NCBI GenBank assembly: GCA_012517475.1
Contig: JAAYUV010000103.1
Span: 1-36,419, forward strand
Source of the DNA: Peptococcaceae bacterium
GTDB taxonomy: Bacteria; Bacillota; Desulfitobacteriia; Desulfitobacteriales; Syntrophobotulaceae
Direction of reading: 5' to 3'
DNA length: 36,419 nt
Below the pieces are notes generated by a model that saw only the letters and a program-made list of their open reading frames with translations, made no database searches and was not told where the DNA came from. Shown here in pieces: positions 1-36,419 of this stretch. Numbering within the stretch: position 1 is the stretch's first letter; the number at the start of each line of letters is the position of its first letter. Both the position numbers and the translations under genes were made by a program.

Positions 1-491
1 GACACAAAAAAAGAAATGACCTGTTCCTCCGTGACCTTTTCCAGACTGTCTGCGCCGTCCTTCTGAATGGCAAGAAGAAAGGATGCCGCATGATGGGATT
101 CGCTATAGATGGTTGTATCCTTTTTGCCGCGCTTTTCTTCCGCTTCGCAGTAAAAATCAATCAATTCCTGAAATTCAGGAACCAGCAGGTGGTAAGCGCA
201 GCGGCTGAAAAGTGTGTGCCGGCGTCTTCCGTTCGGATAATTTCCATAAAGATCGAATTGCTCGATTGCACCAATGATGGTTCTTTTGTTGCGCAGGTAA
301 TCCTTTGAATGCGGAGTATGGGTGTACTCCAGATAAATATCCGTGTAAGATGCCCATTGTTTTGTTTCTGCATTCCGAAGAATCCAGACGATTTCATCCC
401 TGAATCGGCTTATATAGAGTTCGGAATACCCTTTGCTTTCCATATAGGAAAGCAGTTTTTGATGATGTTCAAGAAGATTTTGAAAATCCAT
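1..491 (-). CDS. Tyrosine recombinase/integrase, N-terminal part (runs off window)
   Basis: A minus-strand frame is open from the ATG at 491-489 to the window edge (163 codons). It is preceded by a strong AGGAGG ribosome binding site about 6 bases upstream. The translation (MDFQNLLEHHQKLLSYME..., later LLVPEFQELIDFYCEAEEKR and TTIYSESHHAASFLL) is mostly helical. It resembles the SAM-like arm- and core-binding N-terminal region of clostridial site-specific recombinases linked to integrative elements. The catalytic R-H-R-Y domain would lie left of position 1 and is not visible, so the assignment rests on N-terminal similarity recalled from the family. Its position beside a tandem-HTH gene and tRNA-Ser fits an integrase module. 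Confidence 0.68.
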   Translation of the reverse strand, partial: MDFQNLLEHHQKLLSYMESKGYSELYISRFRDEIVWILRNAETKQWASYTDIYLEYTHTPHSKDYLRNKRTIIGAIEQFDLYGNYPNGRRRHTLFSRCAYHLLVPEFQELIDFYCEAEEKRGKKDTTIYSESHHAASFLLAIQKDGADSLEKVTEEQVISFFV

Positions 492-498
492 GGTATGA

Positions 499-660
499 CC
501 TCCTAAATGTTATAGGACAATCATACAGGAAAATTCGCACCTGGATTTCAGCTCCAAGCAGGAATCGGCGAAGGCCATCAGCGCCGCCTTCGGCAAGCCG
601 GAGGAACCGGAGAACGAGGAGCCGGAAGAGGCACAGAGCATGACGATGAGTATGATGTAA
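499..660 (+). pseudogene. 3' remnant of a mobile-element gene with Met-rich tail
   Basis: A plus-strand frame with no credible start codon or ribosome binding site runs to a TAA at 658-660. The convincing coding part is about 541-660, beginning LDFSSKQESAKAISAAFGK, followed by a Glu/Pro-rich linker and the ending EEAQSMTMSMM. It is GC-rich and unlike the sequence just left of 540. I read it as the C-terminal end of a protein of conjugative elements, cut by a rearrangement near 535-541. Its tail is very like the end of the YodL-domain protein at 24103-24654, so it may come from a relative of that gene. Immediately downstream is the GGAGGGGAGG ribosome binding site of the tandem-HTH gene, suggesting that both once shared an operon. 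Confidence 0.45.
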
Positions 661-675
661 CGGAGGGGAGGTAAA

Positions 676-1272
676 ATGGAGCAGGGTTATAAGGCGGTAT
701 TAAAAGACTGCCCGGAAACGCTCTCATTGGAGCAGTTCCGGGCAGTAGCACATATCAGCAAACGAAAGGCAAAATGGCTGCTTGAAAACGGTGTGATTCC
801 CTGCGAGGATTCGGGGAAGCAGACACGTCGCTTTCAGTTACGGCGGAGCGATGTGGCTGATTTTCTCCGGCGGCGGGATGCAGGAGAGTTGGACGCTGTT
901 ATCCCTGTTGGCGCATTCAGCAGCAAATCTGCATGTCCTCGACCGCAAATGGATATTGAGCCTGAGGAGCTTTTTTCTTTCCTGATGGAGGAATGGGCGG
1001 ACGCACCTGATATGTTAACCACCCGGCTGGCGGCGGAGCTGACGGGCTATAACGATACCACTGTCAACAATTGGGCGGCGGACGGGAAAATCAAATCAGT
1101 GAACTACTTCGGGAAAAACCTCATTTCCAAAGAATCGCTGGCGGAATACCTTGCCAGTCCCGAAGGCCAGCGTATTGCTCGACCGGCGCAGAAGCATCAT
1201 GATATGATTGAATCTTTTATGGACAGAGAACAAAACAGCGGAATGGAGTTTGGTTCCATGCCGCTGAGATGA
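676..1272 (+). CDS. Tandem helix-turn-helix protein, copy 1 (Xis/regulator-like)
   Basis: A 198-aa protein with an excellent ribosome binding site (GGAGGGGAGG) ahead of ATG 676. It has two MerR/excisionase-like helix-turn-helix units. The first is at about residues 17-65, with the family signature ISKRKAKWLLENGVIPCEDS followed by a TRR-F wing. The second is at about 108-160, with DMLTTRLAAELTGYNDTTVN and an E-Y-L recognition end. Three relatives are in this window (2173-2751, 2744-3292, 17346-17906). Copy 1 is closest to the one at 17346, which shares ISKRKA-WLLENG-IPCED-GK-TRRF. It sits between an integrase fragment and tRNA-Ser. That position suggests a recombination directionality factor or element regulator, but this is inference; the family function is not known to me. 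Confidence 0.75.
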   Translation: MEQGYKAVLKDCPETLSLEQFRAVAHISKRKAKWLLENGVIPCEDSGKQTRRFQLRRSDVADFLRRRDAGELDAVIPVGAFSSKSACPRPQMDIEPEELFSFLMEEWADAPDMLTTRLAAELTGYNDTTVNNWAADGKIKSVNYFGKNLISKESLAEYLASPEGQRIARPAQKHHDMIESFMDREQNSGMEFGSMPLR

Positions 1273-1273
1273 T

Positions 1274-1576
1274 TTAGCCTTCTCCATAAATCTGTATTTC
1301 CTCGGATGCAATTTTCTTTCGGAAAACTTCATCCAGACTGTCGGTGGTGAGCAGATCAATATGAACGCCGAAGGCTTCCTCGAGATCGGCATACAGACCG
1401 CCGAGGGCGAACAGTCCGCGGATACTGCCTTTATCGATTCGAAAATCGATATCGCTGCCCGGCTTGGCGTCGCCTCTGGCGTAGGAGCCAAAGAGGAACA
1501 TCCGCTCCACACCGTGGCGTTTGGCGATTTCTCCCGCAATTGTTTTGATTTCTTCAACGGTAAAAGTTCGTTCCAT
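1274..1576 (-). CDS. MNT-type minimal nucleotidyltransferase
   Basis: The start ATG at 1576-1574 has an AGGGAGTG ribosome binding site, giving 100 aa beginning MERTFTVEEIKTIAGEIAKR; a longer upstream frame would run into the tRNA and is unlikely. The protein has the complete nucleotidyltransferase signature GSYARGDAKPGSDIDFRID at about residues 29-47, with the paired Asp residues of the Pol-beta superfamily, and a third acidic site is likely in HIDLLTTD. Proteins of this size usually act as MNT antitoxins that AMPylate a HEPN toxin. No HEPN partner is visible next to it, so it is an orphan or uses a partner elsewhere. It is convergent with the tandem-HTH gene, ending only 1 base past that gene's stop. 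Confidence 0.85.
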   Translation of the reverse strand: MERTFTVEEIKTIAGEIAKRHGVERMFLFGSYARGDAKPGSDIDFRIDKGSIRGLFALGGLYADLEEAFGVHIDLLTTDSLDEVFRKKIASEEIQIYGEG

Positions 1577-1604
1577 AATTGATTCACTCCCTATATGTAG
1601 GGTA

Positions 1605-1630
1605 AAGGGCCTGTCGGTTGACAGGCCCTT
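1605..1630 (-). terminator. Hairpin downstream of tRNA-Ser
   Basis: A perfect 11-bp inverted repeat (AAGGGCCTGTC / GACAGGCCCTT) with a 4-base loop lies 26 bases beyond the tRNA CCA end in the direction of tRNA transcription. The T tract is short (TTT), so it may be a weak terminator. It lies between the tRNA and the MNT gene. Confidence 0.5.
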
Positions 1631-1655
1631 AAATACAGGGGCAAGGCCCCATGAA

Positions 1656-1744
1656 TGGCGGAGAGGGCGGGATTCGAACCCGCGTGCCGTTTCCGACAAA
1701 CTGATTTCGAGTCAGCCCCGTTATGACCACTTCGATACCTCTCC
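1656..1744 (-). tRNA. tRNA-Ser (CGA)
   Basis: A complete class II tRNA on the minus strand, 89 bases including an encoded CCA at 1658-1656. The acceptor stem is GGAGAGG/CCTCTCC with discriminator G. The anticodon arm is GCTGA-CTCGAAA-TCAGT with anticodon CGA, there is a long variable arm around GTCGGAAACGGC, and the T arm is CGGG-TTCGAAT-CCCG. The 3' half matches a second, broken tRNA-Ser copy at 16946-17002. Serine tRNA 3' halves are common integration sites for tyrosine-recombinase elements. Confidence 0.93.
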
Positions 1745-2172
1745 GTATATAGTTTAACCGCCTAAGCGGAAAAACGCTTCTTAGAAAACTGTGAGCAAAG
1801 TGTTAGCATTTGCGGAAATTTCCCGAAGGTCAGGCGCTCACAAAGCCTGATTCCATGCGGAATTGCGTCGAGCGGGCGGGCATTTGACCGATTCGATTTC
1901 GAGTGCAACGATGAAATGAGAATTTAGTGGAAGTTAGCAGTAAATACATGTAAATAAAAATCGCCGAAAACCTTATGGAATCAGGGTTTCCGAGAATTTT
2001 TCCGTGCTTGCAAGGAAAGGTTAAGCATGCCAACAAATTAACAAAAAAAAAGCATCAAAGTGTGTTTTGGATAGAACTCGGATAGAACTACAAATTTCTA
2101 TCATTATTTCAGTTAAAACTGATTTGCTTTCACCGCTTGCCGTTGACAAATTTGAGAAAGTGAGTGAAGCAA
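1745..2172. other. 428-bp gene-free stretch with possible attachment-site parts
   Basis: I see no convincing gene here. It holds a second copy of the tRNA anticodon-loop decamer GATTTCGAGT at 1895-1904 (identical to 1703-1712 inside the tRNA) and a phased direct repeat at 2069-2089. The spacing from the decamer to the repeat (about 165 bp) is like that at the right-hand tRNA fragment (about 150 bp). This could be one arm of an element attachment site. The decamer match alone is short and could be chance. Confidence 0.35.
2069..2089. repeat. Direct repeat GGATAGAACT x2 (11-bp period)
   Basis: Two exact copies of GGATAGAACT at 2069-2078 and 2080-2089, one helical turn apart, lie about 85 bp upstream of a tandem-HTH gene. 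An analogous 11-bp-phased array (GTAGAAAA x3) precedes the tandem-HTH gene at 17346. These are plausible binding sites for a recombinase arm-binding domain or for the HTH proteins themselves. Confidence 0.5.
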
Positions 2173-2751
2173 ATGAATTTTAATGAATATTGTTCTTCAG
2201 TAATTGATCGTTATCCTGAATATGTCACACAGAAAGAAATGTGTGCCATCTTGGGTATTTGCATATCCACAGCCTACTCCATCCAGAAAAAAGGCATGAT
2301 TCCTTTTGAATATGTAAACACATCAGAAGGAAGAAGGCAACGGATAAAGATTACCGACATCCTGTTATACCAATACGAAAAGATGTGCTTTGCTGAGTCA
2401 GAAAATGAGTTTATTGAAGGATTGCGCCGTTATTACCAAAAGCAATTACTAGATTACCCTCAATTGCTTTTAGTTTCGGATGTAATGCGTTTTACCGGGT
2501 ACGCAAGGACAACAATTAATAATTGGATACAACGGAATGAATTGAAATCACTGCGGTACAAAAATAAACGGATACAATCATTCCGTCGAGGTAAAGGGTC
2601 TGTTATAACAAAAGATGCATTCCTTGATTTTTTAACAGGGGCATATTATCGGAGCATAAGAAGAAAATCAAATATCCATAAAGAACAAGCCAAACAATAT
2701 CAGCAACTCTTTGACACTTTGATGTCAAAGCGGGGTGCTCTCAATGTCTGA
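2173..2751 (+). CDS. Tandem helix-turn-helix protein, copy 2
   Basis: A 192-aa protein read from ATG 2173 (MNFNEYCSS...); an in-frame GTG at 2164 is also possible, as the ribosome binding site is weak. It has the same two-part plan as the copy at 676. HTH 1 is at about residues 15-60 (VTQKEMCAILGICISTAYS), and HTH 2 at about 95-150 (LLVSDVMRFTGYARTTINNW). It is more diverged than the others: the CED-GK-TRR signature is replaced by a shorter Arg-rich segment (GRRQR). It overlaps the next gene by 8 bases, so the two are translationally coupled. Function unknown; probably DNA-binding. Confidence 0.7.
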   Translation: MNFNEYCSSVIDRYPEYVTQKEMCAILGICISTAYSIQKKGMIPFEYVNTSEGRRQRIKITDILLYQYEKMCFAESENEFIEGLRRYYQKQLLDYPQLLLVSDVMRFTGYARTTINNWIQRNELKSLRYKNKRIQSFRRGKGSVITKDAFLDFLTGAYYRSIRRKSNIHKEQAKQYQQLFDTLMSKRGALNV

Positions 2752-3292
2752 CTATAGCTTTCTAATAAATAGATATCCCGAATTTGTGACGAAAGATCAA
2801 TTTTATCGGATATGCCATATAAGCAAAAATACAGCGCGGTATTATCTGGAGAATGGCTTTATTCCTTGCATTAATTCCGGCAAAAAGACACGCAGATATA
2901 AAATTGCGCTGAAAGATATTATTTTCTTTTTAGAGGACAGAGACAGAAATCCGGAAAAATACTATCTGCCGAATCATTATAACAACCCGTTTTTGCCGGG
3001 TAAAATCAGGCGGTATAATTTCAAACCCCGGCCTGATCTCTATAAACATCACTACAAGCTAAAGGGCATAAATGATGTTAAAGATTATAGGCAATATCTC
3101 GAACTGCAATTTGCAGATTATCCGGATATGCTGACAAGTAAACAGATACAACAAGTCACCGGTCATTCGACAAAAACAATAATTTCATGGTGCGAGTCGG
3201 GCAAGGTGAAATATATCAGACACCGTTATGCCTACCTTCTTCAAAAAAAGAGTGTCATTGACTATTTGTTCAAGCGGGAGTTGCAACAATAA
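2744..3292 (+). CDS. Tandem helix-turn-helix protein, copy 3
   Basis: A 182-aa protein from ATG 2744, which overlaps the stop of copy 2; a GGGGTG ribosome binding site lies inside the upstream gene. The N-terminus (MSDYSFLINRYPEFVTKDQF) closely parallels that of the copy at 17346 (TDYSYLLAEYPEKISQDQL). The first HTH carries the family signature RICHISKNTARYYLENGFIP followed by GKKTRRYK. The second unit is at about residues 120-170 (DMLTSKQIQQVTGHSTKTII). It ends just before a good terminator. A coupled pair of diverged paralogues could form a heterodimer that recognises an asymmetric site; this is inference. Confidence 0.75.
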   Translation: MSDYSFLINRYPEFVTKDQFYRICHISKNTARYYLENGFIPCINSGKKTRRYKIALKDIIFFLEDRDRNPEKYYLPNHYNNPFLPGKIRRYNFKPRPDLYKHHYKLKGINDVKDYRQYLELQFADYPDMLTSKQIQQVTGHSTKTIISWCESGKVKYIRHRYAYLLQKKSVIDYLFKRELQQ

Positions 3293-3299
3293 GGATAGT

Positions 3300-3333
3300 G
3301 CCATTTGTTCTGTATAGTGCAAATGGCTTTTTT
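3300..3333 (+). terminator. Rho-independent terminator after the tandem-HTH pair
   Basis: The stem GCCATTTG/CAAATGGC (3300-3307 and 3320-3327), with a 12-base loop, is followed by six T. It begins 8 bases after the stop of the gene ending at 3292. Confidence 0.8.
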
Positions 3334-3509
3334 AAATAAAAGAAAGAGTATTAGTCATTTTAGACTACGACACGGGCGGAAACGAATGACGGCAAAATTG
3401 TTTTATTCATAGCTCTTCATCACCAAAATAATAGTGATAAGGAGACTAAAATAACACTCGGCTGCTTAACTACTCGAGATATATGACTACACTCCAACAT
3501 GATTTTATT

Positions 3510-5273
3510 TTAATGGTTATATCCTAAATACTTTATTTGTATTGGATATAACGCTTCCTTCATTCTCGAGTGAGAAACATATAAGAGATTTCTTTCTACA
3601 GCTATACTATCGACATCAACTACAAATACTCGGTCAAACTCTTTTCCCTTAGATTGATGAATGGTGGTAATATATAGGCCGGGGGTAATTTGTGTGTATG
3701 AATCAATATACTGTCGCTGCATCATCACTTTATCAATATCATCCGCAGATAATTCTTTCTTTGATATACAATGCTCAACAAAGCGTTTTCTCGGATAGTT
3801 AATCATCTGCTCGGACTCATTGTTCATGACATCCAACATTTTTCTTAGTACTTCCCAGCAGGTTTCCAATACATCCGAGTCAAGATGTGGTGAGATAACA
3901 GCATTCAAAGCTTTGAAGATGGATTTCCTTTTTCGACTAAGAGAGGCGCCTGTGTAAGTCATTAAGGTCTCAACGCTCTCTCCGTCAATCTTTTTATCCA
4001 TCATGCATAATGCTACGGCGCATAAAAGAAGCGGAACTTTTGTGTGTAGTGTTTCGAGAACCAAGCATTTCTTTAAGATCTTGTTGATCTTTAGCAAGTC
4101 ATTCGTATCCGAAACAGAACGAGGATACAAGTTGTTTTCAAAGAATACTTCAGCTAACCTGCTTGCAACATTATTATTCCTACATAAAATGGCTATAGAT
4201 TTGTTCTTTTTTAGCAAAGCAGACACTTGCCCAATGCAAACATAAAAGATCTGTTTTGAGAGAATAGAACACTGAGTTTTAGCAGATTTCCCTTTTTTAA
4301 TATGCCAGTCGGGATCGCAAGCTACTGATCGAGATAACAGTTTCCCATTAGTTAATTTACTATAGTCAAATTCCGTACCAGAACGTATTGCAGTTAATAG
4401 GTCAACAAGATCTGGCTTGTCTTTATAGCGAAAATATTCAGTGAACTCTATCGTTTTTAGATCTAGGTATTTTTTAGGCAATTGTTTTAGCCTTTCTTCC
4501 GCAGAACCCCTGAACTCATAAATCATTTGGAATCTGTCGGCAAAGAATATACCACGTGATTCCTTAAGTATTGAAGACACAAACTGTTCTTGATAGTAGT
4601 TGGTGTCCTGATATTCATCAAGAATGACAACTGGATAATCATGGCTGATAGCTCTTGCCACGCTTGGTGATGATTGTAATATTTTACACGTTAATGCACC
4701 AAACTGAGCAAAGCAAATGAATCCAGTATTTTTTGTAAAACGAAATGCTTCATCAAGGTATCGAATAATATCCTTTTCTTTTTTGGCTTTGAATTCACTT
4801 TGCGAATTTTTGAGAATTAAGTGGCCATTCTCGAGAGAAAAGTCATCAAAAATATTACTTCGTAAACCCTTGGGAAGTTTTTTCCTTTGGATTTCAAGAT
4901 AAGCGGCGAGTAGTTCAGCATAGTCGTCGTCATCTACAACAGATAGAGGTTGGCTAATACCAAGAGTATCCCGGTACACGTCGAGATATTTCTTGAAAAA
5001 TGAATGGTAATTATTAATCTCAATATGTTTGCGGGTAGGATCGCCTGGTGACAATGATGACAACTCTTTTATAAGCTGAGCCCTTGCATTTCTTGAAAAA
5101 GTTAAGATCAAGACCTTCTGATATGGCATCAGCATATTATTGTCCCAAAGACATTTCGCTGCTTGTATACAACTGTACGTCTTGCCTGTTCCTGCTGGTG
5201 CTTCAACCAATACGTAATTAGCCCCGCTGGCAAGCAAATCCAAAAACTCTTGTTGCTTCCCTTTTGCCGCCAT
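3510..5273 (-). CDS. gajB-like: Gabija-like UvrD-family helicase (GajB-like), module 1
   Basis: A 587-aa superfamily 1 helicase. Walker A APAGTGKT is at residues 25-32, motif Ia LILTFSRNARAQL at about 55-67, DEYQDT at 219-224, and motif III ADRFQMIYEFRG at 245-256. Motif V TTIHQSKGKEFDRVF is at 536-550 and motif VI LLYVSHSR at 563-570. In Gabija, GajB assists the GajA nuclease and responds to nucleotide pools and DNA ends during phage infection. It lies directly downstream of an OLD-family ATPase/nuclease gene, with only 3 bases between stop and start, which is the Gabija order. It is divergent: motif III has Ala-Asp instead of the usual Gly-Asp. It is longer than the typical GajB (about 500 aa). 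Confidence 0.82.
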   Translation of the reverse strand: MAAKGKQQEFLDLLASGANYVLVEAPAGTGKTYSCIQAAKCLWDNNMLMPYQKVLILTFSRNARAQLIKELSSLSPGDPTRKHIEINNYHSFFKKYLDVYRDTLGISQPLSVVDDDDYAELLAAYLEIQRKKLPKGLRSNIFDDFSLENGHLILKNSQSEFKAKKEKDIIRYLDEAFRFTKNTGFICFAQFGALTCKILQSSPSVARAISHDYPVVILDEYQDTNYYQEQFVSSILKESRGIFFADRFQMIYEFRGSAEERLKQLPKKYLDLKTIEFTEYFRYKDKPDLVDLLTAIRSGTEFDYSKLTNGKLLSRSVACDPDWHIKKGKSAKTQCSILSKQIFYVCIGQVSALLKKNKSIAILCRNNNVASRLAEVFFENNLYPRSVSDTNDLLKINKILKKCLVLETLHTKVPLLLCAVALCMMDKKIDGESVETLMTYTGASLSRKRKSIFKALNAVISPHLDSDVLETCWEVLRKMLDVMNNESEQMINYPRKRFVEHCISKKELSADDIDKVMMQRQYIDSYTQITPGLYITTIHQSKGKEFDRVFVVDVDSIAVERNLLYVSHSRMKEALYPIQIKYLGYNH

Positions 5274-5276
5274 CCG

Positions 5277-7025
5277 TCAGTCTCCATTCAATGCAAAAAC
5301 ATTCGTATATCCATTTAAAGCGTTTAGCTTCTCTCCGTCTGTTGAAATGTGTTTTATCAGGGCCTTAAAAAAACCAGGTACTTGGCCGTCTTCAGTAATC
5401 CAGCATGCAATTATCCGCGAAAAATACGGGTTTGCAAAACTATCATGAAGTACATACTTCAGGAGCCTTTTTTGAGGCAGCAAATCCTCATAAGAGTTTA
5501 TGTCAGCAATATTGATATGATGTTCTTTAATGAAATCATGTATTTCAACTTTTTTAGCCTCAGGTTTTTCATGTTCAGCTGCGTTGTAGCTTTCAATACT
5601 CAACAGTTTGTCCTTAATCACAGAAAAATCAACTAATTCATGTAGATGTGATATATAGCTATTAGCAGATGGAAGAATCAAGTCCTCATACGAATCTTGC
5701 GCCACAAATACCACATCAGCAATCCCTGAGATCTCATTCAGGTGTCTTTTCACGTCTGTATCATTATCAATTAGCACATGCACAGTTTTACCAAAGTGCT
5801 TTAGGGCCTGACAGTATGACTTAAGTTTTGTCTTCCCTCCAACACGCAGCAATTCAATATCATATTGGCTTAATGCCAAATCGTATGTATAGGAGTATAT
5901 TGGAAATGCCTCAAATTCTGATTCTCCCTCAACCAGAAGAACGGCATCCGCCATTAGTGAAGATAAAAACTCTTTCTTATTGAGCCTTTGTATGTCCTTT
6001 AGGATTTGATCATCAAGGCCACTTAGTAATGGAGTTGAAGTCACAGATGAAACTGTGCTTATTGTTTGATAATCAAAATGACTTATGATGTCCGGCGAAT
6101 GGCTTGTAATGAAAATTTGCCCTACCGAAAGCCGCTTATACTCATCTGCAATATATCTTTGGTATTTGGGTTCCAGGTTTTGCTCCAGCTCTTCAATGAA
6201 CACAATTCCTGCGCCCTTAAGCTGCTCTTTCATTAGCAACAGTAAAAAAAGGCTGCGGATTCCTTTAGATTGTTTGCTGAAATTTAGTTGTGCATTTCCA
6301 ATTGAAGTGCCTAACTCATATCCTGAGTAATTCCATGTAGATTCAGGATTTTTTAGCAGGATATTATATTTCTCGATTGAAGCAATCTTTCCAAGGCTTT
6401 TAAGAGTGTCAAGATATGTAGAAATGATTCCTGACTCTGCGAGCTTTTTATTAGCCTCTTGGATGATTTCTTGAGAAATCCGTTCGATTTCTCCGCCTAT
6501 GGAATTATGAGCCATTTTGTAAAATGTACTTTTGGTTTGCAAACCAACCTCTTTCAATGGTTGTCGATCTGCATCAATATATGTGAAATTAACCGTTTTA
6601 CGTGCACTTAATGAGCAAGGAGGTTGCTGGGTTTGCTGGTAAAAACTCCACTCCATATGCCTGTCCGCGCCGCTCTCCAACTGATAAATCAATATAGGTT
6701 TTAAGTGGTCAGGAGTATCATCAGCAACAAAGTTGTCATCTTTATCTATGTGCTGCAAATATTCAGAGTAACTTGTAGCTAAAGCATCAATATCGTCAAG
6801 CCATATTTGTATCCGTATATGTAGTGTTGTATCTCCAAAGTAATAGTCGGATGTCTCAAAGTATGAATCATAACCAGTAGATGAAAACGTTAGCGCAATA
6901 GCCGCAGCGAGGTTAGACTTACCGCAGCCATTTGCCCCAAACAGCACATTCGTTTTAGGATTAGGCTTCCAGGAAAATGTTTTGAAATTCCTAAAGTTTT
7001 CAATATTAATTTTATAAATATACAT
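5277..7025 (-). CDS. gajA-like: Gabija-like OLD-family ATPase/TOPRIM nuclease (GajA-like), module 1
   Basis: 582 aa, close to the usual GajA length. The N-terminal SMC/ABC-like ATPase has Walker A GANGCGKSN (residues 30-38), a signature-like FSKQSKGIRS (249-258), Walker B IVFIEELEQNLEP (274-286) and the H-loop TSHSPD (307-312). The C-terminal TOPRIM domain has the catalytic Glu motif VEGESE (365-370), the glycine turn RVGGKTK (394-400) and the acidic LIDNDTD (418-424). The family nicks or cleaves invading DNA under control of nucleotides. Start ATG 7025 has a GGGAG ribosome binding site. A TATAAT is found 48-53 bases upstream on the minus strand (7078-7073), with only a weak -35. Confidence 0.87.
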   Translation of the reverse strand: MYIYKINIENFRNFKTFSWKPNPKTNVLFGANGCGKSNLAAAIALTFSSTGYDSYFETSDYYFGDTTLHIRIQIWLDDIDALATSYSEYLQHIDKDDNFVADDTPDHLKPILIYQLESGADRHMEWSFYQQTQQPPCSLSARKTVNFTYIDADRQPLKEVGLQTKSTFYKMAHNSIGGEIERISQEIIQEANKKLAESGIISTYLDTLKSLGKIASIEKYNILLKNPESTWNYSGYELGTSIGNAQLNFSKQSKGIRSLFLLLLMKEQLKGAGIVFIEELEQNLEPKYQRYIADEYKRLSVGQIFITSHSPDIISHFDYQTISTVSSVTSTPLLSGLDDQILKDIQRLNKKEFLSSLMADAVLLVEGESEFEAFPIYSYTYDLALSQYDIELLRVGGKTKLKSYCQALKHFGKTVHVLIDNDTDVKRHLNEISGIADVVFVAQDSYEDLILPSANSYISHLHELVDFSVIKDKLLSIESYNAAEHEKPEAKKVEIHDFIKEHHINIADINSYEDLLPQKRLLKYVLHDSFANPYFSRIIACWITEDGQVPGFFKALIKHISTDGEKLNALNGYTNVFALNGD

Positions 7026-7387
7026 TTGTTTTCTCCCACTACATTTACTTCTTGGTACTCTTGTAGCTTCCCATTATAGACTTATAACAACTTCGCCAAA
7101 AACCATTACAAAAGTGCCTGTGCCTCTAATTCAACAATTTCCTAAATATTCCTTCTAGCTATGATGAATTTAAATTAAGAAAAACGTACAAAGCATTAAA
7201 ATCTTTGTGCATACTCTTTTAAAAACAAGACATATTTTTTATTCGATATAACCTTGAAAATCTAATTTGTTTAAAAGCATAAGTTTGAAAAATTGAAATT
7301 TTATTGGTATTTCTATAATGATATAATATTAGAAAGTACTGTAAATGATGTACCTTGCAAAAGATACTATATAAAGAAGGGTTAACA
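7026..7387. other. Divergent promoter region between module 1 and the 376-aa gene
   Basis: 362 bases, very AT-rich, between divergent genes. On the minus strand a TATAAT (7078-7073) could serve the Gabija-like operon. On the plus strand there is a promoter at 7293-7319. No small gene is convincing. Confidence 0.5.
7293..7319 (+). promoter_or_regulatory. Sigma-70-type promoter for the 376-aa gene
   Basis: TTGAAA at 7293-7298 and TATAAT at 7314-7319 are separated by 15 bases, slightly short. A second TATAAT at 7322-7327 overlaps the region. The gene start is about 70 bases downstream. Confidence 0.5.
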
Positions 7388-8518
7388 ATGTTAAGATACC
7401 ATCCAGAAAGATTCAGAGTAACGAGACCTTATGCAAAACAGATTGTGAATTTTTTTAGAAGCAATATTTCTGATGGGATTCCATCTATGGTACATTTACA
7501 AGAACTTAGTGGCATGATAATGAAAAAATATAACGAAGAATTAATGAAGCTTCCTTTTGAAAAACGGCCTCCCGATACGCGGCAACTCTCAAAAGAAATA
7601 TCATATGCGGTTCAATATGCGACATTTGTAATGTATGGCAGAAATATATTTCATTTTGAGCCTGATTTAACTGAAAAATTCAGACAAACTGATGTTGATG
7701 AAGTCCCCGTTTCCGCGCTCATATATCCATATAAGGTATTTTATATGAGTTTTGGCATTCAGGAAGATTTGGACTTATGGCACCAAGGATATTATGTTGA
7801 CGGAGCCTATATTGCTGCTCTTCCGGGTTTACCGTTACAAATCATACTTTCAACAGTTCGTAAGGATGTTGATTATAAAGATAAGACAAATTGGATCACA
7901 AATCCGGATAGATACTACTACCTTGCTTTAAATATTGACAATCCTGAAGCATCCATTTCCTTTGTAGTGGATCAGGCATTAGAGGAAGAAATTAAGTCTC
8001 ATGATGTAAGCCATCTACCGGATGAGTCAGGCGTATATGAAATTGATGGGCAGAATATTATGATGATTGATAATAAGCATAATTCAGCGGAATTAGATAT
8101 AAGTGATGCAAAGCAGGGATTCAATGTGTTTAAAGAAGCTCTTCGCCTTGTTATTAATGGACTTTGCTATGTTACCTCTTATCGAGAGGAAATTAAAGAA
8201 CAATGGCCGGATGAAACACCGAAGTTACTATTAGAGCGGTTGACTAACGCAACAAAAAACAGCAGCCGCCAAAAAATAAGGGCTGAGTTGACATCGCTGG
8301 GATATACAAAAGTTAACTTTTGCGGTAGAACAATTTCTAAAGACAAAGTAGAGCTTATTTCATCGGGGAAAGAAATTTCAGCACATTGGAGAAGGGGACA
8401 CTGGCGAAATCAAGCATATGGGCAAGGATTGAAAGATAGAAAACTGATATGGATTATGCCAGTGCTGGTTCGTAAGGATAAAGGGGAACCGGAATTAGGG
8501 CATATTTACAAACCATAA
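7388..8518 (+). CDS. Unknown protein with an AcrVA2-like C-terminal motif
   Basis: 376 aa from ATG 7388, chosen because AAGAAGGG lies 6 bases upstream; an ATG 33 bases earlier has no site. The C-terminus contains HWRRGHWRNQAYGQG, then KLIWIMPVLVR and a final GHIYK. As I recall it, the phage anti-CRISPR AcrVA2 ends in a similar block (RRGHW, a G-x-G turn and an R-W-x-P-x-x-V strand), and this C-terminal block is widespread in mobile elements. AcrVA2 lowers Cas12a production during translation. No Cas12a is present here. The middle has several Tyr-rich hydrophobic strands and no catalytic motif that I recognise. Possible roles are anti-defence protein, regulator, or part of the defence island. 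Family link moderate, function unknown. Confidence 0.5.
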   Translation: MLRYHPERFRVTRPYAKQIVNFFRSNISDGIPSMVHLQELSGMIMKKYNEELMKLPFEKRPPDTRQLSKEISYAVQYATFVMYGRNIFHFEPDLTEKFRQTDVDEVPVSALIYPYKVFYMSFGIQEDLDLWHQGYYVDGAYIAALPGLPLQIILSTVRKDVDYKDKTNWITNPDRYYYLALNIDNPEASISFVVDQALEEEIKSHDVSHLPDESGVYEIDGQNIMMIDNKHNSAELDISDAKQGFNVFKEALRLVINGLCYVTSYREEIKEQWPDETPKLLLERLTNATKNSSRQKIRAELTSLGYTKVNFCGRTISKDKVELISSGKEISAHWRRGHWRNQAYGQGLKDRKLIWIMPVLVRKDKGEPELGHIYKP

Positions 8519-8717
8519 GGCTTAAACTTCTTCAAAAATCGAGCAGCTCAAAGGTACATATAATTTCTTCAAAAAATCTCTAAACACTTTTTATAAAATT
8601 CGGGGTATAATATATAGGAAGCTTAAGTGAATGAATAGAGGAAAAATTTTTATAGGGCGTTTACCTGGTTTGGTGTATAATAGTATTAGTTGCAGATGAT
8701 TGAAAGAGGTGATACCC

Positions 8718-8900
8718 ATGGCAACCGTTTCATTTGACAAGAACATTGTCATAAGAGAGCCTGAAGCAATAGAAAGACTTGTTGAAGTACTTTCTTCAAA
8801 GGAAGCAAAACCAATAAACAAAAAACTTGCTTCCGACGAGGCTATGGCAAAGGGGGAAGAGTTATTAAAACAGTGCTTATCCCACTTGAAACGTTATTAG
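8718..8900 (+). CDS. Small antitoxin-like protein preceding a GNAT toxin
   Basis: 60 aa from ATG 8718 (MATVSFDKNIVIREPEAIER), with an AGAGGTG ribosome binding site. The N-terminus looks like a short beta strand (ATVSFDKNIVI) followed by two helices, a layout seen in small antitoxins. The gene overlaps the following acetyltransferase-like gene by 28 bases, so the pair is translationally coupled. A TATAAT at 8676-8681 lies upstream but has no good -35 at normal spacing. The antitoxin role is inferred from size, order and overlap, not from a recognised family. Confidence 0.6.
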   Translation: MATVSFDKNIVIREPEAIERLVEVLSSKEAKPINKKLASDEAMAKGEELLKQCLSHLKRY

Positions 8901-9448
8901 AAATGACTTCCGAAGAAACAGTAACGGAAGTCATTTCTACTTTTTATTGCTCTAAAGACCACGATATAGAGAGTTTTTTAAAGAAAGAAAACAAAGCTAT
9001 TTTATATGAGAGGAAAGCTAAAAGCCGTACATATTTTATCTTTGATGAAAATGGACTCGAGAATGGAAACTTTATTCTTCTGGCATATTTTTCGATTGCA
9101 ATGCAAACTTTAAAAATACCGAATGGTACAGCAGCATCTCAGATTAGAAAACTGGATGGTCTGTATGCTAAAAAGGGGTCCGAAGCAATAACGGAAATTC
9201 CCGCATTTCTTATAGGACAACTTGCTAAAAATGATGAGTATGCAGATAAAATTACTGGTGATGAATTACTGGAATATGCGCTTTCAGTGATCAGTAAAGC
9301 GCAGGGAATTGTCGGTGGCAGGGTGGTTTTTATAGAATGCCAGGACCAACCCCAATTGAAAGACTTCTATGCTAGAAATGGTTTTAAATATTTCAGAAAA
9401 GATCCGAATGATGGTTTAGTTCAAATGATAAGATTATTGGATAAATAG
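8873..9448 (+). CDS. GNAT-like acetyltransferase, probable toxin of a type II pair
   Basis: 191 aa from GTG 8873, with an AGGGGGAAGAG site about 12 bases upstream inside the antitoxin gene. The C-terminal half has GNAT features: a hydrophobic strand GGRVVFIECQ (about residues 146-155), then LKDFYARNGFKYF (about 161-173), which is the usual end of the fold that places a Tyr near acetyl-CoA. ENGNFILLAYFSIAM resembles the central strands. In related systems GNAT toxins acetylate the amino group of charged tRNAs and block translation. The small upstream gene would neutralise it. The acetyl-CoA loop (R/Q-x-x-G-x-G/A) is only loosely visible, near KAQGIVGG, so substrate and activity remain inferred. 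Confidence 0.68.
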   Translation: MLIPLETLLEMTSEETVTEVISTFYCSKDHDIESFLKKENKAILYERKAKSRTYFIFDENGLENGNFILLAYFSIAMQTLKIPNGTAASQIRKLDGLYAKKGSEAITEIPAFLIGQLAKNDEYADKITGDELLEYALSVISKAQGIVGGRVVFIECQDQPQLKDFYARNGFKYFRKDPNDGLVQMIRLLDK

Positions 9449-9530
9449 AAAATGCTAAATTGAAGATGTGTTGCTTAAAAATCTAACGATTAGGAATCCG
9501 AGTTTTCTTTTTATATAGAATAAAAGCTAA

Positions 9531-9570
9531 GAAGCCGTTTGCTTTATTTACTGGTAGAGCAAGCGGCTTC
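9531..9570 (+). terminator. Terminator hairpin after the GNAT gene
   Basis: A 13-bp stem GAAGCCGTTTGCT/AGCAAGCGGCTTC (one G-T pair), with a 14-base loop, lies 83 bases past the GNAT stop. The following T tract is interrupted (TTATATAT), so it may work weakly, and possibly in both directions. Confidence 0.6.
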
Positions 9571-9716
9571 TTATATATGAAAAGAGAACATAAGCGCAAA
9601 ACCTATGTCCTCTTGTTCATTTGATTATTTGGTTGTTATATGGATAATGCGAAACTCTGAACTGTTTCTGATGTGCAAAGATCCACCTTCCGTGCCCAGT
9701 AAGAAAAGTTATATTA

Positions 9717-11393
9717 GGGCTTGCTGAATAGCCCAAAGTCTCACCAAATGGTAGTTACTGGGAGAGTGGTGGTCTCCAAATCCTTACAAATAGCAAAGAG
9801 TAAAAATGGAAAAAGAGAACGCGAAGCCGATGCTCCAAGTTCATTACAATGAACTGTAGCATTATTTCGCTTTCGGATGTCTCTTTCAGCCGCGCCATTA
9901 TTCTACCCAGACCATATCGTCGCTTCCCGACCCCAAAGCCTCCTTCAATAGCATTACGTTCTTTCATATCTTGTTGTTCGATTCGTTTTTTGTTTTTGGC
10001 TTCTTGTGCTGCCGGGCGTCCGAGTGCTGGGCCACTGAGACGGATGCCATGTTGTTTACAATAGGCCCTGTTGTCTCGGTTGCGATAGATTTGGTCTGCT
10101 AACACGGCCTCGGGATAACATCCATAACGCTTTTTGTAGTCTTCCACAGCCTGTTTTAGATTGTTGCTTTCATTGAAAGGATTCCAACTGAGTTCGTCAA
10201 CGAACATGTATCCGTCCACCATGCTCACGGCAAGTTTCGCTCCAAACTCTGTTGGCGCGTTCGCTTTTCCCCGTACTATGGGACGAACATGGGGTTGGCT
10301 GATGCTGACGATTCGCTCGCTCACTTGATGCGTCTTTTGTGTATACATGCTTCGTTGCTGCTCATAAAGCAGGCGTATGGTTTCTAATTCTCTGGTCTGT
10401 CGGTTATCGAGTGTCCCATGACCATCCAGCTCAAGCAGCTTGTCAATGGTTCTTAGATTCCTTCCGAGAAAGCCCAATTGCTTTCCTATGGCTCTGCGGA
10501 TGGATTTTGCTTGAGGTTTTCTCTGTTTGGCTACACTCAAGTAGGCTTTGCGTGCTTTCTTTCGGTAGGTACGAGGCTTCTTTTTGAAACCCAGATTGAC
10601 ATGATAGAGGGCATCGATCATCGCTTCGCTCTTTTCACGAGCTTCGTTGAGTAGGGACAAATCCGTTGGATAACGGATATCTGCAGGAGCGCAGGTTGCG
10701 TCAAGCAGGAGCTTTCCTTTGTTCATAGGTTCTTTCGGCTTTGATTCAGCATGACTATCTTCTTGGGTGTCCGGTTGCACTTCTGGAACTTGAGCCGGTT
10801 GCTCTTCTGCACTCCCCATAGTGGGTGGATCGCCTGGATCCTGGGGGTCATCTGGCTTTTCCTCTTGTTCTGGTTCTTTCTCTTTGGCACAGATCATTTC
10901 ATTGATTTCCATCATCGTTTCTTTATCCAGGCGCTTACGGAAGTGGACCATTAAAGAAGGATCGAAAGGAGGCTCTTTCTGATAGCGTTTAAGCCCGATG
11001 AAGTACTGCATATACGGATTCTCAGTGATATGTTCCACGGTTTCTCTATCGGTGAAATCACATTTATCTTTGATAATGAGAGAACCCAAAGCCATACGCA
11101 AAGGTTTTGCCACTGTGCCGGTATCTGACAAAAAAAGTTCAGCATATTTCTTTTCAATCTTTTCCCATGGGATGAGTCCGGCAAGTTTGACCCAGCGATT
11201 CTCCGCGTTTAATTCTCCCTCAAAAGGGAGATCAAACTCTTTAATAACCATCTGGCCATTGGGTTTACGGTACATGTTATCCTCCAAGTGCAAGGGTTTT
11301 TCCCTTTTTCTCATGATTTCCTTGCACTAGAATTCGACGCACTAGGCCACAAACCCTTGTTATATTAGCACTTTCGAGTTATTCAGCAAGCCC
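9717..11393 (-). mobile_element. Complete insertion sequence, IS5/IS1182-like, about 1.68 kb
   Basis: Terminal inverted repeats GGGCTTGCTGAATA (9717-9730) and TATTCAGCAAGCCC (11380-11393) match over 14 bases. The outer flanks are an exact direct repeat TATATTA (9710-9716 and 11394-11400). If the outer A/T pair is counted as part of the repeat, the duplication is ATATT (5 bp). One DDE transposase gene fills the inside. Intact ends and an intact gene suggest a fairly recent insertion. It landed between the GNAT pair and the second Gabija-like module without breaking a visible gene. Confidence 0.9.
9755..11275 (-). CDS. DDE transposase of the insertion sequence
   Basis: 506 aa from ATG 11275, chosen because GGAGGATAAC directly precedes it; the ATG 39 bases upstream lacks such a site. 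The N-terminal part (MYRKPNGQMVIKEFDLPFEG through FIGLKRYQKEPPFDPSLMVHFR) is the InsH-like domain of IS5/IS1182-type transposases. A Glu/Pro-rich linker lies at about residues 135-185. The catalytic core has a first Asp in KLLLDATCAPAD, a second in AVLADQIYRNRDNR and a Glu in NAIEGGFGVGKRRYG. The enzyme cuts the element's inverted repeats for transposition. The DDE residues and the frame are intact. Confidence 0.9.
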   Translation of the reverse strand: MYRKPNGQMVIKEFDLPFEGELNAENRWVKLAGLIPWEKIEKKYAELFLSDTGTVAKPLRMALGSLIIKDKCDFTDRETVEHITENPYMQYFIGLKRYQKEPPFDPSLMVHFRKRLDKETMMEINEMICAKEKEPEQEEKPDDPQDPGDPPTMGSAEEQPAQVPEVQPDTQEDSHAESKPKEPMNKGKLLLDATCAPADIRYPTDLSLLNEAREKSEAMIDALYHVNLGFKKKPRTYRKKARKAYLSVAKQRKPQAKSIRRAIGKQLGFLGRNLRTIDKLLELDGHGTLDNRQTRELETIRLLYEQQRSMYTQKTHQVSERIVSISQPHVRPIVRGKANAPTEFGAKLAVSMVDGYMFVDELSWNPFNESNNLKQAVEDYKKRYGCYPEAVLADQIYRNRDNRAYCKQHGIRLSGPALGRPAAQEAKNKKRIEQQDMKERNAIEGGFGVGKRRYGLGRIMARLKETSESEIMLQFIVMNLEHRLRVLFFHFYSLLFVRIWRPPLSQ

Positions 11394-11526
11394 TATATTA
11401 AGGACGAGATTTTATGGAAAAGAAGAATATACTGTGAAAAAATGGAGTACTGGTATAACTTTTTATGGCCATTGTAAGAGAGTCGATACCATTTTCTCCT
11501 ATGTTATCATTTTGCATTATTATCTT

Positions 11527-13401
11527 TCAATCTACTACTAATCCCAACTGAACCAAATATCTTGATGGCATCTGTTTTTTTACAGCACCCCAAGGCATCA
11601 TCTTTTCGCTGGGAAAAGTAAGATAGCATAATCTTTTTGAGCGCGTTATTGATACAAACATATTGTGTTGTTCTTCGTCAAGCTGAACAGAATCGTTAAG
11701 AACTCTATAATCGGGAAATGTACCCTCGTTAAGCCCCATAATAAATACTACATCAAATTCAAGCCCTTTAGACATATGTACAGTAGATAAAGTTAGACCA
11801 TGTTCTTTTGAAGTGTTAGTAACGCCCAGGGCTATTGACCTCATCATATTAGAAAGATTTCGATCATCTACTGAAGAATTTTTAATATATGTATTCCAAC
11901 GGTCTACCCAAGCAGAATAATCGTTCAGTGTAAGAAGTCGCTCGTTATCGTTTTCAAAGTTATTTTCAACATTGCAATATTCTTGGAAGCAATCTAAAAC
12001 CCTATCAAATCTAAACATAGAACCAAGAGATTGTATAGTATCCCATGCAGCGTTAAGTACACTAGATGCTTGCTCCCCTATTACTGTTCCTAACAGCGAA
12101 TTGTGCTGCAATTCAGGAAAAGATGTTATTGAATTAGAGGTGATACCCAAAATTCTCCGCAATTCTAAAAAGTGAAGAACATCTTTTGGATTCATCAACA
12201 GGCGTAAACTTAAATCAAAAACCTTAAAAATAGTTGATTCACTATTGATGCCCTGATTAGCGGATGCTCTCAAATGGTAATCTATTTTTTTATCTAATAA
12301 TAGATTTTCAAGAGTTGCAAATACGTATTTATTACGAGCAAGTACAGCACATTGCGATAATTCAATGTTGTTACCCTCTATATCTGGATGTCCTTGCTCC
12401 AATAAAGCAGTCAGCTTCTCAATTATCCATAACGCTTCGCTTTCTTCATTATCAAACCCATTTATTGTACACTCTCCCAATATGGGTAACTGGCCTTCCA
12501 TTTCAAAGCTCGGTTCAATTTTCTTCGCTGCATCAATTACTGTCCGAGATGAGCGATAATTCTCAACCAAAACAAATTTACGCGCGTCATATTCTTTGGG
12601 GAAATTGTAAGTCATGAATTGACTAGATGATCCATTAAACCCGTATATTGCTTGACTAGGATCACCAACCATAAATATGCCGGATGATGTTCCGGCCAAT
12701 GCTTTAATGACCTCATACTGAGATCTGTTTAAGTCTTGCGCTTCATCCACGCAAATATGTTTATATATTCTTTGATAAATTCTTGCAACTGATTCTTTTT
12801 CAGATAGTATTCTATATGCGTATAGCAGTATATCATCAAAATCAATGGCATTTTGGGCAAGCATTAGGTTGTTATATTCTTGATATAATATTTGACTATT
12901 AGGTTTATGGGCATAATCTGCAGGGAATTTAAAATTTCTCTTTGCTTTGCTAAGTGATTCGAATAAATCTCGTAAACTTTTTGAATCGAATTTACCACCT
13001 TTAATACACTTTTGCTTTAACTGAGGGACACAATTCAGTGCTTCCTTAAAAATCTCCAGTCTATCTTCCGCAGATTCAAAAATATGTAAATCCTGGCTAA
13101 GTCCTATCGTCGTTCCATGCTGTAAAACTAGCTCCATACAGAAATTATGAATTGTTCCAACATATACCAACTCTTGCAATTGATCATTAGAATAGCTTTG
13201 TAACAAACGTTCTTTCAATTCGTTTGCAGCTTTGTTGCTGAAAGTAATTGCTAATACCTTTTCACCACGTTTACCCTCGGATAATAGTTTTCGGATGCGC
13301 TCTGTTAATGTACGTGTTTTGCCGCTACCTGCTCCTGCGATTACATAGCAATACATATTGGGGGCATCGACAATCTCTTGTTGCTTAGGTGACAAATTCA
13401 T
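11527..13401 (-). CDS. gajB-like: Gabija-like UvrD/PcrA-type helicase (GajB-like), module 2
   Basis: 624-aa superfamily 1A helicase with canonical motifs: Walker A AGAGSGKT (22-29), Ia AITFSNKAANEL (51-62), DEAQDL (219-224), GDPSQAIYGFNG (246-257) and NYRSS (281-285). Also present are TVHMSKGLEFDVVFIMGLNEG in part (540-560) and VSITRSKR (583-590). It is much more UvrD-like than the helicase of module 1. It follows an OLD-family gene with the same 3-base gap. The start ATG 13401 is preceded by GGGGG inside the end of the upstream gene, so translation is probably coupled. The alternative, a housekeeping PcrA, is unlikely given the length and this setting. Confidence 0.85.
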   Translation of the reverse strand: MNLSPKQQEIVDAPNMYCYVIAGAGSGKTRTLTERIRKLLSEGKRGEKVLAITFSNKAANELKERLLQSYSNDQLQELVYVGTIHNFCMELVLQHGTTIGLSQDLHIFESAEDRLEIFKEALNCVPQLKQKCIKGGKFDSKSLRDLFESLSKAKRNFKFPADYAHKPNSQILYQEYNNLMLAQNAIDFDDILLYAYRILSEKESVARIYQRIYKHICVDEAQDLNRSQYEVIKALAGTSSGIFMVGDPSQAIYGFNGSSSQFMTYNFPKEYDARKFVLVENYRSSRTVIDAAKKIEPSFEMEGQLPILGECTINGFDNEESEALWIIEKLTALLEQGHPDIEGNNIELSQCAVLARNKYVFATLENLLLDKKIDYHLRASANQGINSESTIFKVFDLSLRLLMNPKDVLHFLELRRILGITSNSITSFPELQHNSLLGTVIGEQASSVLNAAWDTIQSLGSMFRFDRVLDCFQEYCNVENNFENDNERLLTLNDYSAWVDRWNTYIKNSSVDDRNLSNMMRSIALGVTNTSKEHGLTLSTVHMSKGLEFDVVFIMGLNEGTFPDYRVLNDSVQLDEEQHNMFVSITRSKRLCYLTFPSEKMMPWGAVKKQMPSRYLVQLGLVVD

Positions 13402-13404
13402 CCA

Positions 13405-15243
13405 TTATACCCCCAATACAGATTTAATTTTTGCCATAAGCTCCATAATTCTTGGTGGAAACTTTCTATCTCCTTCACATTCTTCACAGATAGTGGTAGA
13501 TATGATCGCTGCGTATTTTGCTTTACCTGATTTCATGCAATCACATAAAGCTCTCCTTCGGCCGCCATCGGAAAGATAATCTCTAACTGGCATCTCCTTT
13601 ATGGATTGACCGCATTTTTCACAAGTTTTCCCTGTATTTCTTGGGGACATTGATTCTCCATGATGCTTTGATATAAATGCTTCAAAGAATGGGAGTTCAT
13701 ATTCAGCAAGTGTATCATACTCAAAAACGTTAATCGCTTTGATTATTTGCTCGTCATAGTCGTTATCCAAGAGGTATGTTTCGAAGTCAGTTGAGCCATC
13801 CAAAATAATAATGTTTGTGTATTCGTTTAAGTTTGGTTTATCATTAAGTCCTCTTAGTTTTTGGATGCTTGATTGTAGATCTTTTATAGCTGCGGGTTCT
13901 CCGTCGCTGAATATAAACCATTCTGCCCCTATAGATTCTAATATCCGCAAGAAGGGCAAATAATTTTTCCCACCGACACCCACGATACTTACACCAAGTT
14001 CAAACGGTTCTTTCCTGAAATATTCTTTAAAAAAAATCTTTAATGCCTGTTCTTCAGTTTCGCCTTCGGCGAGTACAGTTATATTCGAAAATAAAAGCTC
14101 TCCCCGGGTATTCAATACAAAACGCTCTATTTGTCGGAGTTCATCCTTTTGTAATTTTAAGGATGATATTGGATAACACTTTGATTCCGAATTTCTCAAA
14201 GCCACATATATCAAATCACTTAACTTTGATGAAGATAAAAGATAGGGTGAATGAGTAGTAATTATCCTCTGTCCCCCAATACCTAAAAAATCCTGTACCA
14301 ATTGCCGTTGTGAATGAGGATGAATATGCGCTTCGGGTTCTTCAAATGCCAACATACAAAAGTACGGGCTATCTTGGGCTAATTCAAGCCGCTTGTTGAC
14401 AATAGTTTTTAACGCTGAAAACACAGCACGACTTCTCGTTCCAAGTCCTAAATAAGAAATTGGGAAAGAAGAAGATGCCTCCTGTGTAACATAGATGTCT
14501 AATCCTTTGTATAACTCATCAACTTTTCTTGTGATTGGGCTAATCTCAACTTTGCTGTTCCTTGTATTAGTTGCAGAAGATAAATCAGTTGATACTTGTT
14601 GCAAGAATGGACTTTCGGCTAAAATTTTATCGCTCAAAACTGATAACGAATTTTCAATTTCGGTTCGAGCATCATTTGAAAGTTTGATTTTTGATATTTG
14701 TTTATTCCATAATGAAGCCTTATCACGTATATCTGACGCGATATCTCTTTGAGCGTCAAGAAGAATAAAGTCAAATGCAGATAACGTCCTAAAGCGCAGT
14801 GTATTACCAGCAACAATATCATCTGTATTCCAAACATTTATAACTTTTTTCTCACGAATATACTCTTCTCGATCAGTATCATAAACAAACTCAGTTCTAA
14901 AGCCAAAAAATTCATTATCGTCTTGATCGGATCTTATATTTTCTCCCAAATGTAGTGCCCATGTTTCATCAAAAGCCTTTACTTGCTCTTGGCGTTCATT
15001 TACCGGAATAAACAATAAGTCAATAACCACGGGTTTATTAGTTGAATTTGGATAATCTGGAGAAACAAAAACGTCTGTATGATCTATATTCCCGTTACCA
15101 AAAGCTAATTTTAATGCATATAAAAAGTTTGATTTACCACTATCATTCATACCAAAGAAAACCGAGTAAGGGTGAAGATATATGTCCACATCCCTTATTG
15201 AACGGTAGTTTTGAATATGAACGCGATGTAATTTGATATTCAC
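13405..15243 (-). CDS. gajA-like: Gabija-like OLD-family ATPase/TOPRIM nuclease with Cys-rich C-terminus, module 2
   Basis: 612 aa from GTG 15243 (AAGGAG site 8 bases upstream). The ATPase domain has Walker A GMNDSGKSN (31-39), a signature-like LGLGTRSRA (265-273), Walker B LAFEEPEAHIHP (298-309) and THSPYL (330-335). The TOPRIM part has LAEGETEEQ (391-399), VGGKN (423-427) and FSDGEP (445-450). After residue 535 there is an extension with CEKC (541-544), CDC (567-569) and CEEC (586-589). This could bind zinc and is not part of the usual GajA plan as I know it. It is only loosely related to the module 1 ATPase, so the two modules are not a recent duplication. Confidence 0.85.
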   Translation of the reverse strand: MNIKLHRVHIQNYRSIRDVDIYLHPYSVFFGMNDSGKSNFLYALKLAFGNGNIDHTDVFVSPDYPNSTNKPVVIDLLFIPVNERQEQVKAFDETWALHLGENIRSDQDDNEFFGFRTEFVYDTDREEYIREKKVINVWNTDDIVAGNTLRFRTLSAFDFILLDAQRDIASDIRDKASLWNKQISKIKLSNDARTEIENSLSVLSDKILAESPFLQQVSTDLSSATNTRNSKVEISPITRKVDELYKGLDIYVTQEASSSFPISYLGLGTRSRAVFSALKTIVNKRLELAQDSPYFCMLAFEEPEAHIHPHSQRQLVQDFLGIGGQRIITTHSPYLLSSSKLSDLIYVALRNSESKCYPISSLKLQKDELRQIERFVLNTRGELLFSNITVLAEGETEEQALKIFFKEYFRKEPFELGVSIVGVGGKNYLPFLRILESIGAEWFIFSDGEPAAIKDLQSSIQKLRGLNDKPNLNEYTNIIILDGSTDFETYLLDNDYDEQIIKAINVFEYDTLAEYELPFFEAFISKHHGESMSPRNTGKTCEKCGQSIKEMPVRDYLSDGGRRRALCDCMKSGKAKYAAIISTTICEECEGDRKFPPRIMELMAKIKSVLGV

Positions 15244-15476
15244 TTTCTTTCACTCCTTAGCTTCAGTTTGAATATATCGGTCCACAAAATGGTTTCCGAA
15301 TCTTTGAACCAATTTAGATAAATTTCTCACTCTTTATCTTACCAATTTCATAACGTAGGATAGGAAGTTTCGAAATACCGCCTTAAAAGAATATGGTCAT
15401 TTTTTCCCGCATGTAGCCAGACTGATAGTACGCGAATGATATTCTCAACTTCGCCTAATAGACATAATCAGACTGA

Positions 15477-15716
15477 CTATTCTATTTTAACCCTATATTT
15501 CTGCTGTCCGGAGGAAGTTTTCTCAATCGCTTGTATAAAATCCTTTGATGTATTTACATAATTTAAAAACAATGTACCAAGCAAAAGACGTTGGCTTCTA
15601 GAAATCCGGTTCCATTCATAGCCTTTGAATAAATCTCTTACAAGGAAAACTTCCCCTTGATTCAAGTTTTCTGTTTCTTTAATTGCATTATTTAGAAGAT
15701 CATTTACATCCGGCAT
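15477..15716 (-). CDS. DUF1413 family protein
   Basis: 79 aa from ATG 15716, preceded by GGAGG 7 bases upstream. The sequence EVFLVRDLFKGYEWNRIS followed by RLLLGTLFLNYV is characteristic of the DUF1413 family, small proteins of Bacillota with no known activity. It lies on the same strand, 233 bases upstream of the second OLD-family gene, so it could share its transcript; I saw no terminator between them. Whether it takes part in defence is open. Confidence 0.7.
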   Translation of the reverse strand: MPDVNDLLNNAIKETENLNQGEVFLVRDLFKGYEWNRISRSQRLLLGTLFLNYVNTSKDFIQAIEKTSSGQQKYRVKIE

Positions 15717-15820
15717 TAAAAAACCTCCGTATAATATCAATGAAGACAATGTTATTAATATGATTTTACCACCTATATGAATTTATTTCCATTAATTTGT
15801 GCGCAACTCTATATATAAAA

Positions 15821-15850
15821 AGAGAACACCGGATAAAACCGACATTCTCT
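15821..15850 (-). terminator. Minus-strand terminator in decayed region
   Basis: Read on the minus strand, AGAGAATGTCGG pairs with CCGGTGTTCTCT over 12 positions (three G-T pairs), with a 6-base loop and a following TTTT-ATATA tract. It would end transcripts coming from the right, including the short remnant at 15910-16026. Confidence 0.65.
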
Positions 15851-15909
15851 CATCATTGCCCAGTCTTAAATTTGCTTCACACTGCGTAACATAGACATGC
15901 CTGAACACT

Positions 15910-16026
15910 CTAATCCACGCATACATTAAACATGTCCACACACTCCATATCCAACACAACGGAAACATCAATTTTATCTCTCAACACCTTATTCCTGGAA
16001 TCATCGCCATCTCTTGTGAAAGTCAC
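15910..16026 (-). pseudogene. Possible 3' gene remnant or small ORF
   Basis: A minus-strand open frame from a possible GTG at 16026 to TAG at 15910 gives 38 aa (VTFTRDGDDSRNKVLRDKID, then VSVVLDMECVDMFNVCVD). The upstream in-frame sequence is open for only 10 more codons and there is no ribosome binding site. A terminator lies 60 bases downstream, as expected after a real gene end. No family recognised. Confidence 0.25.
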
Positions 16027-16324
16027 ATATCGTGCAAAAATGCTGAAAACTAAGGATTTCTAAGATCTTTCCTTTGCATTCCTATTACGCACTCCACATG
16101 GTTTGTAAGGGCGATTACTTGCAGGCATTAAATATGGCGTCAATTTTAAAGCATTCACCGTCCGACATATTTGCTTAGGACGTTTTACAGATTGCTTTTA
16201 TAGGGACATGCACTACCAAGCAAGTAGTGGATAGAATTGGGGAAAATGAAAGCCTGCCATATTGCAGTAGGCAGACTTATTTCCCCCGTTTACTGAATTT
16301 TGTTTCATATTCTCGCTTCTTCAG

Positions 16325-16687
16325 CTATGAAATCCTGCATACAGTCGTCCATGTCAGCAGGAAGGAGAACAGGAAGTATTGCCGGGCCCCCGGGTGGGTT
16401 GCCAGCAGATCCACATCCTCGGGGAATTCCATGCCTGCAACACCATATAGAATTCGCAGAATGTCCAGCATTTCGCTTTCCCGTCCCTCGCTATATAGAT
16501 GGGTAAAGACAGCCGTAATCCTGTCCATAATCCCGGCATCATAGCCTGAGAATGTCCAGACCGTTTCAAGCAATGGGGCGGTCATGCCCCCGGATATGAG
16601 ATTGATTTTGTCATGGCTGATTTCATTTTTGGAAGTGAGGATGCCCTTGTTTATGAGCGCGTCATAGTTGATGTTATTTTCGTTCAT
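16325..16687 (-). CDS. Hypothetical acidic protein
   Basis: 120 aa from ATG 16687, preceded by AAAGGAGG; an earlier in-frame ATG at 16735 lacks such a site. The N-terminus is MNENNINYDALINKGILTSK, and the middle is rich in acidic and aromatic residues (ETVWTFSGYDAGIMD). The last residues (FLFSFLLTWTTVCRIS) are hydrophobic and may reflect a truncated or shifted end. No family is recognised and no close operon partner is seen. It sits at the right edge of the defence island, beside repeats and a tRNA fragment. Confidence 0.5.
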   Translation of the reverse strand: MNENNINYDALINKGILTSKNEISHDKINLISGGMTAPLLETVWTFSGYDAGIMDRITAVFTHLYSEGRESEMLDILRILYGVAGMEFPEDVDLLATHPGARQYFLFSFLLTWTTVCRIS

Positions 16688-16762
16688 GGCCTTTGCCTCC
16701 TTTGCAATCACACGTTTTTCCTTGTTTTTTCCCATAGGCTTTTATAGCCGTCCGCACAGTTT

Positions 16763-16856
16763 GATAACATTTTTACAACAATTCTTGAAAATCGCTGTTT
16801 TGCATATGGAAGAAAAAGGATAGATTTTGATAACAATTCGGATAACATTGATAACA
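16763..16856. repeat. GATAACA repeats (4 copies)
   Basis: Exact GATAACA copies at 16763-16769, 16829-16835, 16841-16847 and 16850-16856; the last three are extended as GATAACAATT-type units. They lie about 90 bp left of the tRNA-Ser fragment. They could be binding sites of an integrase or regulator at the island's right end. Confidence 0.5.
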
Positions 16857-16897
16857 ATTAGGGCAGGGGATTCTTTTTCCGCCATGAAAAGGACATG

Positions 16898-16932
16898 AAA
16901 AAACCCACACAAACTCAGTGTTTATGCGGGTT
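16898..16932 (-). terminator. Terminator downstream of the tRNA-Ser fragment
   Basis: Read on the minus strand, AACCCGCATAAAC and GTTTGTGTGGGTT pair over 13 positions (two G-T pairs), with a 5-base loop followed by TTTT. It lies 14 bases beyond the CCA of the tRNA fragment, exactly where a native tRNA terminator would be, so the fragment probably marks an original tRNA locus. Confidence 0.75.
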
Positions 16933-16945
16933 TACGCGTTCTGAA

Positions 16946-17002
16946 TGGCGGAGAAGGTGGGATTCGAACCCACGTGCCCTTGCGGACAACCGCATTTCGA
17001 GT
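16946..17002 (-). pseudogene. 3' half of tRNA-Ser(CGA): attachment-site scar
   Basis: On the minus strand this reads from the anticodon loop (CTCGAAA) through TGCGG, a variable arm GTCCGCAAGGGC, a T arm GTGGG-TTCGAAT-CCCAC and an acceptor strand to CCA at 16948-16946. The D arm and 5' acceptor strand are absent: right of 17002 the sequence is unrelated to a tRNA. The break lies in the anticodon loop, the usual crossover point for tyrosine-recombinase elements in tRNA-Ser. By this geometry the element extends to the right, and the intact tRNA should be at its other end outside the window. It differs from the intact tRNA at 1656-1744 in the anticodon stem and variable arm. Confidence 0.8.
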
Positions 17003-17345
17003 TATTTGAAGGCAAGTCCTTATGGATTCACGAGAGTAACTTTAAGAGAAGATGAAATCCCGCAAACCCGCATAAATAAAGGCTTTTCAGGCACAAACGC
17101 CGATATTTCCGCGCATGAACACACCGCCCTGATTTAGCGGTTTTCAGGGCAAAGTGTAGAAAAAGTGTAGAAAAACCGTAGAAAAACAACCGGCGAAATA
17201 ACCTTAAGATACTTTAGTTTCCCGGCGATTTGAAAAAGCAAAACCAAGCGTACCCTACCATTGACATTGATTTTTAACAGAACATCCTGCAGCAGACAGA
17301 GCATAATTCTCTGTCCTAAGGATCAATGTGATGGGAGGAACGATG
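17003..17345. other. Left end of the conjugative element, non-coding
   Basis: 343 bases between the tRNA fragment and the fourth tandem-HTH gene. The only structure I see is the 11-bp-phased GTAGAAAA array at 17156-17185. A TTGACA at 17261-17266 has no matching -10. It probably forms the attachment-site arm of the element. Confidence 0.45.
17156..17185. repeat. GTAGAAAA x3, 11-bp period
   Basis: GTAGAAAA at 17156-17163, 17167-17174 and 17178-17185, each exactly 11 bases apart, the first two within GTGTAGAAAA. One-turn phasing fits co-operative binding on one DNA face, as for recombinase arm sites. It lies about 150 bp inside the element end. Confidence 0.6.
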
Positions 17346-17906
17346 ATGGCAACCGACTACTCTTACCTTCTGGCTGAATATCCGGAGAAGATAAGTCAAG
17401 ACCAGCTTTACAGAATTTGCCGCATAAGCAAACGAAAAGCCACATGGCTTTTGGAGAACGGATATATCCCCTGCGAGGATACCGGCAAAAAGACCCGCAG
17501 GTTTAAAATCCAAATAACCGACGTTATTGCATACCTTACCCGCTTGGAAGAATCTCCTGAGACCCTGCTGACACCACCGGGGATATTTTCAAGCGGAATA
17601 AAATATAAACCGAAGCGCCAAACGGCGAAGGCAATCAACTCCGAGAAGTTTATGGCAATGCTTAAGAACAAGTGGCACACTTTTCCGGATGCCCTCACGG
17701 TAAATGATGTCACAAAGCTAACGGGATACTGCCAAACCACAGTATCTGAATGGATCAAGGCAGAAAAGATAACGGGGGTATGGTATTATACCAAGTATTT
17801 AGTGCCAAAGGACAGCTTGATAAACTATATGGCAACAGAAGCTTGCCGCATCCATCAGAAGTCCAAAAAGCATATAGAGCTGCTGGATCAGTATCGAAAT
17901 CCCTAA
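17346..17906 (+). CDS. Tandem helix-turn-helix protein, copy 4
   Basis: 186 aa from ATG 17346, chosen because GGAGG lies 7 bases upstream; an adjacent ATG at 17343 is possible. HTH 1 is at about residues 15-60 with the signature RICRISKRKATWLLENGYIP and GKKTRRFK. HTH 2 is at about 115-165 (DALTVNDVTKLTGYCQTTVS and KYLVPKDSLINYM). It resembles the copy at 676-1272 most in HTH 1, and copy 3 in its first 20 residues. It is the first gene of the conjugative element after its attachment site, which fits an excisionase or a regulator of excision. It is followed by a terminator shared with a convergent toxin gene. Confidence 0.77.
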   Translation: MATDYSYLLAEYPEKISQDQLYRICRISKRKATWLLENGYIPCEDTGKKTRRFKIQITDVIAYLTRLEESPETLLTPPGIFSSGIKYKPKRQTAKAINSEKFMAMLKNKWHTFPDALTVNDVTKLTGYCQTTVSEWIKAEKITGVWYYTKYLVPKDSLINYMATEACRIHQKSKKHIELLDQYRNP

Positions 17907-17932
17907 ATGCTCGGCGCATCCATTTACATGAA

Positions 17933-17967
17933 AACAGGGTGACTACTTTGCATAGTGTCACCCTGTT
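17933..17967. terminator. Bidirectional terminator between convergent genes
   Basis: AACAGGGTGAC/GTCACCCTGTT, an 11-bp perfect stem with a 13-base loop. T-rich sequence follows on both strands (TTCTTG on plus, TTTTCATG on minus). It separates the tandem-HTH gene from the ParE gene. Confidence 0.75.
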
Positions 17968-17977
17968 CTTGTATCGA

Positions 17978-18292
17978 TTATAAAAATCTGATCCAGTCGC
18001 GTCTGCCGTACAGAATTCTTTCAACGTCAACCACCTTGTTCTTCTCGTCTATGGAAAAAAACACAACGTAATTTTTTACAATTAGTTTCCTGTATCCCAT
18101 TTGAGATAGACGATCGTCTGAAACAAGCGGACAGCGCTGCGGCATATCGGACAGACTTAGCATTGCCTCTTCAAAAAGCTCCATCATACGAGTTGCCGAT
18201 ATGGGAGCTGACAGCTGAGAAGCAATATACCGAACAATGTCCCTAAGATCGTTTTCGGCTGGTTCAGATACATCTACCCTATATTTCGCCAT
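17978..18292 (-). CDS. ParE/RelE-family toxin
   Basis: 104 aa (MAKYRVDVSEPAENDLRDIV...). The pattern of the family is clear: an N-terminal strand, a helical A-E-NDL-DI-RYI segment, then strands with GYRKLIVKNYVVFFSID and a C-terminal ILYGRRDWIRFL. This C-terminal Arg-rich strand is typical of ParE-like members, which poison gyrase, while RelE-like ones cleave mRNA on the ribosome; the sequence alone does not decide between them. The gene overlaps the antitoxin gene by 14 bases and is translated after it. Confidence 0.9.
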   Translation of the reverse strand: MAKYRVDVSEPAENDLRDIVRYIASQLSAPISATRMMELFEEAMLSLSDMPQRCPLVSDDRLSQMGYRKLIVKNYVVFFSIDEKNKVVDVERILYGRRDWIRFL

Positions 18293-18551
18293 CGGCGATG
18301 CCTCGCTTAATATCCTTCATGACATCTTGAAGCGGACGCTTTTTACCCGCTTTAACGGCCGATCGTCCTTCGTCAAGCAGGTGATACAGTTCAAGCTTGC
18401 CGCTGAGTGCCTCATAGGTTTCAATGCTCATAACCGCCAAATCTCCCTGCCCGTTTTTTGTGATAAAAACAGGTTCACGGCTTTCATGACAGAAGGTGGA
18501 TATCTCATTATAGTTATTCCGCAGGTCAGTGCTGGACTTTATATTTGGCAT
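18279..18551 (-). CDS. Phd/YefM-family antitoxin
   Basis: 90 aa from ATG 18551, with GGAGG 7 bases upstream. The N-terminus (MPNIKSSTDLRNNYNEISTF) and the VFITKNGQGDLAVMSIETYE segment are classic Phd/YefM features: a DNA-binding N-terminal domain that represses its own operon. The C-terminal helix region (about residues 52-90) would wrap the toxin. Upstream lies a strong promoter embedded in a palindrome (18572-18611), fitting autoregulation. Confidence 0.92.
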   Translation of the reverse strand: MPNIKSSTDLRNNYNEISTFCHESREPVFITKNGQGDLAVMSIETYEALSGKLELYHLLDEGRSAVKAGKKRPLQDVMKDIKRGIADGEI

Positions 18552-18571
18552 AGCGTTTACCTCCTTACACA

Positions 18572-18611
18572 ATTCTAAAGATATTATACACGAATTTCTT
18601 TAGAATATCAA
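18572..18611 (-). promoter_or_regulatory. Promoter and palindromic operator of the Phd-ParE operon
   Basis: On the minus strand TTGATA (18611-18606) and TATAAT (18588-18583) are separated by exactly 17 bases. A 9-bp inverted repeat ATTCTAAAG/CTTTAGAAT (18572-18580 and 18598-18606) brackets the -10 box. A Phd dimer bound there would block polymerase. Confidence 0.8.
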
Positions 18612-18919
18612 TTGAATTTCGCTGACTGCAACTGGCATCGAAAATAAGACACCGGATGCCGGTTAAAATCTTAATGAGATCGTTTCCTATGAAGGGACGA
18701 ATATGACTCATATGTAACTCTCGTTTAATCATAAACAAAACACCTCTTTATCTCTTTCCATAACAATACAACATCAAAGATATATCTTATAAAAATTGAA
18801 CACATTGAACTTGTTGTTTCAAACAAAATCCCATTAAATTCAGTATCAATGTATAGAAGCAGAATAATCAGAGAATAATAAATGCCTAAGCACTGTCATA
18901 AAATAAGTTTTAAATTTGA
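18612..18919. other. 308-bp non-coding spacer
   Basis: AT-rich spacer between the divergent Phd and XRE promoters. I see no gene, RNA or convincing repeat in it. Confidence 0.4.
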
Positions 18920-18948
18920 TTGACAATATGACAAATGCGGCATATACT
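18920..18948 (+). promoter_or_regulatory. Promoter of the XRE-ImmA-PIN operon
   Basis: TTGACA (18920-18925), a 17-base spacer, then TATACT (18943-18948). The XRE start is 25 bases further on, behind a GGGAGG ribosome binding site. A consensus -35 at ideal spacing suggests a strong promoter, probably repressed by the XRE product. Confidence 0.8.
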
Positions 18949-18973
18949 ATAAATATAGAAGGGAGGCATTATC

Positions 18974-19327
18974 ATGAATAACTCTCTGGAGATCATCGGA
19001 GCAAGGATAAAATCTCTGCGCGAAAATAGCGGCCTTACACAAAGCAATGTGGCTAATTATCTTCATGTCGATCAAAGCCTTGTGTCTATGGTCGAGAAAG
19101 GCAAACGGGCACTGACGGCGGATATGCTGGATAAGCTTGCAGCCTTGTTTGGTACGCGGGTATCTGCACTCATGGAGCCGGAAATGAAGGTTAAACCGCT
19201 GTCCTTTGCGCTTCGTGCAAGCGAAATCGGAGAAGATGACTTGGACGCAATTAGCGCCATAAACAGGATTGCTTTAAATAGCCACTTTATGACTCAATTG
19301 CATGAGGGTGAGCATGCCAATGGATAG
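18974..19327 (+). CDS. XRE-family repressor (ImmR-like)
   Basis: 117 aa. The N-terminal Cro/CI-type helix-turn-helix spans about residues 8-62, with the recognition segment LTQSNVANYLHVDQSLVSMV and the following E-KGKRALTADMLDKLAALF. The C-terminal part is short and helical. The gene overlaps an ImmA/IrrE-like protease gene by 14 bases. In ICEBs1 and many Gram-positive elements an ImmR repressor is cleaved by ImmA after DNA damage or a cell signal, releasing the transfer genes. The same switch is likely here, but targets and trigger are not visible. Confidence 0.87.
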   Translation: MNNSLEIIGARIKSLRENSGLTQSNVANYLHVDQSLVSMVEKGKRALTADMLDKLAALFGTRVSALMEPEMKVKPLSFALRASEIGEDDLDAISAINRIALNSHFMTQLHEGEHANG

Positions 19328-20072
19328 AATAGAGTTATGGAAAAAAGCTCTCAGTTTACGGAAAGAGCTTGGAGAAGATGCGACTTCTCCGATCGATATA
19401 TTGGCATTGGTTCATACAATCGATAAATTATCCATCGTATACTATCCGATGGGGAATCACATTAGCGGTATTTGTATTAAGGGAACCGGCAGCAATGTCA
19501 TCGCCATTAATTCAGCCATGACCCTTGGAAGGCAGCGCTTTTCCATGGCTCATGAACTATATCACCTGTATTTTGATGATGACGAACTCACTGCGGTGTG
19601 TGCAAAAACAATCGGCGAGGGAAATGAAAAGGAAAAGCAAGCAGATCAGTTTGCATCGTATTTGCTTATGCCCCCGGATGCCCTTTCGGATAAAATTGAC
19701 CAGCTGAAAAAGTCGAGCTCCGCCAAGCTTTCCATTCATGATGTTGTGCGTTTGGAGCAATACTTTCGTGTTAGCCGCCAAGCTATCCTTTACCGGCTGC
19801 TCAGCGAAAATGAATTAACCCGTGAAGAAGCTGATTCAATGCGCCAAAACGTAATTTTATCTGCTCTTAATCTTGGCTACGATGATACACTCTATAGACC
19901 GACACCCGAAGATAAGCGATACAGGACATACGGCTACTATATTCAGCAGGCGGAAAAAGCTTTGGAACAAGGGCTAATATCCAGCGGCAAATATGATGAA
20001 TTGCTGCTATCTGCTTTCCGTTCCGACCTCGTCTATGGGGAGGAAATCGAAGGGGGCGAATTGCTTGACTGA
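19314..20072 (+). CDS. ImmA/IrrE-family metallopeptidase
   Basis: 252 aa from ATG 19314, with GAGGGTG just upstream; an ATG at 19302 is less well placed. The zinc protease motif HELYH is at residues 80-84 (in FSMAHELYHLYFDD), with a downstream Glu-rich helix (NEKEKQADQFASYLLMP) supplying the third ligand, as in the family. The C-terminal half (about residues 130-252) is helical and may sense a signal or bind the repressor. It overlaps the XRE gene upstream and the PIN gene downstream, so the three are translated as a unit. Confidence 0.9.
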   Translation: MPMDRIELWKKALSLRKELGEDATSPIDILALVHTIDKLSIVYYPMGNHISGICIKGTGSNVIAINSAMTLGRQRFSMAHELYHLYFDDDELTAVCAKTIGEGNEKEKQADQFASYLLMPPDALSDKIDQLKKSSSAKLSIHDVVRLEQYFRVSRQAILYRLLSENELTREEADSMRQNVILSALNLGYDDTLYRPTPEDKRYRTYGYYIQQAEKALEQGLISSGKYDELLLSAFRSDLVYGEEIEGGELLD

Positions 20073-20601
20073 TTCGCTCTTTTTTGATAGCGACTGTATC
20101 TCGGCTTTTTTGTGGGTTGGGAATGAAAATTTATTGGTTAAGTTATATCCCGGTAGGATCGTTATTCCTAAAACTGTTTATGACGAACTGTCCTATCCCG
20201 GGATTGCGCACCTAAAGGCAAGAGTAGATGCACTCCTTTCGGTGGGACAAGCACAGGTAATGTCCATTGATGTGGCTACGGAAGCCTATGATATATATTA
20301 TCAGCTTACCGAAAAACCAAAAGCCGGGCATATGGTTATCGGCAAAGGAGAAGCCGCATCCATCGCATTAGCAAAACAGTATGACGGCATTGTAGCAAGT
20401 AATAATCTGAAGGATATTTCTTTATATATCGCTCAAATGGATCTTAAGCATCTAACAACTGGCGATATATTACTTGCGGCACTGGAAAGAGGATACATCA
20501 CCGAAGCACAGGGAAATACTATTTGGACTAAAATGCTATCTAAACGAAGAAAACTGGGGGCGGCAAACTTTACTGCTTACATACAGGCAAAGCAAAAATA
20601 A
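20065..20601 (+). CDS. PIN-domain protein, third gene of the XRE-ImmA cassette
   Basis: 178 aa if read from TTG 20065, behind AAGGGGG and overlapping the ImmA stop by 8 bases; no better start exists, since the upstream in-frame ATG lies deep in the ImmA gene. PIN nuclease features: acidic FFDSDCISAF (Asp8, Asp10), the central GKGEAASIALAK with Glu96, and ASNNLKD (111-117) where most family members have T-D-D. The loss of that Asp may mean altered metal binding, with Asp117 as a possible substitute. It resembles VapC/DUF3368-type PIN proteins. It may be a toxin or RNase kept in check by the XRE/ImmA genes; the role is inferred from context. Confidence 0.7.
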   Translation: MTDSLFFDSDCISAFLWVGNENLLVKLYPGRIVIPKTVYDELSYPGIAHLKARVDALLSVGQAQVMSIDVATEAYDIYYQLTEKPKAGHMVIGKGEAASIALAKQYDGIVASNNLKDISLYIAQMDLKHLTTGDILLAALERGYITEAQGNTIWTKMLSKRRKLGAANFTAYIQAKQK

Positions 20602-20685
20602 AAACGCCTATCGCTCATTTCATAATTTATAACGCAAAATTAGAACTAAAGACTCCAATATTGCAAATTGGAGCCTTATTTATTG

Positions 20686-20738
20686 GCCGGGGAATCGAAG
20701 TGCAGAAATGCACTTCGATTCCCCGGCTTTTCTTTTTT
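20686..20738 (+). terminator. Very strong terminator ending the regulatory cassette
   Basis: A perfect 19-bp stem (20686-20704 with 20709-20727) capped by a GAAA tetraloop and followed by TTTTCTTTTTT. It lies 17 bases before the start of the next gene on the same strand, so it may also act as an attenuator in front of the accessory operon. Confidence 0.88.
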
Positions 20739-20754
20739 GGAAGGGAGGAAAAAT

Positions 20755-20985
20755 ATGTTGGTACGCTATAAGAAAAACAAGAAACCTGCCTGTTATGATT
20801 CTGATGTCCTTGTAACAACAGGTCCGATACCGGCAGCTGAACGGCCTAAGGGACCATTTAAAAGCTGCGGAAACTGCCCCTACCCCTCTCATGGTTTTAT
20901 CTGCTACAGTTCCGAGGGAGATTGCCTTAGAACCGATATGCAGAAAATAAACAAAAAACCCAATGCAAAACAAAAGCCCATATGA
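20755..20985 (+). CDS. Small Cys-rich protein
   Basis: 76 aa from ATG 20755, behind GGGAGG. It has a basic N-terminus (MLVRYKKNKKPACYDSD), a Cys cluster (CGNCPYPSHGFICYSSEGDC, about residues 38-57) and a basic C-terminus. The C-x2-C...C...C spacing could bind zinc. It is the first gene after the strong terminator and lies 13 bases before the DUF4314 gene. No family is recognised; a small nucleic-acid-binding role is only a guess. Confidence 0.6.
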   Translation: MLVRYKKNKKPACYDSDVLVTTGPIPAAERPKGPFKSCGNCPYPSHGFICYSSEGDCLRTDMQKINKKPNAKQKPI

Positions 20986-20998
20986 AGGAGGAACAAAT

Positions 20999-21724
20999 AT
21001 GAGATATGACAGTGAATTTCTGAGATTGCTCAAGGAGAAGTATCCGCCCGGTACACGAATCCGTCTCACAAAAATGAACGATCCCTATGCCCCCGTACCA
21101 CCCGGTACAGAAGGTACGGTGGATTTTATTGACGATGCGTGCGGAATTCACATGCAATGGGACAACGGGCGCTCCCTTGCCCTCATTCCTGGGGAGGACT
21201 CGTTCTCAAAAATATCTCCTCCGCTCCAGACTCTCAAGCTATATATGCCGCTTACCGTTAAGAAATACGAGCGCAACGAATGGGGCGATTGGGAGGATTA
21301 TCCCTCGGAGCTGGATCAAGATACTATCCTCTCCTATCACGATTCTATCCTTGCAGCCATTGTGAAAGAGCGAAGGCCGGAAGAAACGGAACGAGGACTC
21401 ATGAAATACTATCCTAAAAATGACAGCGTCAATCAGAAGGTTCATTCCTTCTTTTTCACAGTGGAACAGATTGGCGCCAAGCTGATGGGTGTGGCCGAAT
21501 GCCGCATACAAGGGAGCTTGAGTGAGGCAGAGCTTGAGCAGCTTAAGGATTATGTTTCCGGTCAGGCATCGGACGGCTTTGGTGAAGGCTTTGAGCAGCA
21601 TCCCTTAAAAACAGGCAATGGCGAAATCTATGTCAGCCTATGGAGCAGTGATAAAGACTGGAGCATCATGACGCCGGATGAGTTGGCGCAAAGCCAGCAG
21701 ATGGGAGGAATGCAGCTTGGATAA
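20999..21724 (+). CDS. DUF4314 domain protein with Met/Gln-rich tail
   Basis: 241 aa from ATG 20999 (AGGAGGAACAAAT just upstream). Residues about 14-65 form the DUF4314 domain, a small beta-barrel-like unit (PGTRIRLTKMNDPYAPVPPG, EGTVDFIDDACGIHMQWDNG, SLALIPGEDSF). The rest (about 75-225) is acidic and looks like a second globular domain ending VSLWSSDKDWSIM. DUF4314 proteins are frequent in clostridial conjugative elements; function not established. The last residues, AQSQQMGGMQLG, belong to the tail pattern described in the findings. Confidence 0.82.
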   Translation: MRYDSEFLRLLKEKYPPGTRIRLTKMNDPYAPVPPGTEGTVDFIDDACGIHMQWDNGRSLALIPGEDSFSKISPPLQTLKLYMPLTVKKYERNEWGDWEDYPSELDQDTILSYHDSILAAIVKERRPEETERGLMKYYPKNDSVNQKVHSFFFTVEQIGAKLMGVAECRIQGSLSEAELEQLKDYVSGQASDGFGEGFEQHPLKTGNGEIYVSLWSSDKDWSIMTPDELAQSQQMGGMQLG

Positions 21725-21833
21725 TATCTTGACCGTTCTGACCGGAGATGAATAGCAGAATTTCTTTTGGTATTTGGTATAGCTTTCCTATGAAAAGTGT
21801 GGCATTGTGTTGTAATTGAAGGAGGTGGACAGA

Positions 21834-22121
21834 ATGGAGTTATGGAAAGAGTCCTTACAAACTACATTGGACGAACGTCTTGACGCAGCGTTTGCGGAAT
21901 TGGCAGAATCCAACCCTGCTGTCAGGGAGGCTGTCAAACAGCAGCGGGATGCATCGGTGCTGGTAAAGGATCATCCGAAATACGATAACGAATTGAAACA
22001 GATAGTGGACTCATATTTTGAAGCTATGCAGCTTTTGCTCGGTGAATACAGCCGACATCTGTACATCCAAGGCGCTAAAGACTGTGTGGCGGTTTTGAGA
22101 GAGCTTGGCGTAATCAAGTAG
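21834..22121 (+). CDS. Small helical protein of the conjugative element
   Basis: 95 aa from ATG 21834 behind GGAGGTG. It appears entirely helical (MELWKESLQTTLDERLDAAF, later QIVDSYFEAMQLLLGEYSRH), without membrane segments or Cys. It resembles small uncharacterised proteins common in conjugative elements of Clostridia. It stands alone, with its own terminator directly at its stop codon. Function unknown. Confidence 0.68.
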   Translation: MELWKESLQTTLDERLDAAFAELAESNPAVREAVKQQRDASVLVKDHPKYDNELKQIVDSYFEAMQLLLGEYSRHLYIQGAKDCVAVLRELGVIK

Positions 22122-22148
22122 CGCAGGCAATGATGCCTGTGCTTTTTT
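22121..22148 (+). terminator. Terminator at the end of the small helical gene
   Basis: GCGCAGGCA/TGCCTGTGC, a 9-bp stem with one G-T pair, a 4-base loop and TTTTTT. It starts on the last base of the stop codon. Confidence 0.85.
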
Positions 22149-22161
22149 AGATTCAAAATCA

Positions 22162-22204
22162 AAACAGGGCCGTTTCCCCAAACAGGAGGCGGCCCTGTTT
22201 TTTA
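22162..22204 (+). terminator. Second terminator before the Dam operon
   Basis: AAACAGGGCCG (22162-22172) pairs perfectly with CGGCCCTGTTT (22190-22200), followed by further T. Two terminators within 90 bases insulate the next operon strongly. Confidence 0.83.
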
Positions 22205-22254
22205 TCATTTGTCCTGCCTTTCTTTCCGGGGAAGCGGTCGGAAAGGAGGTAAAC

Positions 22255-22587
22255 ATGTTGAAAAAACAGCTTGCGGAATATCTGCACCGCTATCATCACG
22301 GTGCGGAAAATGCCGTCACCAGCAAAGAACTGGAACACACCTTTTGTGTTTCCGGTAAGGAACTGCGCGACATTGTCAACAGCCTGCGTCGCGAAGGCAT
22401 CCCTATCGCCAGCGATCAAAGCGGATATTTTTACGCAAGAACCGAAGCGGAAGTCCGGCTGACCATCCGTCATATGAGAAGCCGCGTCAGCGGAATCAGA
22501 GCCGCCATCGGAGGGCTCAGGCATTCCCTCACGGCATTTGACGATACGCAGATACGCCTGCCGCTGGAGGGAGGTGATGATTTCTGA
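22255..22587 (+). CDS. Winged-helix-like DNA-binding protein
   Basis: 110 aa from ATG 22255, behind AAAGGAGG. Residues about 18-62 look like a winged helix: SKELEHTFCVSGKELRDIVN, then a wing REGIPIASDQSGYFYAR. The C-terminal part is a basic helix (LTIRHMRSRVSGIRAAIGGL). Small proteins of this type precede Dam genes in related elements and may regulate or partner them. Its stop codon overlaps a possible CTG start of the dam gene. Confidence 0.65.
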   Translation: MLKKQLAEYLHRYHHGAENAVTSKELEHTFCVSGKELRDIVNSLRREGIPIASDQSGYFYARTEAEVRLTIRHMRSRVSGIRAAIGGLRHSLTAFDDTQIRLPLEGGDDF

Positions 22588-23426
22588 ACAGCTTTATGTC
22601 ATGGATCGGCGGCAAGAAATCCCTGCGTGAGCTGATCGTCACACTGTTTCCCCTCTACTACGAAAGATACATTGAAGTGTTCGGCGGAGGCGGCTGGATA
22701 CTGTTTCACAAGCCGCCCGGTAACGACTTTGAGGTGTATAACGATTTCAACGGACTGCTGGTCAACCTGTACCGCTGTGTGCGGGAAAAGCCGGAGGAAC
22801 TTATAGACGCACTGCGTTATGTCCTCAATGCCCGCGCAGACTTTGACCTTGTTAAAAATACCCTCGCCCGTGACAGTCCTGCTTCCGATGTACAGAAGGC
22901 AGCCTGGTTTTACCAGCTTATCCGCTACAGCTACGCATCGGGACTTACCAGCTATGGCAGTCAGCCCCATGATATGTGGTCCAATTTTCCACTGATTGAA
23001 CAGGCTCACAGACGGCTTGCCAAAGTGGTGATCGAAAACAAGGATTTCGAGAAGTTGATTGGGCAATACGACCGCCCCGTCAGCTTTTTCTACTGTGACC
23101 CGCCGTACTTTGAAACCGAGGGCTACTACAAAAACGTGGGTGAGGACGGCTTTACAGAAAAAGATCACATCCGCCTGCGGGATGCTCTGCTGCGAATTGA
23201 GGGCAAATTCCTGCTGTCCTACAATGACTGCGATTTTATCCGCAATTTGTATGATGCGCCGGGTATCCAAATTGATTCCTATACCCGCATCAATAACATC
23301 AAGCAGCGGTATGACAATGGGGCGCAGTTCCCCGAAATCCTCATTGCCAATTACGATATGGGGGAACGGACGAGGGAGGCCCCGGCGCAACTCAATTTAT
23401 TTGACAACGGCGGGATTGAGCTCTGA
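22584..23426 (+). CDS. dam: DNA adenine methyltransferase (D12 class)
   Basis: N6-adenine methyltransferase of the Dam/M.DpnII type, 276-280 aa. The SAM-binding motif is near the N-terminus (YIEVFGGGGWILFHKP), and the catalytic motif IV DPPY lies in FFYCDPPYFETEGYY (about residues 160-174). The final NYDMGERT region and QLNLFDNGG tail are typical of mobile-element copies. Start: ATG 22596 has no site of its own, while CTG 22584 (LNSFMSWIGGKK) lies 7 bases from GGAGG and overlaps the previous stop, so I extend to CTG; this choice is uncertain. It probably protects the element from restriction at the target site. No cognate endonuclease is adjacent. Confidence 0.9.
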   Translation: MNSFMSWIGGKKSLRELIVTLFPLYYERYIEVFGGGGWILFHKPPGNDFEVYNDFNGLLVNLYRCVREKPEELIDALRYVLNARADFDLVKNTLARDSPASDVQKAAWFYQLIRYSYASGLTSYGSQPHDMWSNFPLIEQAHRRLAKVVIENKDFEKLIGQYDRPVSFFYCDPPYFETEGYYKNVGEDGFTEKDHIRLRDALLRIEGKFLLSYNDCDFIRNLYDAPGIQIDSYTRINNIKQRYDNGAQFPEILIANYDMGERTREAPAQLNLFDNGGIEL

Positions 23427-23488
23427 CCGAAAAACCAAAAAGGAACACCGTCCCTATCGGGGCAAATATTTAAAGGAGGACAGACCCC

Positions 23489-24061
23489 ATGAAAAACAAT
23501 CAGAAGAAAAATGAGCAGACCCTGCAAATCCCCATAGATGTTCAGCAGCGTTGCAGCTTTGCCGATGCGGAAACCCTTGTGGTGACAGCCGCCGAATGCG
23601 TATGCGTCATCCACAAGGGTGAAATGACGGCGCTGGAGCTTATTCGCGTTATTGCCGCACTCAGCGAGCTGGCAAGCGATATGACGGTTCACCTTGCCGG
23701 AGCTTGCGGTCTCTGCAACAACTGCGAGGATGAAAATCCGGAAGCAAGTGAAAAAGGCGGCTGCAATCACAACCCCGCTGAATGGGTAGCAGACTGCTCC
23801 CTTTGCCGTGATCTGCTGGACGAAAACCAGGACATCCGCATTCCAGACTATCTGCTGGAGGAAGCGGGTATCCCCAAGGGTACCCGGTTAGAAGGCTATA
23901 CCGATGAGGACAGCGGCGAATTTACAGTCGTAAAGGCAGATATCCAGCAAGATATTCGCGATGTACCGGCCTGCATTCTTTCGGTGCTGGCGCAAAACGG
24001 TATCTGCCTTGCAGCATTGGATGAATTGATCATGCAGGAAAGCATCATCTATGGCAAATAA
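23489..24061 (+). CDS. Cys-rich protein with AbrB/MazE-like C-terminal half
   Basis: 190 aa behind AAAGGAGG. The N-terminal half has a run of Cys residues (AGACGLCNNCEDEN, then GGCNHN and DCSLCRDLL, about residues 70-112), possibly a metal site. The C-terminal half (IRIPDYLLEEAGIPKGTRLE) has the swapped-hairpin look of AbrB/SpoVT DNA-binding domains, with strand-loop-strand and an acidic end. It follows dam on the same strand and is common in this element type. Regulatory DNA binding is a reasonable guess; function not known. Confidence 0.6.
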   Translation: MKNNQKKNEQTLQIPIDVQQRCSFADAETLVVTAAECVCVIHKGEMTALELIRVIAALSELASDMTVHLAGACGLCNNCEDENPEASEKGGCNHNPAEWVADCSLCRDLLDENQDIRIPDYLLEEAGIPKGTRLEGYTDEDSGEFTVVKADIQQDIRDVPACILSVLAQNGICLAALDELIMQESIIYGK

Positions 24062-24102
24062 CCTGCCCTCATTCTTTAAGACATTATCTGGGAGGTGGGA
24101 AG

Positions 24103-24654
24103 ATGTTAGGGATTACCCTGAAAAACGGCCTCATTTCCTACTATGGAAACCCGGCCGGTTATACTGATAAAGAAAAAGCCATTGTGGACAGCATTTTTCA
24201 AAATGATGAGCTGACCATCTGGCTCCAAAGCCGCTCCTTAACGCCGAAGTGGACAGATGGCGTGATGGAGCGGCTTCTTGCTGGCGAACGTGCGGATGGC
24301 ATGGAAGGCGTACTGCTGAAAAATGTTCGCATCTGGCAGTTAAAGCCGGACGTGGACGTGCACATGAAATTTATACCCTATGAAGAAATGGTGCGGCGAT
24401 TTGGAGAGCCATCTCTCGAAAATTACAACATCGTCTATGACGGTCAGCTCGACACCAACGACCTCGAAGCCATCTACACAAGGTGCAATGCAAATCACCC
24501 GGCAGGCTTTTCGGGACACTCTCTTTCCATGTCTGATGTGGTGGAGCTGTATGACGCCCAAGGCAGCGAATATCACTACTGCGACCGTTTTGGATTCCAG
24601 AAAATCAGCTTCGGGGGCTCAGAGCAGACCCAAGCTATGGAAATGAGTATGTAG
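24103..24654 (+). CDS. YodL-domain protein with Met-rich tail
   Basis: 183 aa from ATG 24103 (GGAGGTGG site). The C-terminal YodL domain is recognisable at about residues 105-172: YNIVYDGQLDTNDLEAIYTR, FSGHSLSMSDVVELYD and YHYCDRFGFQKI. YodL domains are found in many proteins of clostridial conjugative elements, often beside antirestriction or mobilisation domains; their activity is unknown. The protein ends EQTQAMEMSM, nearly the ending of the remnant at 541-660, which is probably a relative. A terminator hairpin lies on the stop codon. Confidence 0.8.
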   Translation: MLGITLKNGLISYYGNPAGYTDKEKAIVDSIFQNDELTIWLQSRSLTPKWTDGVMERLLAGERADGMEGVLLKNVRIWQLKPDVDVHMKFIPYEEMVRRFGEPSLENYNIVYDGQLDTNDLEAIYTRCNANHPAGFSGHSLSMSDVVELYDAQGSEYHYCDRFGFQKISFGGSEQTQAMEMSM

Positions 24655-24674
24655 GCAGCCTGGGGCTGCCTTTT
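24654..24674 (+). terminator. Terminator before the Tad-like operon
   Basis: GGCAGCC-TGG-GGCTGCC followed by TTTTC, starting at the YodL gene's stop codon. It separates the accessory genes from the pilus operon; the short T tract suggests partial read-through. Confidence 0.7.
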
Positions 24675-24710
24675 CTCGACCAAAGAAACAATAGAACGGA
24701 GGAAAACTAC

Positions 24711-24974
24711 ATGGTTCAGGTTATCAAAAAAATGAAAAGTACAGCTTCACACAAGATTACAGCGGCAAAGGATGCCGCAGCCAATCTCGCTTTCCGTGGC
24801 AGGAACCTTCTCTCAGGTAATGCCGGAGAAGGTTATATTGACACAGCCATCAAAATCTTGCTGGCGGTTGTCATTGGCGCCCTGCTCCTTGCGGGGCTCT
24901 ATGCCCTGTTCGGGGAAACGGTCATGCCGACATTGACCCAGCGCATCAAGGAAATGTTCAACTATGGAGGTTAA
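24711..24974 (+). CDS. Flp-pilin-like small membrane protein (DUF6133-like)
   Basis: 87 aa from ATG 24711 (GGAGG site). A basic N-terminal region of about 38 residues leads into the motif GNAGEGYIDTAIK and one hydrophobic segment (about residues 46-68), with a short amphipathic end. Size, position as first gene of a Tad-type operon and direct coupling to a prepilin peptidase (11-base overlap) point to the major pilin, or a protein processed like it. The same GEGYID motif recurs in the protein at 30431. The long basic leader is compatible with a prepilin leader. Such proteins are also annotated as mobile-element membrane proteins of unknown role. Confidence 0.68.
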   Translation: MVQVIKKMKSTASHKITAAKDAAANLAFRGRNLLSGNAGEGYIDTAIKILLAVVIGALLLAGLYALFGETVMPTLTQRIKEMFNYGG

Positions 24975-25416
24975 CAACACCCTTCAAACGGTGCTTTTTT
25001 CTTTCCTGCTTATAGCAGCTTCTGTGTGGGATATCCGCAAACGGATCATCCCGGACAGTGTCTGCATCCTGATTGCATTGACGGGGCTGATTGGTTTCAG
25101 TCCCGTCAATTTTTTGGGAATCCTTGCGGCGCTTCCGTTTTTGACCGCCGCTTTATGTAAGCCCGACAGCATTGGCGGCGGAGATATCAAGTTCACTGCC
25201 GCCGCTGGCTTTGTCATCGGCTTTTGGAGATGCGTGGTCGGACTGATACTCGGTCTGACCGCCTCCCTCATTTTTTACATCTTAAATCAGGCTATTAGAA
25301 AGCTCAGAAAGCTGGAGCCGCAGAAAGCGTCACAGGCATCCCTGCCTATGGCGCCGTTTTTATCACTCGGCTTTCTTGTTGCAGCCATTATGAATATTGG
25401 AGGAACCATCCTATGA
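24964..25416 (+). CDS. cpaA: Prepilin peptidase, CpaA/TadV type
   Basis: 150 aa A24-family aspartic peptidase with several membrane segments. The two catalytic Asp residues are Asp23 in VWDIRKRIIPD and Asp74 in IGGGDIKF, the family's GxGD motif. It lacks the Cys-rich methylase domain of classical PilD, as expected for the Tad type. It removes the basic leader of Flp-type pilins and pseudopilins at the inner face of the membrane. It overlaps the pilin-like gene by 11 bases. Confidence 0.9.
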   Translation: MEVNNTLQTVLFSFLLIAASVWDIRKRIIPDSVCILIALTGLIGFSPVNFLGILAALPFLTAALCKPDSIGGGDIKFTAAAGFVIGFWRCVVGLILGLTASLIFYILNQAIRKLRKLEPQKASQASLPMAPFLSLGFLVAAIMNIGGTIL

Positions 25417-25446
25417 AAAAAATCCTTGCCGATAGGAGGAAAATTT

Positions 25447-26271
25447 ATGAGCCTATTTAAAAACCGCACGGTTGTCGGCGTAATCTGTATTCTTTTATCC
25501 CTTCTCATCTGCTTCGGAGTGACACCGCTGTTCAACAAATCCGTCAGCCAGAAAACAGAAATTGTCCGTGTCGCAAAGGAAATTAAAGCAGGTGATGAAA
25601 TCACCAAAGACATGATTCAAACCGTGGAAGTGGGCGGCTTCGGACTGCCCGAAAATGTCATACGCCAGAGCGAAACAGTTATTGGCAAGTACGCTAAAGC
25701 CGACCTTTCCGTTGGTGACTATATTCTGAATACCAAATTGTCCGACACTCCCGCCGCTGAGAACGCCTATCTGTACAATCTGGACGGCACCAAACAAGCC
25801 ATGTCGGTGACCATCAAGAGCTTTGCAAACGGCCTTTCCGGAAAGCTTCAGAGCGGCGATATCGTGTCGGTCATAGCCCCTGATTATAAAAAGCAGGGTG
25901 CCACCGTTATCCCTGCCGAGTTGAAATATGTTGAAGTAATCAGCGTAACCGCATCCTCCGGCTATGACGCTAATACCGGGGAAGTTCCTGCAGGGGATGA
26001 TGAACGGGAACTGCCCTCCACGGTGACCCTGCTTGTCTCTCCCGAACAAAGCAAGATACTGGCAGAGCTGGAGTCTGACGGCAAGCTCCACCTGTCCCTT
26101 GTTTACCGGGGCTCCCATGCCAACACCACCAAATTTTTAGAAGCACAGGACAAAGTGATCGCCGCCCTCTATCCTGCAAAACAGACAAAAGACAGCCCTT
26201 CTGACTCTCATGCCGAGGGAACGGAAGAAAACCCCGTATCCGAAGCGCCTGCAGAAAGCGAGGTGCAGTGA
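25447..26271 (+). CDS. cpaB: CpaB/RcpC-like pilus assembly protein (SAF domain)
   Basis: 274 aa from ATG 25447 (GGAGGAAAATTT upstream). It has one N-terminal membrane segment (VVGVICILLSLLICFGVTPLF, about residues 9-29), then a SAF domain at about 38-105 (VRVAKEIKAGDEITKDMIQT, LSVGDYILNTKLSD). A second folded part follows (GDIVSVIAPDYKKQG, LVSPEQSKILAELESDGKLH), and an acidic Ser/Pro-rich C-terminal tail. In Gram-negatives CpaB helps the outer part of the Tad machine; in Gram-positives it is thought to act at the outer membrane face, perhaps on the cell wall. It overlaps the next gene by one base. Confidence 0.85.
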   Translation: MSLFKNRTVVGVICILLSLLICFGVTPLFNKSVSQKTEIVRVAKEIKAGDEITKDMIQTVEVGGFGLPENVIRQSETVIGKYAKADLSVGDYILNTKLSDTPAAENAYLYNLDGTKQAMSVTIKSFANGLSGKLQSGDIVSVIAPDYKKQGATVIPAELKYVEVISVTASSGYDANTGEVPAGDDERELPSTVTLLVSPEQSKILAELESDGKLHLSLVYRGSHANTTKFLEAQDKVIAALYPAKQTKDSPSDSHAEGTEENPVSEAPAESEVQ

Positions 26272-27086
26272 TGCTGAACTTCAAGAAAAAAAGCATCTTC
26301 ACACGACAATCTGCTGAGGAAGATATCACGCAGGAGATGGAACCTCAGAGCGGCATTCTTGCCGTTTGGGGCTCACCCGGCAGCGGCAAGACGACCGTGG
26401 CGGTCAAGCTGGCGAAGTATCTTGCCGACCGGAAGAAAAACGTGGTGCTTCTGCTGTGTGACATGACCGCACCCATGCTGCCCTGCATCTGTCCGCCCTC
26501 GGCGCTGGAATGCGAGCATTCGCTGGGCAGCGTCCTTGCAGCGGCTCATGTGACGGATGCTCTCATCAAGCATAATCTGGTGACGCTAAAAAAGCACAGA
26601 CATCTCACCATCCTCGGCATGAAAAAGGGTGAGAACGAATACACCTACCCGCCTTATGAGCAGGTACAGGTACTTGAACTGATGGATGGTCTGCGGAAAA
26701 TTGCGCCATTTGTGGTGGTGGATTGCGGCAGCTATATTGCCAACGACATCCTCTCCGCCGTGGCGCTCATGGAAGCCGACAACGTTTTGCGACTTGCCAA
26801 TGCCGACCTAAAATCGGTGAGCTATCTCTCCAGTCAGCTTCCTCTGCTTCGGGATTCCAAATGGGATGCGGATAAGCAATATAAGGTTGCAAGCAATGTA
26901 AAACCCCAGCAGGCCGGTGAGCAGATCGGACAGGCGCTGGGATCGGTGGCCTTTACCCTGACCCATTCGCAGGAATTGGAGGAACAGTATCTTGCAGGCA
27001 ATCTGCTTGCCGATCTGTCCCTGAAGGACAGCCGTCAATTCCGCAGAGAAATTGAAAAAATTGCAAGGGAGGTGTTCGGATGTTAG
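26271..27086 (+). CDS. tadZ: TadZ/CpaE-like ATPase
   Basis: 271 aa from ATG 26271. It has a MinD/ParA-type P-loop, WGSPGSGKTTVAVKLAKYLA (Walker A about residues 34-41), then KNVVLLLCDMTAPML (Asp of the switch I region) and PFVVVDCGSYIANDI (Walker B-like). The deviant Lys of classical ParA (KGGxGK) is not present, as in many TadZ proteins. These ATPases position the Tad pilus and recruit the other parts. A receiver-like N-terminal domain, often present, is missing here. It overlaps cpaF by 7 bases. Confidence 0.82.
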   Translation: MLNFKKKSIFTRQSAEEDITQEMEPQSGILAVWGSPGSGKTTVAVKLAKYLADRKKNVVLLLCDMTAPMLPCICPPSALECEHSLGSVLAAAHVTDALIKHNLVTLKKHRHLTILGMKKGENEYTYPPYEQVQVLELMDGLRKIAPFVVVDCGSYIANDILSAVALMEADNVLRLANADLKSVSYLSSQLPLLRDSKWDADKQYKVASNVKPQQAGEQIGQALGSVAFTLTHSQELEEQYLAGNLLADLSLKDSRQFRREIEKIAREVFGC

Positions 27087-28606
27087 GGAAAAAGAGAAAT
27101 GCTCAGGCATTTTCCAAGAAGAATAAGCCGCAGGCCGAACAGAAAAAAACGGTCGAAACCCATTTATCCATAGCCCCTTTGACAAAACCTGCGGCTTTAA
27201 ACAGCATCTCAGAGCAGGAACCCACGGTCAGACGCCCGGTAGATTTTGCAGGCGCGAACCGTGCGCATACGCTGTTCTTTACCCCTGAAGCCGAGGGAAA
27301 GAGCTTTTCATCAGTACTTGCCGATGTGCAGGAATATATTTCCGAAAACTACAGCACTCTCATCACAGCGGGCGGCGAGGACGCCAAAGCACAGCTTAAA
27401 CGCTATATCGCCAAGTATGTACAGGATCACCGCATCTCGGTAAACGGCTTAAGCGGAAAAAAGCTTACAGATGCCCTCTACACCGAAATGGCGGAGTTTG
27501 GGTTTCTAACTAAATATATCTTCGGCACAGGCATTGAGGAAATCGACATCAACTCATGGCGGGATATTGAGGTACAGTATTCGGACGGACGAACCGTCAA
27601 GCTGGAGGAACGTTTTGAAAGCCCCCAGCACGCTGTCAATGTCATCCGAAGGATGCTTCACATCAGCGGGATGGTCTTAGACAACGCCAGCCCCATCGTG
27701 CTGGGACATTTGAGTAAGAATATCCGCATAGCCGTACTCAAAAGTCCCATTGTGGACGAGGATGTTGGCGTAGCAGCCTCCATCCGTATCGTAAACCCTC
27801 AGAGCATGAAGAAAGAGGACTTTGTCAAAAGCGGCACGGCAACAGATTCCATGCTGGATTTTTTATCTCTCTGTATCCGCTATGGCATATCGATCTGTGT
27901 GGCAGGCGCCACCAGCTCCGGCAAAACCACTGTGGCTGGCTGGGTGCTGACCACTGTCCCGGACAACAAGAGAATCTATACCATTGAAAACGGCTCCCGT
28001 GAGCTTGCACTGGTACGGGAAAAAGACGGTAAGGTGGTCAACTCGGTTATCCATACCCTGACCCGCGACAGCGACAATGACCGTCAGCGTATTGATCAGA
28101 CCGATCTTTTAGACTATGCGCTCCGCTTTAATCCGGATATCATCGTGGTAGGAGAAATGCGCGGTGCAGAGGCGAATGCTGCGCAGGAAGCTGCCCGGAC
28201 CGGCGTAGCGGTATTGACCACCATCCACTCTAATTCCTGCGAAGCCACTTACCGCCGCATGGTGTCTTTGTGCAAACGTGCCGTGGATATGTCCGACCAG
28301 ACCCTCATGGACTATGTCACGGAGGCCTATCCGATTGTGGTGTTCTGCAAACAACTTGAAAACAAGCAGCGGCGCATGATGGAGATTCAGGAATGCGAAA
28401 TTCTGCCGGACGGCACAAGACACTACCGCCCGCTCTTTCAGTATGTGATCACTGAAAACCGTATTGAGAACGGCAAATTTATCATCGAGGGACATCACGA
28501 ACAGGTGAACACCATCTCAGACAGCCTTGCCAAACGGCTGCTGGAGAACGGTATGCCTCAGGCACTCATTGAAAGTCTTCGAAAAAAGGAGGTGCGAAGT
28601 GCATGA
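27080..28606 (+). CDS. cpaF: CpaF/TadA-type secretion ATPase
   Basis: 508-aa hexameric type II/IV secretion ATPase that powers pilus assembly. Walker A GATSSGKT is at residues 276-283, Walker B IIVVGEMRG at 354-362, and the His box TTIHSNS at 380-386; arginine-rich segments (about 180-250) form the N-domain. The first 60 residues are a basic, low-complexity extension. ATG 27080 has a GGGAGG site inside tadZ. The gene runs into tadB with a 4-base overlap (ATGA). The order tadZ-cpaF-tadB-tadC is the standard Tad core. Confidence 0.94.
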   Translation: MLGKKRNAQAFSKKNKPQAEQKKTVETHLSIAPLTKPAALNSISEQEPTVRRPVDFAGANRAHTLFFTPEAEGKSFSSVLADVQEYISENYSTLITAGGEDAKAQLKRYIAKYVQDHRISVNGLSGKKLTDALYTEMAEFGFLTKYIFGTGIEEIDINSWRDIEVQYSDGRTVKLEERFESPQHAVNVIRRMLHISGMVLDNASPIVLGHLSKNIRIAVLKSPIVDEDVGVAASIRIVNPQSMKKEDFVKSGTATDSMLDFLSLCIRYGISICVAGATSSGKTTVAGWVLTTVPDNKRIYTIENGSRELALVREKDGKVVNSVIHTLTRDSDNDRQRIDQTDLLDYALRFNPDIIVVGEMRGAEANAAQEAARTGVAVLTTIHSNSCEATYRRMVSLCKRAVDMSDQTLMDYVTEAYPIVVFCKQLENKQRRMMEIQECEILPDGTRHYRPLFQYVITENRIENGKFIIEGHHEQVNTISDSLAKRLLENGMPQALIESLRKKEVRSA

Positions 28607-29532
28607 CAACAATACTTTTAATTGCTTGCATCGGAATGATTGCAGGCTTTTTTATTCTGTTCGGTCTTACGCCAATGGAATTTACTTCCGCCGTATTCAC
28701 AAAGCTCACCGGCAGACCCAAGTCCCTCCGTGATGAGCTGGACGAGTTCACCCGCAGAAAAAAGAAGTCCTATCTGCGCCGTGAAATAGACGAAGTGCAA
28801 TCGATTCTTAGAGTAACCGGAAGGACGGAACGCTTTCCCATGCTCTGCGTCCTGTCCCTGTTATTTTTTGCCGTGGGCGCATCCATCGCCATCATGCTCT
28901 CAAACTTTTTTCTTATTCCTGTAATGGCGATAGGCTGTATGTTCCTGCCCTTCTGGTGGGTAAAGCTCACTGCCGGCCACTTCAAAAAGGACATTGCGGC
29001 GGAGCTTGAAACGGCACTTAGCATCATCACCACGGCCTACCTTAGAAACGAGGATATTCTGACGGCGGTGGAGGAAAATCTCCCATACCTGAACCCGCCT
29101 GTGCTGTCCGTATTCAAGGAATTTGTATCCCGTATTAAGTTAATAGACCCGGATGTAACGGCGGCTCTCCATGATCTGAAAAGCCGGATTGACAACACTG
29201 TATATGCCGAGTGGTGCGATGCCCTCATTGCTTGTCAGCATGACCGCAGTCTCAAAACCACCCTGACTCCCATCGTCAGCAAGCTCAGCGATATGCGTGT
29301 GGTCAACGCTGAGCTGGAAAACATGGTTTTTGAGCCCCGAAAGGAATTCATCGTCATGCAGGTTCTTGTCATCGGCAATATACCGCTCCTCCATTTTTTG
29401 AATCAGGACTGGTATCACACGCTGATGCACACACCATTGGGGCAGATTATCCTAACCATCTGTGCCGCCGTAATGTTTGTTTCCACAGCCTTTGTCATTA
29501 AGCTGACCCAGCCCATTGAATATCGAAGATAG
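28603..29532 (+). CDS. tadB: TadB-like pilus platform protein
   Basis: 309-aa membrane protein of the GspF/TadB type, ATG 28603 in ATGA overlap with cpaF. It has an N-terminal membrane segment (residues 3-20), a soluble basic stretch (LRDELDEFTRRKKKSYLRRE), then a hairpin of membrane segments at about 80-122. A cytoplasmic helical domain with DVTAALHDLKSRIDNTVYAE follows, and C-terminal membrane segments at about 240-302. It forms the inner-membrane platform with TadC, on which the ATPase acts. Confidence 0.83.
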   Translation: MTTILLIACIGMIAGFFILFGLTPMEFTSAVFTKLTGRPKSLRDELDEFTRRKKKSYLRREIDEVQSILRVTGRTERFPMLCVLSLLFFAVGASIAIMLSNFFLIPVMAIGCMFLPFWWVKLTAGHFKKDIAAELETALSIITTAYLRNEDILTAVEENLPYLNPPVLSVFKEFVSRIKLIDPDVTAALHDLKSRIDNTVYAEWCDALIACQHDRSLKTTLTPIVSKLSDMRVVNAELENMVFEPRKEFIVMQVLVIGNIPLLHFLNQDWYHTLMHTPLGQIILTICAAVMFVSTAFVIKLTQPIEYRR

Positions 29533-29542
29533 GAGGACGCCT

Positions 29543-30415
29543 ATGACAATCTATCTCTTTCTATTCGGAGTCCTCCTGTCGGCGGGGCTCTTTTTCATTG
29601 CCGCCGATCTGCTGCGGCTGCCCACTCTCGCCACCCAAAAGGCGATTCTGTCGTCAGGAAAGCAGACTAAGGAGAAGTCCAAAACCATCGATATGCTGCT
29701 GCGCAATGCAGCTATCCGGCTATGCCACTACATCCGTATGGATGAATATAAAAAAAGCCGAATGGCAAATGTCCTGTCGGCAGCAGGATTTTCCGACTCA
29801 CCGGAACTGTTTATGGCAATGGCAATTGTCAAGGCGATGAGTATTGCGCTTTGCATCATTCCATGCCTTATCGTCCTGCCGCTGCTGGCCCCCATTGTGC
29901 TTTTTACTGCCATACTGGTCTACTTCAAGGAAGTCCGTAAGGCAGATGAAGCTCTGGCGGCCAAGCGAGGTAAAATCGAGCAGGAACTGCCACGCTTTGT
30001 TGCAACCATCACCCAGGAACTGAAAGCCAGCCGGGATGTGCTGTCCATATTGGAAAATTTCAAAAGAAATGCAGGCGAGGACTTTGCGGCAGAGCTTGAT
30101 ATTCTTACGGCAGACATGCGTTCCTCCAGCTATGAAGCGGCTCTGACTCGCTTTGAAGCAAGGTTTAATTCGCCAATGCTCTCGGATATTACAAGGGGGC
30201 TGATCGGTGTACTGCGCGGGGATGATGGAGTGATGTACTTTCAGATGCTTTCGCACGATATGAAGCAGTTGGAGCTCCAACGTCTGAAATCACAGGCTAT
30301 GAAAATTCCGCCGAAAATCCGTGTGTTCTCTTTTGCCATGCTCATGTGCTTCATCATGACCTACATGGCGATTATTGTCTATGAAATCATCACATCCCTC
30401 GGCGGAATGTTTTAA
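29543..30415 (+). CDS. tadC: TadC-like pilus platform protein
   Basis: 290 aa from ATG 29543, behind AGGAGGACGCC, 10 bases after tadB. It has the type II secretion F layout: an N-terminal membrane segment, a central hydrophobic hairpin (about residues 90-130, with ALCIIPCLIVLPLLAPIVLF), then a cytoplasmic helical domain (RFVATITQELKASRDVLSIL, EAALTRFEARFNSPMLSDIT). It ends with a C-terminal membrane segment (FAMLMCFIMTYMAIIVYEII). The partner of TadB in the platform. Confidence 0.83.
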   Translation: MTIYLFLFGVLLSAGLFFIAADLLRLPTLATQKAILSSGKQTKEKSKTIDMLLRNAAIRLCHYIRMDEYKKSRMANVLSAAGFSDSPELFMAMAIVKAMSIALCIIPCLIVLPLLAPIVLFTAILVYFKEVRKADEALAAKRGKIEQELPRFVATITQELKASRDVLSILENFKRNAGEDFAAELDILTADMRSSSYEAALTRFEARFNSPMLSDITRGLIGVLRGDDGVMYFQMLSHDMKQLELQRLKSQAMKIPPKIRVFSFAMLMCFIMTYMAIIVYEIITSLGGMF

Positions 30416-30430
30416 GTTGGAGGTGACCAC

Positions 30431-30826
30431 GTGCTGAAAATCCTGAAAAGTAAGAATGGCGAGGGATATATCGATGTAGCGGTGCTGGTTTTATGTGCTA
30501 TGCTGGTCATCGCCCTTGCCGTGAATGTGTTTCCTGTCTACATCCAAAAGCAGCAGATTGACACCTTTGCCGCAGAGCTCATTCGAGAAGCGGAAATTTC
30601 CGGCCAGGTCGGCAGTGAAACCGAACGCCGTGAACAGTATCTACGGGAAAAGACCGGTCTGAGCCCTACAGTGGCATGGTCGAAAACCGGAAGGATTCAG
30701 CTCAACGAGGAAGTCACGGTAACGGTCACCTATCAGACTAATATCGGACTGTTCGGAGGATTCGGCTCCTTCCCGATAACGCTCAGGGCTGATGCCGCAG
30801 GAAAATCGGAAGTCTATTGGAAGTAG
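30431..30826 (+). CDS. DUF4320-like pseudopilin
   Basis: 131 aa from GTG 30431 (GGAGGTGACCAC just upstream). A short basic leader (LKILKSK) is followed by NGEGYIDVAVLVLCAMLVIA, a membrane segment with the same GEGYID motif as the pilin-like protein at 24711. The rest is an extracytoplasmic domain (IQKQQIDTFAAELIREAEIS, then strands ending FPITLRADAAGKSEVYW). This matches the DUF4320 family as I remember it and resembles TadE-type pseudopilins, which prime or cap the pilus. The possible processing site is at the glycine before the hydrophobic run. Confidence 0.75.
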   Translation: MLKILKSKNGEGYIDVAVLVLCAMLVIALAVNVFPVYIQKQQIDTFAAELIREAEISGQVGSETERREQYLREKTGLSPTVAWSKTGRIQLNEEVTVTVTYQTNIGLFGGFGSFPITLRADAAGKSEVYWK

Positions 30827-30834
30827 GTGATGAG

Positions 30835-31380
30835 ATGGAAAAAATCAAGCGTATCTTTAAAGATAAAAACGGCTCAGGCTTTCCGCTCATCATTGCCATA
30901 ACCCTGTCGCTCTTGATTGTCTTTACCGGCATTTCGGAATATTTCCGGCTTATGATTGTGGCACAGGGTGTGCGGGATGCATTACAGGCTGCCGTCATCT
31001 CCACCGTCAACGACAACTATGACGATGTGTACCACGGTGTGCGGGAAGGCTACAGCGGAGCCTACCAGCCCATTGCGGAGGATTTTGAAGAAAGTCTCGA
31101 TTACGGCGATATATATAACAGGCTGGACGGTATCCTCGGTCTTTCCAACAGTGGTGGCTATCATGAAAAACGCACTTCTGACGGAAAGCTGGAATTTAAA
31201 ATATGGAATCTGGATGTGGATATTCGAAATGCTCCTTTCGCATCAAGTGACCAAGTCTCTGCCCGCTTTAAAGCTGACAGCACCATCATGCTGGAGGTTC
31301 CGGTATCCTTTGGAGGAAAACTGCTGCCGCCTATGCGTATCAAAGTCAAGACCAGTGCCGGGTACACGCCGAGATTTTAA
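30835..31380 (+). CDS. TadE/TadG-like pseudopilin
   Basis: 181 aa from ATG 30835. Basic leader MEKIKRIFKDK, then NGSGFPLIIAITLSLLIVFT, a membrane segment preceded by a Gly-x-Gly motif that parallels NGEGY in the preceding gene. The outer domain carries IVAQGVRDALQAAVISTVND, a helix typical of TadE-type proteins, and a C-terminal strand-rich part (SDQVSARFKADSTIMLEVPV). It starts 8 bases after the previous stop. A hairpin terminator follows, closing the first part of the pilus operon. Confidence 0.72.
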   Translation: MEKIKRIFKDKNGSGFPLIIAITLSLLIVFTGISEYFRLMIVAQGVRDALQAAVISTVNDNYDDVYHGVREGYSGAYQPIAEDFEESLDYGDIYNRLDGILGLSNSGGYHEKRTSDGKLEFKIWNLDVDIRNAPFASSDQVSARFKADSTIMLEVPVSFGGKLLPPMRIKVKTSAGYTPRF

Positions 31381-31389
31381 TTTTTTGTG

Positions 31390-31418
31390 AAAGTCTATTT
31401 TGTAAGGATAGACTTTTT
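31390..31418 (+). terminator. Terminator after the second pseudopilin
   Basis: AAAGTCTAT/ATAGACTTT (31390-31398 and 31408-31416), a 9-bp stem with a 9-base loop and five T overlapping the stem end. Confidence 0.75.
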
Positions 31419-31487
31419 GAAAAGTTCGTGGTAGGGTGTGACTTAACAAGGTAAATCTCAAAATTTTACAAATAGGAGGACACTCTT

Positions 31488-32048
31488 ATGAATAATAAAA
31501 TGAAGAAATGGCTGACTGTCATCGGTTGTCTCGCCATCTGTGCAGTATTGGTGGTACTGATTGGGCAGCAGTTCAAAAGTCCAAAACCGGTGGACAATCC
31601 GCACCCACCTCAAAGCTCCGATGTGAGCAATGTGACAGTAGACCCGAAGGTTCCGCAAAATACAGAGAAAGAAAAAGATGTCACCATAGCCCCTTCTGAC
31701 ACCACCCAGCCGACAAGCACCGACAATGGTGCGGTTTCCAGTGGTACCGAGCAGACTATCCAGGGTGATGTATCCAAGCCGGAATATACCGAGGAACAGC
31801 TCAAAAATCCTGAACAGAAGCCCAACGGCGATGAAGTTACGGAACAGGATAAGCCTGTCGACCATGATAAAGTGGAAAAGCCCAAGACTACTCCAAAAAG
31901 CGACGGCCAGCCGCATGGCGGCGATACCAAGGACGGTAAAATCTACGTGCCGGGTTTTGGATGGATTAATGATCAAGGCGGTGGTGGACAGGGTACCGTT
32001 GGTAAAAGCGATGGCGATATCAATAAGCAAGTTGGTACAATGGACTGA
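31488..32048 (+). CDS. Membrane-anchored Pro/Thr/Lys-rich linker protein
   Basis: 186 aa from ATG 31488 (AGGAGG site). One N-terminal hydrophobic segment (WLTVIGCLAICAVLVVLIGQ, about residues 8-27) is followed by about 110 residues of Pro/Thr/Asp/Lys-rich, low-complexity sequence. It ends in a small Gly-rich C-terminal domain (GKIYVPGFGWINDQGGGGQG). A Cys occurs in the hydrophobic segment, but no clear lipobox. The layout suggests a stalk that spans the cell wall with a short outer module. It resembles DUF6550-type proteins of conjugative elements; function not established. Confidence 0.65.
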   Translation: MNNKMKKWLTVIGCLAICAVLVVLIGQQFKSPKPVDNPHPPQSSDVSNVTVDPKVPQNTEKEKDVTIAPSDTTQPTSTDNGAVSSGTEQTIQGDVSKPEYTEEQLKNPEQKPNGDEVTEQDKPVDHDKVEKPKTTPKSDGQPHGGDTKDGKIYVPGFGWINDQGGGGQGTVGKSDGDINKQVGTMD

Positions 32049-32065
32049 ATAGCAGAGATCTAAAA

Positions 32066-32096
32066 GGCACGGTTGAAAGTTACCGTGCCTCAATTT
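32066..32096 (+). terminator. Hairpin after the linker protein gene
   Basis: GGCACGGT/ACCGTGCC (32066-32073 and 32082-32089), an 8-base loop, then TCAATTTTT. It lies 17 bases after the stop. Confidence 0.75.
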
Positions 32097-32116
32097 TTGA
32101 AAAACAGGAGGACAGG

Positions 32117-33802
32117 ATGAAAAAAGTAATTAGAATCACATTCATACTACTGCTGACACTGTCCATGCTTTTTCCCATAAATGCTTTTGCAGATACAGGC
32201 GGCAGTGGAAACATTGACGGCGGCGGAGGCGGGATGGGCAGCGGAACCAGCACAAACACATGGAGCCCCGGTAACGAAGGCGTTCGCATTACTGTGGTTC
32301 GAGCAAGTGATCATACTGTTGTGACAACTCCTATCGATTTAACAAACAAATCCCCCAATAATATTAAAGTGCATTTTGGAAAGACAAGCAAGCTGCAATA
32401 TAATGCAGGGAGTGCTTTGACGGCCATGACAAGTAAATACCAATATATTAATCCGCCACAGGCTATGCCGCAAATTATCAGCACCAATGGTAGCAACAAT
32501 ATTGAAGCAATCAAGAAATACTTTTGTTCAGAATACATCGTACAGATGATTGCCAATCACACAGGCATGGATTATGACATCCTCATCGGCGGAGAGTATA
32601 AAATTCTTTTGGAACCCATCGCCTACTACAAATTTGAAGGTGTTATGATTGCCACCACCGCTACCGAAGCTGCGCTCTACGATGAGCAGACAAGCGGCCT
32701 TTTAAGGCGGCGTATGGTGTCCCTTACTCATAAGAATTTGCCCCTCGCCATGTTTCTTGAAGTAAGTGATCTCGGTTATCCCGCATGGGGAGGAAGCAGG
32801 ACAAGCGCCGCTTCTAATGCGGACATCAAGTCCAGCCTTGGGCTTGGCATTGTCCGTTTTACAGAAAGGCCGGAGGAACCTCAGATTGACGCCTACGATT
32901 ATGAGTACCGTGTGAATACGGATGTCATTACGGCAATCAGAGTCAGCGGCGGTCAATCCGACCCCGACAGGCCCACCCGTGTCAGCTTTAATATCGGTGG
33001 GCGAACCTACAACGTGGATAATGTTTATTATCCTGAAGGAGACAGTCAGCTTGCGTGGGTAAAATGGAAAACCCCGGATACTGAGCAGACATTGACAATC
33101 CATGTGACGGTATCCGGTCCCGGAAGCACCGCCAAAACCGCCCTCAATGTAAAAATCGTTGATCTTGACAAAAATTCTCCGCCTAATCCCGTAGCCGATG
33201 ACCGCAACGACAGCTACCGTATCGCCGCTGTTCCGAACAGAGCGATAAAAAGCACGGCAAATTGGAGTGTTTGGCGGCCGTGGTGGCAGGAGTACTGGGT
33301 GTGGCATGGGGATGATGAGGATGGATATTGGTGCGATCACGGATGGTGGGAATTTGACCTGGATCGCTACAGTGCCAGCCTGACCGCTGCCATGAGTATC
33401 AAGTGTGACATCCGCAATCCTACTGCCAGCGGGAGGACAATGAAATCGGGATACGGCATCAATCAGACAGTTATCGGAAGTGTCAGCTCCAACCAAAGCT
33501 CAGCAGTTACTCAGCCGCAGAATGCGGTCAGCTACTTCCCGGAGTTTGGTTATGAAACCTACTGGCGGCTTTTAGAACGTATGGGTTCGGGGCGGTTTGA
33601 ATTTCAACGTAATCCTTATTCCACTTACAAAAATCGCACTCATTTCAGCCCGATTTGGATGCCTGATGGAGCCTATACCGTTAACACTTGGCTCATTGAT
33701 GGGTGGACGCCGGATGGGATGCTGTCCGCCAACCTCACTGACTCCCTTACAATTCGCGGGAATTTGTGGAGCGACTGGCATGTCGCCCCCCTCAATCCTT
33801 AA
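32117..33802 (+). CDS. Large secreted surface protein of the pilus locus
   Basis: 561 aa from ATG 32117 (AGGAGGACAGG site). A clear signal peptide (MKKVIRITFILLLTLSMLFP, cleavage near NAFA-DT at about residue 26) is followed by a Gly-rich segment (GNIDGGGGGMGSGTS). Middle regions are strand-rich (VITAIRVSGGQSDPDRPTRV, TLTIHVTVSGPGSTAKTALN). At about residues 385-412 there is a dense Trp cluster (WSVWRPWWQEYWVWHGDDED, then GYWCDHGWWEFD). It has no LPxTG motif or C-terminal anchor. A pilus-tip adhesin or mating-pair factor is a plausible role from the locus, but no family is recognised. Confidence 0.68.
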   Translation: MKKVIRITFILLLTLSMLFPINAFADTGGSGNIDGGGGGMGSGTSTNTWSPGNEGVRITVVRASDHTVVTTPIDLTNKSPNNIKVHFGKTSKLQYNAGSALTAMTSKYQYINPPQAMPQIISTNGSNNIEAIKKYFCSEYIVQMIANHTGMDYDILIGGEYKILLEPIAYYKFEGVMIATTATEAALYDEQTSGLLRRRMVSLTHKNLPLAMFLEVSDLGYPAWGGSRTSAASNADIKSSLGLGIVRFTERPEEPQIDAYDYEYRVNTDVITAIRVSGGQSDPDRPTRVSFNIGGRTYNVDNVYYPEGDSQLAWVKWKTPDTEQTLTIHVTVSGPGSTAKTALNVKIVDLDKNSPPNPVADDRNDSYRIAAVPNRAIKSTANWSVWRPWWQEYWVWHGDDEDGYWCDHGWWEFDLDRYSASLTAAMSIKCDIRNPTASGRTMKSGYGINQTVIGSVSSNQSSAVTQPQNAVSYFPEFGYETYWRLLERMGSGRFEFQRNPYSTYKNRTHFSPIWMPDGAYTVNTWLIDGWTPDGMLSANLTDSLTIRGNLWSDWHVAPLNP

Positions 33803-33825
33803 TAAAATATCAGAAAAAGAGCAAG

Positions 33826-33855
33826 GCTGCAGAAGTATTTCTGCGGTCTTTTCTT
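33826..33855 (+). terminator. Hairpin after the surface protein gene
   Basis: GCTGCAGAA/TTCTGCGGT (two G-T pairs) with loop GTAT, followed by CTTTTCTT, starting 24 bases after the stop. Confidence 0.65.
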
Positions 33856-33876
33856 AACTTTGGAAAGGTGGTCTTT

Positions 33877-34218
33877 ATGAAGAAATACAAGAAAACAGCT
33901 CTTGTTTTGACTTTTGCCCTCATGGTAGCCTTTGCGTTTAGTACGACAGCATACGCCGCTCCGACCGGGGATGTGGCAGGGGCTATTGAGGGTACTTGGC
34001 GGGACGCCTCCGGTCAGATCAAGACGGTTGTCAACAACGTGGTGTTTCCCGCCATTGACCTCATTTTGGCAGTGTTCTTCTTTGCCAAATTGGGGATGGC
34101 GTATTTTGATTATCGGAAGCATGGTCAGTTCGAATGGGCCGCACCGGCTATTCTGTTCGCCTGCCTTGTGTTCACGCTGACGGCTCCGCTATATATCTGG
34201 ACAATTCTCGGAATGTAG
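33877..34218 (+). CDS. DUF3852-like small membrane protein, possible T4SS pilin
   Basis: 113 aa from ATG 33877 (GGAAAGGTGG site). The signal peptide (MKKYKKTALVLTFALMVAFA, with the cleavage motif TAYA-AP at residues 25-28) is followed by a short soluble part and two membrane segments (VVFPAIDLILAVFFFAKLGM, then AAPAILFACLVFTLTAPLYI). Signal peptide plus two membrane helices in about 110 residues is the plan of VirB2/TrbC pilins of type IV secretion. I recall the family as DUF3852, usual in Tn1549-like elements just upstream of the TrbL-like gene. It opens the transfer-channel part of the locus. Confidence 0.68.
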   Translation: MKKYKKTALVLTFALMVAFAFSTTAYAAPTGDVAGAIEGTWRDASGQIKTVVNNVVFPAIDLILAVFFFAKLGMAYFDYRKHGQFEWAAPAILFACLVFTLTAPLYIWTILGM

Positions 34219-34230
34219 GAGGAACAGTAT

Positions 34231-34665
34231 ATGACTACATTTGAAAAAGAACTGCGAAAGCTCTTCGACCATGATGCGATTTTTTCCGATACAAGGTTTG
34301 TCGGAAGAACTTGCTACGGAAAAATCAGTGATAGTCTCCGCATCCGTGCAGAATTTGTCACCTTGGGACATGCCAATCATTACGAAGCACTCAAAGTATC
34401 GCTTATCAACCGGAACGAAGGTGTAGTAGACAGTACCCTCCTTCGTTTTCAGGAAATTCTGGGAACAAAACCAGTAAACAATCCGAACTTTAAGGAAGGA
34501 GTCAGCCCGCACTTATGGGTGTATCAAGGCAAGCTGGAATGGTATGCCTATCAGCCAACCCCCGCAGATTTTGAAAAGCTCGCTGACGCTGTAGGCAATT
34601 ACCTGGAGGTTTTTCAGGAACCTACCCAGGATATGTCCAATGGTATGACGCAAACCATGGCGTGA
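34231..34665 (+). CDS. Unknown soluble protein with Met-rich tail
   Basis: 144 aa from ATG 34231 (GGAGGAACAGTAT upstream), 12 bases after the previous gene. It looks like one alpha/beta domain (FEKELRKLFDHDAIFSDTRF, IRAEFVTLGHANHYEALKVS, SPHLWVYQGKLEWYAYQPTP) and ends TQDMSNGMTQTMA. No membrane segment or Cys pair. Its position between two transfer-channel genes suggests an accessory transfer role, but I recognise no family. The tail is like that of four other proteins in the window. Confidence 0.65.
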   Translation: MTTFEKELRKLFDHDAIFSDTRFVGRTCYGKISDSLRIRAEFVTLGHANHYEALKVSLINRNEGVVDSTLLRFQEILGTKPVNNPNFKEGVSPHLWVYQGKLEWYAYQPTPADFEKLADAVGNYLEVFQEPTQDMSNGMTQTMA

Positions 34666-34694
34666 CAATGATTTTGTAGAATGCAAGATGGACG

Positions 34695-34727
34695 AACATA
34701 CCGCAAGTAAAACTGCGGTATGTTTTT
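34695..34727 (+). terminator. Hairpin before the TrbL-like gene
   Basis: AACATACCGCA/TGCGGTATGTT (34695-34705 and 34714-34724) with an 8-base loop and a run of five T, 29 bases upstream of the next start. It may attenuate expression of the channel genes. Confidence 0.82.
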
Positions 34728-34755
34728 AATATTTCTTGAGGGAGGTGAACCTCAA

Positions 34756-35661
34756 ATGTTCATATGGGACTTTGTCCTTGGAACCGTGATGGATCAGATC
34801 ATCGAATGGCTCTACGGACAGGTGGTCGGCTTTCTTGCCGACTTTTTTGCACAGATGGGAAACATGGGTGTGGAGTTGTTCTCCATGGAATGGGTACAGT
34901 CCATCGTATTGTTTTTTTCTTATCTGGCTTGGGCGCTGTACGGAACCGGACTTGTAGTCTCGGTATTTGAAACCGGCATTGAATACCAGCACGGCCGTGG
35001 CAGCATAAAGGACACCGCCTTAAACGCCCTCAAAGGTTTTATGGCGGTGTCTCTTTTTACAATCCTGCCGGTGGAGCTGTTCAAGCTGTCGGTTAATCTC
35101 CAGAGCAGCCTCACGGCGGGAATCACCGGCTATGGCACCAGCTTCAGCGACCTCGCCGGAAACATTATTGCAGAGCTTCGCGCTTCGCCGGACATCGGCG
35201 GCGCCATGGGTTCCGGTATCTTTGGAGGGATATCCGCTATTACAAGCCCTATCATGATGCTCTTTATGATTATCATGATGGGATATGCCGTGATTAAAGT
35301 GTTCTTTTCTAACTTAAAACGGGGAGGTATCTTGCTGATCCAGATTGCTGTGGGCAGCTTGTATATGTTCTCTGTTCCCCGTGGTTACATTGACGGATTT
35401 ATCCAATGGTGCAAGCAGATTATCGGTCTGTGCCTGACAACCTTTTTGCAGGCGACCATCCTTGCCGCGGGGCTTATGGTTCTGAGAACCCATGCCTTGC
35501 TGGGGCTTGGACTGATGTTGTCCGCCGGTGAAGTGCCGAGAATTGCCGGGGCCTTTGGCCTGGATACCAGCACAAAGGCAAATCTGATGTCTGCCGTTTA
35601 TACCGCACAGGCCGCTGTGAATACCACTCGAACCGTGGTACAGGCGGTAGCGCCGAAATAA
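34756..35661 (+). CDS. TrbL/VirB6-like conjugal transfer membrane protein
   Basis: 301 aa from ATG 34756 (GGAGGTGAACCTCAA directly upstream). It has about six hydrophobic segments, e.g. VQSIVLFFSYLAWALYGTGL (about 45-65), GFMAVSLFTILPVELFKLSV (about 93-113), SPIMMLFMIIMMGYAVIKVF (about 160-180) and LLIQIAVGSLYMFSVPRGYI. A loop with GRGSIKDTALNALK precedes the second. This matches the TrbL-like proteins of Tn1549-type elements, which form the inner-membrane channel of the conjugation apparatus. VirB4, expected downstream, lies beyond the truncated methylase and window end. Confidence 0.82.
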   Translation: MFIWDFVLGTVMDQIIEWLYGQVVGFLADFFAQMGNMGVELFSMEWVQSIVLFFSYLAWALYGTGLVVSVFETGIEYQHGRGSIKDTALNALKGFMAVSLFTILPVELFKLSVNLQSSLTAGITGYGTSFSDLAGNIIAELRASPDIGGAMGSGIFGGISAITSPIMMLFMIIMMGYAVIKVFFSNLKRGGILLIQIAVGSLYMFSVPRGYIDGFIQWCKQIIGLCLTTFLQATILAAGLMVLRTHALLGLGLMLSAGEVPRIAGAFGLDTSTKANLMSAVYTAQAAVNTTRTVVQAVAPK

Positions 35662-35680
35662 CTTTAGAAAGGAAAAGCCT

Positions 35681-36064
35681 ATGAAATTAATTTATGTGGC
35701 GTCCCCTTATGCCGGGGACGTTGAAAGAAATACGGAATTTGCCAAGAAAGCGTGTCGCCATGTGATGAATGAGGGGCACGCTTTTTTTGCGCCCCACTTG
35801 CTGTATCCCGCAATTCTGGATGAACATCAACCAAAGCAGCGTCAGCTTGGACTGGATATGGGGCTGGCCATGCTATCCCGCTGCGACGAGCTGTGGTGCT
35901 ACGGCGATCACATTTCACCGGGGATGTATCTTGAAATTGAGGAAGCGTCCAGACTTGGAATTCCGATACGCCGGGTCATGGAACAGAAAAACGGCTTCGC
36001 TATAGGTAAAGTAAAAGATAGCACACCGGTCAAGGCTCCTGCACAGTCTATGGAGATGGTCTGA
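35681..36064 (+). CDS. DUF4406 (nucleoside phosphate hydrolase-like) protein with Met-rich tail
   Basis: 127 aa from ATG 35681. The N-terminal strand and loop MKLIYVASPYAGDVERNTEF, the middle YPAILDEHQPKQRQLGLDMG and the segment CDELWCYGDHISPGMYLEIE are the signature of DUF4406. Its fold resembles 2'-deoxynucleoside 5'-phosphate N-hydrolases, and the pattern of Ser, Asp and Glu needed for such a site is present. It may change nucleotides or counter restriction; the substrate is unknown. The ending is APAQSMEMV. The stop codon overlaps the start of the cytosine methylase gene (TGATG), so both are coupled. Confidence 0.78.
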   Translation: MKLIYVASPYAGDVERNTEFAKKACRHVMNEGHAFFAPHLLYPAILDEHQPKQRQLGLDMGLAMLSRCDELWCYGDHISPGMYLEIEEASRLGIPIRRVMEQKNGFAIGKVKDSTPVKAPAQSMEMV

Positions 36065-36333
36065 TGTTGACCATGGGGAGCCTTTTCGATGGGATCGGAG
36101 GCTTCCCGCTGGCAGCGATACGCAACGGCATCACTCCTTTATGGGCAAGCGAGATTGAAGCCTTTCCCATCGAAGTAACAAAAATCCGATTTCCCGAAAT
36201 GCACCATGTCGGCGATATCACAAAGCTGAACGGAGCGAAGCTCCCGCCTGTGGATGTCATCTGCGGCGGCTCACCCTGTCAGGATTATGCCGAGGAAAAA
36301 GTTATCCCGAAGTTTAAGCCGCCACCCTTGTAG
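36064..36333 (+). pseudogene. Cytosine-5 DNA methyltransferase, truncated after catalytic Cys
   Basis: From ATG 36064 the sequence follows the family: motif I MGSLFDGIGGFPLAAIR (SAM binding), then the acidic SEIEAFPIEV, and motif IV VICGGSPCQD with the catalytic Cys (about residues 66-75). After CQD (about 36284) the expected continuation (L-S-x-A-G) is lost and the frame ends at 36333 in unrelated codons. The remaining three quarters of the enzyme, including the target recognition domain, are absent. The break coincides with the end of an open frame on the other strand, so an insertion, rearrangement or assembly join is likely. The product would be inactive. Confidence 0.8.
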
Positions 36334-36419
36334 GTAAAGGGGTCACGGTCAAAAACCTCGGGATAATAGAATGGCGTCCATAGTTTACTTGCATAATAAA
36401 AAGGCAGGTTTTCACCTGA
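36285..36419 (-). CDS. C-terminal end of an opposing gene (partial)
   Basis: A minus-strand frame is open from the window edge to TAA at 36287-36285: SGENLPFYYASKLWTPFYYP, then EVFDRDPFTYKGGGLNFGIT and FSSA, 44 residues. The aromatic, Gly-containing composition looks like real protein, but the family is not recognised. Its stop codon falls right at the point where the methylase sequence breaks, so the stop may come from methylase antisense sequence. It could belong to an element inserted in the methylase gene. Confidence 0.4.
   Translation of the reverse strand, partial: SGENLPFYYASKLWTPFYYPEVFDRDPFTYKGGGLNFGITFSSA

Follow-up and report, generated by a model that had tools for sequence, protein, structure and literature searches.

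A diverged AcrVA2-superfamily protein carried as cargo by a conjugative element in a host without detectable Cas12a

The open reading frame at positions 7388 to 8518 of a 36,419-nucleotide stretch from a Peptococcaceae bacterium (JAAYUV010000103.1; the whole stretch is called the window here) codes for a diverged protein belonging to the AcrVA2 superfamily. AcrVA2 is a phage protein which shuts off the CRISPR enzyme Cas12a during its synthesis. The window gene is cargo of a conjugative element and its product probably silences something other than Cas12a. We favor, with a probability of about 0.4, a cargo protein of the AcrVA2 type that would read a nascent peptide and silence the corresponding mRNA, with a target other than Cas12a and, most likely, in the service of counter-defence. 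The window protein is a testable new branch of the AcrVA2 superfamily.

As read from the sequence, the gene starts with an ATG at 7388, its stop codon ends at 8518, and 376 amino acids are encoded. Conservation along the protein was taken from alignment A1, i.e. the window protein and 12 plasmid relatives gathered by a whole-protein search without use of a motif. The following features were assigned:

7388-8518, plus strand: gene for the AcrVA2-superfamily protein, 376 aa (open reading frame with ribosome-binding site, PHROG 6160, hhalign, fold)
7375-7380, plus strand: GAAGGG, likely ribosome-binding site (read directly from the sequence)
7388-7642, plus strand: N-terminal helical region, aa 1-85, poorly conserved (AlphaFold helices 5-12, 16-26, 34-52 and 65-82; mean pairwise identity in A1 0.21)
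7643-8377, plus strand: central domain, aa 86-330, boundaries approximate (hhalign aligns aa 75-376 to AcrVA2; identity in A1 0.14-0.30)
8378-8473, plus strand: C-terminal basic module, aa 331-362, HWRRGHWRNQ...G...KLIWIMPVLV (identity in A1 0.52; alignment with AcrVA2 proteins)

The C-terminus quoted in a preliminary description of this DNA is identical to the translation (HWRRGHWRNQAYGQGLKDRKLIWIMPVLVR). The AcrVA2 pattern it gave was essentially correct, as the AcrVA2 sequence of 7CI1 holds PHIRRGHWHGYWQGTGQAKEFRVRWQPAVFVN. Its proposal of an own promoter found no support: 13 promoter-like matches were counted between 6900 and 9800, no excess over shuffled sequences (10.9, s.d. 3.6).

At E 0.1 the window protein matched no Pfam and no NCBIfam family, and there was no match in PADLOC. 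Thus, an assignment to a metabolic family, which the preliminary description had set against an AcrVA2-like identity, did not emerge. An AlphaFold model built from 48 sequences was confident (pLDDT 89.9, pTM 0.87). The structural match to AcrVA2 on which the same description had made its proposal depend was obtained with Foldseek at E 7e-7: in the PDB the model retrieved 7CI1/7CI2 (E 7e-7 to 4e-6, probability 1.0), followed by a next match at E 0.32. VIA-align gave AcrVA2 a Z of 14.9 over 254 residues (rmsd 5.3, 11% identity) and the next entry a Z of 2.3. Among solved structures AcrVA2 is therefore the sole match to the model in both comparisons. The TM-scores against AcrVA2 were modest (0.32-0.41), so the domains may pack differently. 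In BFVD, 14 uncharacterised viral proteins matched the model, several of them from Erwinia and Dickeya phages.

Profile comparisons agreed with the fold. PHROG 6160, a profile of 322 positions with no function given in the library, matched aa 179-365 at E 8.3e-9. A protein from a Shewanella phage, carrying the annotation AcrVA2 (PMC10846135), matched PHROG 6160 at 1e-58 and PDB 7CI1 at 1.5e-72; because of this we regard PHROG 6160 as the AcrVA2 PHROG. Two alignments were then compared by hhalign with A3, a profile of six AcrVA2-type phage proteins. A1 matched with a probability of 97.9% (E 5.9e-13). A4, a wider set of relatives whose loci were found using the motif HWRRGHWR, reached 98.4% (E 8.7e-15), and an unrelated control profile 0.06% (E 0.77). 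The resemblance to AcrVA2 is well beyond chance, and the AcrVA2-like identity first suggested from the C-terminus now holds by fold as well as by profile.

The link emerged through PHROG, hhalign and fold comparison. It was missed by searches of the PDB, in which neither the single sequence nor the profiles A1 and A4 found AcrVA2 at E 10. In a tree of 66 sequences (FastTree, midpoint root) a long branch separates the AcrVA2 phage group from the group of the window protein, which mixes plasmid, chromosomal and phage proteins from several phyla. On these sequence data, the window protein can be classed as distinct from AcrVA2 proper. Moraxella AcrVA2 (7CI1, 7CI2) and its PHROG 6160 phage homologues resemble it in overall fold and are homologous in the central and C-terminal parts, including a C-terminal module RRGHW...G-x-G...W...P...V. 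In contrast, identity is only about 11-14%, and the window protein is longer (376 compared with 322 aa). An identity of about 12% leaves room for a changed function.

The nearest neighbors in the tree are uncharacterised proteins from Thiocystis (L029) and Methylococcales (L030, L073), which stand beside long plasmid forms. They share the short architecture of the window protein and 38-43% identity over the full length; the Methylococcales copies at least have ordinary chromosomal settings and a downstream 212-aa gene which the window lacks. The plasmid proteins, which have 545-585 aa and are likewise uncharacterised (Pseudomonas FeN3W, Denitratisoma, Ahniella, Diaphorobacter, Accumulibacter), are about 30-33% identical along all 376 residues, yet have at the N-terminus an additional domain of about 160-190 aa, absent from the window protein. 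This extra domain is frequent in proteobacterial plasmid forms. Its model had a pLDDT of 78 and gave only marginal matches, many of them RNase H-like (best Foldseek E 0.03), which we take as a lead. The extension was noted in the following forms:

L002, 6416-8146: plasmid form with N-terminal extension
L003, 6536-8176: plasmid form with N-terminal extension
L033, 7521-9185: plasmid form with N-terminal extension

The highest identity was seen with a Paenibacillus filicis copy (70% and 53% in two pieces), which is apparently broken. Searches of 100 near genomes and of 398 genomes sampled from the phylum returned no relative. Therefore, the window gene was probably acquired horizontally.

As the preliminary description had surmised, the family is wide. 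A motif scan returned 88 relatives in bacterial genomes (Pseudomonadota, Bacteroidota, Verrucomicrobiota, Acidobacteriota, Cyanobacteriota and Paenibacillus) and 123 in viral contigs; a search of viral contigs with the single window protein returned none. Matching plasmid records numbered 44. Carriers of the family are plasmids, conjugative elements and phages, including jumbo phages. A wide AcrVA2 fold family is already known from a structural survey with 342 AcrVA2-like hits in UniRef30, of which those described are all uncharacterised (PMC12230656). What is new is where this branch is placed and that it is set in a conjugative element of a host without detectable Cas12a.

Which part of the protein is held constant? 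Mean pairwise identity in A1 was 0.52 in the C-terminal module compared with 0.14-0.30 elsewhere. The invariance of HWRRGHWR in A4 was left out as evidence, since those loci were found with the same motif; A1 was used instead. The module is basic, with seven K/R and one D/E, and in the alignments its RRGH and W core is common to the family and AcrVA2. By alignment, the central domain (aa 86-330) would be the counterpart of the peptide-binding MID domain of AcrVA2. According to a review which relays a preprint, AcrVA2 reads the nascent N-terminal peptide of Cas12a and this leads to loss of the cas12a mRNA (PMC13131331). This reported mode of action, in which a nascent peptide is read and its mRNA destroyed, is described as without precedent in prokaryotic defence systems. 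By analogy, the central domain of the window protein may bind a short stretch of one specific protein while it emerges from the ribosome. The conserved basic module would serve a step common to the family, a contact with the ribosome or with RNA that results in loss of the mRNA, and the target protein would no longer be made. A constant effector or ribosome-contact module combined with a variable reader would explain why the C-terminal module is conserved and the remainder variable. A conceptual analogue is the autoregulation of tubulin by TTC5, a eukaryotic case of mRNA decay coupled to the nascent chain (PMC10403363); no homology is claimed.

The target is probably not Cas12a because none is detectable in the host, whereas AcrVA2 is directed against this enzyme. 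A Cas12a profile had no match anywhere in the genome to which the window belongs, nor in 83 genomes of its class. The same search detected a near-full Cas12a in another genome with 1403.8 bits. No CRISPR-type repeat array was found within the window. The absence of array and Cas12a from the window, reported in the preliminary description, thus stands, and for Cas12a it extends to the genome. Among 50 genomes with relatives there was no Cas12a match over the cut-off and no intact Cas12a. Cas12a is in any case rare (2 of 149 genomes of one class), so that these 50 genomes demonstrate a lack of association and are not proof of independence. One of them, Bacteroidetes 37-13, has an N-terminal Cas12a remnant with 51 matched residues. 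In this genome, which also has an AcrVA2-like gene, the remnant and the CRISPR-like repeats near it are located at L189, 240-400 and 1501-1656; the repeats resemble type V-A repeats.

Other CRISPR systems might be targets. The host has a complete-looking type I-B locus (Cas6-Cas8b-Cas7-Cas5-Cas3-Cas1, with an array of at least 48 repeats) and also type I-E genes. The window protein might act as an anti-CRISPR against these proteins, either by silencing their synthesis or by direct binding. AcrVA2 itself is an anti-CRISPR, and genes of this kind benefit mobile elements. However, an Aca-like regulator was not recognised beside the AcrVA2-like gene and the hosts of its relatives are of many kinds; we consider this explanation unlikely. 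In our preferred reading the target would be a host or rival-element protein other than Cas12a, most likely one which limits the element.

The mobile setting bears on the purpose. The window has conjugation genes (TrbL_5, a T2SSE-type ATPase) with a GC content of 50%. The cargo stretch, with two Gabija-like pairs and the AcrVA2-like gene, has 36-38%, and an IS5-type transposase lies in between. A tRNA gene near the left end of the window (1659-1744, minus strand) is a possible integration site of the element. The placement of the gene in a cargo region with Gabija-like genes, as stated before, was confirmed. Its neighbors are:

3510-7025, minus strand: left Gabija-like GajA/GajB pair (weak in PADLOC, E 7.7e-37 and 2e-47)
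11527-15243, minus strand: right Gabija-like GajA/GajB pair (strong in PADLOC, E 1.9e-166 and 8.7e-213)
8700-8900 and 8873-9448, plus strand: 66-aa open reading frame overlapping a 191-aa one by 28 nt (the latter with a weak GNAT match, E 0.025)

The two flanking pairs are of very different kind, and the left one may be a divergent OLD-helicase system. The 66-aa/191-aa pair directly downstream has a toxin-antitoxin-like layout. As a part of an AcrVA2-like system it was dropped; no homologue was present at the loci of relatives.

Is the gene itself a defence gene of this cargo island? It could silence a nascent phage protein or support the neighboring Gabija-like modules. It sits between two such pairs, the cargo differs in GC from the transfer genes, and the distant Mangrovibacterium relative (L059) is next to a Gabija-like pair. 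There, at 3110-9023, the pair, a 225-aa open reading frame and the AcrVA2-like gene follow each other on the same strand. Yet in a survey of about 48 relatives with flanking DNA, Gabija-like genes were near only one or two (L059, adjoining; L067, a GajA-like gene 6.5 kb off), and the other neighbors were scattered. Further, phages carry the family, which would be odd for an antiphage gene. In the window the gene and Gabija-like module 1 (5277-7025, minus strand) point away from each other, in accordance with the preliminary description, and the gene is in an operon with neither module. Nor is it a candidate Gabija component: PADLOC gave no GajA/GajB match, and with Gabija-like genes near only one or two of the about 48 relatives the gene does not qualify as a constant third gene of Gabija loci. 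The cooperation with the Gabija-like genes proposed earlier was thus not borne out, and a functional tie is not supported beyond proximity. We regard a role in defence as rather improbable. Carriage by plasmids, conjugative elements and phages favors counter-defence over host defence, in line with our preferred reading.

The neighbors of relatives were equally varied: integrases, resolvases, restriction genes, toxin-antitoxin genes and ordinary chromosomal genes. Mutual comparison of 114 neighbors gave few small clusters, Pfam families were scattered and no conserved partner gene appeared. Some of the nearest relatives lie outside mobile elements and adjoin ordinary chromosomal genes, e.g. purA. 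Copies in chromosomes next to housekeeping genes suggest wider roles. Possibly, then, the AcrVA2 fold is put to another use here, in plasmid maintenance or toxin-antitoxin control, or in binding of RNA or peptide without loss of mRNA. The plasmid relatives with the extra N-terminal domain are found among ParA/ParB, TrfB-like, RepA and toxin-antitoxin genes, further relatives adjoin housekeeping genes, and the window gene is followed by the toxin-antitoxin-like pair. On the other hand, conservation is highest in the module held in common with AcrVA2, which suggests that a biochemical step is shared too, and no partner gene is conserved across the family. We assign such other uses a low probability.

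More broadly, mRNA silencers directed by nascent chains might form a large bacterial family, in which a constant C-terminal effector is combined with a variable reader and AcrVA2 is a single specialised twig. Plasmids, conjugative elements, phages and chromosomes would use such silencers against many different proteins. The window protein would be a member with a target that is not Cas12a. We put this forward tentatively and hold it to be somewhat doubtful. The AcrVA2 fold with its C-terminal module occurs where no Cas12a is detectable in the host, and its carriers in several phyla include plasmids, a conjugative element, phages and chromosomes. The notion of a general bacterial gene-control device thereby becomes directly testable, and so do its targets.

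Some loci of relatives show local arrangements of their own. In the two Methylococcales a 212-aa gene without Pfam match follows the AcrVA2-like gene (L030, 9164-9802; L073, 8396-9034). The two copies are 73% identical to each other and their chromosomal surroundings differ; the gene is a candidate partner. An AAA_22 ATPase gene follows the AcrVA2-like gene in a Desulfobacterales contig (L054, 8928-9647) and in a viral contig (L109, 5612-6334). At both loci a 710-aa gene is located closely upstream, without a Pfam match as checked for L054. In a Pantoea plasmid (L012, 3968-6056) and a Citrobacter plasmid (L016, 4145-5879) a ribbon-helix-helix/RelE-ParE toxin-antitoxin pair lies 2-3 nt upstream of the AcrVA2-like gene in an operon-like arrangement.
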